A DNA stretch of 64,000 nt from Gammaproteobacteria bacterium (ex Lamellibrachia satsuma) (GTDB lineage: Bacteria > Pseudomonadota > Gammaproteobacteria > Chromatiales > Chromatiaceae), in NCBI GenBank assembly GCA_019623805.1, contig CP053680.1, positions 3,078,001 to 3,142,000 on the forward strand. Reading direction: 5' to 3'. A model generated the notes under the pieces. It made no database searches. It saw only the letters and a program-made list of their open reading frames with translations, and was not told where the DNA came from. Numbering within the stretch: position 1 is the stretch's first letter; the number at the start of each line of letters is the position of its first letter. Positions 1 to 64,000 of this stretch are shown here, one piece after another. The translations under genes and the position numbers were made by a program.

Positions 1-643
1 CTGCCTCAAATATGATCAGAAAAAAAGTGGCCGCATCAAACCGCAGTTTGCAGTTGAGACACTGCACAAGGTGACCGGGGGCGATGCCTTCGTTGCCTCG
101 GATGTGGGACAGCACCAGATGTTTGCGGCCCAGTTCTATGTGTTCGACAAACCCCGTCGCTGGGTCAACTCCGGCGGTCTCGGCACCATGGGTTTTGGCC
201 TGCCTGCAGCGATGGGCATCCAGATCGCCCACCCCAAGGCGGAGGTTGCCCTGATCACCGGCGAGTCGAGCATTCAGATGTGTATTCAGGAGCTTGCAAC
301 CTGTCTGCAGTACAATCTGCCGATCAAGATACTGCTGCTGAACAACGGTTATATGGGCATGGTGCGGCAGTGGCAGGAGTTCTTCTATGACAGCCGCTAC
401 GCTCAATCGACCATGGACGTGACGCCTGATTTCGTCAAGCTGGCGGAGTCCTACGGTCATGTCGGTATGCGGATCGAGGATCCTGCAAAGCTGGAGGGGG
501 CGATGAAGGAGGCCTTTGCCATGAAGGATCGTTTGGTGTTTATGGATGTGGTGGTCGATCCGGAAGAGAATGTCTTCCCGATGATCGCAGCGGGCAAGGG
601 CCACCACGAGATGTACCTGTCACCTGAGAGCGAGCTGGTCTGA
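1..643 (+). CDS. ilvB: Acetolactate synthase large subunit, C-terminal part (5' end outside window)
   Basis: Catalytic subunit of acetohydroxyacid synthase, which condenses pyruvate (or pyruvate plus 2-ketobutyrate) in the first common step of valine, leucine and isoleucine synthesis, using thiamine diphosphate. The reading frame is open from base 2 and gives the last 213 residues or so, the C-terminal ThDP-binding domain. The segments [15 protein letters not shown] and [14 protein letters not shown] match the E. coli IlvI type closely. The usual GDGS metal/ThDP motif reads GESS here (bases 259-270), with Glu in place of Asp and Ser in place of Gly. The stop codon shares one base with the start of the small-subunit gene, so the two are translationally coupled. 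The family is certain; the catalytic effect of GESS is unknown. Confidence 0.95.
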
Positions 644-1134
644 TGCGACATATCATTTCTATTCTGATGGAAAACGAGTCCGGCGCGCTCTCCCGGGTAT
701 CCGGCCTGTTTACCGCCCGTGGTTACAATATCGAGTCACTTACCGTGGCGCCGACCCAGGACCCCAGCCTCTCCCGGCTTACCCTGGTGACTAGTGGCAG
801 CGAGGAGATCATCGAGCAGATCACCAAGCAGCTCAACAAACTGATCGATGTGGTGAAGCTGGCGGATCTCTCCGAAGGCATCCACATCGAGCGGGAGATG
901 ATGATGATAAAGCTGCGCGCCGAGCGCACCCAGCGTGAGGAGATCAAGCGACTGGTGGAGATCTTCCGCGGCAAGATCATCGATGTCACCGACACCAGCT
1001 ATATCGTCGAGCTGACAGGCGTGTCCTGTAAACTCGATGCCTTTGTCGAAGCGGTGAACGACGATCTGATTGTCGAGATGGTGCGCACCGGCCCATCGGG
1101 CATTGCCCGTGGTCCAAAGGGGCTTGGTATCTAA
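643..1134 (+). CDS. ilvN: Acetolactate synthase small regulatory subunit
   Basis: Regulatory subunit that activates the large subunit and confers valine feedback inhibition. It has 163 residues, the same length as E. coli IlvH, and begins [19 protein letters not shown], the ACT-domain signature with the effector-binding NESGALSRV loop. A second C-terminal ACT-like domain follows from about residue 80 (the FRGKIIDVT segment). The start is fixed by the one-base TGATG overlap with the upstream subunit. ilvC lies 121 bases downstream behind a dispersed hairpin and a possible promoter, so ilvBN and ilvC may be partly independent transcripts. Confidence 0.96.
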   Translation: MRHIISILMENESGALSRVSGLFTARGYNIESLTVAPTQDPSLSRLTLVTSGSEEIIEQITKQLNKLIDVVKLADLSEGIHIEREMMMIKLRAERTQREEIKRLVEIFRGKIIDVTDTSYIVELTGVSCKLDAFVEAVNDDLIVEMVRTGPSGIARGPKGLGI

Positions 1135-1143
1135 AAGCCAAAG

Positions 1144-2272
<1,129 letters not shown>

Positions 2273-2290
2273 TCCGGTAACAGTGAAAGA

Positions 2291-2324
2291 AAAAGCCGCC
2301 TGTGGAGACGCAGGCGGCTTTTTT
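2291..2324 (+). terminator. Intrinsic terminator after ilvC
   Basis: An 11-bp GC-rich stem (2292-2302 pairing with 2311-2321) with an 8-base loop is followed by a run of T. It lies 20 bases after the ilvC stop and closes the ilv unit. Confidence 0.92.
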
Positions 2325-2468
2325 ATGCTTGATTGATATGAATGCTCGGCCGCAAGCTTGGATGTATTGAGAAGTTACCGTGCTTTTGTGTTCTTGGCGG
2401 TGAGATAAGTGTTTCCTGATGGAGATTAGGTGCTGGGCAAAAATCAGCCAACCTGATCTGCTTCCCTT

Positions 2469-2477
2469 TGCTAGAAT
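2469..2477 (+). promoter_or_regulatory. Extended -10 promoter abutting dnaE
   Basis: TGCTAGAAT is an extended -10 element (TGn plus TAGAAT). With normal spacing, transcription would start near 2484, only about 3 bases before the dnaE ATG. No Shine-Dalgarno sequence exists between them, so the dnaE mRNA is predicted to be leaderless or nearly so. No good -35 box is visible. Confidence 0.45.
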
Positions 2478-2486
2478 TCCAGCCCC

Positions 2487-5400
2487 ATGGAACCCGCTTT
2501 CATCCATCTCCGCGTTCACTCTGAATACTCCCTGGTCGATGGCCTGGTACGGGTAAAGCCGCTGGTCGCCAGGCTGGTGGAGATGGGTATGCCCGCGGTG
2601 GCGCTCACCGACCAATGCAACATGTTTGCCCTGGTGCGTTTCTATCAGGCGGCGCTGGGTGCCGGGGTGAAACCTATTACCGGGGTGGATGTCTGGATCC
2701 GCAACCCGGAGGATGCCAACACACCTTTTCGATTGCTCCTGTTGGTGCAGAATCAGGTCGGTTATAACAATCTCACCCGCCTTGTCTCCCGCAGTTACCG
2801 GGAGGGCCAACACCTTGGCCGCCCGATGTTGGAACGGGAGTGGCTGGAGGGTAATGCAGATGGCCTGATTGCCCTCTCCGGTGGGCGTGAGGGGGATCTG
2901 GGCCGGGCGCTGCTCGCTGGGAATGAGGAGGAGGCGCAGCGCCTGCTGGCAGAATGGCTGAGGCTGTTTGGTGATCGCTACTATCTGGAGCTGACCCGAA
3001 CCGGCAGGTCGGAGGAAGAAGCCTGTCTGCACGCCAGCGTGGCACTGGCGGAGAAGTATGATGTGCCGGTGGTGGCGACCAACGATGTCCGCTTTCTCTC
3101 CCCGGAGGATTTTGAGGCCCATGAAGTCCGGGTCTGCATCCACGATGGACGAACCCTGGATGATCCCCGCCGTCCCAGGCTCTACAACGAACAACAATAT
3201 CTGCGCAGTTCAGAGGAGATGCAGGCGCTGTTCTCCGATATTCCTGAAGCACTGGAAAACTCGGTTGAGATCGCTCGCCGCTGTAATATTGAGCTGACCC
3301 TGGGCAAGAACTACCTGCCCGATTTCCCCATCCCGGAAGGGATGACCATTGATGAGTATTTTGCCGCAGAGTCCCAAAAGGGGCTGGAGTGGCGGCTTGA
3401 ACAGATCTTCGATACGACGGCTGCGGAGTTCAGCAATCAGCGCAAGGTCTACGATGAGCGGCTGCAGATCGAGCTGGGTGTCATCAACAACATGGGGTTT
3501 CCGGGTTACTTTCTGATCGTGGCTGACTTTATCCAGTGGGCCAAGGACAACGACATCCCGGTGGGACCTGGGCGCGGCTCCGGTGCAGGTTCCCTGGTCG
3601 CCTATGCGCTGAAAATCACTGATCTCGATCCTATCGAGCACGAACTGCTGTTTGAACGATTCCTCAATCCTGAGCGTGTCTCCATGCCCGACTTCGATGT
3701 CGACTTCTGCATGGACAAGCGTGACCGGGTGATCGACTACGTGGCGCGTACCTACGGCCGTGATTCAGTCTCCCAGATCATCACCTATGGCTCCATGGCG
3801 GCGAAGGCGGTGGTGCGGGATGTGGGGCGGGTGCTGGGACATCCCTACGGTTTCACCGATCGGGTGGCGAAGATGGTGCCCTTCGAGATCGGCATGACGC
3901 TGAAAAAGGCGCTGGAGGAGAGCGAGGATCTCAAGCAGGCCTACGAAACCGACGAGGAGGTCACTGAGCTCATCAAGATGGCAAGAAAACTGGAGGGGTG
4001 CGCGCGCAACGCCGGCAAGCACGCCGGTGGCGTGGTGATCTCTCCCGGCCTGCTCACTGACTTCACTCCGCTCTATTGCGAGGCCAGCGGTGAAGGTCTG
4101 GTGACCCAGTTCGACAAAGATGACGTGGAGAAGGTCGGGCTGGTGAAGTTCGACTTTCTCGGACTGCGCACCCTTACCATCGTCGACTGGGCGTTGAAAA
4201 CGGTGAACGCCGGTCGTGCTGCAATCGGAGAGGAACCCATCGATATCACCGCCATCGATATGGCGGACGAGGCGGCTTTCAAGTTGCTGTTGAGCGCAGA
4301 GACTACGGCCATATTCCAGCTTGAATCCCGGGGTATGAAGGAGCTGGTTAAAAAGCTCAAGCCCGACTGTTTCGATGACATTACCGCCCTGGTCGCCCTG
4401 TTTCGTCCAGGTCCGCTGCAATCGGGCATGGTGGATAACTTCATCGCCCGCAAGCATGGCAAGGAGAAGATCTCCTACCCTGATGCCAACTACCAGCATG
4501 AATCGCTGAAACCGATTCTTGATGCTACCTATGGCGTCATCCTCTACCAGGAGCAGGTCATGCAGATTGCCCAGGTGTTGGCGGGTTACTCCCTCGGCGG
4601 CGCTGACATGCTGCGTCGGGCGATGGGTAAGAAGAAGCCTGAGGAGATGGCCAAGCAGCGGGCGGTGTTCAAGGAGGGGGCTGAGAAGAACGGCGTCGAT
4701 CCCGATCTGGCGATGAAGATCTTCGACCTGGTGGAGAAGTTCGCGGGTTATGGCTTCAACAAGTCCCACTCTGCAGCCTACGCGCTGGTCTCGTACCAGA
4801 CCATGTGGCTCAAGGCGCACTACCCAGCGGCTTTCATGGCGGCGGTCTGCTCCGCTGACATGGACAATACTGACAAGGTGGTGCCTCTGATCGAGGAGTG
4901 CCGGCGCATGAAGCTCAAGTTGGAGCCCCCTCAGGTCAACATCTCCGAATACAAGTTCACTATCGATGGTGAAAACAAGGTGGTCTATGGCCTGGGCGCA
5001 ATCAAGGGCGTGGGTGAATCGGCCATCGAATGTATCGTCCAGGAGCGCAAGGATAACGGCGCTTTTAAGGATATCTTCGAATACTGCCGTCGTATCGATT
5101 TGAAACGGGTCAACCGGCGGGTGCTGGAGTCCCTGGTTCGGGCGGGTGCGCTGGATGGGCTGGGCGCCAACCGGGCGACGCTGATGATGCAGCTGCCCCT
5201 GGCGCTGAAAATGGCGGAGCAGCACCATGAGGACTTGGCGCGGGGGCAGAATGACCTCTTCGGCATGAGTGATCCCCAACCCGCCACGGCAAACGAGCCA
5301 CAGGTGGTGCCCGACGATGTGGAGGAGTGGGAGGACGAACAGCGTCTCCAGGGCGAGAAGGAGACCCTAGGACTCTATCTCACCGGCCATCCCATCGACC

Positions 5401-6020
5401 GTTACGAGGCCGAGCTGCGGCAGATTGCCGGGACCAGCATTGCCGATCTCTCGCTGGATAGCGGGTCGGGAAATGGTGGCGGTGGGCGTCGTCGTGGTGT
5501 ACCCGTCGTAGTGGCGGGACTGGTGGTGCAGACCAGCCACCGGCAGACCCAGCGGGGTTATATGGGAACACTGTTGCTGGATGATCGCAGTGGCCGCATC
5601 GAAGCCACGCTGTTCAATGAAACCTATGAGTCCTATCGTGACCTGCTGGCCACAGACCGGATTCTGGTGGTTTCCGGCAGCCTGAACTATGACGAATACC
5701 GGGGAGGGCTGAACATTCGGGTGGATAATGTGCTGGCGTTTGAACAGGCGCGGGCGCTCTATGCGGGCCATCTGGGTCTGAATGTCCAGCTCAGCGGCAG
5801 TGATGCAGGCAGTTTCTGCCATGAACTGCTGCAGTTGCTGTCACCCTTCACCGGCGGAACCACCGGGATCAAATTGCACTACCGCTCAGCCAGAGCCGAA
5901 GGCGATATCGTCCTGGGACAGGAGTGGCGGGTCAATCCGGTCGATGAACTGCTGCGGCGCCTGGAGCGGTTTCTGGGGAAGGGAAGTGTCAGCGTGGTCT
6001 ACAATAAACGGTCGCGTTGA
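2487..6020 (+). CDS. dnaE: DNA polymerase III alpha subunit
   Basis: Replicative DNA polymerase catalytic subunit of the pol III core. It has 1177 residues, close to the usual 1160. The N-terminal PHP domain starts FIHLRVHSEYSLVDG. The palm holds the catalytic aspartates in PDFDVDFCMDKRD (about residues 400-412), and the third acidic residue lies in the KFDFLGLRTL segment near 555. A helix-hairpin-helix region, an OB fold (about 980-1080) and a tau-binding C-terminus follow. The start agrees with E. coli (HLRVHS context) although it has no ribosome site. The order dnaE-accA-tilS matches the enteric arrangement. No intein or frameshift is seen. Confidence 0.98.
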   Translation: MEPAFIHLRVHSEYSLVDGLVRVKPLVARLVEMGMPAVALTDQCNMFALVRFYQAALGAGVKPITGVDVWIRNPEDANTPFRLLLLVQNQVGYNNLTRLVSRSYREGQHLGRPMLEREWLEGNADGLIALSGGREGDLGRALLAGNEEEAQRLLAEWLRLFGDRYYLELTRTGRSEEEACLHASVALAEKYDVPVVATNDVRFLSPEDFEAHEVRVCIHDGRTLDDPRRPRLYNEQQYLRSSEEMQALFSDIPEALENSVEIARRCNIELTLGKNYLPDFPIPEGMTIDEYFAAESQKGLEWRLEQIFDTTAAEFSNQRKVYDERLQIELGVINNMGFPGYFLIVADFIQWAKDNDIPVGPGRGSGAGSLVAYALKITDLDPIEHELLFERFLNPERVSMPDFDVDFCMDKRDRVIDYVARTYGRDSVSQIITYGSMAAKAVVRDVGRVLGHPYGFTDRVAKMVPFEIGMTLKKALEESEDLKQAYETDEEVTELIKMARKLEGCARNAGKHAGGVVISPGLLTDFTPLYCEASGEGLVTQFDKDDVEKVGLVKFDFLGLRTLTIVDWALKTVNAGRAAIGEEPIDITAIDMADEAAFKLLLSAETTAIFQLESRGMKELVKKLKPDCFDDITALVALFRPGPLQSGMVDNFIARKHGKEKISYPDANYQHESLKPILDATYGVILYQEQVMQIAQVLAGYSLGGADMLRRAMGKKKPEEMAKQRAVFKEGAEKNGVDPDLAMKIFDLVEKFAGYGFNKSHSAAYALVSYQTMWLKAHYPAAFMAAVCSADMDNTDKVVPLIEECRRMKLKLEPPQVNISEYKFTIDGENKVVYGLGAIKGVGESAIECIVQERKDNGAFKDIFEYCRRIDLKRVNRRVLESLVRAGALDGLGANRATLMMQLPLALKMAEQHHEDLARGQNDLFGMSDPQPATANEPQVVPDDVEEWEDEQRLQGEKETLGLYLTGHPIDRYEAELRQIAGTSIADLSLDSGSGNGGGGRRRGVPVVVAGLVVQTSHRQTQRGYMGTLLLDDRSGRIEATLFNETYESYRDLLATDRILVVSGSLNYDEYRGGLNIRVDNVLAFEQARALYAGHLGLNVQLSGSDAGSFCHELLQLLSPFTGGTTGIKLHYRSARAEGDIVLGQEWRVNPVDELLRRLERFLGKGSVSVVYNKRSR

Positions 6021-6033
6021 ATGACTCGGTTAT

Positions 6034-6125
6034 TGTCATCTCGACCGTAGGGAGAGATCTCAAGCAGCGGAGTACTAACTCGTTGTTGTGGGGGTATGAG
6101 ATTTCTCCCTACGGTCGAAATGACA
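6034..6125. repeat. 92-bp element with long terminal inverted repeats (copy 1)
   Basis: The ends are inverted repeats of about 29 bases: TGTCATCTCGACCGTAGGGA at the left and the imperfect complement ending in TCGAAATGACA at the right, around a roughly 30-base core. A second copy of almost the same size and ends lies at 59581-59670. It has no coding capacity. It behaves like a non-autonomous MITE- or REP-type element in the dnaE-accA gap and could also fold into a long hairpin in the dnaE transcript. Confidence 0.85.
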
Positions 6126-6213
6126 GGTTTCTCTTTTCATTCAAGACTTCCCTGGGGGTCTGGACCTCTAGTTGAGACTGTCCTAAAAAAAACATTTCCG
6201 GTATAGTCCGCGC

Positions 6214-7173
6214 ATGGATCTGAATTTTCTCGAATTTGAGCAGCCGATCGCCGAACTTGAGGCGAAAATCGAAGAGCTTCGCCTGGTGGGCGACGACAAT
6301 GAGATCAACATTCAGGACGAGATAACCCGTCTTGAAAGCAAGAGCCGTACACTCACGGAGTCGATCTTCTCCGGCCTTAAACCCTGGCAGATATCCCAGC
6401 TCGCCCGACACCCCCAACGTCCCTATCTGCTGGATTATATCGGCCTGATATTCGACGAGTTCCATGAACTCCACGGCGACCGCGCCTTTGCCGATGACCA
6501 TGCCATTGTTGGCGGTCTCGCGCGTATCGATGGTCAGCCGGTAATGGTGATCGGCCAACAGAAAGGCCGTGATACCAAGGATAAGCTGCATAGAAATTTC
6601 GGCATGCCCCGTCCCGAAGGCTATCGCAAGGCACTGCGGCTGATGGAGATGGCGGAGCAGTTCCAACTGCCGATCCTCACCTTTATCGACACGCCCGGTG
6701 CCTATCCCGGGGTGGGTGCCGAAGAGCGCGGACAGAGCGAGGCAATTGCCAGAAACCTGAAGGTGATGTCCGGTCTGCGTACCCCGATCATCTGCACCGT
6801 GATCGGTGAAGGTGGATCCGGCGGGGCATTGGCCATCGGTGTTGGAGATCGGGTGATGATGCTGGAATACAGCACCTATTCTGTGATCTCGCCGGAAGGG
6901 TGTGCTTCCATTCTGTGGAAGAGTGCAGAAAAGGCCCCCCTTGCCGCAGAGGCAATGGGTATCACCTCTGATCGACTGAAAGAGTTGAATTTGATCGATG
7001 AGATCATTCCCGAACCTCTAGGCAGCGCCCACAGGGACTTGGAGACGATGTCAAAGAATCTCAAGCACTCCCTGCTGGAGGGGTTGGAGAATCTGCGCAG
7101 CATGGCCATCGACAAACTGCTGGACACCCGCTATCAGCGGCTGATGCAGTACGGTCAGTTCAGCGGAGAGTAG
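6214..7173 (+). CDS. accA: Acetyl-CoA carboxylase carboxyltransferase subunit alpha
   Basis: Alpha half of the carboxyltransferase that moves the carboxyl group from carboxybiotin to acetyl-CoA, giving malonyl-CoA for fatty acid synthesis. It has 319 residues, the same as E. coli. The N-terminus [19 protein letters not shown] fixes the start. The crotonase-like core has [30 protein letters not shown] and [15 protein letters not shown]. No Shine-Dalgarno is visible; a TATAGT hexamer at 6202-6207 ends 6 bases before the ATG, so leaderless transcription is possible here too. tilS begins 22 bases after the stop. Confidence 0.98.
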
Positions 7174-7195
7174 TTCCTCTTTTCCGCCATCCTGT

Positions 7196-8575
7196 ATGGA
7201 ATTTTCTCCGGCCCGCCTGCTTGAAGGGATGCCGCAACTGCCCCGTTCCGGTGACTGGCATGTCGCCTTTAGCGGTGGTCTCGATTCGACAGTTTTACTA
7301 CACGCGCTTGTTTGTATTCGCGACCGGACTCCCGGTGAACTCAAAGCCATCCATATTCATCACGGACTCCAGTCTGAAGCGGATGCCTGGGGTGAGCACT
7401 GCCGTGATTTCGCGGCAGCCCTCGATGTCTCCTATCAGCAGATCAATCTGGCGCTGACTCCGTCCGCAGGCGAGAGTATCGAGGCGCTGGCGCGTGAGGG
7501 GCGCTATCGGGTTTTGGCTGATCTGCTGCAGCCCGATGACTGGCTGCTTACCGCCCAACATAAGGATGACCAGGCAGAGACCCTGCTGCTGCAACTGCTG
7601 CGCGGCAGCGGGCCCGCTGGTCTGGCGGCGATGGCTAAAACGTCCCGGCTTGGAAACGGGTGGCTGCAACGTCCCCTGCTCGGTTTTACCCGGCAAGCAC
7701 TCGAAACCTATGCGCAGCGCGAAGGTTTGATCTGGGTGGAGGATCCCAGCAACTGCGACCTCGAATTTTCCCGAAACTATCTGCGTCATGAAATCATACC
7801 GCTTATTCAGGTGCACTGGCCCGCTGCCAGTGCGACGCTTTCACGAAGTGCGGGGCTCTGTGCCGATGCCCAGGTGCTGATCGATGAGCTGGCGGCGGAA
7901 GATCTGCAGCGGTGCCGTGGTTCAGCGTCCGGAAGGTTGTCGGTGAAAGCGCTCAGTCGACTCTCTGAGCCGAGAATCCGCAGTCTGCTGCGGCATTGGG
8001 TTCTGGCGCAGGAAGGTGCGGCAGCGCCCGGTTATCGGCATCTTCAGCGCATGTTGGATGAGTGCGTACTGGGACGTGCGGACGCCAACCCGCTGGTGGG
8101 CTGGGGTGGGATGGAGGTGCGCCGTTATCGGGATGACCTTTTTCTTGGTCCCCGGCTGCTCCCCCATGATGCTGGATTATGCCTGAGTTGGAATGGTGAA
8201 GCGGCGTTGACACTGCCGTCCGGCTTGGGAAAGCTGGAGGTCTCTCTCTCCGAACATGGAGTCGATGCGGAAGCGTGGCAAAACGGTCGTATCGAGGTGA
8301 GATTCCGCCGGGGCGGTGAGCGTTGTCGCCCGGCAGGTGACAGTTTTCACCGTCCCCTGAAGCAGTTGTTTCAGACCTGGGGTGTACCGCCCTGGTTGCG
8401 GGATCGTATCCCCTTGATCTTCCTGGATGAGGAGTTGGCGGTTATTCCCGGATTTACCGTTTGCCAGCCTTTTGCGGCGGCAGAGGAGACCGCTGCGGTG
8501 CAGCCGTATTGGAGCGGTTCTCTATCCAGAAACCTGGCACTAAATGCACAGAAAAGCAGGCCCGATCAAACGTAG
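7196..8575 (+). CDS. tilS: tRNA(Ile)-lysidine synthetase
   Basis: Converts the wobble C34 of tRNA-Ile(CAU) to lysidine so that it reads AUA. It has 459 residues: an N-terminal PP-loop ATPase domain with HVAFSGGLDSTVLLHAL (about residues 21-37), then the RNYLRHEIIPLI helix, and a C-terminal tRNA-binding domain with RFRRGGERCRP. It follows accA closely on the same strand and has no clear ribosome site. The last codons and the TAG stop lie inside a hairpin repeat (8561-8584). The family is clear; the start is the only in-frame ATG that keeps the complete PP-loop domain. Confidence 0.95.
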   Translation: MEFSPARLLEGMPQLPRSGDWHVAFSGGLDSTVLLHALVCIRDRTPGELKAIHIHHGLQSEADAWGEHCRDFAAALDVSYQQINLALTPSAGESIEALAREGRYRVLADLLQPDDWLLTAQHKDDQAETLLLQLLRGSGPAGLAAMAKTSRLGNGWLQRPLLGFTRQALETYAQREGLIWVEDPSNCDLEFSRNYLRHEIIPLIQVHWPAASATLSRSAGLCADAQVLIDELAAEDLQRCRGSASGRLSVKALSRLSEPRIRSLLRHWVLAQEGAAAPGYRHLQRMLDECVLGRADANPLVGWGGMEVRRYRDDLFLGPRLLPHDAGLCLSWNGEAALTLPSGLGKLEVSLSEHGVDAEAWQNGRIEVRFRRGGERCRPAGDSFHRPLKQLFQTWGVPPWLRDRIPLIFLDEELAVIPGFTVCQPFAAAEETAAVQPYWSGSLSRNLALNAQKSRPDQT

Positions 8576-8645
8576 CGGATCGGGCATTCCGGGATTGACG
8601 TGATCTTTGAGGTTGCCGGTTCCGCTACGCTTGAACCGGCCTACG
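8561..8645. repeat. Paired REP-like hairpins between convergent tilS and the DUF692 gene
   Basis: The first hairpin pairs 8561-8567 with 8578-8584 (CCCGATC and GATCGGG around AAACGTAGCG). The second pairs 8615-8622 with 8633-8640 (GCCGGTTC and GAACCGGC around CGCTACGCTT) and ends CTACG, a minus-oriented copy of the CGTAGG family. The TAG stop of tilS (8573-8575) lies in the first, and the TAG stop of the minus-strand gene (8641-8643) is the tail of the second. The pair resembles a bipartite REP unit and may end transcription from both sides. Confidence 0.75.
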
Positions 8646-9477
8646 TCTGGCTGGCAATAGCCCTGGCTTGTTCCAATTCTTTAACCATCTCCTCCAGAGG
8701 TGGAATATCATCATTGCGTTCGATCATGGTGGCAATCTTACCGACATGTTTCAGGGTGTCGCGGTAGAGTTGCCAGATTGGATCTGACTTTAGCGCTTCT
8801 GCAGGATCGACCTGGTGTTCCACATTGCTGGCCGGCGGGGCGAGATGAATCTGCCGGATGCGCTGGGCAGGCAGGTTGCGCACAAATGTCATTGGTTCCA
8901 GCCCCAGTTTGTTGCAGTTCGACAGGACATTGTTCAGATCCAGCAGGATCAGCGAGTCGGAGGCTTCGGCAACTGCCGTCATGAAATCCCACTCCGGCAT
9001 CTGATTGCCGCTCTCCTGATGATAGGCCGAGATATTCTCCAGCATGAGGCGTCTGCCCAGTCTCTTCTGAACCTCGCGAATACGAGGGATCAGGTGATCG
9101 ATCATCTCAAGCGTTCTGGGCAGGGGACGCAGATCATAGCTGTGGGACTGGCCCGGCAGGGTCCAGCAGAGGTGGTCGGAAATCGCGCTGGGTTCCACGC
9201 GCTGCATTAGGGTTTTGAGTTGTTTGATATAAGCCCCATCCAGCGGATCCGGTCCCCCAATTGAGAGTCCCGCGCCGTGCATGAGCAGGGGATATTCAGC
9301 GCGGATTTGCAGTAGCTGATCCATCGTTTCTTCATCGGCATCCAGATAGCTGTCAGAGAGAATCTCGAACCAGTCCACGGCCGGACGCTGTACTATGACC
9401 GGCCTGACCAGCTCGCGCCGCAAGCCTAGGCCAAAGCCGGGATCAGTTCTATTTTTGGCAGGATCGTCGATAGTCAT
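8641..9477 (-). CDS. DUF692 (UPF0276, MNIO superfamily) protein
   Basis: 278 residues when started at the ATG at 9477; an upstream GTG at 9504 would add 9. The sequence has the DUF692 pattern of a TIM-barrel metal enzyme: GFGLGLR, WFEILSDSYLD, LLMHGAGLSIGG, ISDHLCW, LMLENISAYHQ, LLLDLNNVLSNCNK, RQIHLAPP. Conserved His, Glu and Asp residues would hold two or three irons. Some relatives (MbnB and similar enzymes) oxidise cysteines in small precursor peptides with a partner protein. Neither a partner nor a short Cys-containing precursor is seen nearby, so the substrate is unknown. A TATAAT hexamer lies at 9508-9513 on this strand; with it as -10, the ATG at 9477 would have a short leader, which favours this start. 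Confidence 0.85.
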   Translation of the reverse strand: MTIDDPAKNRTDPGFGLGLRRELVRPVIVQRPAVDWFEILSDSYLDADEETMDQLLQIRAEYPLLMHGAGLSIGGPDPLDGAYIKQLKTLMQRVEPSAISDHLCWTLPGQSHSYDLRPLPRTLEMIDHLIPRIREVQKRLGRRLMLENISAYHQESGNQMPEWDFMTAVAEASDSLILLDLNNVLSNCNKLGLEPMTFVRNLPAQRIRQIHLAPPASNVEHQVDPAEALKSDPIWQLYRDTLKHVGKIATMIERNDDIPPLEEMVKELEQARAIASQT

Positions 9478-9580
9478 GATTGGAGCATCTGTTGGGACCA
9501 GCACTAGTATTATACCGATTTGTGCTTGATTGGTACCGCCTTGAAATCGAGAGATGGCCCCCCATTTATAGACATGATAA

Positions 9581-9623
9581 TAGGGCCAACGCTGGGCATC
9601 CGCATAGTGTTAACAGGTCCTAA
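9581..9623. repeat. Short dispersed element shared with 61.86 kb (copy 1)
   Basis: The core GGGCATCCGCATAGTGTTAA at 9594-9613 and the following CAGGTCCTAAT match 61874-61905 at all but a few bases. The ends TAGGGCC and GGTCCTA are inverted, so the unit can fold. It lies between the divergent DUF692 gene and trxC and may overlap their promoters. Confidence 0.7.
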
Positions 9624-9645
9624 TAATTTTTCGGGGATTGAGTTC

Positions 9646-10089
9646 ATGTCGGAAGCAATGCATATCGTCTGCCCCCATTGTGGCGGCGTCAATCGGGTTC
9701 CAGCGGTGCGGCTGAAAGATGGTGCCAACTGCGGCAAGTGCCATAATCCTCTGTTTACGCAGCAGCCGATCGCATTGGATGGGGCGCAATTCCAACGCCA
9801 CAGTCAGAAGAGCGATCTCCCGCTGCTGGTCGATTTCTGGGCCTCTTGGTGCGGTCCCTGCAAAATGATGGCTCCGGCTTTCGAGCAGGCCGCGGCGCAA
9901 CTTGAACCGCAGGTGAGGCTGGCAAAGGTGAATACGGAAGAGCAGCAGCCGTTGGCAGCGCAGTTCGGTATTCGCAGTATTCCCACATTGATGCTACTGC
10001 ATCGGGGCAGGGAGGTTGCCCGGCAGCCTGGAGCCATGGACGCCGGAGGCATCGTTAACTGGACCCGGCAACATCTTTCGGGTCTTTAG
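9646..10089 (+). CDS. trxC: Thioredoxin 2
   Basis: Zinc-containing thioredoxin, a cytosolic disulfide reductant linked to oxidative stress. It has 147 residues. An N-terminal zinc ribbon has CPHC and CGKC, and a thioredoxin fold follows with the active site FWASWCGPCKMMAPAF (about residues 57-72) and the cis-proline segment IRSIPTLMLL. The ATG at 9646 (MSEAMHIVCPHCGG) was chosen over an upstream in-frame start because it gives the family's usual length and has GGGGAT a suitable distance upstream. It diverges from the DUF692 gene and has no operon partner. Confidence 0.95.
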   Translation: MSEAMHIVCPHCGGVNRVPAVRLKDGANCGKCHNPLFTQQPIALDGAQFQRHSQKSDLPLLVDFWASWCGPCKMMAPAFEQAAAQLEPQVRLAKVNTEEQQPLAAQFGIRSIPTLMLLHRGREVARQPGAMDAGGIVNWTRQHLSGL

Positions 10090-10202
10090 GCGGTTTATTC
10101 GGCGATGGCTTATCCACGTAGACAGAATTGCTCTCTTTCAAGTAGAATCGCCTTGGTTTGACGTGGCACTTTTCAGCCACTCATCCCAAACGATTCAATT
10201 GG

Positions 10203-10232
10203 AACGGGGTAAGCCGCAGGGCTTATCCCGTT
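10203..10232 (+). promoter_or_regulatory. Long hairpin in the carA leader
   Basis: Bases 10203-10215 pair with 10220-10232 to give a 13-bp stem (one G-T pair) with a 4-base loop, 25 bases before the carA start. Only a TTT follows, so it is not a classic terminator. It may be part of a pyrimidine- or arginine-responsive leader or a protein-binding site for carAB control. The fold is seen; its role is inferred. Confidence 0.5.
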
Positions 10233-10257
10233 TCGTGCGCTCGCAGTGGAGAATTTT

Positions 10258-11400
10258 TTGAACAAACCAGCAGTTCTGGTCCTGGAAGACGGCACCACTT
10301 TTCGGGGCGAAGCCATTGGTGCGGATGGGCAGTCTGTCGGTGAAGTGGTCTTCAATACGGCAATGACCGGCTATCAGGAGATTCTTACCGACCCTTCCTA
10401 CAGCCGTCAAATCGTGACCCTGACTTATCCCCATATCGGAAATACCGGCGCCAATGAGGACGACGAGGAGTCGGGACATATCCATGCCGCTGGCCTGGTG
10501 ATTCGCGACCTTCCCCTCTTGAGCAGCAACTGGCGGAGCCAGGAGGCACTGGATGCCTACCTGCGCCGTAATAACATCGTTGCTATTGCGGGTATCGACA
10601 CTCGCAAGCTGACCCGGATCCTGCGGGAGAAAGGAGCTCAAAGCGGTTGTATCCTGGCGGGTGACGATGTTGACGAACAGGCGGCACTGGAGGCAGCCAA
10701 GAATTTTCCTGGTCTTAAGGGTATGGATCTGGCGAAAGAGGTCACCACCGATATCCCCTACGAATGGGCACAGGGCAGTTGGTCCCTTGAGGGTGGAATG
10801 CCCGAGGCCGAACATCCCATCGAAGAGAAGTTACCATTGCATGTAGTGGCCTACGACTACGGGGTTAAACGCAATATTCTGCGCATGCTGGTGGATCGGG
10901 GCTGTCGCCTGACGGTGGTGCCGGCCCAAATGTCCGCGAAAGATGTGCTTGCCATGAATCCGGATGGGGTATTCCTCTCCAATGGACCCGGCGATCCGGA
11001 GCCCTGCGATTACGCTATCGAAGCAATCCAGGAGATTGTCGATACAGGTCTGCCGGTGTTCGGCATCTGTCTGGGGCATCAGCTGTTGTCCCTTGCCAGC
11101 GGCGCCAGAACGGTCAAAATGAAGTTCGGCCATCATGGCGCGAATCATCCGGTGCAGGATCTGGGCGAAAAGACGGTCATGATCAGCAGCCAAAACCACG
11201 GCTTTGCAGTGGATGAGGTGAGCCTGCCTGAAACATTGACGGCAACTCATCGTTCGCTCTTCGACGGTTCATTGCAGGGTATCCACCGTACGGACAAACC
11301 GGCCTTTGGCTTTCAGGGACACCCTGAAGCCAGCCCCGGTCCCCACGACGTGGCGCCGGTGTTCGATCATTTCATCGAGTTGATGAAGACGGAAAATTAA
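10258..11400 (+). CDS. carA: Carbamoyl-phosphate synthase small (glutaminase) subunit
   Basis: Hydrolyses glutamine and passes ammonia to CarB for carbamoyl phosphate, shared by arginine and pyrimidine synthesis. It has 380 residues from a TTG start at 10258 ([21 protein letters not shown]), which lines up with E. coli CarA, itself a TTG-started gene. GGAG lies 6 bases upstream. An in-frame GTG at 10246 would add only 4 residues and has no ribosome site. The class I amidotransferase triad is visible: Cys in FGICLGHQL, and His and Glu in [11 protein letters not shown]. carB follows 44 bases later. Confidence 0.96.
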
Positions 11401-11444
11401 ATTAGCTGCAGGAATCGCGGCTGATTATCCAACGGTTCGAGTAA

Positions 11445-14400
11445 ATGCCAAAACGTACAGACATACAAAGTATCCTGATTATCGGCGCCGGTCCCATTGT
11501 GATCGGTCAGGCCTGTGAGTTCGACTACTCTGGCGCTCAGGCCTGCAAAGCGTTGCGGGAAGAGGGTTTCCGGGTTGTCCTGGTGAACTCTAATCCGGCG
11601 ACCATCATGACCGATCCCGATACGGCGGATGCGGTCTATATCGAACCCATCACCTGGGAGACGGTGGCGCGCATTATCGAAAAGGAGCGCCCCGAGGTTC
11701 TGTTGCCCACCATGGGCGGTCAGACTGCGCTCAACTGTGCCCTCGATCTGGTGCGCGAAGGTGTGCTTGAAAAGTTTGGCGTGGAGATGATCGGTGCCTC
11801 CAGGGAAGCGATCGACAAGGCTGAAGATCGAGATCTGTTCCGTAAGGCGATGCGCAAGATCGGTCTAGATATGCCCCGCTCGGCTATTGCGCACAGCATG
11901 GAAGAAGCGAATCAGGTACAGGTCGGTATCGGTTTTCCGACGATCATTCGTCCCTCTTTCACCATGGGCGGCAGTGGCGGTGGTATTGCCTACAATGCGG
12001 AAGAGTTTGTCGAAATCTGCGAGCGGGGGCTCGATCTCTCCCCCACCAGTGAACTCCTGATCGAAGAGTCGATTCTCGGTTGGAAAGAGTATGAGATGGA
12101 GGTGGTGCGGGACCGCAAGGACAACTGCATCATCATCTGTTCCATCGAAAACCTGGATCCGATGGGGGTGCACACCGGTGACTCTATTACCGTTGCACCG
12201 GCCCAGACCCTCACCGACAAAGAGTATCAGATCATGCGTAACGCCTCGCTGGCGGTATTGCGTGAGATCGGGGTGGAGACCGGTGGTTCCAACGTGCAGT
12301 TCGCCATCAATCCGGAAAACGGGCGCATGATCATCATCGAGATGAATCCCCGCGTCTCCCGCTCCTCGGCGCTGGCCTCCAAGGCCACCGGTTTTCCCAT
12401 CGCCAAGGTGGCGGCCAAGCTGGCAGTGGGTTACACCCTCGATGAGTTGCAGAATGAGATTACCGGCGGCGCAACGCCCGCCTCTTTCGAGCCGGCCATA
12501 GACTATGTGGTCACCAAGGTGCCGCGCTTCGCCTTCGAAAAGTTTCCGTTGGCGGATGATCGGCTCACCACCCAGATGAAGTCGGTGGGCGAGGTGATGG
12601 CCATCGGTCGCACCTTCCAGGAGTCACTGCAGAAGGCCCTGCGGGGACTGGAGACAGGGAAATACGGTCTCAGTGAGGTCGTCGACCTGGAGGAAGAGGG
12701 CGTTGAGTACACTCTGACACGTGAGATGCGTCTGCCGGGGCCGGAACGTCTCTGGTATGTGGCGGATGCCTTTCGTTGGGGCATGAGCATGGAAGAGGTT
12801 CATGAGTACAGCCGCATCGAACCCTGGTTCCTGGTGCAGATCGAAGAGCTGGTAACCCTCGAAGGTCAAATCAAGGCGCAGGGACTGGCGGCTTTTGATG
12901 AGTCTCGGCTGCGCTATTTGAAACGCAAAGGGTTTGCCGATAGACGACTCGCGGTCTTGGCAGGTGTTACCGAACCGGAGGTTCGTGAGCTGCGACGGGC
13001 TACTGGCGTCCGGCCGGTATTCAAGCGGGTCGATACCTGCGCGGCAGAGTTTGCCACCAGCACCGCTTACATGTACTCCACCTATGAGGACGAGTGCGAG
13101 GCGCAGCCCAGTGACCGCGATAAGATCATGGTGCTGGGTGGCGGTCCCAACCGGATCGGTCAGGGCATCGAATTCGACTACTGCTGCGTACATGCCGCCT
13201 TCGCCATGCGCGAGGATGGTTACGAGACCATTATGGTCAACTGTAACCCGGAGACGGTCTCCACCGACTACGATACCTCGGATCGGCTCTATTTCGAGCC
13301 GCTGACCCTTGAGGATGTGCTGGAGATTATCGATAAGGAGCAGCCCAAGGGTGTGATCGTCCAGTACGGAGGTCAAACACCATTGAATCTGGCGGAAGAT
13401 TTGGAAACCGCCGGTGCACCGATCATCGGTACCAGTTCCGATGCCATCGACTTGGCGGAGGATCGCGAACGTTTCCAGATGGCTGTGGAGAGGCTGGGTC
13501 TGAAGCAGCCGCCGAACCATACCGCCACCGAGTCTGAACAGGCGGTTAAGCTGGCGGAAGAAATAGGTTATCCGCTGGTTGTCCGGCCCTCTTACGTGTT
13601 GGGCGGACGTGCGATGGAGATCGTCACCAACGAGAATGACCTGCGTCGCTACATGCGCGAGGCGGTGAGTGTCTCCAACGACTCGCCGGTGCTGCTGGAC
13701 CATTTTCTCAGTGATGCCATCGAAGTGGATATCGACGCCATCTGCGACGGTAAGGATGTGGTGATCGGCGGTATCATGGAACATATCGAGCAGGCTGGCG
13801 TGCACTCGGGTGATTCCGCCTGCTCCCTGCCACCCTATACCCTGTCGGCCTCCGTGCAGGACAGGATGCGCGAACAGATCCGTAAGATGGCCCTGGAGCT
13901 TGGGGTAGTGGGTCTGATGAACACCCAGTTCGCCGTGAAGGACGATGAAATCTACCTGCTGGAGGTCAATCCTAGAGCTTCCCGCACCGTGCCATTTGTC
14001 TCCAAAGCTACCGGCGTTCAACTGGCCAAGGTGGCTGCACGCTGTATGGCGGGTGTGAGTCTGGCGGAGCAGGGTTTCACCGATGAGGTGGTGCCTAAGA
14101 TCTATTACGTCAAAGAGGCGGTATTTCCCTTCGTCAAGTTTCCCGGCGTCGATACCGTGCTGGGACCGGAGATGAAATCCACTGGTGAGGTGATGGGGGT
14201 CGGCAAGACTTTTGGTGAAGCTTTCAGCAAGGCGATTCTTGGCGCCGGGTCACGCTTGCCTGATGGTGGCAGGGCGTTGATCAGTGTGCGTGATGTGGAC
14301 CAAAAACGTGCCGTAAGCGTGGCTGAGGATTTGATCGCTCTTGGATTTGAGATCTGTGCCACTAGGGGTACCGCAAAAGTGATAAGGAGTGCAGGAATCG

Positions 14401-14657
14401 ATTGCATTCAGGTCAACAAGGTCAAGGAAGGACGACCGCACATCGTGGATATGATCAAGAATAATGAGATCTCTTTCGTTGTTGTCAACACGGCAGAGGG
14501 CGCCAAAGCCATTGCGGACTCTGCGGAGATTCGACGTGCTGCGCTACAGTATAAGGTTAACTACACAACCACCATCTCCGGCGCCGAGGCAACCTGTCTG
14601 GCGCTGAAACAGTTGGACGCAGTCGGCGTAAATTGCCTGCAGGATCTGCACGGCTGA
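11445..14657 (+). CDS. carB: Carbamoyl-phosphate synthase large subunit
   Basis: Makes carbamoyl phosphate from bicarbonate, ammonia and two ATP. It has 1070 residues, typical for CarB. Two homologous ATP-grasp halves are seen: the first from [18 protein letters not shown] and the second from [18 protein letters not shown] (near residue 565). Each has a P-loop-like [10 protein letters not shown] or [11 protein letters not shown] segment and [18 protein letters not shown] or [18 protein letters not shown]. The C-terminal MGS-like allosteric domain (from about 935) binds effectors. greA follows 25 bases after the stop. Confidence 0.98.
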
Positions 14658-14682
14658 TTGCAATGAGGCGAGGAGACAGAAT

Positions 14683-15159
14683 ATGAGCAAGGTACCTCTG
14701 ACCGCCAGAGGCGCGGAGCGTCTGCAGGAAGAACTTGTTGAGCTTAAGCGGGTGGCCCGCCCCAAGGTGATCAAGGCGATTGCCGAAGCCCGCGAACATG
14801 GTGATTTAAAAGAAAATGCTGAGTATCACGCCGCGCGTGAACAACAGGGTTTTATTGAAGGCCGTATCAAGGATCTGGAGGGTAAGCTGTCCCACGCCCA
14901 GATCATAGATGTCACCACCCTCAATGCTGGAGGCAAGGTGGTGTTCGGCGCCACCGTCGATGTGCTGGAACTCGACAATGATGCGGAGTTGACCTACCAG
15001 ATAGTCGGCGAAGATGAGGCGGATATCAAAAACGGTCTGATATCGATCAGTTCGCCTATTGCACGAGCGCTGATCGGCAAGTCCGAGGGCGATGACGTCT
15101 TTCTCGAGACGCCGGGTGGCGCGAGGGAGTTTGAGATATTGGACGTCCGTTACGTCTGA
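14683..15159 (+). CDS. greA: Transcript cleavage factor GreA
   Basis: Rescues backtracked RNA polymerase by stimulating cleavage of the 3' end of the nascent RNA. It has 158 residues, as in E. coli. The N-terminal coiled coil ([21 protein letters not shown]) carries the tip acidic loop [16 protein letters not shown] with its catalytic Asp and Glu, and the FKBP-like C-terminal domain follows. A GAGGCGAGGAG ribosome site precedes the ATG. It is the last gene of the carA-carB-greA unit. Confidence 0.97.
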
Positions 15160-15169
15160 CGCTCATATT

Positions 15170-15285
15170 GTAGGCAGGTTCAAGCGCAGCGAAACCGGCA
15201 AGTATACGTAGGGTGCGCCATGCGCACCAAAACAAGCCGTGATCACGGTATGTACGCTATTCATGGTGCGCATGGCGCACCCTAC
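15170..15285. repeat. CGTAGG-type repeat and 21-bp inverted repeat after greA
   Basis: Bases 15170-15199 are a copy of the family seen at 1144, 8615 and 60570 (GTAGGCAGGTTCAAGCGCAG at its start). Next to it, 15208-15228 and 15265-15285 are perfect 21-base inverted copies of GTAGGGTGCGCCATGCGCACC, 36 bases apart, each arm being nearly self-complementary. The set sits between greA and the convergent yhbY and may serve as their transcription boundary. Confidence 0.8.
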
Positions 15286-15314
15286 AAATCCTGATTTTGT
15301 TTATTGAAGGACTA

Positions 15315-15611
15315 CTAGACCACAATCCGGTTTTTCTTTTTATCCGGATTGGGCCGGTAGAAGATGGCGACGCGGCCGATAATCTGCACCAGGTCAGCAT
15401 TTTGGCGGGAGGCAATCGCCTCGCTGAGCTGCTCACGGTCGGCTTTATCAGCGCCGGCAAGCTTTACCTTGATCAGTTCATGGCTGTCGAGGGCGATGCC
15501 GATTTCATCCTGCACACTCTCCCTGAGCCCATGTTGACCTACCATGACCACAGGTTTGAGATGATGCGCCAATTTTTTCAGTTCGCGTTTTTGCTGGGCA
15601 GAGAGGGCCAT
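15315..15611 (-). CDS. yhbY: YhbY-family RNA-binding ribosome assembly protein
   Basis: Small CRM-domain protein that associates with pre-50S particles. It has 98 residues, the family's usual size. The fold is recognised from the LKPVVMVGQHGL loop (GxxG-like RNA-binding motif), the helix SVQDEIGIALDSHELIKVKL and the terminal region VQIIGRVAIFYRPNPDKK. It is divergent from rlmE, another 50S assembly factor, and convergent to greA, as in many gammaproteobacteria. Confidence 0.93.
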   Translation of the reverse strand: MALSAQQKRELKKLAHHLKPVVMVGQHGLRESVQDEIGIALDSHELIKVKLAGADKADREQLSEAIASRQNADLVQIIGRVAIFYRPNPDKKKNRIVV

Positions 15612-15716
15612 AATCGGGTGCCGTGTAAAGATTGGGGCGGAATTCTACCTTAGATAGCGCCTCTCCTGAAAGACGCGTTGTGGGATTTTTGCCGGAATGA
15701 TGGTCTGATACTGAAT

Positions 15717-16337
15717 ATGAAACGTAGTAAGAGCAGCCGCCAGTGGCTTGATCGTCACTTCAAGGATGAGTACGTGAAACGTGCCCAGAGAGAAGGGTAC
15801 CGGTCTCGTGCGGTCTTCAAACTCATGGAGATCCAGGAGAAGGACCGGCTTATTAAACCCGGAATGCGGGTGGTGGATCTGGGTGCCGCACCGGGGGGCT
15901 GGTCACAATTTTCCCGGCAGTTGGTCGGAGATAAAGGCATGGTGGTTGCCCTGGATATCCTGGAGATGGATCCTATTGCCGGGGTGCCGTTCATCCAGGG
16001 GGATTTCCGGGATCAGGAGCCACTTGATGAGTTACGGGGAATTCTGCAAGAGAAGCCCGTGGATCTTGTAATTTCCGATATAGCCCCCAATGTTACGGGT
16101 ATGGCCACCGTGGATCAGCCTCGTTCCATGTACCTGTGTGAATTGGCACTGGATTTTGCCAAAGAGGTGCTGCGCCCCGGTGGCGGTTTTGTGGTCAAGG
16201 TATTCCAGGGCGAGGGTTTTGAGCACTATATACGGGACATGCGTGAGGCGTTCGGCAGGGTGGTAAGCCGTAAGCCCAAGTCTTCCCGGTCGAAAAGCCG
16301 CGAAATCTATCTGGTAGCGACGGGCTTTAAGTTGTAG
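15717..16337 (+). CDS. rlmE: 23S rRNA (uridine-2'-O)-methyltransferase
   Basis: Methylates U2552 in the A loop of 23S rRNA using S-adenosylmethionine during late 50S assembly. It has 206 residues from the ATG at 15717 ([24 protein letters not shown]), which fits E. coli RlmE; an in-frame upstream ATG at 15678 would add 13 unrelated residues. The SAM site [13 protein letters not shown] and the catalytic K-D-K-E set ([36 protein letters not shown]) are complete. ftsH follows, as in E. coli. Confidence 0.96.
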
Positions 16338-16478
16338 TACCGTACAGAACTGCCAAAATTCCAGGTATCCCTTTGGTTACGGTGCTGAAATAGTTTGATG
16401 ACGGTGGTCTTTTTCTTGCTAATTAGTTGATGTAAAAAGATATTTTTAGCTGCCGGGATAATTTGAGAGGAAAGAAGT

Positions 16479-18398
16479 TTGAACGATATGGCAAAGAATC
16501 TGATTCTTTGGGTGGTGATCGCCGTTGTATTGATGACGGTTTTCAACAATTTCACCACCACCGAGACCAAGGCCCAGCCGAAAAGCTACTCTGAGTTTAT
16601 CGGTGATGTTAAGTCCGGCGCAGTGAAAGATGTCACCATCAATGGGCGCACCATTGATGGCACCCTGAGTTCCGGGCAGCATTTCTCCACCTACAGTCCC
16701 GGCGACGATGGCCTGGTGAGCGACCTGCTCAACAACAATGTTGAGATTGTGGCCACGCCGCCTGAGAAACCCTCGTTGCTGATGAATATCCTCATCAACT
16801 GGTTCCCCCTGTTCGTGCTTATCGGCCTGTGGATCTTCTTCATGCGTCAGATGCAGGGCGGCGGCGGCGGCCGTGGCGCCATGTCCTTCGGAAAGAGCAA
16901 GGCGCGTATGCTCAGCGAGGACCAGGTGAAGGTGACATTCAGCGATGTGGCCGGTGTCGAAGAGGCGAAGGAAGAAGTCTCCGAGATGGTGGATTTTCTA
17001 CGAGATCCCTCCAAATTCCAGAAACTTGGCGGCAAGATTCCCCGTGGCGCACTGATGGTGGGCTCGCCGGGTACCGGTAAGACCCTATTGGCTCGCGCCA
17101 TTGCCGGTGAAGCCAGGGTGCCTTTCTTTACCATCTCCGGTTCCGACTTCGTGGAGATGTTCGTGGGTGTCGGCGCATCCCGTGTGCGCGATATGTTCGA
17201 GCAGGCGAAGAAACACGCGCCCTGCATCATTTTCATCGACGAGATCGACGCAGTAGGCCGTCATCGCGGTGCGGGTCTCGGTGGTGGTCATGACGAACGT
17301 GAACAGACACTGAACCAGCTGCTGGTGGAGATGGACGGCTTCGAAGGTAACGAAGGCGTTATCGTGATCGCTGCCACCAACCGCCCCGATGTGCTGGATC
17401 CGGCGCTGCTGCGTCCCGGTCGTTTCGACCGTCAGATTGTTGTACCCCTGCCGGACGTGCGGGGACGTGAGCTGATCCTCAAGGTTCACTTGCGCAAGGT
17501 GGCAGCTGATGATGATGTAAAACCCTCTATCATTGCCCGTGGCACACCTGGCTTCTCCGGCGCAGATCTGGCCAATCTCGTCAATGAAGCGGCGCTTTTT
17601 GCCGCCCGCACCAGCAAAACCCTGGTGGAGATGGTGGACATGGAGAAAGCGAAGGACAAGATCATGATGGGTGCCGAGCGGCGCTCCATGGTTATGAATG
17701 ATGATGAGAAGAAACTCACTGCCTATCATGAGGCAGGCCACGCCATCGTTGGGCGTTCGGTGCCATCTCATGATCCTGTCTACAAGGTCAGTATCATCCC
17801 CCGTGGACGGGCGCTCGGCGTGACCATGTTTCTGCCGGAGGAGGATCGTTACAGCTACAGCAAGGAGCTTCTTGAGAGCCAGATCTCCAGCCTGTTTGGC
17901 GGTCGCATCGCCGAAGAACTGATTTTCGGCATCGACAAGGTGACCACCGGCGCCTCCAACGATATCAAGCGGGCAACTGAAATCGCTCGCAACATGGTGA
18001 CCAAATGGGGGCTCTCCGAGCGCCTTGGTCCATTGCTCTACGGAGAGGAGGAGGAGGAGGTTTTTCTCGGCCGATCCGTCACTCAGCACAAAAATGTCTC
18101 TGACGATACCGCACATGTCATCGATGAGGAGATCCGCGGTTTCATTGACCGCAACTACCAGCGTTCCGATCAGATTCTGAAGGACAATCTCGATAAGCTG
18201 CACATCATGGCTGAGGCGCTGATCAAGTACGAAACCATCGATTCTGACCAGATCGACGACATCATGGCGGGCAAAAAACCTCGTCCCCCAGCAGATTGGG
18301 ATGAGTCCGACTCGGATGATTCGGAAAAACCTTCTGGCGAGGCGCCTGCTTCAGACGGTTCCTCGGATACTATTGGAAACCCCGCCAACCAGCACTGA
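16479..18398 (+). CDS. ftsH: ATP-dependent membrane zinc metalloprotease FtsH
   Basis: Inner-membrane AAA+ protease that degrades misfolded membrane proteins and regulators such as LpxC. It has 639 residues. Two N-terminal membrane segments (about 7-25 and 105-125) flank a short periplasmic domain. The AAA+ core has a Walker A GSPGTGKT near residue 195, where most relatives have GPPGTGKT, and Walker [12 protein letters not shown]. The protease has HEAGH near 416. A TTG start at 16479 ([11 protein letters not shown]) lies 8 bases after GAGAGG and resembles the longer E. coli form MSDMAKNL; an ATG at 16488 is the alternative. Confidence 0.97.
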
Positions 18399-18415
18399 TC
18401 CTTCAGCCGTTCCCG

Positions 18416-19243
18416 TTGATTATTGATTGTGCAGGCAAACCCGTTGACCTGGGGACCCCCCGGGTCATGGGCATCCTTAACATTACCCCGGACTCTTTCT
18501 CTGACGGTGGTCGTTTCACTCGATCCGATCCAGCGCTGAGACATGCTGTCGGCATGGTGGAGGCGGGGGCTGCGATGGTTGATATCGGCGGTGAATCCAC
18601 CCGGCCCGGCGCCAGTCCCGTATCCGAAGGGCAAGAGATCGACCGGGTTGTGCCGCTGATAGAGCGGCTCAGTCGGGAGCTCGACGTTCCCATTTCCATC
18701 GATACCAGCAAGCCGGCGGTGATGCGTGAAGCGGTTGCGGCCGGCGCCGGACTGATCAATGACGTGCAGGCTTTACAGGCGGAAGGTGCGCTTGAAACGG
18801 CAGCTGAGTTGGCGGTGCCGGTCTGCCTGATGCACATGCGGGGTGAGCCACGCACCATGCAGGCGGCGCCGGAGTATGCTGATGTTGTGGCCGATGTGCG
18901 TGATTTTTTCTCTGAACGCATCAAAGCCTGCCGCAGTGCAGGTATCCCCCTTGAGCGACTATTGCTGGATCCTGGGTTTGGTTTCGGCAAGACCCTGGCG
19001 CATAATCTTGCCCTATTGAAGAATCTGTCGGAATTTTCTGCGTTGTCGGTGCCGCTGTTGGTAGGCATCTCGCGCAAATCGATGATTGGCGCGTTGCTTG
19101 GTGATGCGCCGGTGGATCAGCGGTTGTACGGCAGCGTTGCAGCAGCCGTTTTGGCTGCCACTCAGGGGGCGTCGATCATTCGCGCACACGATGTAAAAGC
19201 AACGGTTGATGCGCTGCAGGTTGCTGCTGCAGTGATGGAATAA
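18416..19243 (+). CDS. folP: Dihydropteroate synthase
   Basis: Joins p-aminobenzoate to the pterin diphosphate in folate synthesis; the target of sulfonamides. It has 275 residues in a TIM barrel. The signatures GILNITPDSFSDGG and DIGGESTRPGASPVS, the SIDTSKPAV strand, and LLLDPGFGFGKT are present. The start is uncertain: a TTG at 18416 gives the family's length, but no strong ribosome site is seen. The gene begins 17 bases after ftsH and lies 18 bases before glmM, so it is in the ftsH-folP-glmM unit. Confidence 0.95.
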   Translation: MIIDCAGKPVDLGTPRVMGILNITPDSFSDGGRFTRSDPALRHAVGMVEAGAAMVDIGGESTRPGASPVSEGQEIDRVVPLIERLSRELDVPISIDTSKPAVMREAVAAGAGLINDVQALQAEGALETAAELAVPVCLMHMRGEPRTMQAAPEYADVVADVRDFFSERIKACRSAGIPLERLLLDPGFGFGKTLAHNLALLKNLSEFSALSVPLLVGISRKSMIGALLGDAPVDQRLYGSVAAAVLAATQGASIIRAHDVKATVDALQVAAAVME

Positions 19244-19261
19244 CCGAAAAAGGAGAGTAGG

Positions 19262-20611
19262 GTGGAACGCAAATATTTTGGTACAGACGGTATTCGCGGA
19301 TTGGTCGGTCAGGGTGCGATAACTCCGGGGTTTGTGCTCAAGCTCGGTTGGGCTGCTGGTCGTGTCCTGGGTGGTGGGGGCAATAGCAGTGTGCTGATCG
19401 GTAAAGATACCCGCATCTCCGGTTATCTTTTAGAGTCAGCGCTTGAGGCAGGCTTGTCGGCTGCCGGAGTCAACATCAAGCTGTTGGGGCCCATGCCGAC
19501 CCCAGGTATCGCCTATCTCACCCGAACCCTGCATGCCCAGGCGGGAATCGTGATCAGCGCCTCTCACAATCCATTCCACGACAACGGCATCAAGTTTTTT
19601 TCCGCCCAGGGTACCAAGCTGCCTGATGATGTTGAAACCACCATAGAACAAGAGCTGGACAAAGAGATCACGACGGTTGATTCTGCCAGTCTCGGCAAAG
19701 CCTACCGCCTGGATGACGGCGAGGGACGGTACATCGAGTTCTGCAAGAGCACGATTCCCATGAGCCTGAGCTTCAGGGGCATGAAGATCGTGGTCGACTG
19801 TGCCCACGGCGCTACCTACAACATCGCCCCCTATGTGTTAGACGAGTTGGGTGCAGACGTAGTGGCAATCGGTGTGCAGCCTGACGGATTGAATATCAAT
19901 GACGGCGTGGGCTCCACCCATCCTGAGCACCTTAAGGCAGCTGTGTTGGAACACAAGGCTGACCTTGGTGTCGCCTTCGATGGCGACGGTGATCGGTTGA
20001 TTATGGTGGATGACCGGGGGGAAGAGGTCGATGGTGATGAGATTCTCTTCATTATCGCCAGTTCCCGCATGCGGAAGGGAACCCTGAAAGGGGCGGTGAT
20101 TGGCACCCTGATGAGTAATTTGGGGCTGGAGATTGCGTTACGCGAGCAGGGTGTGGTGCTGGAGCGGACCCAGGTGGGGGATCGTTACATCATGGAACGC
20201 CTGACTGAAAAAGGCTGGAATCTCGGTGGTGAGCAGTCCGGTCACATCATCTGCCTCGACCGGACTACCACTGGAGATGGCATAATCTCTGCGCTGCAAG
20301 TACTGGCGGAGGTTCAACTATCCGGTCAGCCTCTACGGGAACTGGCGGCCGGTATGACGAAATATCCCCAAAAACTGGTCAACATAAAGCTTGGAGATAT
20401 GACACCAGCCGATGTAATGGCCTCGGGCGAGGTGACCAATGCCGTGCATGATGTGGAAACGGAGCTGGGACGTAGTGGCCGGGTGCTGTTGCGGCCTTCC
20501 GGTACTGAGCCGTTGATCCGGGTCATGCTTGAGGGAAATGATATGGAGCAGGTCGACCGGCTGACGGAGCAGCTCGCGGATGTGGTGCGGGGACTGGTCA
20601 CAGTGGATTGA
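19262..20611 (+). CDS. glmM: Phosphoglucosamine mutase
   Basis: Interconverts glucosamine-6-phosphate and glucosamine-1-phosphate on the way to UDP-GlcNAc for cell wall and LPS. It has 449 residues from a GTG start with AAAAGGAGAG just upstream. The N-terminus [16 protein letters not shown] is diagnostic. The phosphoserine loop is [17 protein letters not shown] (Ser near residue 102), the metal loop is AFDGDGDR, the sugar-specificity loop is GGEQSGHI, and the phosphate-binding loop is [12 protein letters not shown]. Confidence 0.97.
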
Positions 20612-20658
20612 GTATGGTCTCTGCGTAGATGGCTGGAGATTAAATAGCTTATCCGCCA

Positions 20659-20687
20659 TTGATTTCAGGCGCGTTGCCCGTTAAGCT
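20659..20687 (+). promoter_or_regulatory. Possible promoter upstream of tpiA
   Basis: TTGATT at 20659-20664 and TAAGCT at 20682-20687 have a 17-base spacer, in the 109-base gap between glmM and tpiA. It would give tpiA-secG-tRNA-Leu a promoter of their own. Confidence 0.35.
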
Positions 20688-20720
20688 AGTCCGCTTTGTT
20701 CGTTCAGCAGGAGTTTTGAC

Positions 20721-21473
20721 ATGCGTAGGCCGCTGGTAGCCGGAAACTGGAAGATGAATGGTTCCATCGAGAGCGTTCGCGAACTGCTCGAAGGTCTCAG
20801 GGCCGGTGCGGGTGAAGTCAAAAATGCTGAAATGGCAGTTTGTCCCCCTGCTGTGTTCATTCCGCAGGTTCAGGAACAACTCTCGGGTTCTGTGATTGCC
20901 TGGGGTGGCCAGGATCTCTCTGTCGAGACATCTGGAGCCTTCACGGGTGAGATAGCAGCTTCCATGTTGAACGACTTTTCCTGCAAGTATGTCATTGTCG
21001 GTCACTCTGAGCGCCGTACCTATCATGGGGAGAGCGACGAGTTGGTGGCAAAGAAGTACGCCGCCGCGCGTGCGGCCGGCTTGGTTCCCATTCTATGCAT
21101 CGGGGAGACCCTCGAAGAGCGCGAGCAGGGCATTACCGAGGATGTGTGCGCGCGCCAGCTGAATGCGGTGATCGAACTTGAAGGCGTCGAGGCGCTGGCT
21201 GATGGCGTTGTCGCTTACGAGCCGGTTTGGGCAATCGGTACTGGTAAGACGGCGACCCCGGAACAGGCACAGGATGTACATGCTTTTATCCGTGGTCGCG
21301 TGGCTGAGAAGAGCGGGGAAGTGGCAGAAGGACTGCGTATCCTCTATGGCGGTTCCATGAAGCCGGATAACGCCAGGGAGTTGATCGGCAAACCCGATAT
21401 CGATGGTGGTCTGATAGGCGGTGCTTCACTCAAGGCGGCGGATTTTCTTGGCATCTGTACCGCCGCAAACTAA
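20721..21473 (+). CDS. tpiA: Triose-phosphate isomerase
   Basis: Interconverts dihydroxyacetone phosphate and glyceraldehyde-3-phosphate. It has 250 residues, a TIM barrel beginning MRRPLVAGNWKMNGS with the active-site Asn and Lys. The catalytic His lies in VIVGHSERR and the catalytic Glu in VAYEPVWAIGTGKTATPEQA, which includes the flexible loop 6. The GGSMKPDNA phosphate-binding loop is near the end. Its place between glmM and secG is common in gammaproteobacteria outside the enterics. Confidence 0.98.
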   Translation: MRRPLVAGNWKMNGSIESVRELLEGLRAGAGEVKNAEMAVCPPAVFIPQVQEQLSGSVIAWGGQDLSVETSGAFTGEIAASMLNDFSCKYVIVGHSERRTYHGESDELVAKKYAAARAAGLVPILCIGETLEEREQGITEDVCARQLNAVIELEGVEALADGVVAYEPVWAIGTGKTATPEQAQDVHAFIRGRVAEKSGEVAEGLRILYGGSMKPDNARELIGKPDIDGGLIGGASLKAADFLGICTAAN

Positions 21474-21498
21474 ATTCTGATAGGCAGCGAAAAGTTTC

Positions 21499-21882
21499 AT
21501 GCAGACGATTCTTGTTGTATTTCACCTCTTTCTGGCACTGGGCCTGGTCGGACTGATTCTGATTCAGCACGGTAAGGGTGCGGATGCCGGTGCGGCATTC
21601 GGCAGTGGTGCCTCTGCGACCGTGTTTGGTGCGCAGGGTTCAGCCTCATTCCTGTCGCGGGCCACCGCAGCACTGGCGGCGCTCTTTTTCATCACCAGTA
21701 TGGCGCTGGCTTACTTCGCCACTCAGAGTCGACAGCCGCAGGGGCTTATGGAGTCGATGCAGACTGAGCAGGTGGAGACGGCGGTTCCCGCTGCAGAAAC
21801 GATCAATTCTGACGTGCCTGTGATCCCTGCGCCTGGGCAGGACGTTCCGGCAAGAGCGCCTGAACCAGAAGTGAAAGAGTAA
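21499..21882 (+). CDS. secG: Protein-export membrane protein SecG
   Basis: Small third subunit of the SecYEG translocon. It has 127 residues. Two membrane helices (about residues 3-22 and 50-72) flank the conserved cytoplasmic loop with [22 protein letters not shown] Pro/Glu-rich tail after residue 80 is longer than in short SecGs but common in this class. The tRNA-Leu gene begins 17 bases after the stop, as with secG-leuU in E. coli. Confidence 0.96.
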
Positions 21883-21899
21883 TATCCAACGATTTAATT

Positions 21900-21984
21900 G
21901 CCGATGTGGTGGAATTGGTAGACACGCTATCTTGAGGGGGTAGTGGCGTAAGCCGTGCCGGTTCAAGTCCGGCCATCGGCACCA
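21900..21984 (+). tRNA. tRNA-Leu (GAG)
   Basis: 85 bases with encoded CCA. The acceptor GCCGATG pairs with CATCGGC. The anticodon arm is CTATC, loop TTGAGGG, GGTAG, giving anticodon GAG. A long class II variable arm (GGC-GTAA-GCC) and a GTTCAAGTC T-loop are present. It reads CUC and CUU codons. The location after secG matches E. coli leuU. Confidence 0.97.
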
Positions 21985-21990
21985 TTAATG

Positions 21991-22027
21991 AACGGTATCG
22001 TCCATAATCGGGTGATGCCGTTTTTTT
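21991..22027 (+). terminator. Terminator after tRNA-Leu
   Basis: A 9-bp stem (21991-21999 with 22014-22022, one G-T pair) is followed by seven T. It separates the secG-tRNA unit from the nuo promoter. Confidence 0.8.
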
Positions 22028-22087
22028 ATGCCTGAAAAAAATAGAATAACTTATTGATAAATATCAGTTTATTCGGCTGTATGCGAC

Positions 22088-22116
22088 TTGACATGAATTG
22101 GGTGCTGCTCTAAACT
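22088..22116 (+). promoter_or_regulatory. Sigma70 promoter of the nuo operon
   Basis: A consensus TTGACA (22088-22093), a 17-base spacer and TAAACT (22111-22116) lie about 70 bases before nuoA, directly after the tRNA-Leu terminator. It is the best promoter in the region and would drive all 14 complex I genes. Confidence 0.75.
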
Positions 22117-22185
22117 TTCGCGTTAATAAATAAAAGAGTTCGCTTTGGCGATAATTATGATCGTTCTGAGGGGGGCGACATAACA

Positions 22186-22542
22186 ATGCTCGAAAATTAT
22201 CTACCTATCCTGATTTTTCTGGCTGTGGCCTTTGTTCTGGGGGTCGTGGTTATCGGTATGGGGTTTCTGCTTGGAACCCGAAAGCCTGATGCGGAGAAGC
22301 TCTCGCCTTACGAGTGCGGCTTTGAGGCCTTCGAAGATGCCCGCATGAAGTTTGACGTTCGTTACTACCTCGTTGCCATCCTCTTTATTATCTTTGATCT
22401 TGAGATTGCCTTCCTCTTTCCCTGGGCTGTCGTTTTGGGCGAACTCGGAATGGTGGGTTTCGTCGCAATGATGGTCTTTCTCGGTATTTTGGTTATCGGC
22501 TTTATCTACGAGTGGAAGAAAGGGGCACTTGAATGGGAGTAG
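22186..22542 (+). CDS. nuoA: NADH-quinone oxidoreductase subunit A
   Basis: Small membrane subunit of complex I at the junction of the peripheral and membrane arms. It has 118 residues with three predicted helices (about 7-30, 62-84, 90-110). The cytoplasmic loop has [24 protein letters not shown], with the conserved Cys that marks active/deactive state changes in relatives. GAGGGGGG precedes the ATG. The last 10 bases overlap nuoB. Confidence 0.97.
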
Positions 22543-23009
22543 AAGGTCTTCTCGAGAAGGGTGTTATCACCACTTCCGCCGACAAGCTGATCAACTGGGC
22601 GCGTACCGGGTCTCTCTGGCCCATGACTTTTGGCCTGGCCTGCTGTGCCGTGGAGATGATGCACGCTGCTGCGGCTCGCTACGACATGGATCGCTTCGGA
22701 ATCATCTTCCGTCCCAGTCCACGGCAGTCAGATGTGATGATCGTGGCCGGTACCCTGGTCAATAAGATGGCCCCGGCTCTGCGCAAGGTCTACGATCAGA
22801 TGGCAGAGCCTCGCTGGGTGATCTCCATGGGTTCCTGTGCCAACGGCGGCGGTTACTACCACTACTCCTATGCGGTGGTGCGCGGTTGTGATCGCGTAGT
22901 GCCGGTCGATATCTATGTGCCGGGATGCCCGCCCACTGCGGAGGCGCTGCTGTATGGTGTTCTGCAGTTGCAGGACAAGATTCGCCGCACCAGCACGATT
23001 GCGCGATAG
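22533..23009 (+). CDS. nuoB: NADH-quinone oxidoreductase subunit B
   Basis: Carries the terminal iron-sulfur cluster N2, which hands electrons to quinone. It has 158 residues. The 4Fe-4S ligands are the adjacent pair in [12 protein letters not shown], a third Cys in [12 protein letters not shown] and a fourth in [15 protein letters not shown]. The start overlaps nuoA, a sign of translational coupling. Confidence 0.98.
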
Positions 23010-23018
23010 GTGAATTGA

Positions 23019-23741
23019 ATGAGTGATAGCGCGCAGACTCCCCTGGAAGCAAGAATGACGACCCTGGCAGACGACCTGAGCGGACGATTTGCCGACTTGG
23101 GTTGCGAGGTTGAGCAGGGTTTCGGCGAAGTCACGCTGATCGTGCCCCGTGATCATCTCCTGGAGATTGGGGAGATCCTTCGGGACGATGAGGCTTTTTC
23201 CTTTGAAGAGGTGATCGATGTCTGTGGCGTCGATTACTCTGCCTATGGTGTGGCGGAGTGGGATGTGACCACGGCCTCATCAACCGGCTTTGGACGTGGC
23301 GTGGTGGAGTCTGACAGGGTATTTGATCTCGAAGCGGAGAAGCGCTTTGCAGCGGTCTATCATCTGCTCTCCGTGAAAAACAACATGCGTTTGCGGCTGC
23401 GTGTATTCGTGGATACGACACACCCGATTGTCGCCTCAGTGGTGGGTATCTGGAATTGTGCCAACTGGTTCGAGCGAGAGGCCTTCGATCTCTACGGTAT
23501 CCTGTTTGAAGGGCATCCCGATCTGCGCCGCATACTTACCGATTACGGTTTTATCGGTCACCCCTTTCGCAAGGACTTTCCGCTTATCGGTCAGGTGGAG
23601 ATGCGCTACGATCCGGAGCAGGCTCGTGTCATCTATGAGCCGGTAAGTATGGAGGGGCGCACGCTGGTTCCCCGTGTTATCCGCGGCAACGATCAAGACC
23701 TCCCGGAAGCGTCAGAACAGCAGGATTCCAGCGATGCCTGA
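23019..23741 (+). CDS. nuoC: NADH-quinone oxidoreductase subunit C
   Basis: 30-kDa subunit of the hydrogenase-like module, beside NuoD. It is separate from nuoD here, unlike the fused nuoCD of E. coli. It has 240 residues. The 30-kDa signature [29 protein letters not shown] is complete, followed by HPFRKDFPL. The Ser/Gln-rich tail after about residue 222 overlaps the start of nuoD by 8 bases. Confidence 0.97.
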
Positions 23742-24987
23742 GATTCGTAATTACACCCTGAACTTCGGACCGCAGCATCCCGCCGCGCACGGCGTTTTGC
23801 GTCTGGTACTGGAGATGGACGGCGAGGTTATCGAGCGCGCCGACCCGCATGTCGGCCTGCTGCATCGGGCGACAGAGAAACTGGCTGAGACCAAACCTTA
23901 CAACCAAAGCATTCCCTACATGGATCGTCTCGACTACGTCTCCATGATGTGTAGTGAGCACGGCTATGTGCGGGCAATCGAAAAACTGTTGGATGTGGAG
24001 GTGCCGGAGCGTGCCCAATACATCCGCACTATGTTCGACGAGATCACCCGTATCCTGAACCACCTGATGTGGCTGGGGACCCATGCGCTCGACGTTGGTG
24101 CGATGACGGTTTTTCTCTACGCCTTCCGTGAACGTGAGGACCTGATGGACTGCTACGAGGCGGTTTCAGGCGCGCGTATGCACGCAGCTTACTATCGGCC
24201 CGGCGGCGTCTATCGTGATCTGCCGGAGCAGATGCCTCAGTACCAGCAGAGCCAGTGGGTGACGGGGCGTGATGCCGAGCGGCGCAACGATGCCCGTCAC
24301 GGTTCCCTGCTCGATTTTATCGAGGATTTCGCCAATCGTTTCCCAGCCTGCGTCGATGAGTATGAGACGCTGCTGACCGATAACCGGATCTGGAAGCAGC
24401 GCACAGTCGGCATTGGCGTCGTCTCCCCGAAACGTGCCCTGCAGTTGGGTTTTACCGGCCCGATGCTGCGTGGTTCCGGCATCGAATGGGATCTACGCAA
24501 AAAACAGTCCTACGCCGCTTACGATAAGATCGATTTTGATATCCCGGTGGGCGTCGAAGGCGACTCTTATGATCGCTACCTGGTGCGTATCGAGGAGTTG
24601 CGTCAGTCCAACCGGATCATCAAACAATGCGTCGAGTGGCTGCGCAACAATCCCGGCCCGGTGATGGCGAATGACCACAAGGTCGCTCCGCCGCTGCGGG
24701 CCGACATGAAGGGCGATATGGAGAGTCTGATTCACCATTTCAAACTCTTCACAGAAGGTTACTGCACCCCGCCCGGCGAAGTCTACGCCGCAGTGGAGGC
24801 ACCCAAGGGTGAGTTCGGTTGCTACATCATCTCCGACGGGGCCAACAAGCCTTACCGACTGAAGATCCGCGCTCCCGGTTTTCCCCACATGGCTGCGATG
24901 GATGAGATGGTCAAGGGTCATATGCTTGCCGATGTGGTAGCCGTGATCGGCACCATGGATGTGGTATTTGGTGAGATTGACCGCTAG
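23734..24987 (+). CDS. nuoD: NADH-quinone oxidoreductase subunit D
   Basis: 49-kDa subunit that forms most of the quinone pocket. It has 417 residues from the ATG at 23734 ([21 protein letters not shown]); a longer in-frame ORF upstream runs inside nuoC and is not used. The quinone-binding HPAAHG loop, [12 protein letters not shown] and [13 protein letters not shown] segments, and the [10 protein letters not shown]-terminus are all present. It overlaps nuoC by 8 bases. Confidence 0.97.
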
Positions 24988-24996
24988 AGCACTGAG

Positions 24997-25503
24997 ATGA
25001 ACACGATAGAAGTGAATAACAAAGCGGAAATTTTCTCCACCGAGATTCGGGAAGAGATCGACCGGTGGGTTGCCAAATACCCTGCAGACTGGAAGCAGTC
25101 GGCGGTGATGGCGGCACTGCGTATCATCCAGGACGCCAATGGCGGCTGGCTGACCACCGAGCTGATGAACGATGTGGCGGCCTATCTCGATATGGCGCCG
25201 ATAGCGGTCTACGAAGTGGCTACCTTCTACTCGATGTACGAGTTGAAGCCGGTCGGCAAGCACAAGATCTGCATCTGCACCAATGTCTCCTGCATGATTA
25301 ACAATTCCGACCGGGTTGTTGATCATCTGGAGGATCGGTTGGGTATCAAGCTGGGCCAGACCACGGAAGATGGTCGCTTTACCCTCAAAGAGGTCGAGTG
25401 TCTGGGGGCCTGTGGCGGTGCGCCGATGATGCAGATTGGCAAGCAATATTACGAAAACCTGACACCAGAGATCATCGATTCGATCCTGGAAGGACTGGAG
25501 TAA
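24997..25503 (+). CDS. nuoE: NADH-quinone oxidoreductase subunit E
   Basis: Thioredoxin-like subunit of the NADH-oxidising module that holds the 2Fe-2S cluster N1a. It has 168 residues: a helical N-terminus and a thioredoxin-like C-terminus. The cluster ligands are in [10 protein letters not shown] and [14 protein letters not shown]. It lies 9 bases after nuoD and 5 bases before nuoF. Confidence 0.97.
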
Positions 25504-25508
25504 GACGG

Positions 25509-26783
25509 ATGGTGAATGAAGTCTGTTTGCGTACTCTGGATCTGGATCGTCCCTGGCTGCTCGAGCAGTATCAGAGCCGGGGTGGCTATGAGATGCTGAC
25601 CAGGATTCTGAAAGAGAAGACTCCACCGGAAGAGATCATCGAAGAGGTGAAAAAGTCCGGTTTGCGCGGTCGTGGCGGCGCCGGTTTTCCCACTGGTCTG
25701 AAGTGGAGTTTCATCTCCCGTAACGCCCCGGGAGAGAAGTATGTGGTCTGCAACTCGGACGAGGGTGAGCCGGGTACTTTCAAGGATCGCGATATCCTGC
25801 GCTACAATCCGCACCAGCTGGTTGAAGGCATGATTATCGCCGGATATGCGATAGGCGCGACCCAGGGCTACAACTACATTCGCGGCGAGTTCTGGGAACC
25901 CTACGAGCGTTTCGAGGCGGCTCTGAAAGAGGCCCGCGAGGCTGGTTTCCTGGGTGAAAATCTGCTGGGTTCCGGTTTCGATTTTGAGTTGCACGCCCAT
26001 CTTGGTGGTGGTGCCTATGTCTGTGGTGAGGAGACGGCCCTGCTGGAGTCGATCGAAGGCAAGAAGGGGCAGCCCCGCTTCAAACCGCCGTTCCCAGCCC
26101 ATTTCGGCCTCTATGGCCGTCCGACGATCATCAACAACACAGAATCCCTTGCCTCCATCCCGATGATCCTGAAAGAGGGCGGACTCTGGTTTGCCGATAT
26201 CGGTGTCAAGAACAGCGGGGGGTCCAAGCTCTTCTCGATCTCCGGCAATCTGAATAATCCGGGCGTGTTTGAGATCCCCATGGGTACACCTTTCTCTGAG
26301 TTGCTGGAGATGGCTGGTGGCGTGAAGGGTGGACGCAAGCTCAAGGCGGTTATTCCGGGCGGTTCCTCCGCGCCGGTCATTCCCGGCGAGCAGATGATGG
26401 ATCTGACCATGGATTACGATGCTATCGCTGGAGCGGGGTCCATGCTGGGATCCGGTGCGGTGATCGTGCTTGACGATACCAACTGCATGGTCAAGGTGCT
26501 TGAGCGTATGTCCTACTTCTACCATGAAGAGTCCTGTGGCCAGTGTACCCCCTGCCGCGAGGGTACCGGCTGGCTCTATCGCGTGGTGAGCCGTATCGAA
26601 AACGGCCAGGGTCGCCAGGAGGATCTGGATCTGCTCAATGACGTGGCTGCCAGAATCAGCGGTCGTACAATCTGCGCATTGGGTGATGCAGCCGCGGGAC
26701 CTGTGGCTGGTATGCTCAAGCACTTCCGGGATGAATTCCAATACCACATCGACCACAAAAAGTGTCTGGTCGGTGCGGGTTAA
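25509..26783 (+). CDS. nuoF: NADH-quinone oxidoreductase subunit F
   Basis: Binds NADH and FMN and one 4Fe-4S cluster (N3). It has 424 residues from the ATG at 25509 ([22 protein letters not shown]); the frame is open further upstream inside nuoE but lacks a credible start. The NADH/FMN glycine-rich segment [18 protein letters not shown], the YICGEETAL-type segment [16 protein letters not shown] and the cluster motif [12 protein letters not shown] are intact. Confidence 0.98.
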
Positions 26784-26808
26784 AGGTCAGTAGAGACGAA
26801 ATACGACG

Positions 26809-29169
26809 ATGACTCAGGATTCCATGGTAACCATCGAAATCAACGGCCAGGAGCTGAAAGCAAAGGCCGGGGCCATGCTCATCGAAGTAACCGATGAGGC
26901 GGGTATCAATATTCCCCGTTTCTGCTATCACAAAAAACTCTCCATCTCCGCCAGCTGTCGTCAATGCCTCGTCGAAGTGAAAAATGCGCCCAAGCCGCTG
27001 CCCGCCTGCGCCACGCCGGTGATGGAGGGGATGAAGGTGTTTACCCGCTCGCCGCTGGCGCTCGCTGCACAGAAAGGCACCATGGAGTTCCTGCTCATCA
27101 ACCATCCGCTTGACTGCCCGATCTGTGATCAGGGCGGCGAGTGTGAGCTGCAGGATGTGGCTGTCTCCTGTGGCAGCGATGTCTCCCGTTTTGTGGAAGG
27201 CAAACGTGTGGTGCCTGCTAAGAACATCGGTCCGTTGATTGCCACCGAGATGACCCGCTGCATCCACTGTACACGCTGCATCCGTTTCGGTGAGGAGATC
27301 GCCGGCATCCGGGAGATGGGCGCCACAGGCCGTGGTGAACACATGGTGATCGGCACCTACGTTGAAAAGAGCATCGACTCCGAGCTTTCAGGCAATATCA
27401 TAGATCTCTGCCCGGTGGGGGCTTTGACCTCCAAGCCATTTCGTTTCCAGGCCCGTGCCTGGGAGTTGACCCAGGTCGAGGGTGTGGCGCCACACGACTC
27501 CGTCGGTTCCAATCTGCATCTCCATCTGCGCAGTAACAAGGTAATGCGGGTAGCGCCCAAGGATAACGAGTCGATTAATGAGTGCTGGATCTCCGACCGG
27601 GACCGTTTCAGCTATCAGGGTCTCTACAGCGATGACCGTCTGATCGTGCCGAAGATCAAGCAGAGCGGCGAATGGCAGGATGTGACCTGGGAAGTGGCGC
27701 TGGATATGGTAGCCGCAGGGCTGCAGGAGATCGGTGAAGGGGAGCAGATTGCCACTTTGGTATCTCCCTCGTCGACTCTCGAAGAACTCTACCTTGCACA
27801 GAAGGTGACTCGGGGGCTGGGCAGCAACAATATTGACTACCGTCTCCGTCAGGGCGACTTTCGTTTGGATGGCGCGGAACCGGCCTTTAGCTGGCTCGGT
27901 TTGAAGATAACTGAGATAGAGGGTTTGAATGCGGCGCTGCTGGTGGGCTCCAATACCCGCAAGGAGCAGCCGATCCTGGCGCACAATCTGCGCAAGGCGG
28001 CAGTGGGTGGTGCCAAGTTGCATTTCATCAATCCGCTGCAGTTGGAACTGAATTATGCTGCCGGCCAGCAGGTAACCACCCCTGCGGGCATGGTGCAAAG
28101 CCTGGCCGCAGTTGCCAAGGCATTGGGGGCGGCGGGTGAGGGGGCTGCGGCCAAGGTCATCGATAAAGTGGTTGCTGACGATGATGCAAAAGCCATTGCA
28201 AGCGCCCTGAAAAATGCGGATAACGCAGCAGTGATGCTGGGAAATATCGCGGCGGCCCATCCCGACTACTCAATACTCTGTGCGCTGGCATCTGCGGTAG
28301 CAAACGCGAGCGGTGCTACATTAGGTTTTCTGGCAGAAGCGGCCAACAGTATCGGCGCCCGTCTCGCCGGCGCACTGCCCCATCTGCTGCCGGGCGCCAA
28401 AGCGGCAACTGAGAAGGGGCTGGATGTCATGAAGCTGCAGAAACTGCCCCGTAAGGGTTATCTGTTGCTTGGGGCCGAGCCTGGTTATGATTTCTGGAAT
28501 GCGGGTTTGACCCAGAGTGCGCTGGAGAGTGCGGATTTGGTGGTTGCGCTGAATACACATACTTCCCCTGCCCTGGAAGCTGCTGCCGACATTATGCTGC
28601 CGATAGCCGCATTCGCGGAGACCTCGGGCACCTATGTCAATGCCGCAGGTGAGTGGCAGAGCTTCCGCGGCGCGGTAAAACCGCTGGGGGAAGCCAGGCC
28701 CGCCTGGAAAGTCCTGCGGGTGCTGGGTAACCTCCTGGATCAGGAGGATTGCGAATACACCTCATCTGAGCAGGTTCGCGATGAACTGGCTTCACTCTGT
28801 GAGGGTGTGATGCCGGACAACAGTGTTGGAAAGACTGAGAGCTCCGATCTGCAGAGCGCCGTCGATGGCCTGATCAGAATTGGTGATGTGCCAGCCTACG
28901 CGATGGATAGCCTGGTGCGCAGGGCAAGTGCGCTGCAGCAGACCAAGGATGCGGCGCCCGCTGCGATCTGTATCAACGCGGAGGAGGCCAAAAAAGCGGG
29001 CCTTGCCGATTGCGACTCCGCAGTTGTGACACAGGATGGCAGAGAGGCAACACTGCCGGTTTCGATCGACGTGAACATTCCGGACGGTTGCGTCCGAATC
29101 TCTGCCGGACTGGCCGGCACCGAGACCCTCGGTGCACAGTTTGGCGAAGTGACCCTGGAGAAGGCGTAA
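26809..29169 (+). CDS. nuoG: NADH-quinone oxidoreductase subunit G
   Basis: Large electron-wire subunit of complex I. It has 786 residues. The ferredoxin-like N-terminus has a 2Fe-2S set ([21 protein letters not shown]), then His/Cys cluster ligands [18 protein letters not shown] and a 4Fe-4S set [13 protein letters not shown]. The rest (from about 220) is a degenerate molybdopterin-oxidoreductase fold, shorter than in E. coli NuoG (about 908). The C-terminal half is rich in Ala. Confidence 0.97.
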
Positions 29170-29173
29170 ACCG

Positions 29174-30229
29174 ATGGATTTTTTTATCAGCATCTGGGAA
29201 GCCCTGCCGCTTGGGTTACAGACTCTGATCTGGACCCTACTCAAGATCGTCGCTATCGTGGCGCCGGTGATGCTCTGCGTGGCCTACTTTACCTATGCCG
29301 AGCGCAAGATCATCGGCTATATGCAGGTGCGGGTCGGCCCCAACCGGGTTGGTCCGAAGGGCTGGCTGCAACCCATTGCAGACGCAGTCAAACTGATGTT
29401 CAAGGAGATCGTGATCCCGACCAGTGCAAACAAAGTGCTGTTCCTGATTGCGCCAACGTTGGTTTTGGGTCCGGCACTGGCAGCCTGGGCTGTATTTCCA
29501 TTCAATGAAGAGCTGGTGCTGGCGGATATCAACGCCGGACTGCTCTATATCCTGGCGCTGACCTCAGTAGGTGTATATGGGGTCATCATCGCTGGTTGGG
29601 CCTCCAATTCGAAATACGCCTTTCTCGGCGCCATGCGCTCTGCAGCGCAGATCGTCGCCTATGAGATCGCCATGGGTTTTGCCCTGGTGGGCGTGTTGGT
29701 CGCAGCGGGAAGTCTGAATCTGGGTGACATCGTCAGAGCCCAGCAGGGCGGGCTATTCTCCTGGTTCTGGTTGCCGTTATTGCCGCTGTTCGGTGTCTAT
29801 GTGATCTCCGGTGTGGCCGAGACCAATCGTGCCCCTTTTGATGTGGCGGAGGGTGAGTCTGAGATCGTCGCAGGTTTCCATGTTGATTATTCTGGCATGA
29901 CCTTCGCGGTCTTTTTCCTTGCGGAGTATGCCAACATTATACTGATCTCAGCCTTGACAGCGGTACTGTTCCTGGGTGGCTGGTTGTCTCCTTTCGAAGG
30001 CTGGCCAGTCCTTGGTCCCCTGTTTGACTGGGTGCCGGGTTTTGTCTGGTTGGTGATGAAAACGGCGCTGTTCGGTTTCATGTTCCTCTGGTTGCGCGCC
30101 ACATTCCCCCGATATCGTTATGATCAGATCATGCGTCTCGGATGGAAGGTGTTCATACCCATTACCATTGTTTGGATTGCCGTAGTAGGCCTGGCAGTGG
30201 TCTATCAGCTCCCCTGGTGGTTCGATTGA
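29174..30229 (+). CDS. nuoH: NADH-quinone oxidoreductase subunit H
   Basis: Membrane subunit that completes the quinone tunnel and couples the arms. It has 351 residues with about eight helices. The loops [22 protein letters not shown] and [29 protein letters not shown], which carry the conserved acidic residues, match the family closely. It starts 4 bases after the nuoG stop. Confidence 0.98.
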
Positions 30230-30242
30230 GAGGCTCTGACGC

Positions 30243-30731
30243 ATGAACGCCCTGACCAACTATTTCAAGAGCCTGTTCCTGTTGGAGTTGTTCCGCGGGC
30301 TTAGCGTGACTGGCAGATACCTGTTCAAGCGCAAGTTCACGGTTATGTACCCGGAAGAGAAGGCGCCGGTATCGCCACGCTTCCGCGGTCTGCATGCGCA
30401 ACGCCGCTATCCGAATGGGGAAGAGCGTTGCATCGCCTGTAAACTGTGCGAAGCAACCTGCCCGGCGCTGGCAATCACTATTGAGGCAGAGCCTCGTGAC
30501 GACGGCTCCCGTCGGACTACGCGCTATGATATCGATCTTTTCAAGTGTATCTTCTGCGGCTACTGCCAGGAGTCCTGTCCCGTGGATGCAATTGTCGAGA
30601 CACGACTCTACGAGTACCACTTCGAAAATCGTGAAGACAGCCTGATGACCAAGGCAAAACTGCTGGCGATGGGGGATAAATACGAATCCCAGATTGCCGC
30701 TGACCTTGATGCACAGGCGAAGCATCGCTGA
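30243..30731 (+). CDS. nuoI: NADH-quinone oxidoreductase subunit I
   Basis: Carries clusters N6a and N6b. It has 162 residues with an amphipathic N-terminus and two 4Fe-4S motifs, [13 protein letters not shown] and [13 protein letters not shown]. The [18 protein letters not shown] approach to the first cluster is typical of proteobacteria. Confidence 0.98.
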
Positions 30732-30767
30732 TTTGGATAAATACAGGCTAACTGGCTGGAAAAACTG

Positions 30768-31370
30768 ATGACTTTCGAAAAGTTTATCTTTTATGTGTTG
30801 GCATTCGTGTTGATTGCCTCCGCAAGCATGGTGATTACACGGCGTAATCCCGTGCACTCTGCGCTGTTTCTCATCCTGGCTTTTGTCGCCAGCAGCGGAA
30901 TCTGGCTACTGGCGGAAGCGGAATTCCTGGCCATAACACTGGTACTGGTCTATGTCGGTGCGGTGATGGTGCTGTTTCTCTTCGTGCTGATGATGCTCGA
31001 TATCGACGTGGCAACACTGCGGGCCGGTTTTATGAAGGTGCTGCCGCTGGGTGTGTTGATGATGCTCGCAATGGTGGCGGAACTGGTGTTTGTGGTTGGA
31101 CCCCAGAACTTCGGGTTGGAAAAGTTTGCTGCACCGGCCAGACATGCTGCTGATTACAGCAATACTGCAGAGTTGGGCAGTGTGCTCTACACCGTCTATA
31201 TGTTTCCCTTCGAGATCGCTGCGGTGATCCTGTTGGTTGCGATTATCGCTGCTATTGGTTTGACCATGCGCAAACGCCCGGAAACAAAATATCAGAATCC
31301 CACTGAACAGGTGGCGGTCAAACGTGCTGATCGGGTACGCATGGTCAAAATGGAAGCGGAAAAGGGTTAG
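30768..31370 (+). CDS. nuoJ: NADH-quinone oxidoreductase subunit J
   Basis: Five-helix membrane subunit beside NuoK and NuoA. It has 200 residues. Helix 3 holds the pi-bulge segment [20 protein letters not shown], thought to help couple redox to proton pumping. The charged cytoplasmic tail ([13 protein letters not shown] onward) follows helix 5. It starts 36 bases after nuoI. Confidence 0.97.
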
Positions 31371-31381
31371 GAGCCGGGATT

Positions 31382-31687
31382 ATGATTGCACTTTCAGATT
31401 ACCTCATACTTGGCGCGATCCTGTTTTCGTTGAGCATCGCCGGCATCTTTATCAACCGTAAAAACCTCATCGTACTTATGATGTGCGTTGAGTTGATGTT
31501 GCTTGCGGTCAATATGAATTTTATTGCCTTTTCACATTTTCTCGGGGATACGACTGGGCAGGTCTTTGTCTTTTTTATCATGACGGTTGCGGCGGCAGAA
31601 GCGGCAATCGGTCTGGCGATTCTGGTGGTGCTGTTCCGCAGCCGCCGCTCGATCAATGTTGAAGATCTGGGTAGCCTGAAGGGTTAA
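31382..31687 (+). CDS. nuoK: NADH-quinone oxidoreductase subunit K
   Basis: MrpC-like three-helix membrane subunit. It has 101 residues, the standard length. The conserved glutamates of the second and third helices are seen in [14 protein letters not shown] and [18 protein letters not shown]. It lies 11 bases after nuoJ. Confidence 0.98.
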
Positions 31688-31744
31688 AGCCCCGGCTGGC
31701 TGTTAAGGTCCATTACTGCGAATTAATTATAAAGAACGACGATC

Positions 31745-33733
31745 ATGGAAAAACTCTACCTCGTCATAGTGTTGGCTCCGCTCTTGGGCGCTATTGTTGC
31801 CGGCTTCTTCGGCAGCCGCATAGGCCGTAAGGGGGCGCACTGGGTGACCAGCGGCGGTGTCGGTCTCTCTGCACTGCTCTCGCTGTTTGTGCTCAAGCGC
31901 TTTATGTTCGACGGTGAGCAGGTCTTTAATGGTTCCATCTACACCTGGATGGTGAGCGACGGCCTGACCATGGAAGTCGGATTTCTGGTTGACCAGCTGA
32001 CGGCAGTGATGATCAGCGTGGTGACTTTCGTCTCCTTCTGCGTGCACATCTATACCATTGGATACATGGCGCACGATGAAGAGAACTGGCCGAGTAACAG
32101 TCTGGCCGGCGTCAACAGCTACCAGCGTTTCTTCAGTTATATCTCCCTGTTTACCTTCTCCATGTTGATGCTGGTGATGGCCAACAACTTCATGCAGCTC
32201 TTCTTCGGTTGGGAGGCGGTGGGGCTGGTCTCCTACCTGCTGATCGGCTTCTGGTCGGTTCGTCCCACAGCGGTGTTCGCCAACCTCAAGGCCTTTCTGG
32301 TCAACCGGGTGGGTGATTTCGGTTTCATCCTGGGTATTGCGGCTGTAGCGATGTATTTCGGCAGCATCGATTACGCCGAGGTTTTCGCCAAGGCCCCCGC
32401 GTTGGCTGATACTCAGATCACCATCTGGGGGGATAGCAGCTGGTCGTTGATGACGGTCATCTGCATCCTGCTGTTCATCGGCGCGATGGGTAAATCGGCG
32501 CAGGTGCCGCTGCATGTCTGGCTGCCCGACTCGATGGAAGGTCCGACGCCGATCTCTGCGCTCATCCATGCCGCAACCATGGTCACCGCCGGTATCTTCA
32601 TGGTGGCGAGAATGTCGCCGCTCTACGAATTCTCCGAGACTGCATTGAGTTTTGTACTGATAATCGGTGCGACTACCGCGTTATTTACCGGCCTTATCGG
32701 TATCGTGCAGAACGACATCAAACGCGTCGTAGCCTACTCCACGCTCTCCCAGCTCGGCTACATGATGGTTGCATTGGGTGCTTCTGCCTACGCAGCAGGC
32801 ATCTTCCATCTGATGACCCATGCCTTTTTTAAGGCGCTGCTCTTCCTGGCAGCGGGTTCCGTCATCATCGGTATGCACCATAATCAGGATATTCGCAAAA
32901 TGGGCGGTATCAGGAAGTATATGCCCATCACCTACTGGACCTCCCTGATCGGTTCACTGGCCCTGATCGGCTTTCCGGGTTTCTCCGGCTTCTTCTCCAA
33001 GGATGCGATCATCGAGGCAGTGCACCACTCCGATATTGTTGGCTCCAGCTACGCCTATGTGCTGGTTGTCGCGGGTGTTTTTGTTACCGCTCTCTACAGT
33101 TTTCGAATGTTCTTCCTGGTTTTTCATGGCGAAGGTCCACGTGATGAACATGCCAAGGCGCATATTCACGAAACACCCAAGGTAGTTACCATCCCGCTGA
33201 TTCTGTTGGCGATACCCTCGATCTTTTTGGGTTACCTGACCATCGGGCCCATGCTCTTCGGTGACTGGTTCGACGGTGTGCTCTTCGTGCTGCCTGAACA
33301 TGCTGCACTGGCACAAATGGGCGAACATTTTCATGGTGCGGCAGGTTTTATCCTACACGGCATGATGGGGCTGCCGTTCTATCTGGCTATGGGTGGTCTC
33401 GCCGTGGCCTGGTATATCTACATGAAAAATCCATCGGTTGCCGACAGGATCAAGTCGATGGCAAGCCCTGTCTACAGCATGCTTGACAAGAAATACTGGT
33501 TCGACGAAGCCTATCAACTGCTGTTTGCCGGCGGGAGCCGTGGGCTGGGCAAAATACTCTGGATGGTGGGCGACCGTGGCCTGATCGATGGGCTGGCTGT
33601 GAACGGCTCTGCACGTACTGTCGGTTGGCTGGCGGGTATTGTTCGCCATGTGCAGACCGGTTACCTCTATCACTACGCCATTGCGATGATTCTGGGTCTG
33701 CTCTTGATGCTGACCTGGTTTGTGGTTGCCTAA
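31745..33733 (+). CDS. nuoL: NADH-quinone oxidoreductase subunit L
   Basis: Distal proton-pumping subunit related to Mrp antiporters. It has 662 residues with about 16 helices, including the lateral helix in the C-terminal part. The antiporter-like core shows FFGWEAVGLVSYLLIGFW, KSAQVPLHVWLPDSMEGPTP, SALIHAATMVTAG and NDIKRVVAYSTLSQLGYM, which contain the Lys and Glu residues of the proton path. Confidence 0.98.
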   Translation: MEKLYLVIVLAPLLGAIVAGFFGSRIGRKGAHWVTSGGVGLSALLSLFVLKRFMFDGEQVFNGSIYTWMVSDGLTMEVGFLVDQLTAVMISVVTFVSFCVHIYTIGYMAHDEENWPSNSLAGVNSYQRFFSYISLFTFSMLMLVMANNFMQLFFGWEAVGLVSYLLIGFWSVRPTAVFANLKAFLVNRVGDFGFILGIAAVAMYFGSIDYAEVFAKAPALADTQITIWGDSSWSLMTVICILLFIGAMGKSAQVPLHVWLPDSMEGPTPISALIHAATMVTAGIFMVARMSPLYEFSETALSFVLIIGATTALFTGLIGIVQNDIKRVVAYSTLSQLGYMMVALGASAYAAGIFHLMTHAFFKALLFLAAGSVIIGMHHNQDIRKMGGIRKYMPITYWTSLIGSLALIGFPGFSGFFSKDAIIEAVHHSDIVGSSYAYVLVVAGVFVTALYSFRMFFLVFHGEGPRDEHAKAHIHETPKVVTIPLILLAIPSIFLGYLTIGPMLFGDWFDGVLFVLPEHAALAQMGEHFHGAAGFILHGMMGLPFYLAMGGLAVAWYIYMKNPSVADRIKSMASPVYSMLDKKYWFDEAYQLLFAGGSRGLGKILWMVGDRGLIDGLAVNGSARTVGWLAGIVRHVQTGYLYHYAIAMILGLLLMLTWFVVA

Positions 33734-33751
33734 GAAGGAAGGACGTATAGC

Positions 33752-35272
33752 ATGATTGCCGATTGGCCCATCCTCAGCCTGACTATTTGGCTTCCGATTA
33801 TCGGCGGGATAATGGTGCTCGCCAGTGGTGACAGGGAGCCCAATGCGACCCGCTGGACAGCGCTCATTGTTGCTGCCCTTACCTTTGCTTCGAGCCTGCC
33901 GCTTTGGTTTGGCTTTGACAGCGGCACTGCGGCGATGCAGTTTGTCGAACGGGCCTCCTGGATCTCCCAGTTCAAGATCGAGTACTACCTGGGTGTTGAC
34001 GGCATCTCCATGCCGCTGATTATTTTGACCACCTTTATCACGCCGTTGGTAATCATCGCCGGCTGGGAAGTGATCAAATACAGACCCTCTCAATACATGG
34101 CGGCCTTTCTCATTATGGAAGGTGTCATGGTTGGCGTATTTTCAGCCCTGGATGCCATGCTCTTCTATGTCTTCTGGGAGGCGATGCTGATCCCGATGTT
34201 CATTATCATCGGCGTTTGGGGTGGTCCCAACCGGGTCTATGCGACCATCAAGTTCTTCCTCTATACTTTCTTCGGATCGGTCTTCATGCTGGTCGCGCTG
34301 ATCTACATGTTCTTCCAGTCCGGGAGTTTCGATATCCTCGGGTTCCATGAGCTGAAGTTAACCCTGACGGAACAGATCCTGATCTTTATCGCTTTCCTGA
34401 TGGCGTTTGCGGTAAAGGTTCCCATGTGGCCGGTGCATACCTGGTTGCCGGACGCCCACGTTGAAGCGCCTACCGGCGGTTCTGTCATCCTGGCTGCGAT
34501 CATGCTGAAGATCGGCGGTTACGGTTTTCTTCGCTTCAGTTTGCCGATTACGCCGGATGCAAGTCACAGTCTCGACTGGCTGATCATCAGCATGTCTTTG
34601 ATCGCAGTCGTCTACATCGGCTTTGTGGCGTTGGCTCAGCAGGATATGAAAAAGCTGATAGCCTATTCATCGATTGCACACATGGGTTTTGTCACCCTCG
34701 GTTTTTTCATCGTCTTCATCATCATGGGTGAGTCAGGATCAGGGACGGGAAGTGGCGCCCTGCTGGGCGTGGAAGGCGGTATGGTGCAGATGGTCTCTCA
34801 CGGCTTTATCTCTGCCGCCATGTTCCTTTGCGTCGGTGTGCTCTATGACCGGATGCACAGTCGCCAGATCGACGACTATGGTGGCGTGGTGCACACCATG
34901 CCGGTATTTGCAGCATTCATGGTCTTTTTTGCCATGGCCAATGCGGGTCTGCCCGGCACATCCGGCTTCGTCGGGGAATTTATGGTGATCCTGGCCAGTT
35001 TTCGCGCCGATTTCTGGTATGCGTTCCTGGCGGCAACGACACTGATTATTGGTGCGGCCTATACTCTCTGGATGATCAAGCGGGTGCTGTTTGGTGATGT
35101 GTCGAATGACAATGTTGCAGCGCTGGAAGATATGAATTCTCGGGAACTCATCGTGCTGGGGACGCTTGCAGCGGCCGTCATGGTCCTTGGTCTCTGGCCC
35201 GCACCCTTGGTTGAGGTGATGGATGCCAGTATTGCCAATCTGCTGCAGCATGTTTCCATCTCGAAGCTCTGA
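33752..35272 (+). CDS. nuoM: NADH-quinone oxidoreductase subunit M
   Basis: Central proton-pumping subunit. It has 506 residues with about 14 helices. The conserved segments YVFWEAMLIPMFIIIGVWGG (helix 5 glutamate), FAVKVPMWPVHTWLPDAH (helix 7 lysine), LKIGGYGFLRF and KKLIAYSSIAHMGFV are present. It starts 18 bases after nuoL. Confidence 0.98.
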   Translation: MIADWPILSLTIWLPIIGGIMVLASGDREPNATRWTALIVAALTFASSLPLWFGFDSGTAAMQFVERASWISQFKIEYYLGVDGISMPLIILTTFITPLVIIAGWEVIKYRPSQYMAAFLIMEGVMVGVFSALDAMLFYVFWEAMLIPMFIIIGVWGGPNRVYATIKFFLYTFFGSVFMLVALIYMFFQSGSFDILGFHELKLTLTEQILIFIAFLMAFAVKVPMWPVHTWLPDAHVEAPTGGSVILAAIMLKIGGYGFLRFSLPITPDASHSLDWLIISMSLIAVVYIGFVALAQQDMKKLIAYSSIAHMGFVTLGFFIVFIIMGESGSGTGSGALLGVEGGMVQMVSHGFISAAMFLCVGVLYDRMHSRQIDDYGGVVHTMPVFAAFMVFFAMANAGLPGTSGFVGEFMVILASFRADFWYAFLAATTLIIGAAYTLWMIKRVLFGDVSNDNVAALEDMNSRELIVLGTLAAAVMVLGLWPAPLVEVMDASIANLLQHVSISKL

Positions 35273-35298
35273 ACAGGCAACTTACTCGGTAGCGTTCA

Positions 35299-36753
35299 AT
35301 GCATTTTGACTCGTCAATATTGATCCCGGTTCTGCCGGAGATTTTCGTCCTTACCCTGGCGTGTATCGTGCTGGTGGTCGATCTTTTTTTGAAAGATGAA
35401 CAGCGCATTATTACTTACGGGATTACTCAGATCGGCCTGATTTTTGCCGCTGTGGTCACCCTGGCAGTGGTACAGCCGGACGCGCAGGTGGTGTTTGACG
35501 GCAGCTACGTACGCGATGCCATGAGCGATGTGTTGAAGGTTGCGATCTACCTGGTCAGCTTCGTCGCCTTTCTCTATGCCAAGGATTATCTGAAGGACAG
35601 GGGACTGTTCAAAGGAGAGTTCTACACCCTTGGGCTGTTTGCCGTGCTTGGCATGAGCATCATGGTCTCCGCCAATAGTTTTCTGGTGATCTATCTGGGG
35701 CTGGAACTGCTGGCGCTCTCTCTCTATGCCCTGGTTGCCTTCAACCGGGATTCGAAGCAGGGCGCGGAAGCCGCCATGAAGTATTTCATCCTGGGTGCCC
35801 TTGCCTCCGGCATGCTGCTCTATGGCATCTCAATGATCTACGGCGCTACCGGAACCATTCGTTTCGATGAATTGAGTACTGCGCTTGCCAGTCCCGATCT
35901 GAACAATATGGTCCTGGTGTTCGGTCTTGTTTTTGTGGTTGTTGGCTTGGCGTTCAAGTTTGGCGCGGTCCCCTTCCATATGTGGGTGCCGGATGTCTAC
36001 CATGGTGCACCCACCGCTGTTACCCTGTTTCTCGGCAGTGCACCAAAAATTGCAGCGTTTGCACTGGCAGTTCGCCTCCTGAAAGATGGATTGGGCGAGC
36101 TGCAGATGCCAGGCGGCTGGGAAGGTTGGCAGGGTATGTTGATTATCCTGGCAATACTCTCCATGGGTGTGGGCAATCTGATCGCGATTGCGCAGGCCAA
36201 TATCAAGCGCATGCTCGCATATTCCACTATATCTCATGTGGGCTTTATTCTGCTGGGCATACTCGCGGGTACCCAGGAAGGCTATACCGCAGCAATGTTC
36301 TATACCCTGGTGTATGCAATCATGTCACTGGGCGGATTTGGCATGGTCATCGCCATGAGCCGTAAGGGTTTTGAGGCAGAGAGTCTCGACGACTATAAAG
36401 GACTGAGTCATCGTAGTCCTTGGTTTGCCGCCATGATGTTGCTTTTGATGTTCTCCATGGCGGGTGTGCCGCCGACTGTGGGCTTCTTTGCAAAACTGTT
36501 TGTACTCGATGCCGTCGTTAGCGTCGATTTGACCTGGGTGGCCCTGGTAGGCGTTTTCTTCTCCATAATCGGCGCCTTCTACTACATACGCATAATTAAG
36601 CTGATGTATTTTGATAAACCGCTTGATGAAAGTCCTTTGACTGCAGGCATGGACACACGGATTGTTTTATCTCTGAATGGCCTTTCCGTGCTGGCGTTGG
36701 GCATGTTTCCTGCCGGGTTGTTGTCTATCTGCACTGCGGCTTTTGCTGGCTGA
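35299..36753 (+). CDS. nuoN: NADH-quinone oxidoreductase subunit N
   Basis: Third antiporter-like pump subunit, and the last gene of the operon. It has 484 residues with about 14 helices. YLGLELLALSLYALVAF, FKFGAVPFHMWVPDVYHGAP and IKRMLAYSTISHVGFILLG are the conserved pump segments. No terminator lies directly after it, so transcription probably reads into the initiator tRNA and stops at 36899-36930. Confidence 0.98.
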   Translation: MHFDSSILIPVLPEIFVLTLACIVLVVDLFLKDEQRIITYGITQIGLIFAAVVTLAVVQPDAQVVFDGSYVRDAMSDVLKVAIYLVSFVAFLYAKDYLKDRGLFKGEFYTLGLFAVLGMSIMVSANSFLVIYLGLELLALSLYALVAFNRDSKQGAEAAMKYFILGALASGMLLYGISMIYGATGTIRFDELSTALASPDLNNMVLVFGLVFVVVGLAFKFGAVPFHMWVPDVYHGAPTAVTLFLGSAPKIAAFALAVRLLKDGLGELQMPGGWEGWQGMLIILAILSMGVGNLIAIAQANIKRMLAYSTISHVGFILLGILAGTQEGYTAAMFYTLVYAIMSLGGFGMVIAMSRKGFEAESLDDYKGLSHRSPWFAAMMLLLMFSMAGVPPTVGFFAKLFVLDAVVSVDLTWVALVGVFFSIIGAFYYIRIIKLMYFDKPLDESPLTAGMDTRIVLSLNGLSVLALGMFPAGLLSICTAAFAG

Positions 36754-36816
36754 AAAATAGTGTCACATTAGGACTTGCCAAGTATGACTGGAGGCGTTAA
36801 TATTGCGCCTCGCTGA

Positions 36817-36893
<77 letters not shown>

Positions 36894-36898
36894 ATATC

Positions 36899-36930
36899 AA
36901 ACCCGAAGTGTTTACACTTCGGGTTTTTTT
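36899..36930 (+). terminator. Terminator after tRNA-fMet
   Basis: A 10-bp stem ACCCGAAGTG/CACTTCGGGT with a TTTA loop and eight T. It ends the nuo-tRNA transcript. The remaining 200 bases to the next gene hold no recognisable element. Confidence 0.93.
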
Positions 36931-37136
36931 TGCCTTGAATTTCGATAACCGGTTTTTCAGCCTATACTGGGAAATGCAAAGGATTTCAGCGATAGGGTTA
37001 TGGAGAAGTCGCAGGGACTTCGTGGAGCAACGATTATAGAGAATGGTGGCGGTCTGTGACAACAGCAGGCTGTTTTGCTTTGGCAGCACTTGCCGATTCA
37101 GAAATGTTTCTCCGCATGTTTTTCATGACTGTCAGT

Positions 37137-39995
37137 TTAATTCGGTGAAGTGTCAGGGTCTTGAATCAATAATTTTCTGAGATTAGCGAGATTCATGGGT
37201 TTTCCATAATAGTAACCTTGATGATGCGTGCAGCCTTCCTCCAAAAGTGCATTGCGCTGATGATTGGTTTCAACGCCTTCTGCGATGACGCGTAGTTTCA
37301 GTAAATGCGCTATCTGTATGATCATCGAAACAATTGCGGCTGATGTGCTGTGAGTCTGCATCTCCTGAGTAAAACTCTTATCGATTTTCAGAACATCTAT
37401 GGGTAATTTCCTTAAATAATTTAATGAAGAGTAACCTGTTCCGAAATCATCAACAGCGACAGTTACGCCGGTTTTTCTGATGTTATTTAATATTTCGATT
37501 GTTTTCTTTAAATCCTTCATCAGGATGCCTTCAGTGACTTCGATTTCGATGTGCTTATGATCCAGTCCTGATTGTTTAATAGCATTGTTTAATTTTTGTA
37601 TGAGTGCATCTCCTTGTTCGAATTGCTTTGCTGAAATATTGATGCTCATCCGGAAAGGTTGGCTCTTGTTTTCATCGATCATCTGTTTTGTAACGATACA
37701 TGCCCTGTTTATTATCCAGTCACCAATATCATTGATAAGGCCGCTGTCTTCAGCAATAGGTATAAATTCCTCAGGCGAAATTATCCCTTTTTCTGGATGT
37801 CTCCAGCGAATCAAAGCTTCAGCGCCGGTAATTTTTCCATTTAGGGCATCTACTTGAGGCTGAAATGTCAGATAAAATTGATCATCTCTGATCGCTATTT
37901 GCAGTTCTTGTCCAATTATCAGTCTTTCGATCATCACGCGGTTCATTTCATGAGAGTAGAATTGGTATTCGCCGCGTTTATTTTCTTTTGCGTGATACAT
38001 GGCGGTATCGGCACATTTAAGTAAGGAGTCGGTATCTTCTGCATCTTTTGGGAAGATAGCGATTCCAATGCTAAGGCTTGGAGTGATGGAAAAACTACTT
38101 GTTACAAAATCCTCTTTTAGAGCGTTTTGGATTTTTTCAACCACGGATAATACTGAAGGGACTGTCTTGTGTGGTGGGATTTCAGGCATGAGTATCACAA
38201 ACTCGTCACCCGCAAATCGCACAATCGTATCAGTCTGACGAATAGATGAAGAAAGCCTCTTCCCCAGTTCAATCAGATAAAGGTCCCCGATATTGTGCCC
38301 AAAGGAGTCATTAACATTCTTAAACAGGTCGATATCCAGGAAGCAGACTGCGACATGGTTGTTGTTACGTCGCGCTAATCGAGTTGCCTGGTCCAGCCGG
38401 TCATATAGAAGAGCCCGGTTGGGTAATCCAGTGAGCGGATCGTAGTGCGCCTGATGGTATAGATCCTCTTCCCATTGGGCGTTGCCGATGGCAATTGCGA
38501 CATGGTTCGCATATTCAAGCAGTCTTTCAGAGGCTTCCTGGGATGCGTTTGAGCAGGGTGCATTGAAAAAGATAAAGAAGCCGGTTAACCGTTGTTGAGT
38601 GAGAACCGGAACAATGCAGGCATGATTATTGGCGGTGTCAGGTGGGCAGGGTGAGAAAAGGAAGTTGGGATTTTCCTCGAACCAGTTCATTGGGTTCGTT
38701 GGTTTATTGATTTTCTCAATAAATTCCTCATTGAGGTTGATGGAAGTCTCTTCTATCAGACTCTCCTTGCCGTGAAGATGGAAGAGCGTACCTTTGTTTT
38801 TCCTGAAACGTTCGATCAGCAGGAATCCTGGGCTGGAGAAGTGGGCAATATCATTAAGTCGGTGTACTACTGTCTCAATTATCAGGTTGATATCAAGGGA
38901 CGACAGTATTGCTTTGTCTAGTTCGATCAACGCGTTAAGATTATTGAATTGCGCACCCAGTTTTTCGGCCATGTGGTTGAAGTCGTTTGCAAGTTCCTCA
39001 AATTCGTCGCCGCTGCTTAACTGTACTCGACGGTCAAAAGCACCGGTGGAAATTTTCCCGGTTGCATCACGTAAGATGTCCAAAGGGGCGAGCCTGCTGC
39101 GGACTTGCCTCATTGTCGATATTGCTACCAACAAGCCGGCTAAAATCACAACAGGAATAACCAAATACAGAAATCCGACGACTCCCTCTCGCCAGTAATC
39201 TCTGGGGTATCCAACCACTACAATCCATGGGTCTGATTCAAAAAGAGAGGGAAGGAATAACTTCCAGTATCCAATAAGAAATTCCTCATCGATATAGTTT
39301 CTGGACACAGTGCTCCGGTTGTCGATGCTTAAGTCATTTGAGAGGGATGAGATCAGGGGCAGCTGTTCTTGTGAAGAACAAAATAGTGGATTAAGTGATT
39401 CATCCGCAACACAGAAAACCGGCCCCACTGCTTGTTCCTCTCCAATGGTTCTAATTATTTCAATGTCAATAATTGCCCAGATCAGGCCCAAATTCAGTCG
39501 TTCAGGATCTATTGCTCTCAGAATAAAAAAATAGGGTCTTTGTTCCTCAGGGTGCCCAAAGCGTATCGTGGAGCGCCCCTTGGCAAGAGAATGCTGTTGC
39601 TCCACCGTGAGGCGGGGAAGTTCTATATCAGTGGTCCCATATCTGTAGTACTTGCTTGGTACAAGATTCGTAGAGAAAATTGCTCCAACAGTTGTGGTCA
39701 GTTCATCGGTTACCGGAATTAAATTTCCGTTATGGACGTTATCTATTTTTTCCAGGAGGGAGTTTGAAAAAAGTTTGAGTTCTTCCTCGAGCAGGCGTAG
39801 ATGGCGTGTTATTGCCATACCTGTTCCTTTGGATGTTTCCTCGATTCTTTTTGAGTCTATGGAGTCGAGTAGATCGACAACATAAAATGAAGAGAGCAGA
39901 AAAAATAATGCCAGAGGAAGTAGTGCTGAAAGCATGAATGAGAGAAAGAATCTTCTCGCAACCCGGCTTTGGAAATAGTGTCGTTTTAATTCCAT
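37137..39995 (-). CDS. Membrane sensor with HAMP, GAF-like, GGDEF and EAL domains
   Basis: Probable c-di-GMP turnover sensor of 952 residues. A membrane helix (about 15-40) leads to a periplasmic sensor region (41-272), then a second helix (273-296), HAMP (297-350) and a GAF-like region (355-505). The GGDEF domain (515-680) reads FAGDEF at the active site, with Ala in the first position. The EAL domain (695-945) has EALIRW (726-731) and DDFGTGYSSL (849-858), so phosphodiesterase activity looks likely. Cyclase activity is uncertain but AGDEF variants can work. Base composition is clearly more AT-rich than in nuo or nusA, suggesting acquired DNA. The ligand is unknown. Confidence 0.92.
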   Translation of the reverse strand: MELKRHYFQSRVARRFFLSFMLSALLPLALFFLLSSFYVVDLLDSIDSKRIEETSKGTGMAITRHLRLLEEELKLFSNSLLEKIDNVHNGNLIPVTDELTTTVGAIFSTNLVPSKYYRYGTTDIELPRLTVEQQHSLAKGRSTIRFGHPEEQRPYFFILRAIDPERLNLGLIWAIIDIEIIRTIGEEQAVGPVFCVADESLNPLFCSSQEQLPLISSLSNDLSIDNRSTVSRNYIDEEFLIGYWKLFLPSLFESDPWIVVVGYPRDYWREGVVGFLYLVIPVVILAGLLVAISTMRQVRSRLAPLDILRDATGKISTGAFDRRVQLSSGDEFEELANDFNHMAEKLGAQFNNLNALIELDKAILSSLDINLIIETVVHRLNDIAHFSSPGFLLIERFRKNKGTLFHLHGKESLIEETSINLNEEFIEKINKPTNPMNWFEENPNFLFSPCPPDTANNHACIVPVLTQQRLTGFFIFFNAPCSNASQEASERLLEYANHVAIAIGNAQWEEDLYHQAHYDPLTGLPNRALLYDRLDQATRLARRNNNHVAVCFLDIDLFKNVNDSFGHNIGDLYLIELGKRLSSSIRQTDTIVRFAGDEFVILMPEIPPHKTVPSVLSVVEKIQNALKEDFVTSSFSITPSLSIGIAIFPKDAEDTDSLLKCADTAMYHAKENKRGEYQFYSHEMNRVMIERLIIGQELQIAIRDDQFYLTFQPQVDALNGKITGAEALIRWRHPEKGIISPEEFIPIAEDSGLINDIGDWIINRACIVTKQMIDENKSQPFRMSINISAKQFEQGDALIQKLNNAIKQSGLDHKHIEIEVTEGILMKDLKKTIEILNNIRKTGVTVAVDDFGTGYSSLNYLRKLPIDVLKIDKSFTQEMQTHSTSAAIVSMIIQIAHLLKLRVIAEGVETNHQRNALLEEGCTHHQGYYYGKPMNLANLRKLLIQDPDTSPN

Positions 39996-40008
39996 TCAGG
40001 AATGCTCT

Positions 40009-40515
40009 TTAATAATCGGATGCTACTCCAATGAAGCTTCCATTACTTGCCCTTACAATGTCATCCCAACTGTGGCGCGCAGTTAGAGGAGGGCGGCTTT
40101 CTCCGTCTGGCCCCATGCTATAGATATCAAAGTCAGTGTTCAGTGGTACAAGATTCCTGTCTTTGCGTACTCTTCCCCTGATTCTGTTTCCACCGTCGGC
40201 AATGTTGAGATATTGGTAGGGGTTTCCCCACGGATCCAACTCAATGTCGTTTTCTATCTCTTCCAGAGTTTGTGGGTATCTGCTCTCTGATAGGAAGAAA
40301 ACTCGTGCACTATGGTCGAGGAGTTTTATATCTCTTATCGCTATGGCGTATCCAGACTCTTCCTTGAATCCCTCCAGCATGGGTATGGTGATAGCCGTGA
40401 TAAGTGCAAAAATTGCAATTGCAATGAGAAGCTCGATCAGCGTTATCCCAAGTTTATGGAGTTTTCTCTTATAGCTGCTTGATGGTGATATAGATTGATC
40501 CAGTGGTTTTTTCAT
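40009..40515 (-). CDS. GspG-like type II secretion/type IV pseudopilin
   Basis: 168 residues. A positively charged leader (residues 1-22) ends at a prepilin-peptidase site, KLG|ITLIELLIAIAIF, with Glu at +5 and a long hydrophobic helix. The C-terminal region has DPWGNPYQYL and DFDIYSMGPDG, the calcium-loop signature of GspG major pseudopilins. GspG usually follows GspF in a full operon, but no secretion genes lie nearby, so this is an orphan. It lies 13 bases upstream of the GGDEF/EAL sensor on the same strand, so the two form an operon-like pair of AT-rich genes. Confidence 0.88.
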   Translation of the reverse strand: MKKPLDQSISPSSSYKRKLHKLGITLIELLIAIAIFALITAITIPMLEGFKEESGYAIAIRDIKLLDHSARVFFLSESRYPQTLEEIENDIELDPWGNPYQYLNIADGGNRIRGRVRKDRNLVPLNTDFDIYSMGPDGESRPPLTARHSWDDIVRASNGSFIGVASDY

Positions 40516-40706
40516 CTGGTATTAATTGGAGTTGTTGATATTTTAAGTATTTATAATGTCACTGAAGTTTATATCTATGCTGCGCATAGTAATAGGTTTG
40601 AAAAAAACAATTAGAGAACTAAAATAATAGAATGGTTGCTTCCCGTGTTTCTGTACGCGCAAATGTCGGGATAAAGGAGCCTTAGGGGAAAGGGCCTTGA
40701 GGTGGC

Positions 40707-40735
40707 TTGCAATGGAAGAATCATTGCCCTACAAT
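40707..40735 (+). promoter_or_regulatory. Sigma70 promoter in the rimP leader
   Basis: TTGCAA (40707-40712), a 17-base spacer and TACAAT (40730-40735) predict a start near 40742. It is 236 bases before rimP and would drive rimP-nusA-infB-rbfA-truB. No gene lies in the 40516-40977 gap; it holds this promoter and the two hairpins that follow. Confidence 0.65.
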
Positions 40736-40741
40736 GCCGGG

Positions 40742-40838
40742 CTATTCAGCGGGTTTGCGTGATATGGGCTGTGTTTTCGGTACGATGCACAGGCTGCTTT
40801 CCTGAACTATAAGAAAGCCCCGGTAACCGGGGTTTTTT
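40742..40838 (+). ncRNA. Possible small RNA or attenuated leader before rimP
   Basis: From the predicted start, transcription would run into a strong hairpin at 40814-40838 (GCCCCGG-TAA-CCGGGGT and seven T), giving an RNA of about 97 bases. It has no credible ORF with a ribosome site. It could be a stand-alone sRNA or the product of attenuation of the rimP-nusA operon. Promoter and terminator are seen; the RNA is inferred. Confidence 0.45.
40814..40838 (+). terminator. First terminator-like hairpin of the rimP leader
   Basis: A 7-bp GC stem with a TAA loop followed by seven T, 75 bases downstream of the predicted transcript start and 140 bases before rimP. For the operon to be expressed, polymerase must read through it. 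Confidence 0.85.
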
Positions 40839-40942
40839 TGTTTCCGGCGTCCAGCGTTGCAGCTAAACGGCAACGGGGTGGCCCTGACCCGGTATCGAGA
40901 TCGTAACTGACCGATATGTAAGGAAAAGTCGGATTTTTGGAG

Positions 40943-40963
40943 TGGGCCATAGGCCCATTTTTT
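40943..40963 (+). terminator. Second terminator-like hairpin, directly before rimP
   Basis: TGGGCC-ATA-GGCCCA followed by six T, ending 14 bases before the rimP ATG. It resembles the rimP leader hairpins described in gammaproteobacteria as premature terminators. It lies in an otherwise in-frame extension, which argues against a rimP start at 40942. Confidence 0.8.
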
Positions 40964-40977
40964 ATGCGGTGAGGAAA

Positions 40978-41436
40978 ATGCGTTCTGCCCCTGAGAATTT
41001 GACAAAACTGGTGCGCCAAGAGGTTGACTTGCTTGGTTATGAGCTGGTCGGTGTCGAATTGACCAGCCGGGGTACGGGTGGATTGCTGTTACGGATCTAT
41101 ATTGATCATGCCGATGGCATAAATGTGGATGATTGTTCCCGGGTGAGTCACCAGGTAAGTGGTGTGCTGGACGTGGAAGATCCGATCAAAGAGCATTACA
41201 GCCTTGAGGTCTCCTCGCCGGGGCTGGACAGGCCGTTGTTCCATGAGGCTGACTTTGAGCGCTTCAAAGGACAAAAGGCGCGGTTGAAGACGCGCAGCAA
41301 GATTGAGGGTAGACACCGTTTCACCGGGGAACTGGGTGGAGTGGAGAAAAACGAGGTTCTCATCATTGATGAGGGAACGTGTTATCACATTCCTCTGGAT
41401 GAGATTGATTCGGCGCGGTTGATTCCGGAATTCTGA
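40978..41436 (+). CDS. rimP: Ribosome maturation factor RimP
   Basis: Helps 30S subunit assembly. It has 152 residues from the ATG at 40978 (MRSAPENLTKLVRQEVDLLG), with GAGG just upstream; a longer start at 40942 would pass through the terminator-like hairpin. The conserved LLGYELVGVELTSRG, LLLRIYIDHADGI and DCSRVSHQVSGVLDVEDPI segments and the YSLEVSSPGLDRPL motif define the family. nusA follows 15 bases later. Confidence 0.96.
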   Translation: MRSAPENLTKLVRQEVDLLGYELVGVELTSRGTGGLLLRIYIDHADGINVDDCSRVSHQVSGVLDVEDPIKEHYSLEVSSPGLDRPLFHEADFERFKGQKARLKTRSKIEGRHRFTGELGGVEKNEVLIIDEGTCYHIPLDEIDSARLIPEF

Positions 41437-41451
41437 ATTGGGAAACAACAG

Positions 41452-42945
41452 ATGAGTAAAGAGATTCTGCTGGTTGTTGATGCCGTTTCCAACGAAAAAG
41501 GTGTGGAAAAAGGGATCATCTTTGAGGCAATCGAGGCTGCTTTGGCTTCGGCTACAAGAAAGAAGAATGGTGACGATGTCCTGGTGCGGGTTGCGATTGA
41601 TCGCGAAACCGGCGACTACGATACCTTCCGTCGATGGGAAGTGGTTGAAACTTATGCCGAAGATGAGCCGGATGCTGCGTTGCGCCAGGTTTTGCTCGAT
41701 GTGGCAAGAGTGGATCAAGCGGATATCGAATCTGGCGACTTCGTGGAGGAGCCTATCGATTCCATTGAGTTCGGACGCATTGCAGCTCAAGCAGCCAAAC
41801 AGGTAATCGTACAGAAGGTCCGGGAAGCTGAGCGCGCCAAGGTTGTCGCAGCCTATCAGGGGCGTGAAGGCGAACTGGTCACCGGTGTGGTCAAGCGCGT
41901 TGATCGAGGTAACGTGTTTTTTGATCTGGGCGGCAATGCTGAGGCGTTCATCGGCCGCGAACACATGATTCCCAAGGAGTCGGTTCGGGTTGGTGACCGT
42001 CTGCGTGGCTACCTATACGAGATCCGCTCCGAGCCACGCGGCCCCCAGCTTTTCGTCAGCCGTGCTATGCCTGAGTTATTGATCGAGCTGTTCAAGCTGG
42101 AAGTCCCGGAGGTCGGCGAAGGTTTGATCGATATTCGAGGTGCCGCACGGGATGCGGGTCTGCGGGCGAAGATTGCCGTCAAGGCGTTGGATAATCGCAT
42201 TGATCCGGTTGGTGCCTGTGTCGGCATGCGCGGATCGCGGGTGCAGGCGGTTTCCAATGAACTGAACGGCGAGCGTGTCGATATCATTCTCTGGAACGAT
42301 AATCCGGCCCAGTTTGTGATCAATGCCATGTCTCCGGCAGAAGTTGTCTCCATCGTGGTTGACGAGGATGCGCACTCGATGGATGTCTCAGTGAACGAAG
42401 AGAACCTCTCCCAGGCAATAGGCAGAGGCGGTCAGAACGTACGCCTTGCAAGCCATCTGACCGGTTGGGAACTCAATGTCATGGACGAGGCTGAAGCGCA
42501 GGAGAAGAGTGAATCCGAGTCCCGGGTCTTCATCGATACCTTTATGGAACAGCTCGATGTGGACGAGGATGTTGCTGTCATTCTGGTGCAGGAGGGTTTT
42601 ACCTCTATCGAAGAGGTGGCCTACGTGCCCATCGAGGAGATGATGGCCATCGAAGAGTTTGATGACGACTTGATCGAAGAGCTGAGAAATCGCGCCAAGG
42701 ATATGCTGCTTACCAAAGCGATCGCGAGCGAAGAGAGTTTTAAAGAGCCTGCAGAAGACCTGCTGGGTATGGAAGGCGTGGATAAGGATCTGGCCTATAC
42801 ACTTGCCGCCAGAGGCGTGGTGTGCATGGAGGATCTGGCGGAACAGTCCATCGATGAGCTCATGGAGATTGAGGGCATGGACGAAGAGCGGGCAGGTAAG
42901 TTGATCATGACCGCGCGTGCGCCCTGGTTCGAAGAAACGGAATAG
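41452..42945 (+). CDS. nusA: Transcription termination/antitermination factor NusA
   Basis: Binds RNA polymerase and nascent RNA and tunes pausing, termination and antitermination. It has 497 residues: an N-terminal polymerase-binding domain, S1 (about 135-200, [22 protein letters not shown]), KH1 and KH2 (about 225-345, [14 protein letters not shown] and [13 protein letters not shown]), and two C-terminal acidic helix-hairpin-helix repeats (about 365-430 and 440-495). The two repeats are typical of gammaproteobacteria. NusA may act on its own leader terminators. Confidence 0.98.
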
Positions 42946-43034
42946 GGTGTGCCGGCGGAAGACCTCCGTTGGATAGTGATGATTCAAGTGCGTGGCAATA
43001 TGATGGTTAAGGCAAAGTCGAGAGGCCTGAACAA

Positions 43035-45626
43035 ATGAGTGAAGTAACGGTAGAACAGCTTGCCAAGGTTGTTGGCATTCCCTCCGAGCAGTTGCTGGGA
43101 CAGTTGGCTGAAGCCGGGATCCAGGCAAAAGGCCCCGACGACAAAATTTCGGATGATGAGAAGAGTAAACTGCTCAACCATCTGCGACAGAGTCATGGCA
43201 AAAAGGCCAAAATATCCGCCAGTGCGCCCAATAAGGTGACGCTGCGCCGCAAGACGGTCAGCGAGTTGCGTCAGCCGGGTGCAACCCGCCGCAATCCACT
43301 CAATCGCGCAACCAGTACGCCGAGCAAAACCGTCAGTGTCGAGGTGCGGAAGAAGCGTACCTACGTGAAGCGCAGCACAGTCGCTGGTGATGACACTACG
43401 CAGCAGGAGGCTGAAGCCGCCCGCCTGGCGTTGGAAGAGCAATCAAAGCAGCAGGCGGTTGCTGAGGCTGAAGTGGAAGCGCGTAAGGCTGCGGAAGCGA
43501 AAAAGCGTGAAGAGGAGCAGGCTGAAGTCCGCAAAGCTGAAGAAGAGGCGCGCCTGAAGGCTGAGGAAGAGGCCAAGCGACAGGCTGAAGAGGCGAGTGA
43601 GGCGGCCCGTCAGGCTGAAGAGGCCCGGGTCAAGAAGGAGCAGGAAACGAAACAGCAGGAAGCAGCTCGGGGCAAAAAGGGCAACAAGGAGAGCAAGGGC
43701 AAGGAGCAGAAAGATTCAAAAGGTGGCTCGTCCCGCTACGGCCGCAAAGAGTTGCATGTTTCAAAAGAGGGTCGTGGGCGTCGCAAGAAAAAGCCGTCCC
43801 GTCGTCGGGGAACGCCTGCGGTTGATACGGAACACGGGTTCCAAAAGCCTACCACGCCAGTGGTGCATGAGGTGAAAATACCCGAGAGCATCTCCGTGGC
43901 CGAGCTGGCGCAGCAGATGTCGGTGAAAGCCGCCGAAGTGATCAAGGTGCTGATGAAGATGGGCATGATGGTCACCATCAATCAGCCGTTGGATCGGGAT
44001 ACATCGACGCTGATCGTGGAAGAGATGGGACATACACCGGTCATGCAACGGGATGAGGACGTAGAGGCGGATTTGCTTAGCTCAGAGGACGCCGCGCAAG
44101 CGGAAGGTGAACAGATTGCACGTCCGCCGGTAGTTACCATCATGGGTCACGTCGACCATGGTAAGACTTCGCTGCTCGACTACATCAGGGTCAGTAAAGT
44201 GGCGGATGGTGAGGCGGGTGGCATCACCCAGCATATTGGTGCTTATCACGTCGACACAGACAAAGGTACCATTTCGTTTCTGGATACCCCCGGCCATGCC
44301 GCATTTACTGCGATGCGCGCCCGCGGAGCGAAGGTAACCGATATCGTCATCCTCGTGGTCGCCGCCGATGATGGCGTCATGCCCCAGACCAGGGAGGCAA
44401 TCCAGCACGCCAGGGCTGCTAAAGTGCCACTGATCGTGGCGGTGAACAAGATCGATAAGCCGGAAGCGAATCCGGATCGAGTGATCCAGGAGTTAGCCCA
44501 GGAAGAGGTTATTCCGGAAGACTGGGGCGGCGATACCATGTTCGCCCAGGTCTCCGCCAAGAGTGGCGAAGGCATCGATGATCTGCTTGACGCCATCCTG
44601 CTGCAGTCCGAGGTGTTGGAGCTTACTGCCGTCGCAGAGGGACCGGCTGTCGGCTCCATTGTGGAATCTTCGCTGGATAAGGGACGTGGCCCCGTTGCCA
44701 CTGTGCTGGTGCGCTCCGGTCTTCTGAATAAAGGAGACATCATTGTCTCCGGCAAGGAGTATGGCCGTGTTCGTGCCATGTTCGATGAAAATGGCAAGTC
44801 AGTGAGAAGTGCCGGTCCCTCCATACCCGTGGTGGTGTTGGGGCTTTCCGGTACACCCGATGCAGGTGACGATGTACGGGCGGTCGCGGATGAGCGGCGC
44901 GCTCGCGAGATTGCCAGTCTGCGTGTCGACAAGCAACGGGACAACCGCTTTGCCGCGCAGAAGGCCACCAAACTGGATGAGATGTTCAGCCAGATGGGGC
45001 AGGGTGAGGTGCAGAATCTCAACATCATCGTCAAGGCTGATGTGCAGGGAAGCGTGGAGGCGCTGAGAGAGTCGCTGTTGAAGATCTCCACCGATGAGGT
45101 GAAGGTGGCTATCGTGGCTGCGGGCGTAGGGGGGATCAGCGAATCTGATGCAAACCTTGCGGTTACCTCCAATGCGATTATATTCGGCTTCAATGTACGC
45201 GCCGATGCGGGCGCGCGGCGTATCGTCGAAGAGCAGGGTCTCGATATGCGTTACTACGGCATCATCTATGAAGTCATCGATGATGTGAAAAAAGCGATCT
45301 CCGGCATGCTCTCCCCTGAAATTCGCGAAGAGATTATCGGTCTGGCCGAGGTGCGTGATGTTTTCCGTAACTCCAAGATCGGGGCGATTGCAGGCTGCAT
45401 GGTCACCGAAGGAACCGTCAGACGGAACAGCCCGATTCGTGTGCTACGCGACAATGTGGTCATCTATGAAGGGGCGCTGGAGTCACTGCGCCGGTTCAAG
45501 GATGACGTGCCTGAGGTCAAGGCTGGTACGGAGTGTGGTGTCGGCGTGAGGAACTACAATGACGTGCAGACCGGCGATCAGATCGAGGTATTCGAGCGTA
45601 CTGAAATAGCGCGGATTGTCGAGTAG
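43035..45626 (+). CDS. infB: Translation initiation factor IF-2
   Basis: GTPase that brings fMet-tRNA to the ribosome. It has 863 residues. An IF2N domain opens the protein ([22 protein letters not shown]), a long charged Ala/Glu/Lys coiled stretch runs from about 110 to 240, and a second IF2N domain lies near 285-340. The G domain has [14 protein letters not shown] (near 370), [15 protein letters not shown] and [12 protein letters not shown]. Domains II-IV follow. It lies 89 bases after nusA with no terminator between. Confidence 0.98.
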
Positions 45627-45629
45627 ACA

Positions 45630-45995
45630 ATGGCGCAGGATTTCAAGCGCACCGATCGTATCGGCTCCCAGCTGCAGCGGGATCTGGCGGACCTCGTCCG
45701 TGAGGAGATGAAGGACCCTGGGTTGGGCATGGTTACAATCCAGGAGGTTCGAGTAGTGCGGGATCTCTCCCAGGCCAAGGTCTTCTTTACCCTGATGGGT
45801 ACGAATCTCCCTGTCAGTGAGTGTGCAAAGCGGCTGAATCAGGCGGCAGGACACCTGCGCTTTCTGCTGGGGCAGCAGAGCAAGTTACGTACCGTGCCCA
45901 AACTGCATTTCGTCTTTGACGAGTCGGTTGAGCGGGGTCAACATCTGGCTTGCCTGATCGATCAGGCGGTCGCCGATAATCATTCGGATTCATAA
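45630..45995 (+). CDS. rbfA: Ribosome-binding factor A
   Basis: Cold-shock-related 30S assembly factor with a KH-like fold. It has 121 residues. The start MAQDFKRTDRIGSQLQRDLADLVREEMKDPGLG and the LSQAKVFFTLMG and LHFVFDESVERG segments identify the family. It begins 3 bases after the infB stop, so it is translationally linked to it. Confidence 0.97.
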   Translation: MAQDFKRTDRIGSQLQRDLADLVREEMKDPGLGMVTIQEVRVVRDLSQAKVFFTLMGTNLPVSECAKRLNQAAGHLRFLLGQQSKLRTVPKLHFVFDESVERGQHLACLIDQAVADNHSDS

Positions 45996-46045
45996 GCCCG
46001 GCAATCGCTGGAAACTCATTCAGAAAAAACTACCTAGAGCAGAAG

Positions 46046-46969
46046 ATGGGACGTCGTCGAAACAGAGGACGCAATATCAGTGGGGTATTGCTGTTTGATA
46101 AGCCGGAGGGTATTACCTCCAACAAGGCCTTGCAGGAGATCAAGTTTCTCTTCAAGGCCGCCAAGGCCGGTCATACCGGTAGTCTGGACCCGCTGGCGAC
46201 CGGACTGCTGCCGATCTGTTTCGGTGAGGCAACCAAGATGTCGGCCTTTCTGCTGGATGCGGACAAGCATTACCGGGTGAAGGTCAAGCTTGGCGAGACC
46301 ACCACCACGGGGGATGCCGAGGGCGAAATCTTGGAAACCGCCAGCACCGACGGCGTCACGGAAGCGGCTCTGTTGGAAGTGCTGCAGGAGTTTTTTGGGG
46401 AGCAGCAGCAGTTGCCGCCCATGTACTCAGCCATCAAGCACAAGGGTGAAAGGCTCTACAAACTGGCACGGCAGGGCATAGAAGTAGAGCGCGAACCCCG
46501 CACCATTCATATTCACGCCCTGAATCTGCTCAGTTTTGGTCTGCCGGAATTCGAGATGGACGTGCACTGCTCGAAAGGTACCTATGTGCGCACCTTGGCT
46601 GAGGATATCGGTGCCAAGTTGGGATGTGGCGCTTATGTCAGCGGTTTGCGCCGCACCGGTGTGGGTCCATTTGACGATCAGTCGATGGTGACCCTGGAGC
46701 AGGTAAAAGAGGATTTCGAGGCGCGCCGGTTTGCGGAGATGGATGCGCTGCTGCTGCCGCTGGAGAGCGCACTCTCCGATTGGCCGGAGATCAACCTCAC
46801 ACCGGATGCCGCCTTCTATCTGAAACAGGGGCAGCCGGTGCTGGTGCCCAAGGCGCCCACCAGCGGCTGGGTTCGCCTCTATGCCAATGAGGTGGATTTT
46901 CTCGGTGTTGGACAGATCCTGGACGATGGTCGCGTGGCGCCCAAACGACTGCTGCAGACGAATCACTGA
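46046..46969 (+). CDS. truB: tRNA pseudouridine(55) synthase
   Basis: Makes pseudouridine 55 in the T loop of tRNAs. It has 307 residues. The start MGRRRNRGRNISGVLLFDKPEGITSN and the catalytic segment KAGHTGSLDPLATGLLPICFG (catalytic Asp near residue 48) are diagnostic; YSAIKHKGERLYKLAR and KGTYVRTLAEDIG follow. The C-terminal PUA-like part is short and ends RLLQTNH. It is the last gene before the separate rpsO promoter. Confidence 0.97.
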   Translation: MGRRRNRGRNISGVLLFDKPEGITSNKALQEIKFLFKAAKAGHTGSLDPLATGLLPICFGEATKMSAFLLDADKHYRVKVKLGETTTTGDAEGEILETASTDGVTEAALLEVLQEFFGEQQQLPPMYSAIKHKGERLYKLARQGIEVEREPRTIHIHALNLLSFGLPEFEMDVHCSKGTYVRTLAEDIGAKLGCGAYVSGLRRTGVGPFDDQSMVTLEQVKEDFEARRFAEMDALLLPLESALSDWPEINLTPDAAFYLKQGQPVLVPKAPTSGWVRLYANEVDFLGVGQILDDGRVAPKRLLQTNH

Positions 46970-46998
46970 GAACACCACCCATCAGGTCACTGATTTAA

Positions 46999-47027
46999 TT
47001 GCGATTCAGACACAATCCGCGCATAAT
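46999..47027 (+). promoter_or_regulatory. Sigma70 promoter of rpsO-pnp
   Basis: TTGCGA (46999-47004), a 17-base spacer and CATAAT (47022-47027) predict a start near 47034 and a leader of about 130 bases before rpsO. E. coli rpsO also has its own promoter after truB. Confidence 0.65.
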
Positions 47028-47121
47028 TCGCGGTTCACTGGAGTGCCAATTGAGCGCTTCGGTACAGATTTATTGAGACGGCCGGACTCCCCTGAACTCA
47101 TTGTCGGAGGAGATCTTAAAA

Positions 47122-47169
47122 ATGGCCATATTTATTAGAGACGTAACCCATAGGAGTACAACGTCATGA
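47122..47169 (+). CDS. Possible 15-residue leader peptide overlapping rpsO
   Basis: ATG at 47122 opens a 15-codon frame ([15 protein letters not shown]) whose TGA stop overlaps the rpsO ATG as ATGA. A strong Shine-Dalgarno, GGAGGAGA, lies about 8 bases before it, better than the AGGAG of rpsO, which sits inside the small frame. This layout fits translational coupling of rpsO to a leader peptide. It resembles no known protein and could be coincidence. Confidence 0.4.
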
Positions 47170-47435
47170 CAATGAGCGCAGAAGATAAAAAAGCCATCGT
47201 GGAAGAGTATAAGCGTGGCCCCGGTGATACCGGTTCCCCAGAGGTGCAGGTAGCCCTGCTGACCTCCCGTATCACCTATCTCACCGAACACTTCAAGCAA
47301 CACAAGCAGGATCACCACTCCCGCCAGGGTCTGGTACGCATGGTCAACTCCCGCCGTAAGCTGCTTGACTACCTTAAGAGCAAGGATGCGGAGCGCTATC
47401 GCGATCTGATCTCCCGCCTTGGCCTACGCCGTTAA
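47166..47435 (+). CDS. rpsO: 30S ribosomal protein S15
   Basis: Primary 16S rRNA-binding protein of the platform. It has 89 residues, as usual. [25 protein letters not shown] and [22 protein letters not shown] are the rRNA-binding helices. It is followed by pnp after 30 bases, the standard pairing. S15 often represses its own mRNA in other bacteria; the leader here has not been shown to do so. Confidence 0.98.
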
Positions 47436-47465
47436 TCCGTTCTTATCTGCACTGAGGAAGAGACA

Positions 47466-49553
47466 GTGACTCTGATCAAAAAAGAATTTCAGTGGGGCGA
47501 CAATAAGGTCACCATCGAGACTGGCGAGATTGCCCGCCAGGCCGACGGAGCCGTCATGGTCAACATGGACGATACCGTTGTCCAGGTTACCGTTGTTGCC
47601 GGACGAAACGATCCCGGCCGGGACTTCTTTCCACTCACCGTGGACTATCAGGAGAAGACCTATGCAGCCGGTACTATCCCCGGCGGTTTTTTCCGGCGTG
47701 AGGGGCGCCCCAGCGAGAAAGAGATCCTCACATCACGACTGATCGATCGTCCGATCCGCCCGCTGTTCCCCAAGGGATACACTACCGAGGTGCAGGTGAT
47801 CATCACTGTGATGTCCCTGAATCCAGCGGTTGATCCCGAGATACCCTCCCTGATCGGCACCTCCGCCGCGTTGGCGATCTCCGGCCTGCCGTTCAATGGC
47901 CCGGTGAGCGCAGCCCGAGTGGGATACAAGGATGGCGAGTACATTCTGAATGCCCCCAGCACCGGCTTGAACGATGCTACCGATCTGGATCTGATCGTCT
48001 CCGGCACCGAGCATGCGGTACTGATGGTCGAATCCGAGGCCCGTGAGCTGTCTGAAGAGGTTATGCTGGGTGCAGTGCTCTTCGGACACGAGCAGCAGCA
48101 GGTTGCGCTCCAGGCGATCAAGGAACTGGCTGCCGAGGTTGGAAATACCCCTGCTGAATACGCAGTTCCTGAAATGGACGCCGATCTGGTGGCTGCTGTA
48201 GAGGCTGCTGCCGGCGATGGCATCGGCAATGCCTACCAGGTTGCTGACAAAATGGAGCGTTACGCCGCCATCAAAGCGGTGGTTACCGATGCCGTTGCAG
48301 CACTTTGCGGCGGAGAAGACGCCCGCTGGGACGAGGGTGAAGTCAAGGGTGTTATCGAGAAGCTGAAGAAGACAACCGTGCGTGGCCGTATCCTCGAAGG
48401 CGAGCCTCGCATCGATGGTCGCGATACCACTACAGTGCGTCCCATCAGTGTGCGTACCGGCGTGTTGCCCCGCACCCACGGTTCCGCCCTGTTTACCCGT
48501 GGCGAGACCCAGGCCCTGGTGGTGACCACCCTTGGCACCGAGCGTGATTCTCAGATCATTGATGCACTCGACGGTTCCTACCGCGAACCCTTCATGCTGC
48601 ACTACAACTTCCCTCCTTTCTGCGTAGGTGAGACAGGTCGTGTAGGTAGCCCGAAACGGCGTGAAATCGGCCATGGTCGCCTGGCCAAACGCGGCGTGAT
48701 GGCCTGCATGCCGACCATCACCGATTTTCCCTATGCCATCCGCGTGGTCTCGGAGATTACTGAGTCCAACGGCTCCTCTTCCATGGCATCGGTCTGCGGT
48801 ACCAGTTTGTCGCTGATGGATGCCGGCGTGCCGATCAAGGCGCCGGTTGCCGGTGTTGCCATGGGTTTGATCAAGGAAGATGAGAGATTTGCCGTGCTCA
48901 CCGATATCATGGGCGACGAGGATCATCTCGGCGACATGGACTTCAAGGTGGCCGGTACCAGTGGCGGTATCAACGCACTGCAGATGGACATCAAGATCGA
49001 CGGCATCACCAAGGAGATCATGGAGATCGCCCTGGAGCAGGCCAAAGAGGGTCGGATGCATATCCTGGGTGAGATGAACAGCGTCATCAACTCACATCGT
49101 GAGCAGATGTCCGAGCATGCGCCACGTATCATCGAGCTGCGTATCAACCCGGACAAGATCCGTGACGTGATCGGCAAGGGTGGTGCTACCATCCGCTCCA
49201 TCACCGAAGAGACCGGTGCCACCGTTGATATCACCGATGACGGAGTGGTCAAGATCTTCTCCGTCGACAAGGCGGCAGGCGAGGATGCCCGCAAGCGTGT
49301 CGAGCTGATCACCGCTGACGTTGAAGTCGGTACCATCTACGAGGGCAAGGTTGCCCGCCTGATGGACTTTGGCGCCTTCGTCACCATTCTTCCCGGCAAG
49401 GATGGTCTGGTGCATATCTCCCAGATCTCCAACGAGCGGGTGGAGAAGGTCAGCGATAAGCTGTCTGAAGGCGATGTCATCAAGGTTAAGGTCCTCGAAG
49501 TGGATAAGCAGGGACGTATCCGCCTGAGTATGAAGGCGGTAAACGAAGAGTAA
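47466..49553 (+). CDS. pnp: Polyribonucleotide nucleotidyltransferase (PNPase)
   Basis: Phosphate-dependent 3'-5' exoribonuclease of the degradosome. It has 695 residues from a GTG start with GAGGAAGAG upstream. Two RNase PH domains are seen (the first with [19 protein letters not shown], the second with TRGETQALV and [11 protein letters not shown]), then KH (about 555-610, [15 protein letters not shown]) and S1 (about 620-690, [20 protein letters not shown]). A terminator lies 20 bases after the stop. Confidence 0.98.
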
Positions 49554-49573
49554 TCACGCTTCGTTGAGCTGAT

Positions 49574-49601
49574 AAAAAGGGGCCTTCCGGCCCCTTTTTT
49601 T
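49574..49601 (+). terminator. Terminator after pnp
   Basis: AAAAGGGGCC-TTCC-GGCCCCTTTT with seven T, ending the rpsO-pnp transcript and the housekeeping part of the window. Confidence 0.93.
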
Positions 49602-49652
49602 GTGCCTGCAAAAAAATTTGAATCTGAATTTTGACGCCCTCCGTATAGGTTA

Positions 49653-49680
49653 TTGAAAGTCGTTATCAAAACGACATAAT
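49653..49680 (+). promoter_or_regulatory. Promoter with internal inverted repeat before a small secreted protein gene
   Basis: TTGAAA (49653-49658) and CATAAT (49675-49680) have a 16-base spacer. Between them lies the inverted repeat GTCGTT-ATCAA-AACGAC (49659-49675), placed where a repressor would block the promoter. The site fits an operator, but the regulator is unknown. Confidence 0.5.
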
Positions 49681-49701
49681 TGACCAGATGAGGAATTCGT
49701 C

Positions 49702-49983
49702 ATGAAAAAAATCGCATTTACAGCCGCACTGCTTCTTTCCGCCAATCTCTATGCAGGAGGGAGCTCAGAATTTGCATACAATGGTTATGATGGTAACCCT
49801 GACCTCTTTGTGGGTAGCTCTGGCTCCACTTCACTGCCCACAGCGGTTCAGCCGGGTATCGGTGAAGCTTACGGTGATGTCCGTCTGGGTGGTGTCAATA
49901 CCTCTCGGCATGTGGGTCAGAGGGGCAGCAACGAGGCCTATGGCAGCACCATTTTGGATCAGGGGCACAGCATCGACTGGTAA
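49702..49983 (+). CDS. Small secreted protein of unknown function
   Basis: 93 residues. A clear signal peptide, MKKIAFTAALLLSANLYAGG, would be cut near residue 18. The mature 75 residues are rich in Gly, Ser, Tyr and Asn, lack Cys, and contain two EAYG motifs (IGEAYGDVRLGG and SNEAYGSTILDQG) ending HSIDW. A ribosome site (GAGGAAT) and a promoter with a possible operator precede it. No family is recognised. Its mature form is likely periplasmic or extracellular. It stands alone between pnp and the serine-hydrolase gene. Confidence 0.8.
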   Translation: MKKIAFTAALLLSANLYAGGSSEFAYNGYDGNPDLFVGSSGSTSLPTAVQPGIGEAYGDVRLGGVNTSRHVGQRGSNEAYGSTILDQGHSIDW

Positions 49984-50046
49984 ACAGTTGACGGCCTGAC
50001 GGGGTGGAAATCCAGCCCCGTACAGGCTCTGCAACCCACCGACAAG

Positions 50047-51816
50047 ATGCAGATGCGCCATCATCCTCTAACACGCCTATTGCTTGGCGGGTTCAGCCTG
50101 CTGCTGATGGCCTGCGTACCACAAAAAAGTGAACTTCGATCCGATGTCGTCTTGCCTGTGGATGAGATGGAACCGGTGCGGGTCGAAGCGCAAAAGCTGA
50201 TACAGGGCATGCTGGATGAAGATCTGCTGCCGGGGTTGAGTGTGGCGTTGGTAGATCGAAACGGCCCCCTTTGGCTCGAAGGCTTCGGCAAGGCGGATAT
50301 GCGGAAAGGCACCCTGGCAGGGGCCGAAACCATCTATCGTGTCGGCTCCTTGAGCAAGCCACTGACAGCCTTGGCCGTTATGCAGCTGAGCGGACAGCAA
50401 CGTATCTCTCTTGATGATTCCATCAGTCGTCAGCTCGACGGTTTTTCCATTCGCAGTCATGATGCTGAAGCGGTCGTCATCACACCACGGCAACTGCTGA
50501 GTCATCGCAGTGGCCTGCCCAGCGATCTGCGAAAAGGCATGTATACGTCGACGCCGTTCACGCAGGTCACTACACAGTTGCACGATGAGTACATCGCCTA
50601 TGCGGTGGACAGCGTCTACAGCTATTCCAATCTCGGTTACGATCTGCTCGGCCATCTGGTGGAGCAGAAATCCAGGATGTCGTTTGCTGAATATATGAAG
50701 CAGAATATTTTTCAGCCTCTGGACATGCAGGGTAGCGGCTATGAAGTGACGCTCGAAATGCGTGAGAAGTTAGCAGCCGGGCATCTGGATGGCCTGGTCA
50801 GGCCACAGCCTCCACTGAGGGACACCCCGGCATTGGGGCTTTACAGCAGCGCCAAAGATATTGGGCGCCTGATGCAGTCCCTGTTGCTTGGACGTATACC
50901 CAATATCGATACCGAAATGATCTTGGAAATGTGGACCTCGCAGACGGCAAAGGGTCAGATTGCGTTGGGTTACTCGCCTGGGCTGGGCTGGTTTATTGAG
51001 GATGATCAACTGCTCGGGCGTGTGGTACGTCATGGCGGCAGCACAATGCTGTTTGGCGCAGAGATGGCAATGTTGCCGGATCATGAGCTTGGCGTAGTGG
51101 TGCTTGCCAATGGTGCGGGCAGCAACAAGGCGACCCGAAAACTTGCAGCGACGATTCTGGCGCTCGCGGTAAAGGTGCGCGGAACGGGTAACGAACCGGC
51201 GCCGATTCGCTCGCCGAAAATGATGGCTGCATTGCCCGATACACCTTCAGGCGGTTATGCAACCGATCTTGGGCTGCTGATGGTGGATCCCGAACATCCT
51301 CGCCTTTGCGCCTGCATCATCGAGCGTGTCCTGGATATGGTGCGGTTTGATGACGGCAGTCTCGGGTTGACACCTGAGAGCGCGGCCAGTCTGCCCCCCT
51401 CCTACAGAGTGCTGGGTGAAATGCGTTTCCGTTCCCGCACCACCAATGATCTGGAGGTGCTGGTGGCGGAGCGGGACGGCGAGGAGTATGTGCTTGGCAG
51501 CCGAATTGAATCCCAGCCCTGGGATGAGGTCTGGAAAAAGCGCACCGGCAGTTACCGCACGATCAATCCTGATGGTGCGTTCAGTATCGAGGATCTGCGG
51601 CTTAGTACTGAAAGCGGCGTACTCTGCCTCCATTATAGGGCACCCCACCTCTCCGACAGTTCTATTCGTGTGCCGCTGAAGCCCGTCTCCTCCACTGAGG
51701 CGGTCATAGAGGGACTGGGTAGAGGTCGGGGGGAAACCGTGCGCATCGTGGAGGTGGACGGCAAGCAGTGCATAAGGTTCTCCGGCTATATGGGTGAACC
51801 GATCGAAGATAAATAG
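50047..51816 (+). CDS. Serine hydrolase lipoprotein of the class C beta-lactamase family
   Basis: 589 residues. The lipobox LLLMAC (cysteine near residue 24) predicts a membrane-anchored lipoprotein. The penicillin-binding-protein fold has the catalytic SLSK near 101-104, a YSN (tyrosine motif) near 194 and HGG near 328. Such proteins include esterases and D-Ala-D-Ala peptidases, and true beta-lactamase activity should not be assumed. A C-terminal region (about 400-589) is of no clear family and may be a lipocalin-like tail. Two ATG codons, 50047 and 50053, are possible starts. Confidence 0.88.
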   Translation: MQMRHHPLTRLLLGGFSLLLMACVPQKSELRSDVVLPVDEMEPVRVEAQKLIQGMLDEDLLPGLSVALVDRNGPLWLEGFGKADMRKGTLAGAETIYRVGSLSKPLTALAVMQLSGQQRISLDDSISRQLDGFSIRSHDAEAVVITPRQLLSHRSGLPSDLRKGMYTSTPFTQVTTQLHDEYIAYAVDSVYSYSNLGYDLLGHLVEQKSRMSFAEYMKQNIFQPLDMQGSGYEVTLEMREKLAAGHLDGLVRPQPPLRDTPALGLYSSAKDIGRLMQSLLLGRIPNIDTEMILEMWTSQTAKGQIALGYSPGLGWFIEDDQLLGRVVRHGGSTMLFGAEMAMLPDHELGVVVLANGAGSNKATRKLAATILALAVKVRGTGNEPAPIRSPKMMAALPDTPSGGYATDLGLLMVDPEHPRLCACIIERVLDMVRFDDGSLGLTPESAASLPPSYRVLGEMRFRSRTTNDLEVLVAERDGEEYVLGSRIESQPWDEVWKKRTGSYRTINPDGAFSIEDLRLSTESGVLCLHYRAPHLSDSSIRVPLKPVSSTEAVIEGLGRGRGETVRIVEVDGKQCIRFSGYMGEPIEDK

Positions 51817-51968
51817 TTTCCGTCCGGAAACTAAATAGTGTCTATCTGGAAACCCATATCTAACCACGAAGCGCACGAAGAATATTTATTCCTAATCAAT
51901 CTTTTACCTTCGTGCTCTTCGTGTCCTTTGTGGTTAAAACATTGTTTCCGGGTGGACACTAAATAAGT
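51817..51968. repeat. Nested inverted-repeat element (MITE-like)
   Basis: An outer pair, AAATAGTGTCTATCTGGAAAC and the reverse copy of GTTTCCGGGTGGACACTAAAT, encloses an inner pair, TAACCACGAAG ... CTTTGTGGTTA with CGAAG and CTTCGTG arms. A separate palindrome, GTTTCCGTCCGGAAAC, lies at the left end just after the serine-hydrolase gene. There is no coding content. The region 51817-52045 otherwise holds only the sigma-gene leader. Confidence 0.65.
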
Positions 51969-52045
51969 GGCCGGTTCTTGCTCCTTTTCGCGGCTACCAT
52001 TACTCTTGCAGGAGATCTGAATGCAATGTCTCTGAAGGAGTTTAC

Positions 52046-52630
52046 ATGGCAGCCGGGGAGACCGACCCGAAAATTGCGAATGCAGCGCGCAACGAGCAGC
52101 TGAAAGCGTTGCTTGCCGCCTGTACGCTGAAAGACCGCAGGGCATTTGCCCAGCTGTATGAGATGACTTCGGCGAAACTATATGGCGTTATCCTGCGTAT
52201 CTTAATCAGAGATGAATGGGCGCAGGACTGTTTGCAGGAAGCCTATATCAAAATCTGGAACAGTGCAGGCAGCTATCGTCCCTACCTGGCCTCGCCGATT
52301 ACCTGGATGGCAACCATTGCGCGCAACCAGGCACTGGATCTACTGCGTCGGCGGCGTCGGGAAGTGCAGATGGCGGAGCCGGAAAAGCTGCTCGAAGCAT
52401 CGGACAGCAAAACGATGCCGCTGGAGCGGTTGCAGCAGAGTGATGAAGGGCGTCGTCTCAACGATTGTCTGGAACAGATAAAGAGCCAGCAGCGCCAGGT
52501 TATCGCCCTGGCCTACTTCAAGGGGCTGACCCATGAGGAACTGGCGAGTCAGACGGGAACGCCACTTGGCACGGTCAAGACATGGATACGTCGTGGACTT
52601 GAACAACTGAAGAGGTGTCTTGAACCATGA
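52046..52630 (+). CDS. ECF-type RNA polymerase sigma factor
   Basis: 194 residues. Region 2 runs from about 30 to 100 (FAQLYEMTSAKLYGVILRIL, DCLQEAYIKIW, ITWMATIARNQALDLLRRRRRE), and region 4 from about 130 to 190 (RQVIALAYFKGLTHEELASQTGTPLGTVKTWIRRGLEQL). GAAGGAG precedes the ATG. The TGA stop overlaps the ATG of the anti-sigma gene. The combination with an RskA-type partner fits the SigK-like ECF group. Its target promoters cannot be read from the window. Confidence 0.93.
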   Translation: MAAGETDPKIANAARNEQLKALLAACTLKDRRAFAQLYEMTSAKLYGVILRILIRDEWAQDCLQEAYIKIWNSAGSYRPYLASPITWMATIARNQALDLLRRRRREVQMAEPEKLLEASDSKTMPLERLQQSDEGRRLNDCLEQIKSQQRQVIALAYFKGLTHEELASQTGTPLGTVKTWIRRGLEQLKRCLEP

Positions 52631-53313
52631 CACAACAAAATCAAAAATCTCCAGCCCCAGATCTGGCGGGTGAATATGTGCTTGGCACCCTGCAGGGTGA
52701 GAGACAGACTGATTTTGAACATCGTCTGAAAGAGGACACTGCATTACAGGCCGAGGTGTCGGCTTGGGAACAGCGGTTTGCTCCGATGTTGGAGGCAATT
52801 GAGCCTGTGAAGCCACCTGTTGATGTCTGGCGCAACATTGAACAACGCCTTGATCCTTCATCCCAGCGGGAGAAAGCGGGGATCTGGAACAGTCTTGGTT
52901 TCTGGCGAAATCTGGGTTTGGTCATGGCCAGCCTGGTGATGGTGCTGACGCTTACCCTCTTCGGCATCGATCGCGCTGATATCGAGATGGACCGGGTGCT
53001 TGTGGTGATGAACGATCAGTCCCAGGCAGGCTGGATCATAGGCACCGCCGGTGCCGGCGGACAACTGCATGTGAAAGCCGTGGCGCCTACCCGGGTGCCA
53101 AAAGATAAGGTCTGTCAGCTCTGGATGGAGACTAACGATGGACGGTTGGTGTCGGTGGGCATATTGCCTGAACGTGGTGCGGAACGGATGAATGTACCCG
53201 TATCCCTGCGAAGTGACAGTCGCTTCAAGATCAGTATTGAGCCGGTTGCGGAACTGCCGGCGGCTAAACCCAGTGGAGAGTTCGTCTTTGAGGGTGGTTT
53301 GACCAGCATTTGA
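52627..53313 (+). CDS. RskA-type anti-sigma factor
   Basis: Inner-membrane protein that should hold the sigma factor inactive. It has 228 residues. A cytoplasmic N-terminal domain (ASD-like, about 1-85; LAGEYVLGTLQGERQTDFEHRL) leads to one membrane helix (about 98-117) and a periplasmic C-terminal RskA domain (about 130-225) with the AGWIIGTAGAGGQLHVKAVAP and CQLWMETNDGRLVSVG segments. It overlaps the sigma gene by 4 bases, so the two are co-translated. The signal is unknown. Confidence 0.9.
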   Translation: MTQQNQKSPAPDLAGEYVLGTLQGERQTDFEHRLKEDTALQAEVSAWEQRFAPMLEAIEPVKPPVDVWRNIEQRLDPSSQREKAGIWNSLGFWRNLGLVMASLVMVLTLTLFGIDRADIEMDRVLVVMNDQSQAGWIIGTAGAGGQLHVKAVAPTRVPKDKVCQLWMETNDGRLVSVGILPERGAERMNVPVSLRSDSRFKISIEPVAELPAAKPSGEFVFEGGLTSI

Positions 53314-53407
53314 TTGCCACCTAAATTGCAGGAGTCATGAAGGATTGAGTTTCTGCGACACTCTCTTACGGTGAGCAGTAGTGGCCGGAGTCGATTCAGG
53401 TATGCAG

Positions 53408-53444
53408 AACCGGCAATGACGGAAATATTGTCATCGCCGGTTTT
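53408..53444 (+). terminator. Terminator after the sigma/anti-sigma pair
   Basis: A 12-bp stem with one mismatch (53409-53420 with 53430-53441) is followed by TTTTAC. It lies in the gap between this operon and the convergent yceI gene. Confidence 0.65.
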
Positions 53445-53483
53445 ACTCTCTGGTCAGAACAGGAATCGGCTCCGACCGTTTGA

Positions 53484-54065
53484 CTATTGTCTGATACCCT
53501 CTACATAGAGACCCAACTCGACCTCTTTGGAGGCCGGACCAATGTTGAAGTCGATGTTGTAGTCAGAAAGTTTCAACTTCGTGTGCCCTTCGAAACCACG
53601 CCGGAAACCGCCCCAGGGATCCTTGCCTGCGCCGATTTGTCTAACATCGATGCTGATTGGTTTTGTCACGCCACGCAGGGTCAGGTTGCCTTTCAGGATA
53701 CCCGTGTTGTCGCCATTTGAATGGTAACCGGTGCTCACGAAGTGGGCTTCCGGGTAGCGTTTGACAAAGAGAAAATCCTCGCTTCGCAGATGTTTGTCCC
53801 GTTCTGCATGGTTAGAGTCGACACTGGCCGTATTGATAATTACCTCGGCACCGGCGTTTGACGGATTCTTCTCGTCATAGCTGAATTTTCCACTGAAATT
53901 ATCAAAGCGGCCAAGCAGCAGGCTATAGCCGAGATGCGGGATCTTGAACTGTATCGAGGCATGGGATCCCTTGGTGTCGATGACATAGTCTGCGGCGTAT
54001 AAACTGCCTGACAGGGGCAGCAGGGTTGATAGCAACAGAAACAATATTGTGCATGAGCTTTTCAT
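53484..54065 (-). CDS. yceI: YceI-family periplasmic lipid-binding protein
   Basis: 193 residues with a signal peptide of about 25 residues (MKSSCTILFLLLSTLLPLSGSLYAAD). The lipocalin-like YceI fold is recognised from YVIDTKGSHASIQFKIPHLGYS, GRFDNFSGKF, HLRSEDFLFVKRYPEAHF and LTLRGVTKPISIDV. Members bind isoprenoid-type lipids in the periplasm. The ATG overlaps the stop of the cytochrome b561 gene by one base (TGATG), as in the E. coli yceJ-yceI pair. Confidence 0.95.
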   Translation of the reverse strand: MKSSCTILFLLLSTLLPLSGSLYAADYVIDTKGSHASIQFKIPHLGYSLLLGRFDNFSGKFSYDEKNPSNAGAEVIINTASVDSNHAERDKHLRSEDFLFVKRYPEAHFVSTGYHSNGDNTGILKGNLTLRGVTKPISIDVRQIGAGKDPWGGFRRGFEGHTKLKLSDYNIDFNIGPASKEVELGLYVEGIRQ

Positions 54066-54640
54066 CAGGGTTTCCTCCGGTGGTTGTTGTCGGGTTGTGT
54101 TTTGATTATTCGTATGAGGGTTTCGTCTCTATCGAAGAGGTGGTGTTTCAACGCACCGGCAGTATGCAAGGCAACGAATGCAGCCAGGGTGTAAGCAAAA
54201 TACTTGTGCAGCTTACCGGCGAAATCCTTTTGGTCGTCCATCTCAGGGAACAGTGCCGGTACTTCGAACAGACTGAACAGCTCAACTCCACTCCCCTTGG
54301 CAGTGGCGATAAGATAGCCGCTGATACAGAGACTATAGAGCAGAACATAGAGTAAATAGTGGGTCAGGGAAGCAAGGGAACGCTCCCAGGATGAGTGGTT
54401 GGGCAGTGGAGCGGGTTTGAGATTGTTTGCGCGCCACAGGCTGCGCACGAATAGCAATCCCAGTAGAACCAGCCCAAAACTCTTATGCCACCAGGGTGCG
54501 GCATGGTACCAGGGATGGTAGTAGTCGAGACCGACCATATAGTAGCCGAGTGCAAACAACCCGATGATGAGCAAGGTCATGCTCCAGTGCAGCAGAATGC
54601 TTATAATGCCGAAGTGCAGCGTCGTGTCTCGAATGAGCAT
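54065..54640 (-). CDS. yceJ: Cytochrome b561 family membrane protein
   Basis: 191 residues with four predicted membrane helices. The haem-ligand histidines occur in SILLHWSMTLLIIG, HKSFGLVLLGLLF, LTHYLLYVLLYSLCISGY and LHTAGALKHHLFDRD. It probably moves electrons between the quinone pool and a periplasmic partner. It starts on CATG, which also gives the start of a short ORF on the other strand. It is in one operon with yceI. Confidence 0.93.
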   Translation of the reverse strand: MLIRDTTLHFGIISILLHWSMTLLIIGLFALGYYMVGLDYYHPWYHAAPWWHKSFGLVLLGLLFVRSLWRANNLKPAPLPNHSSWERSLASLTHYLLYVLLYSLCISGYLIATAKGSGVELFSLFEVPALFPEMDDQKDFAGKLHKYFAYTLAAFVALHTAGALKHHLFDRDETLIRIIKTQPDNNHRRKP

Positions 54641-54842
54641 GGCAGGCTGTTTCGATGAAGTTATTTTTCGATTGGACAGATCGGTTCAGTTATTGTTCCC
54701 GGATGGCAGGGTTAGAACAGAGACTCGGCAGGGGAGATGTGCGTTGGACAAAGCGGGCTTGAGCGCACTGACTCTGGTCAGTGATGAGGAGTATGATCCC
54801 CATGGAAGGGTTATAGTCCGGATGATTGGAGAGACAGTCTGA
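54639..54842 (+). CDS. Possible 67-residue protein coupled to the GGDEF/EAL gene
   Basis: A 67-residue frame (MAGCFDEVIFRLDRSVQLLF at its start) ends one base before the GTG of the sensor gene. Its codon pattern looks coding and it keeps an acidic and hydrophobic mix (LVSDEEYDPHGRVIVRMIGETV). The start overlaps the divergent cytochrome start on the other strand and has no good ribosome site, so the true start may differ. No family is recognised. Confidence 0.4.
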   Translation: MAGCFDEVIFRLDRSVQLLFPDGRVRTETRQGRCALDKAGLSALTLVSDEEYDPHGRVIVRMIGETV

Positions 54843-54843
54843 A

Positions 54844-57405
54844 GTGTTGCTGAAAGGGATTCTATTTCGTTTGCCGGGATTTGGCTCCTATAGGGGCAGG
54901 TACGCCTATTTTGCTTTGATGGCCATGATCGGGCTGATCACGGTGGCTTATATCGGTTGGGAGTACGTGAACCGTACCAGCCGTATCCAGGTCGCCAATA
55001 TTGAGCAACGGGCTATGATTGCGGGGGCTGTGGCCGACACGCAAGAGCTGCTTAATCATATCGATAACGGGTTATCCCGGATTATTACGGAGCCACGTGA
55101 GTCCGAGATTGAGGACATCAATAAAGAGTTCAGCTGGCTCAACGTTGCGCTACTCCAGTTGGAGAAATCACTGCCGCATACGACCAATGGTGCTACCGCG
55201 GCGGTTGTTCGAGAACTTCATCTGGATGCACAACGATTACATGCAGCGACCATTGAATTGGTGGAAGTGCGAACAGACATGGAACGCTGGTTTCCCGCCA
55301 TGCGGCTGATGCGTGAGCAGATGCTGCCGCACAACCAGGCTGTGCTGAGTGAGTTGGATACCATACTCGCCGAGGTCCGCGAGGCGCTGGAACCGGAAGA
55401 GCAGCTCGAAGCGATCAACGCAATATCTTCATTGCGCCATGCCTGGAACAACATGGTCTCCGAACTGCGTCTGTTGGTGGCCAACCGTTTTGGCGTTTTT
55501 TCCAATGAAGCGAGTGCCGGGATGCGATCACGGATGGTCAATATTGGTTACTATTCTGAGGAAGTGCCGGGTTACATACAGATCCTGAGAGCAATGGTGG
55601 ATTCGGATCGCCTGGGTTTCATTGGTCCAGAAGCATTGGATGTGCTCGATAGACATCACCGGGACTGGATAAGCGCATCCAAACAGCTCATCGCATTATT
55701 GGACAATCCGGGATGGCGTGTAGACCTGGTGATTCTGACTGAGTCGATTGATCCCCTGCTTGAGCAAATGAGGCAGCAGCTCTCTGCTCTGGACCTGGAA
55801 CTGGACAAACAGTCCGCCCAGGATATTACTCTATTGACCAAGACTGCGCGCACTCTCTCTTTTTCTATACTCGGCATAGCGTTCTTCGGTATTTTGCTGA
55901 TTACCTTTGCCTATATTTTTCTCAATCGCACACTCCTCAGACCGATTGCAGAGACGGCAATGGCACTGAAACAGGAAGCCCAGGGGGTGTTGGATATCAC
56001 CCCTCCGCCTGCCTCCCTGCAGGAGACGGCGAGCCTGGTCGAAGCCTTTAATGAGATGCGCAAACAGGTGCATATGCGGCAACAGCATCTGGATCATATG
56101 GCCCATCATGATGCACTGACGAGGTTGCCGAACCGGGTACTGTTTCGTGATCGGCTGGAGCATGCACTGAAGATTGCGGCACGGGAAGGTCGCTTGATCG
56201 GTCTGATGTTTTTGGATCTGGATCGCTTTAAACAGGTCAATGACAGCCTCGGTCACCTGGTTGGAGATGAGTTGCTGAAGATTGTGGCAGAACGTCTGCG
56301 AGCGCTGATTCGGGAGTCAGATACGGTCGCCAGGCTCAGTGGTGACGAGTTCGCCGTGCTGGTGGAAGGCATCAACCAACGTGATGATATGATTCCTCTG
56401 GCGGAGAAGATGTTAGAGGCACTGGAACAACCGATCGGGATTGCCGAGCATGAGCTGAGAATCACCGTCTCTGTGGGAATAGCGATGGCTCCTCTGGACG
56501 ATGTTGTGGCCGACAACCTGATTCGTGATGCGGATACAGCGATGTATTCAGCGAAACAACAGGGAAGGGCGGCCTATCGTTTTTTTACTGATGAGATGAC
56601 CTATGTTGTGGCGGAGAGCCTGCAGCTTGAAAATGAAATTCGCTCCGCGGTAGAGAGCGGAGAGTTCCTATTCCACTTTCAACCGGTGGTCAGTCTCTGG
56701 AACGGTGAGCTTTATTGCTGTGAGGCTTTGATGCGGTGGCAGCATCCGGAAAAAGGCTTGTTGGCGCCGGAGGTCTTTCTGGATGTACTGGATGATACCG
56801 GTCTGATTACGTCGATTATCGATACGCTGCTGGATCAGGCCTCCAACCATCGGGAGAAGCTCAGCAAGAAACTTGGCAGGGATGTTGCGGTGTCGGTCAA
56901 TCTGTCGGCACGTCTGATGAATGATCCGGCATTTTGTCGCGGACTGTTAAAACGGCTGGTGGCAAGAGAATTTCCGCTCGGAAGCCTGGTACTTGAGATC
57001 ACGGAGGATACCCTGACCCGTGAGCTTGCCGAGGCGAATGAGTTTCTACAGCAAGTGAAGAATCTTGGTGCAAAGATCGCCTTGGATGATTTTGGCGTCG
57101 GTCAGGCTTCATTGAGCCACCTGCGGCAGTTTCCATTCGACCTGGTGAAGATCGATCGCGACTTTATCAGCAATGTGCATTCCGATGCCAATGATGCGAA
57201 TCTTGTACGGGCGATTATCCAACTGGCCCATGCGTTTGGTATGCAGGTAGTGGCAGAAGGTGTTGAGACCGAACAGCAGTTGGCCTTTGTGCGCGCGCAG
57301 GGATGCGATTACATTCAAGGCTATCTTGTGGGGGTGCCTGCCGATTCCGGTCAGGTTGTCGCCTGTCTCTCTGCTGGGCGACACGGAAGTCTGTTGGCTA
57401 CTTGA
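54844..57405 (+). CDS. Membrane sensor with HAMP, GGDEF and EAL domains
   Basis: 853 residues from a GTG start, with GGAGAG 10 bases upstream; an upstream TTG (54826) is less likely. A membrane helix (about 20-42), a long helical periplasmic sensor region (43-340), a second helix (about 342-362), HAMP and then GGDEF (about 425-585) and EAL (about 600-845) follow. The GGDEF site reads LSGDEFAVL, with Ser in the first place. The EAL site is EALMRWQHPEKG, with DDFGVGQASLSHLRQFPFDLVKIDRDF. It resembles the 37.1-kb protein in layout but has no GAF and is less AT-rich. It probably controls c-di-GMP; the ligand is unknown. Confidence 0.92.
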   Translation: MLLKGILFRLPGFGSYRGRYAYFALMAMIGLITVAYIGWEYVNRTSRIQVANIEQRAMIAGAVADTQELLNHIDNGLSRIITEPRESEIEDINKEFSWLNVALLQLEKSLPHTTNGATAAVVRELHLDAQRLHAATIELVEVRTDMERWFPAMRLMREQMLPHNQAVLSELDTILAEVREALEPEEQLEAINAISSLRHAWNNMVSELRLLVANRFGVFSNEASAGMRSRMVNIGYYSEEVPGYIQILRAMVDSDRLGFIGPEALDVLDRHHRDWISASKQLIALLDNPGWRVDLVILTESIDPLLEQMRQQLSALDLELDKQSAQDITLLTKTARTLSFSILGIAFFGILLITFAYIFLNRTLLRPIAETAMALKQEAQGVLDITPPPASLQETASLVEAFNEMRKQVHMRQQHLDHMAHHDALTRLPNRVLFRDRLEHALKIAAREGRLIGLMFLDLDRFKQVNDSLGHLVGDELLKIVAERLRALIRESDTVARLSGDEFAVLVEGINQRDDMIPLAEKMLEALEQPIGIAEHELRITVSVGIAMAPLDDVVADNLIRDADTAMYSAKQQGRAAYRFFTDEMTYVVAESLQLENEIRSAVESGEFLFHFQPVVSLWNGELYCCEALMRWQHPEKGLLAPEVFLDVLDDTGLITSIIDTLLDQASNHREKLSKKLGRDVAVSVNLSARLMNDPAFCRGLLKRLVAREFPLGSLVLEITEDTLTRELAEANEFLQQVKNLGAKIALDDFGVGQASLSHLRQFPFDLVKIDRDFISNVHSDANDANLVRAIIQLAHAFGMQVVAEGVETEQQLAFVRAQGCDYIQGYLVGVPADSGQVVACLSAGRHGSLLAT

Positions 57406-57443
57406 TCTGCTTCTGCATGGTGTGGGAAGTTATCAACTGGCGC

Positions 57444-57914
57444 TCAGTGTGCAGAACCGAGTTGCTCGGGTGTGATGGCGGGCGAGAAAAAGGCATCTGC
57501 AGCGTCCGGGTCGACCGGATTCCCTGCATTGTTGACCAGTGGCTGATCATAGTCGTTCCAACCCCGCAAACCGGTCTTCAGTGAAACAACCTCATCAAAC
57601 CCCATCTGTTTAAGGGTGTAGGCGGCCAGAATGCTCCGGTTACCTGAGCGGCAAATCACCACTACGCGTTTGTCCCGTGCGGTTACCAGTGCCGGCACCG
57701 TCTCGTCATACCCATAGTCACACGCCGTTTCCAGGATGCCCCGTGGCACGATCAGGGAGTCCTGAATGTGGCCACCATCAAATTCATAGGGGCAGCGGAT
57801 ATCAAGCAGCAGCAGATCGTCTCTGGCTGAAAGCTCTTCAGCCAGGTCCCAGGGGAGTATCTCATCCACTGATTTGGACTGTTCCGCTATCAGGTCGTTG
57901 AATGTCTTGCGCAT
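57444..57914 (-). CDS. Rhodanese-like protein
   Basis: 156 residues from the ATG at 57914 (MRKTFNDLIAEQ) with AGAGAAG upstream; a TTG 21 bases further up is weaker. A single rhodanese domain (about 25-125) has DIRCPYEFDGGHI and the catalytic loop VVICRSGNRSILAA with the active Cys. A tail of about 30 residues follows. It is likely cytoplasmic and may transfer persulfide sulfur, which would suit a sulfur-oxidising host, but its partner is unknown. It is convergent to the sensor gene. Confidence 0.88.
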   Translation of the reverse strand: MRKTFNDLIAEQSKSVDEILPWDLAEELSARDDLLLLDIRCPYEFDGGHIQDSLIVPRGILETACDYGYDETVPALVTARDKRVVVICRSGNRSILAAYTLKQMGFDEVVSLKTGLRGWNDYDQPLVNNAGNPVDPDAADAFFSPAITPEQLGSAH

Positions 57915-58034
57915 GGAATCAGCTTCTCTTGCCAAACTTTATTTAGAGGATATTGAATATTGTTCTCAGGGCTCTTGTCTCAATCCATGACAAAGCGCAA
58001 TCTCCATTGTGAGCCGTGGGTGCTCTAAACATAA

Positions 58035-58076
58035 TGCAGGAGCGGTGCCTCGCTGCGAAGGCGCGGCTCCTACAGG
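58035..58076. repeat. REP-type hairpin before gltS
   Basis: TGCAGGAGCGGTGCCTCGCT and the return arm GGCGCGGCTCCTACAG form a hairpin of the CAGGAGCGG/CGGCTCCTA class. A minus-oriented relative lies at 60741-60770. This class is common as REP in pseudomonads and relatives. The rest of 57936-58148 shows nothing else. Confidence 0.75.
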
Positions 58077-58148
58077 AATATGGTCAGGTATCTCGACCTC
58101 ATCAGAATTATTGTGCATAGTCAGTTTATTCATTGAATGGAGTTCTTT

Positions 58149-59369
58149 ATGCCTGCAGAGCAGATTACACAGATCCAGGTGAAACCAATCGATGTGCTGA
58201 TGATCAGTATTTTGGTGCAGTATCTGGGAATCTATCTGACCCGCAAGATCCGTATGTTGCGCGACTACTATATTCCGCCTGCTGTGACCGGAGGGTTGAT
58301 CTGTAGCGGAATCATTGCGTTGATCTATGTCTACCAGGGCGTCGAAATCAGCTTTGATATGCAGATCAGGGATGTTCTGTTGCTGGTCTTTTTCAGCACC
58401 ATCGGGCTTTCCGCCAAGTTGAGTACGCTGGCTGCCGGGGGCAAGGCACTGGCGGTGATGGTGGTTGTGGCCGGGCTTTTTCTTGTGATTCAGAATGCGA
58501 CAGGTGTCGGCCTGGTTACGCTTGCGGGAGGGCATCCCGGTTATGGCCTTTTTGCCGGGAGTGTCTCTTTTGCCGGTGGCCACGGTACTGCCATTGCCTG
58601 GGGCGCAGAGGCGGAAGCGGCAGGCCTGGATAAAGCCAGCGTGGCAGGTATTGCCTTTGCCACCTTTGGACTCATCGGGGGAGGTTTGCTTGGCGGACCC
58701 GTGGCCAGGGGGTTGATTAACCGATACAAGCTGAAAGGGGGAGCAGCAGCCGTTGAGGGCAGTTCGGACGGTAAACCTGTTGCGACGGGCAACTCCGCCT
58801 CTCTCTCCAATCTGCTCGGCGCCATTTTGCTGCTCGCGATCTGTGTGGAGAGCGGCGACCTGGTGAACCGGTTGTTATTCGAAAAGGGGGTGTTGTTGCC
58901 CGGTTTCCTCACCTCCATGTTTGTCGGTATCCTGCTCACAAATCTTGCGGATCTCATCCGCCTCCGTATCAATCTGCATACCATCAACAAATTTGGCGAG
59001 GTGAGTCTTGCCCTGTTTCTCGCTATGAGCCTGATGAGCATGCAACTTTGGAGCCTGGCAGGCGCTGCAGGTACGATATTTTTCATCATGATCCTGCAGA
59101 TGCTGGTGATCACCCTGTTCACCACACTGATTGTGTTTCGGGTGATGGGGAAGGACTATGATGCAGCAGTGATGGCGGCCGGATTCGTCGGTCTGGGCTT
59201 GGGTGCTACGCCGGTGGCGATTGCCAATATGAGCGCGGTGACGGCACGGTTCGGCCACTCTGCAAAGGCGCTGTTGGTGATACCGTTGGTGGGTGCCTTC
59301 TTTATCGACCTGCTCAACGCGCTGGTCATCAAATTTTATATCAACGTCATCACGAATTGGTTGGGTTGA
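58149..59369 (+). CDS. gltS: Sodium/glutamate symporter
   Basis: Imports glutamate with sodium. It has 406 residues from the ATG at 58149 (MPAEQITQ), which has GGAG 5 bases upstream; an in-frame ATG at 58137 lacks one. About ten membrane segments are predicted. The two opposed glycine-rich repeats have RDYYIPPAVTGGLICSG, GHGTAIAWG and GFVGLGLGATPVAIANMSAV, as in E. coli GltS. A short low-similarity loop (about residues 195-225) links the halves. Confidence 0.93.
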   Translation: MPAEQITQIQVKPIDVLMISILVQYLGIYLTRKIRMLRDYYIPPAVTGGLICSGIIALIYVYQGVEISFDMQIRDVLLLVFFSTIGLSAKLSTLAAGGKALAVMVVVAGLFLVIQNATGVGLVTLAGGHPGYGLFAGSVSFAGGHGTAIAWGAEAEAAGLDKASVAGIAFATFGLIGGGLLGGPVARGLINRYKLKGGAAAVEGSSDGKPVATGNSASLSNLLGAILLLAICVESGDLVNRLLFEKGVLLPGFLTSMFVGILLTNLADLIRLRINLHTINKFGEVSLALFLAMSLMSMQLWSLAGAAGTIFFIMILQMLVITLFTTLIVFRVMGKDYDAAVMAAGFVGLGLGATPVAIANMSAVTARFGHSAKALLVIPLVGAFFIDLLNALVIKFYINVITNWLG

Positions 59370-59453
59370 ATATCTGGAAATCAGCAAGCAGGGATTATTG
59401 TAACTATTCAGTTCACTGCCTGATCGGCGCCATAACAGCGAATAATCCAAGAC

Positions 59454-59525
59454 GTAGGATGTGCTGAGCGTAGCGATGCGCATCTGTCGCGATTGATGCG
59501 GTTCGTTTCACTCACCACATCTTAC
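59454..59525. repeat. Inverted repeat GTAGGATGTG/CACATCTTAC
   Basis: GTAGGATGTG-CTGAG at the left and CTCA-CCACATCTTAC at the right are inverted, around a core with TGAGCGTAGCG and GATGCGGTTCG. This is another dispersed palindrome family (GTAGGATGTG), common in gammaproteobacteria. Confidence 0.7.
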
Positions 59526-59560
59526 AGGTTACTTCAGTGTTGAATAGACACGTTCTGTTT

Positions 59561-59698
59561 TTAGGGAAGCTCTGATTAATTGTCATTTCGAACGCAGTGA
59601 GAAATCTCATACCTCGAAATCTGGCTATGGGCGTTGTAGTTTGAGACCTCTCCCTAAGGTCGAGATGACATTGACGCAATTTATCAGGGCATCCTTAG
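59561..59698. repeat. Nested element: outer 20-base inverted ends around copy 2 of the 90-bp element
   Basis: The inner part, 59581-59670, matches 6034-6125 in length and in its TGTCAT/ATGACA ends. Outside it, TTAGGGAAGCTCTGATTAAT and the complement of ATTTATCAGGGCATCCTTAG form a second inverted pair. The stop codon of nei (59695-59697) is in the right outer arm. The 59370-59694 gap holds only these repeats and 59454-59525. Confidence 0.75.
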
Positions 59699-60516
59699 AC
59701 TTGCTGACACTCGGGACAGAGATAACAGCCCTGGCTGCCTGAAACGATCTTGATGATTTTTTCGCCGCATCGGTAGCAGCGCAGACCTTCCCGGCGATAT
59801 ATCTTGAACCGCGCAGCCTCAAAACTGCTCCCGTCTGAGATGAGTTGTTTTGCCAGTGACAGTTGATTGGTGATGCCGCCGGTCTCATAGGATTGCCTGG
59901 GCAGTTCCACTATGGCAGCTGCAATGACTTCCAGTTGCCTGTCCGTACACTGGTTGGGTTTAATGCCCGGATGCAGCGAGGCGGTAAACAGAATCTCGCA
60001 ACGGAGATAGTTGCCCAGTCCCGCCAGAAATGACTGGTCTGTCAGCAGCGTTGCCAATTGTCGGTTGCGAAATCGTTTGCCAAGAAGCCGTTTCGCGATG
60101 GTTTCAGCATCAAGAGAGTCGCTCAAAATATCGGGTCCCAATCGACTCAACAGCGGATGGCTTTCCTGCCCTGCTTGCGTCAGAACCGCAATGTCCGAAG
60201 CACTGAAAAGCAGTGCTGCCTTCGACGCCGTTTCCAGCCTTAGCCGCAACTGGCGAGAGGTATCCGGCATCTCCCCTTTGTCGAGACAGTACCAACGGCC
60301 ATAGAGCTGATTGTGGCTGTAGATCGAAAGGCCGTTGTCGAAATGGTTGAGCAGCGCCTTGCCTCGGGTCTCCACCTCGATCAGTCGGGCGCCTGAGAGT
60401 TTATCCTCAAAGGGCTTCAGCTCAGGCAGGCCAAACCAGATCCTTTCAATGACCTGGTCTTGCAGGATAGCCGCGATCCTGTCGGCTGCACGTCGAATTT
60501 CCGGGCCTTCTGGCAT
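59695..60516 (-). CDS. nei: Endonuclease VIII (DNA glycosylase/AP lyase)
   Basis: Removes oxidised pyrimidines from DNA and nicks the abasic site. It has 273 residues. The start MPEGPEIRRAADRIA gives the catalytic Pro after removal of Met and Glu3. The GKALLNHF region, the helix-two-turn-helix LLTDQSFLAGLGNYLRCEILF and the C-terminal zinc finger with CYRCG and CYLCPEC are complete. The residues fit Nei better than MutM. The stop codon lies in a dispersed repeat arm. Confidence 0.95.
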   Translation of the reverse strand: MPEGPEIRRAADRIAAILQDQVIERIWFGLPELKPFEDKLSGARLIEVETRGKALLNHFDNGLSIYSHNQLYGRWYCLDKGEMPDTSRQLRLRLETASKAALLFSASDIAVLTQAGQESHPLLSRLGPDILSDSLDAETIAKRLLGKRFRNRQLATLLTDQSFLAGLGNYLRCEILFTASLHPGIKPNQCTDRQLEVIAAAIVELPRQSYETGGITNQLSLAKQLISDGSSFEAARFKIYRREGLRCYRCGEKIIKIVSGSQGCYLCPECQQV

Positions 60517-60569
60517 AGCTTGAGTCTGTCGTTTGGCGGAGCAGGATATTCTACCCCGGATCCGGCAGA

Positions 60570-60600
60570 CGTAGGCCCTATCAAGCGTAGCGGAACCGGC
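60570..60600. repeat. CGTAGG-family repeat upstream of nei
   Basis: CGTAGGCCCTATCAAGCGTA followed by GCGGAACCGGC shares the AAGCGTAGCGGAACCGGC half with the copy at 8615-8645. The left arm has changed and no longer pairs well. It is the fourth copy in the window. Confidence 0.65.
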
Positions 60601-60685
60601 ATGCCCCTTCAGTCAGTGGAGGAATCACCCCCTGTCGGTTATCCTTGAACGCCTAGGAATAAAAAGTAACAGTCTGGAAAGACAG

Positions 60686-60781
60686 ATGGCGGACGTCCGG
60701 CAAATCGAACAGATCTTCCTCAGCTACAGCCGCAATGATCGGGAAGCGGCGAGGCACCGCTCCTACGTGCATTTTGATTGA
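60686..60781 (+). pseudogene. TIR-domain gene remnant
   Basis: An ATG at 60686 opens a 31-codon frame, MADVRQIEQIFLSYSRNDRE at its start. IFLSYSRNDREAA is the hallmark first beta strand and loop of TIR domains. The frame ends at 60781, and the residues after the glutamate come from a REP-type repeat (60741-60770) that has cut the gene. No further TIR sequence is seen on either side. It is a broken gene start, not a short active protein. Confidence 0.6.
60741..60770. repeat. REP-type hairpin (minus copy) inside the TIR remnant
   Basis: GGGAAGCGGCGAGGCACCGC followed by TCCTACGTGC is a minus-oriented relative of the repeat at 58035-58076. It replaces what should be TIR coding sequence. No other feature is seen in 60782-60894. 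Confidence 0.65.
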
Positions 60782-60894
60782 CTGCTTTTTCCACGTGAAG
60801 GGCGGGGCCGGTCTTGACACCGTGCGCAAACTCCCGTAAATTTCGCGCCTGTCCTATCTGGAGGTCGCCGACTTTGGCCCATCGGAAAGGATCT

Positions 60895-60970
60895 GTCCCC
60901 ATCGTCTAGAGGCCTAGGACACTGGCCTTTCACGCCGGTAACAGGGGTTCGACTCCCCTTGGGGACGCCA
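60895..60970 (+). tRNA. tRNA-Glu (TTC)
   Basis: 76 bases with encoded CCA. The acceptor GTCCCCA pairs with TGGGGAC. The anticodon arm ends CTGGCC-TTTCAC-GCCGGT, giving anticodon TTC. The sequence is very close to E. coli tRNA-Glu. Its 3' side borders broken foreign-looking sequence. Confidence 0.97.
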
Positions 60971-61155
60971 TCTTCTTGTAAGTGGTTGTTCTACCGCTAA
61001 CTTATTGACTCACTAGCTATTTCTCCTGACTTTGGGCACAAAGGGTGGGTACGAGCGAAATGGCTGGTGTAGCTCGTGAAAAAGACTGTCGTGAAGCGAT
61101 TCTAGTGGAGGCTTTCCTTTAGTCTGGAAATTAATCTTATCGCCGCCAACCGAAG

Positions 61156-61305
61156 TTAACAGCCCTTTATTAATGCTCTTCAGGTTTTGAAGGCCGAAAT
61201 CATAGAACGCTTGATGTATATCGTTTCTCCAGTTATCGGGTTCCTTCCCGATCGTGCGGTCCGTTCTTTGACTGAGAAAATTCCAAATCCAACTAAAGTG
61301 ACTTG
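61156..61305 (-). pseudogene. HU-family DNA-binding protein, truncated
   Basis: On the minus strand the frame reads [20 protein letters not shown] (start at 61305) and then [21 protein letters not shown], matching the beta-arm half of HU (GFG, GRNP, FK). The N-terminal helix half is absent. A TGA at 61180-61182 replaces the Gly codon expected after FKT, and the frame would run on as RALIKGC to a TAA at 61156. The remnant is a clear HU pseudogene with a lost 5' half and a nonsense codon. Confidence 0.75.
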
Positions 61306-61379
61306 ATTCTGGCGAGCGGTGGACCGTTGCCTGTTCAGGAAACCATGCATTATGGTGGGGTCACCCCGAAGGGTGTTCG

Positions 61380-61492
61380 CATGATGGTATTGTCTTGCGC
61401 GAAAGTGGGTATGACTGAGGAACCGGATGCGAGAGAACCGCACGTCCGGGTCTGTGCAGGGGACGCCGGCTAACCGGCATCCCCACTGCTAG
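61380..61492 (+). mobile_element. 3' end of a group II intron (degenerate)
   Basis: Bases 61420-61452 (GAACCGGATGCGAGAGAACC, then GCACGTCCGGGTC) fold like intron domain V. The next hairpin, 61459-61484 (GGGGACGCCGG-CTAA-CCGGCATCCCC), resembles domain VI. The usual AGC triad of domain V is AAC here, which suggests it is inactive. No reverse transcriptase coding or 5' intron part is seen upstream, so only the end of the intron remains. Its left limit is unclear. Confidence 0.55.
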
Positions 61493-61522
61493 ACGGGTCT
61501 GTCCCCTTTTCTTTCGTTACCC

Positions 61523-61816
61523 CTATTCAGGACGGGGCAGAGGGGGGGGTGGCTTCTGGGTATTGTTGGTCTGAGGGTAATAATGGCCGGGATATCCCCA
61601 GCCATAGGGGTTGCCCCAGCCGTAAGGGCTTCCCCAACCGTAAGGGCCTCTCCTGCCATAAGGGCCATTCCAACCATAGGGACCGCCGCGACGCCAGTGG
61701 CGTGGATAATAATCATCGTCATCATCAAAAAAACCAAAAAACGCATGGGACTGCTGGGTTGATAAAACACCGACCAAAGCCACCAATGCCGAAGTTAGCA
61801 CGCGCATCTTTTTCAT
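61523..61816 (-). CDS. Gly/Tyr/Pro-rich secreted protein, sulfur-globule-protein-like
   Basis: 97 residues. A signal peptide (MKKMRVLTSALVALVGVLST then QQSHA|FF) is followed by FDDDDDYYPRHW, five PYG repeats (GPYGWNGPYGRRGPYGWG at the start) and a YPQTNNTQ-PPPPLPRPE tail. Small secreted Gly/Tyr-rich proteins like this coat the sulfur globules of purple and colourless sulfur bacteria. GGAGAA lies before the ATG. A different overlapping frame (61489-61770) is not coding. The sulfur-globule role is inferred from composition and from its partner at 63005. Confidence 0.75.
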   Translation of the reverse strand: MKKMRVLTSALVALVGVLSTQQSHAFFGFFDDDDDYYPRHWRRGGPYGWNGPYGRRGPYGWGSPYGWGNPYGWGYPGHYYPQTNNTQKPPPPLPRPE

Positions 61817-61859
61817 TCTGGTAGTTCTCCTCGACTCAATTTCTCTTTTCGCATGTTAC

Positions 61860-61905
61860 TAGGGCTCCGTCGATGGGCATCCGCAAAGTGTTAACAGGCC
61901 CTAAT
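61860..61905. repeat. Short dispersed element shared with 9.58 kb (copy 2)
   Basis: TAGGGCT at the left and GGCCCTAA at the right are inverted; the core GGGCATCCGCAAAGTGTTAA is the same as at 9594-9613 except one base. It lies upstream of the 97-residue secreted protein gene. The rest of 61906-62194 shows no gene; a loose TTGAAA (62019) and CATACA (62043) with an 18-base spacer could be the promoter of the next gene. Confidence 0.7.
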
Positions 61906-62194
61906 GCAGACGATGTACCAATTTTAGATGATTGAGCCTTTAATGATAGCCGAAGATTCGTTTAATGAAACCTGATTAGATGCCGTCAGGGCATGTGTTT
62001 TCCTTGGAGGCGTGGCGGTTGAAATAAGCCATTGTAATACGCCATACATCTGCGGAATAATCTATAGTTGAAAACATTCTGTCCAGGGTTTGAGTAATGG
62101 GGATGATCACGCATTTCTGATCCCACCCTTGGCAGGTTTAATGGCTCAATCAGATATTTATCCAGGCTCAATTACACAGGTTGGAGAAACCGAT

Positions 62195-62875
62195 ATGAAG
62201 ATATTGCTCGCCCTAATGGCATTCGGCCTTTCATTTTTCGCCCACGCCGGGAAGTTTGAACCCTCTTTGGTGGTGCAGACAGGACAGATGCGGGAGAGCG
62301 ATCTGATTGTTCGCAATATCACCGATCTGACAAGCAAGAAGACCTGCCTGACCTTCTACATTCGCACCAGTGGCACCAGTCCGATCACACACTGTTATGA
62401 TGCCGTGTCGGGATTTGGCGCCAACTTGAATCAGGTGGGGCATATCAAGGCAGATGACCTGGTCGTGCGTAAACTGGAAGATACCAAGAACGGCATGTTC
62501 TGTCTGACCGCCTATGTGAGTACACCGGGCACCTCTCCGGCAGTGGACTGCTACCCCAACAAGCAAGAGTTCAAGGATCATATGGTTGAATCCGGCCATC
62601 TGCGGGAAGGCGATCTCGATGTGCGTCGGATCATCGATGCCGGCAACATGAAAACCTGCCTGGTAGCCTATATCACCACCAAGGGAACTTCTCCTTCTCT
62701 CGTCTGCTATGATTCCCCGGCCGGCAGCAAGGGAGGTCTCTATCAGTCCAGTTATTTGAAAGAGGGTGATCTGGTGGTACGAAAGGTTCTCGATACTCAA
62801 AGTAAAAAGGCCTGTCTGGTGACCTATGTCAGTACAGCGGGTACATCATCCCATATCTATTGCTATGATGAGTAA
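62195..62875 (+). CDS. Secreted protein of four 52-residue repeats
   Basis: 226 residues from the ATG at 62195, with GGAG upstream; an in-frame ATG at 62090 has no signal sequence. A signal peptide (MKILLALMAFGLSFFAHA) is followed by four repeats spanning about 30-69, 82-120, 134-172 and 187-225. Each has D-L-x-V-R, two Cys 16 residues apart, GTSP or GTSS and CYD/CYP. The Cys fall at 51/67, 103/119, 155/171 and 207/223, an exact 52-residue period, so each unit probably closes one disulfide. Charged residues differ in each copy. The family is not recognised. It is flanked by the two Gly/Tyr-rich secreted proteins. Confidence 0.85.
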   Translation: MKILLALMAFGLSFFAHAGKFEPSLVVQTGQMRESDLIVRNITDLTSKKTCLTFYIRTSGTSPITHCYDAVSGFGANLNQVGHIKADDLVVRKLEDTKNGMFCLTAYVSTPGTSPAVDCYPNKQEFKDHMVESGHLREGDLDVRRIIDAGNMKTCLVAYITTKGTSPSLVCYDSPAGSKGGLYQSSYLKEGDLVVRKVLDTQSKKACLVTYVSTAGTSSHIYCYDE

Positions 62876-63004
62876 GACCGCCTACCCAGCATTGACCTGT
62901 TGGGGTCGCCAGTGTTACAAAACCTGAAGTGAGTCTTTTCCTTGTTAAACCAATGGACTCGTTACAAGAGTTTGCAGGACTTTAATTACAGAGGTGCCCA
63001 AATC

Positions 63005-63328
63005 GTGAGTAAACAAAAACTGATCATCTATAGTGCCATGCTTGCCATTGGTGGTAGCAGTTTGGCAATTGTTCCCAGCGCATATGCGTTCAATATGGGC
63101 AACATGATGAATCCATCAAAATGGATGAATAATAATAATAGAGACCGGTATTATGATGATGACTATTACTATGACCGCGGTCGCTATGGTTATGGAGGAC
63201 CTTACGGTGGCTATGGAGGACCTTATGGTGGCTATGGTGGTCCCTATGGTTATCCTGGTTATGGCTATGGAGCTCCCGGTTATCAGCAGCAGAATAACCA
63301 GCCGGCGCCTCCCCCACTGCCACAATAG
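63005..63328 (+). CDS. Gly/Tyr/Pro-rich secreted protein, sulfur-globule-protein-like (paralogue)
   Basis: 107 residues from a GTG at 63005 with AGAGGTG upstream. A signal peptide (MSKQKLIIYSAMLAIGGSSL then AIVPSAYA|FN) is followed by RYYDDDYYYDRGRY, three GPYGGYG-type repeats and the tail YQQQNNQPAPPPLPQ. The layout (signal, DDDYY, PYG repeats, NNQ-PPPLP) is the same as in the 97-residue protein at 61523, so the two are paralogues. The repeat region is made of 21-bp units at 63191-63253. A terminator follows. Confidence 0.75.
   Translation: MSKQKLIIYSAMLAIGGSSLAIVPSAYAFNMGNMMNPSKWMNNNNRDRYYDDDYYYDRGRYGYGGPYGGYGGPYGGYGGPYGYPGYGYGAPGYQQQNNQPAPPPLPQ
63191..63253 (+). repeat. 21-bp tandem repeat inside the secreted protein gene
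   Basis: Three in-frame units (63191-63211, 63212-63232, 63233-63253), the first two differing at one base and the third at a few. Each encodes YGGPYGG or a variant. The number may vary between strains. Confidence 0.85.
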
Positions 63329-63361
63329 CGCTGAACTGCTGAGTCAGTTAAACCGGCGATA

Positions 63362-63392
63362 AAAAAACGGGGCGAAAAACGCCCCGTTTTTT
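63362..63392. terminator. Strong bidirectional terminator
   Basis: AAAAACGGGGCG-AAAA-ACGCCCCG then seven T, with an A run on the left so it can act in both directions. It ends the secreted-protein gene and possibly the RND gene. No gene is seen in 63393-63665. Confidence 0.92.
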
Positions 63393-63665
63393 TATCTGAT
63401 AGACGCCCGTGCCGGAATCAGCCAGCCTCGTGTTGCTTGCAGCGGGACTATTGGGGGTAGGAGCAGCCCGTCGTCGCAGACAAGTGTAACGTCACATCTT
63501 TATGGATAGGGGAGCTTTGGCCACCCTTTTTCTTCCAGCAGAATTTGCCATATCGTCATCCCGGCAAGTACAGTTTCCTCGATAGTGCGTGGGCATTCAG
63601 GCCGTTGCGACTGGGCTGAAACACTACTTTCGTACGGCGACGCAGATGCCGTTTGTCGGTACTGA

Positions 63666-64000
63666 TCACCCGGGCTGGGTGGAGACCTCCGCAGGCTGAG
63701 GACTCTTGACCCTGTAAAACACAGCATAAATCACGGGTATGATCCCCAACGTCAAAACAGTGGAGAGCAAAATCCCGGCAATGATGGCGACCGCCATCGG
63801 CTCCCACATTTCTCCTCCTCCCAGGTAGAGAGGGATCAGTCCCAGTACGGTGGTGGCTGTGGTGAGCAGGATGGGACGCAGGCGGCGCTGGGCGGCTTCG
63901 ATGATGGCTTGTTGCGGTGGCAGTCCGTTGACCTCCAGTTCAAGCTGGATGCGTTCAAGAAGGACGATGGCGTTGTTGATGACGATGCCGGCCAGGGAGA
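63666..64000 (-). CDS. RND efflux permease, C-terminal end (rest outside window)
   Basis: The last 111 residues of an AcrB/HAE-type transporter. The frame reads SLAGIVINNAIVLLERIQLE at the window edge, then QRRLRPILLTTATTVLGLIP, then a final membrane helix (AIMAGILLSTVLTLGIIPVI) and a short polar tail to the TGA at 63666-63668. These are the helices 11 and 12 region of RND pumps, driven by proton motive force. The substrate cannot be told from this part. The gene starts beyond base 64000. Confidence 0.9.
   Translation of the reverse strand, partial: SLAGIVINNAIVLLERIQLELEVNGLPPQQAIIEAAQRRLRPILLTTATTVLGLIPLYLGGGEMWEPMAVAIIAGILLSTVLTLGIIPVIYAVFYRVKSPQPAEVSTQPG

Follow-up and report, generated by a model that had tools for sequence, protein, structure and literature searches.

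The closest described systems are the sulfur globule proteins (Sgps) of Allochromatium vinosum. SgpA, SgpB and SgpC are small secreted proteins rich in glycine and aromatic residues, with PYG-type repeats and proline-rich tails, and without cysteine in the mature part. SgpD, also a secreted globule protein of this sulfur bacterium, is a predicted coiled coil, and its gene adjoins a hydrophobic/amphiphilic exporter (PMC10386293). A third group is formed by long Chromatiaceae proteins of the type NMMNPSRW...FRPMNQY (e.g. G030:C1:59861-60361), about 150-250 residues in length, which combine a signal peptide, an NMMNPSKW-like head, an acidic-tyrosine segment and GPYG repeats with a coiled-coil-like stretch and an FRPM tail. 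Long proteins of this type, with an EALKRRIEELE coiled coil and the FRPMNQY end, were seen in many genomes of the order (L061-L084), and they are possibly the 'sulfur globule family proteins' of PMC10892978. The reference Sgps were taken from G030, the genome of A. vinosum DSM 180 (replicons of 3,526,903, 102,242 and 39,929 bases; PMC3368242).

The locus described here lies in the window, i.e. the whole analysed stretch of 64,000 nucleotides, and consists of the genes P1, MID and P3 (Table 1). P1 and P3 share all the listed properties of SgpA, SgpB and SgpC and are similar to them in precursor size and make-up (glycine 15-19%, tyrosine, tryptophan and phenylalanine together 19-20%). They differ from these in their strong Asp/Tyr segments, their PPPLP-type tails and their linkage to MID; the NMMNPSKW head is found in P3 only. 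The head, acidic-tyrosine segment and GPYG repeats of P3 follow the layout of the long proteins, and P3 differs from them in its shorter length and in having neither the coiled-coil-like stretch nor the FRPM tail.

Table 1. Positions of the features. Coordinates are those of the window unless a genome (G) or locus (L) is named.
Feature	Position	Strand	Remarks
Group II catalytic intron match	61418-61492	+	just beyond the 3' end of P1; 30.4 bits, below the gathering score of 40; probably a remnant
P1	61523-61816	-	97 aa; mature start FFGFFDDDDDYY, tail PPPPLPRPE; SgpC-like layout
P1-MID divergent intergenic region	61817..62194		378 bp; promoters presumed here
MID	62195-62875	+	ATG at 62195; 226 aa; four repeats
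P3	63005-63328	+	GTG start; 107 aa; FNMGNMMNPSKW head, YYDDDYYYDR segment, tail PAPPPLPQ
Intrinsic-terminator-like hairpin 3' of P3	63368..63393	+	CGGGGCG-AAAAA-CGCCCCG then T7; read by eye
AcrB-type exporter gene after P3	63666-64000	-	continues in L020:3667-6798
dsrA, two copies in the window's genome	G000:C1:484081-485286, 1002196-1003398		dsrB-like match beside each
SgpD-like gene in the window's genome	L170:1336-2118	-	adjoins an SgpA/B-like gene
A. vinosum SgpA	G030 2182670-2183119		assigned here by position and composition, not annotation
A. vinosum SgpB	G030 421899-422273		assigned here by position and composition, not annotation
A. vinosum SgpC	G030 about 1.5137 Mb		assigned here by position and composition, not annotation
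A. vinosum SgpD	G030 about 2.841 Mb		beside exporter; assigned here by position and composition

Architecture and genomic context of the locus

An earlier note on this DNA had placed three genes here, with a common order in the two outer proteins and four repeats in the middle one. All three genes were confirmed at their positions, and the repeats of MID have an exact period of 52 residues. Also the common order was confirmed: P1 and P3 both have a signal peptide, an acidic-tyrosine segment, PYG repeats and an NN/Q-rich and PPPLP tail, and the local alignment of their mature parts scored above all 400 composition-preserving shuffles (z 8.7). The FNMGNMMNPSKW segment is additional in P3 and absent from P1. 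Signal peptides, judged by eye from a hydrophobic core and an AxA-type site, were present in P1, P3 and their relatives, and from the sequences we infer that P1, MID and P3 are exported. No family scored above the cut-off when P1, P3 and the set of PYG proteins were searched against NCBIfam, or P1 and P3 against Pfam. An alternative TTG start of MID at 62090 would give a protein of 261 residues; it is the ATG start that agrees with the alignment of the relatives. The promoter and terminator scans gave chance-level results only, including chance-level sigma-70-like matches in the P1-MID intergenic region, and the hairpin at the end of P3 was absent from the output of the terminator scan.

The position of the AcrB-type exporter gene beside P3 recalls that of the exporter beside sgpD. 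No exporter reading frame of that length was seen at the corresponding place in the sister genome G004 (L021), and the exporter was rejected as a part of the unit, the neighbours beyond the three genes not being conserved.

The window's genome is complete (4.32 Mb), and the genome-wide statements rest on profile searches. It contains the two dsrA genes and soxB; two dsrA genes were present in several relatives too. Elsewhere it encodes several SgpA/B-type proteins (SASAWWGG...GDFSFGMSGSARGSGYGRGY...GAPYG) and an SgpD-like protein with a WWG start, in which an SgpA/B-like head is fused to a coiled coil. As canonical Sgp-like genes are located elsewhere in the genome, P1, MID and P3 are therefore additional to the canonical set.

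The same locus is present in the same-genus genome G004, apparently from an endosymbiont of the tubeworm Lamellibrachia anaximandri. An SgpC-like protein with the motif AFWGPFDWF had no match in the two same-genus genomes with the locus and was present in G001, G003 and G005, while in G002 neither was among the matches listed. The SgpC-like gene of G001 (L176:2759-3142) is apparently frame-disrupted inside its tandem repeats. It is possible that one coat type replaces another within the genus, six genomes being too few to say.

Comparison of P1 and P3 with known sulfur globule proteins

In the shuffle tests, P1 reached z values of 8.8 against SgpA and 4.2 against SgpC and only 2.2 against SgpB, and P3 reached 5.5, 5.6 and 3.5 against SgpA, SgpB and SgpC, respectively. 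The yardstick pairs SgpB-SgpC and SgpA-SgpC gave 4.2 and 2.8. Except for the pair P1-SgpB, the similarity of P1 and P3 to the A. vinosum proteins is mostly at or above the level between SgpC and SgpA or SgpB, a comparison whose bearing on kinship is limited by the low-complexity sequence; resemblance between proteins rich in glycine and tyrosine is a weak sign of common descent. P1 is connected to SgpC by a chain of intermediates, formed by Ca. Thiosymbion proteins and the same-genus SgpC-like proteins. P3 scored z 11.7 against the long NMMNPNRW protein of A. vinosum, and on its sequence it is clearly related to the long form, which occurs in A. vinosum and is widespread in the order. The long NMMNPSRW proteins are not encoded beside MID except in L047, and in L042 and L053 they lie within a few kb of it. 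We consider a role of P1 and P3 as globule coat proteins likely.

Distribution of MID and its linkage to PYG genes

The scan of 84,980 species genomes for MID identified 26 loci. Apart from the window's genome, three MID carriers were present in a draw of 369 Gammaproteobacteria; one is apparently identical with L041, so that two were new and the total with the window came to 29. The carriers with genus-level names are sulfur bacteria, including the Lamellibrachia endosymbiont, Sedimenticola, Ca. Venteria, Ca. Thiosymbion and Achromatium. dsrA and/or soxB were found in all 29, some as fragments at contig ends, and no MID was found in the search of plasmids. L044, a MAG labelled as a Halobacteria archaeon, has a gammaproteobacterial-type MID locus and dsrA and groups with gammaproteobacterial neighbours in the MID tree; the archaeal label is probably wrong. 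In the order sample MID was present in nine of the 147 genomes, A. vinosum and most others being without it. Because A. vinosum lacks MID, the protein is not universal and not needed for globules as such.

A PYG gene adjoins MID in 25 of the 29 carriers, where adjacency within 2 kb would be expected by chance in about 0.2% of cases per genome (about two PYG genes per 3.5 Mb). The PYG gene is located downstream on the same strand, divergently upstream, or in both places, the last in the window, L029 and L030. It is convergent with MID in L047 and cut by the contig end in L052, and no PYG gene lies beside MID in L034, L036, L048 and L049. In Achromatium and Ca. Thiosymbion, PYG genes are located at other places in the genome. 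The genes flanking the MID-PYG group vary between genera while the PYG linkage is kept. The upstream and downstream arrangements follow the clades of the MID tree, and the small clade of the window has both. Two or three different PYG genes were seen around MID in L042:2024-7422, L053:4778-5816 and L054:1668-5816.

Another explanation of the locus is that the PYG proteins and MID form a structure of the outer surface or matrix, the carriers having sulfur oxidation in common by lineage only. Low-complexity Gly/Tyr-rich secreted proteins are also found in unrelated envelopes, and dsrA was rejected as a discriminator within the order, being over the cut-off in 131 of the 147 genomes and thus nearly universal there. 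Several carriers bear the label Thiogranum or Ectothiorhodospiraceae, several are MAGs, and some are without known intracellular sulfur storage. According to PMC8877833, true Ectothiorhodospiraceae have no Sgps and form their sulfur deposits outside. Thiogranum is excluded from that family in the same paper, which does not cover the carrier MAGs (PMC8877833). On the other hand, dsrA or a part of it was present in seven of the eight genomes with a PYG-profile match at the class level, against 112 of 369 over the cut-off overall, and P1 and P3 resemble proven Sgps about as closely as the members of the yardstick pairs resemble each other. The carriers also include Achromatium and Thiosymbion, genera known for intracellular sulfur. 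A surface or matrix structure is on these grounds unlikely.

The earlier note had read P1 and P3 as candidate globule coat proteins of a sulfur bacterium, with MID as a possible globule or envelope component, and most of the tests applied here favoured this reading. The genome belongs to a sulfur oxidiser and contains canonical Sgp-like genes besides, and the coat reading gains support from P1 and P3 matching Sgps about as well as SgpC matches SgpA and SgpB. The PYG linkage favours the suggestion made for MID, which in the comparison across sulfur bacteria turned up exclusively in genomes carrying Dsr and/or Sox genes. Occurrence of the three genes in bacteria without any sulfur storage, named there as evidence against the idea, was not found among the carriers, although several of these are MAGs of lineages not known for sulfur storage.

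The PYG proteins encoded beside MID tend to share a C-terminal ending. The pattern [LIMV]P[EQ]-COOH was present in 23 of the 27 PYG proteins beside MID and in two of the 29 others compared, counts that are not adjusted for relatedness, the second set being mixed and assembled by hand from fetched sequences. With its PRPE end, P1 of the window falls outside the strict pattern, while its sister in L029 ends in PLPE; the Ca. Thiosymbion relatives without a detected MID also end in P[EQ]. The apparent enrichment of the motif beside MID is treated as a lead.

Repeats, cysteines and predicted fold of MID

The self-identity of MID is 39% at lag 52 and at most 18% at every other lag from 30 to 79. Each repeat has one pair of cysteines with a constant spacing of 16 (51/67, 103/119, 155/171 and 207/223), and all eight are invariant in the alignment of 27 sequences. 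No Pfam family scored above the cut-off with the window protein or any of its homologues; below it, the window protein matched KIAA0319 (15.3 vs 27 bits) and CdiI_N (16 vs 25 bits). NCBIfam gave no match to the window protein, nor did the PDB to the MID profile when searched by sequence. MID is apparently an undescribed repeat protein.

AlphaFold, with the 27 sequences as input, predicted 16 strands in four four-stranded units both for the MID of the window and for a 53%-identical relative (mean pLDDT 88 and 87; a prediction, not a solved structure). Whole-chain structural matches were poor (TM about 0.2). Stretches of two units matched propeller blades at Z 7-9, values that are also attained by many unrelated folds. 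As in beta-propeller proteins, the modelled unit is four-stranded and occurs four times, and pairs of units resemble blades; unlike these, MID has no sequence match to any propeller family, and the structural matches span about two blades each. The hemopexin-type four-blade ring was not among the structural matches listed, and no link between propellers and globule coats was found in the literature searched. We read the model as blade-type beta repeats, whose four units may close into a ring. MID was rejected as an SgpD, which is a coiled coil, since the MID model is all-beta after the signal peptide, with repeats of 52 residues.

The lectin RSL is among the two-blade matches (Z about 7), and some carriers are symbionts. 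This would suit a role of MID as a small lectin or adhesion protein of propeller type, serving contact with hosts or surfaces and standing beside coat genes by history. Many unrelated propellers match at the same level, however, most carriers have no host label, and it is the PYG linkage that is kept when the other neighbours change, so that this reading appears very unlikely.

The invariance and regular pairing of the cysteines, in carriers that are Dsr/Sox bacteria, could also mean that MID handles sulfur and is not a scaffold, its eight cysteines acting as redox-active pairs or moving sulfane sulfur towards or away from the globule, and P1 and P3 forming the coat. In the model the pair of each unit is located on two consecutive strands, as structural disulfides would be, and MID has neither a CxxC motif nor a match to an enzyme or cofactor family. 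Sulfur handling is accordingly distinctly unlikely, and one disulfide in each repeat probably stabilises MID.

Proposed role and implications

We prefer to interpret the three genes as an accessory locus for the sulfur-globule coat, with MID as the organiser of the coat proteins, and judge the chances of this to be slightly better than even. P1 and P3 would be exported and form part of a Gly/Tyr-rich layer around periplasmic sulfur droplets, like SgpA, SgpB and SgpC of A. vinosum. MID would be exported together with these two as a partner protein; with its blade repeats it would be a scaffold to which coat proteins bind, and would in this way organise or anchor the coat; for this partnership the balance of the evidence is narrowly favourable. 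From sequence we infer both the globule location of the three proteins and the binding between MID and PYG proteins. The C-terminal [LIMV]P[EQ]-COOH tails conserved in the neighbours would be the most plausible binding site, or else the aromatic repeats of the same proteins, and direct recognition of the tails is a tentative proposal. Equally doubtful is the idea of an undescribed protein family, with MID as its founding member, that organises globule coats: periplasmic four-blade proteins recognising the [LIMV]P[EQ]-COOH tail.

The coating, sizing and anchoring of periplasmic sulfur droplets are poorly understood. Most of the coat components known so far are proteins of low complexity, which makes sequence searches for them difficult. 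MID aligns like an ordinary protein and is a reliable search query, and through it candidate coat genes can be located in uncultured sulfur bacteria, animal symbionts among them. It is also a foldable partner protein for which a specific binding hypothesis, that of the P[EQ] tail, can be put forward. If the family of tail-recognising organisers is real, globule coats would have a dedicated assembly or anchoring factor.
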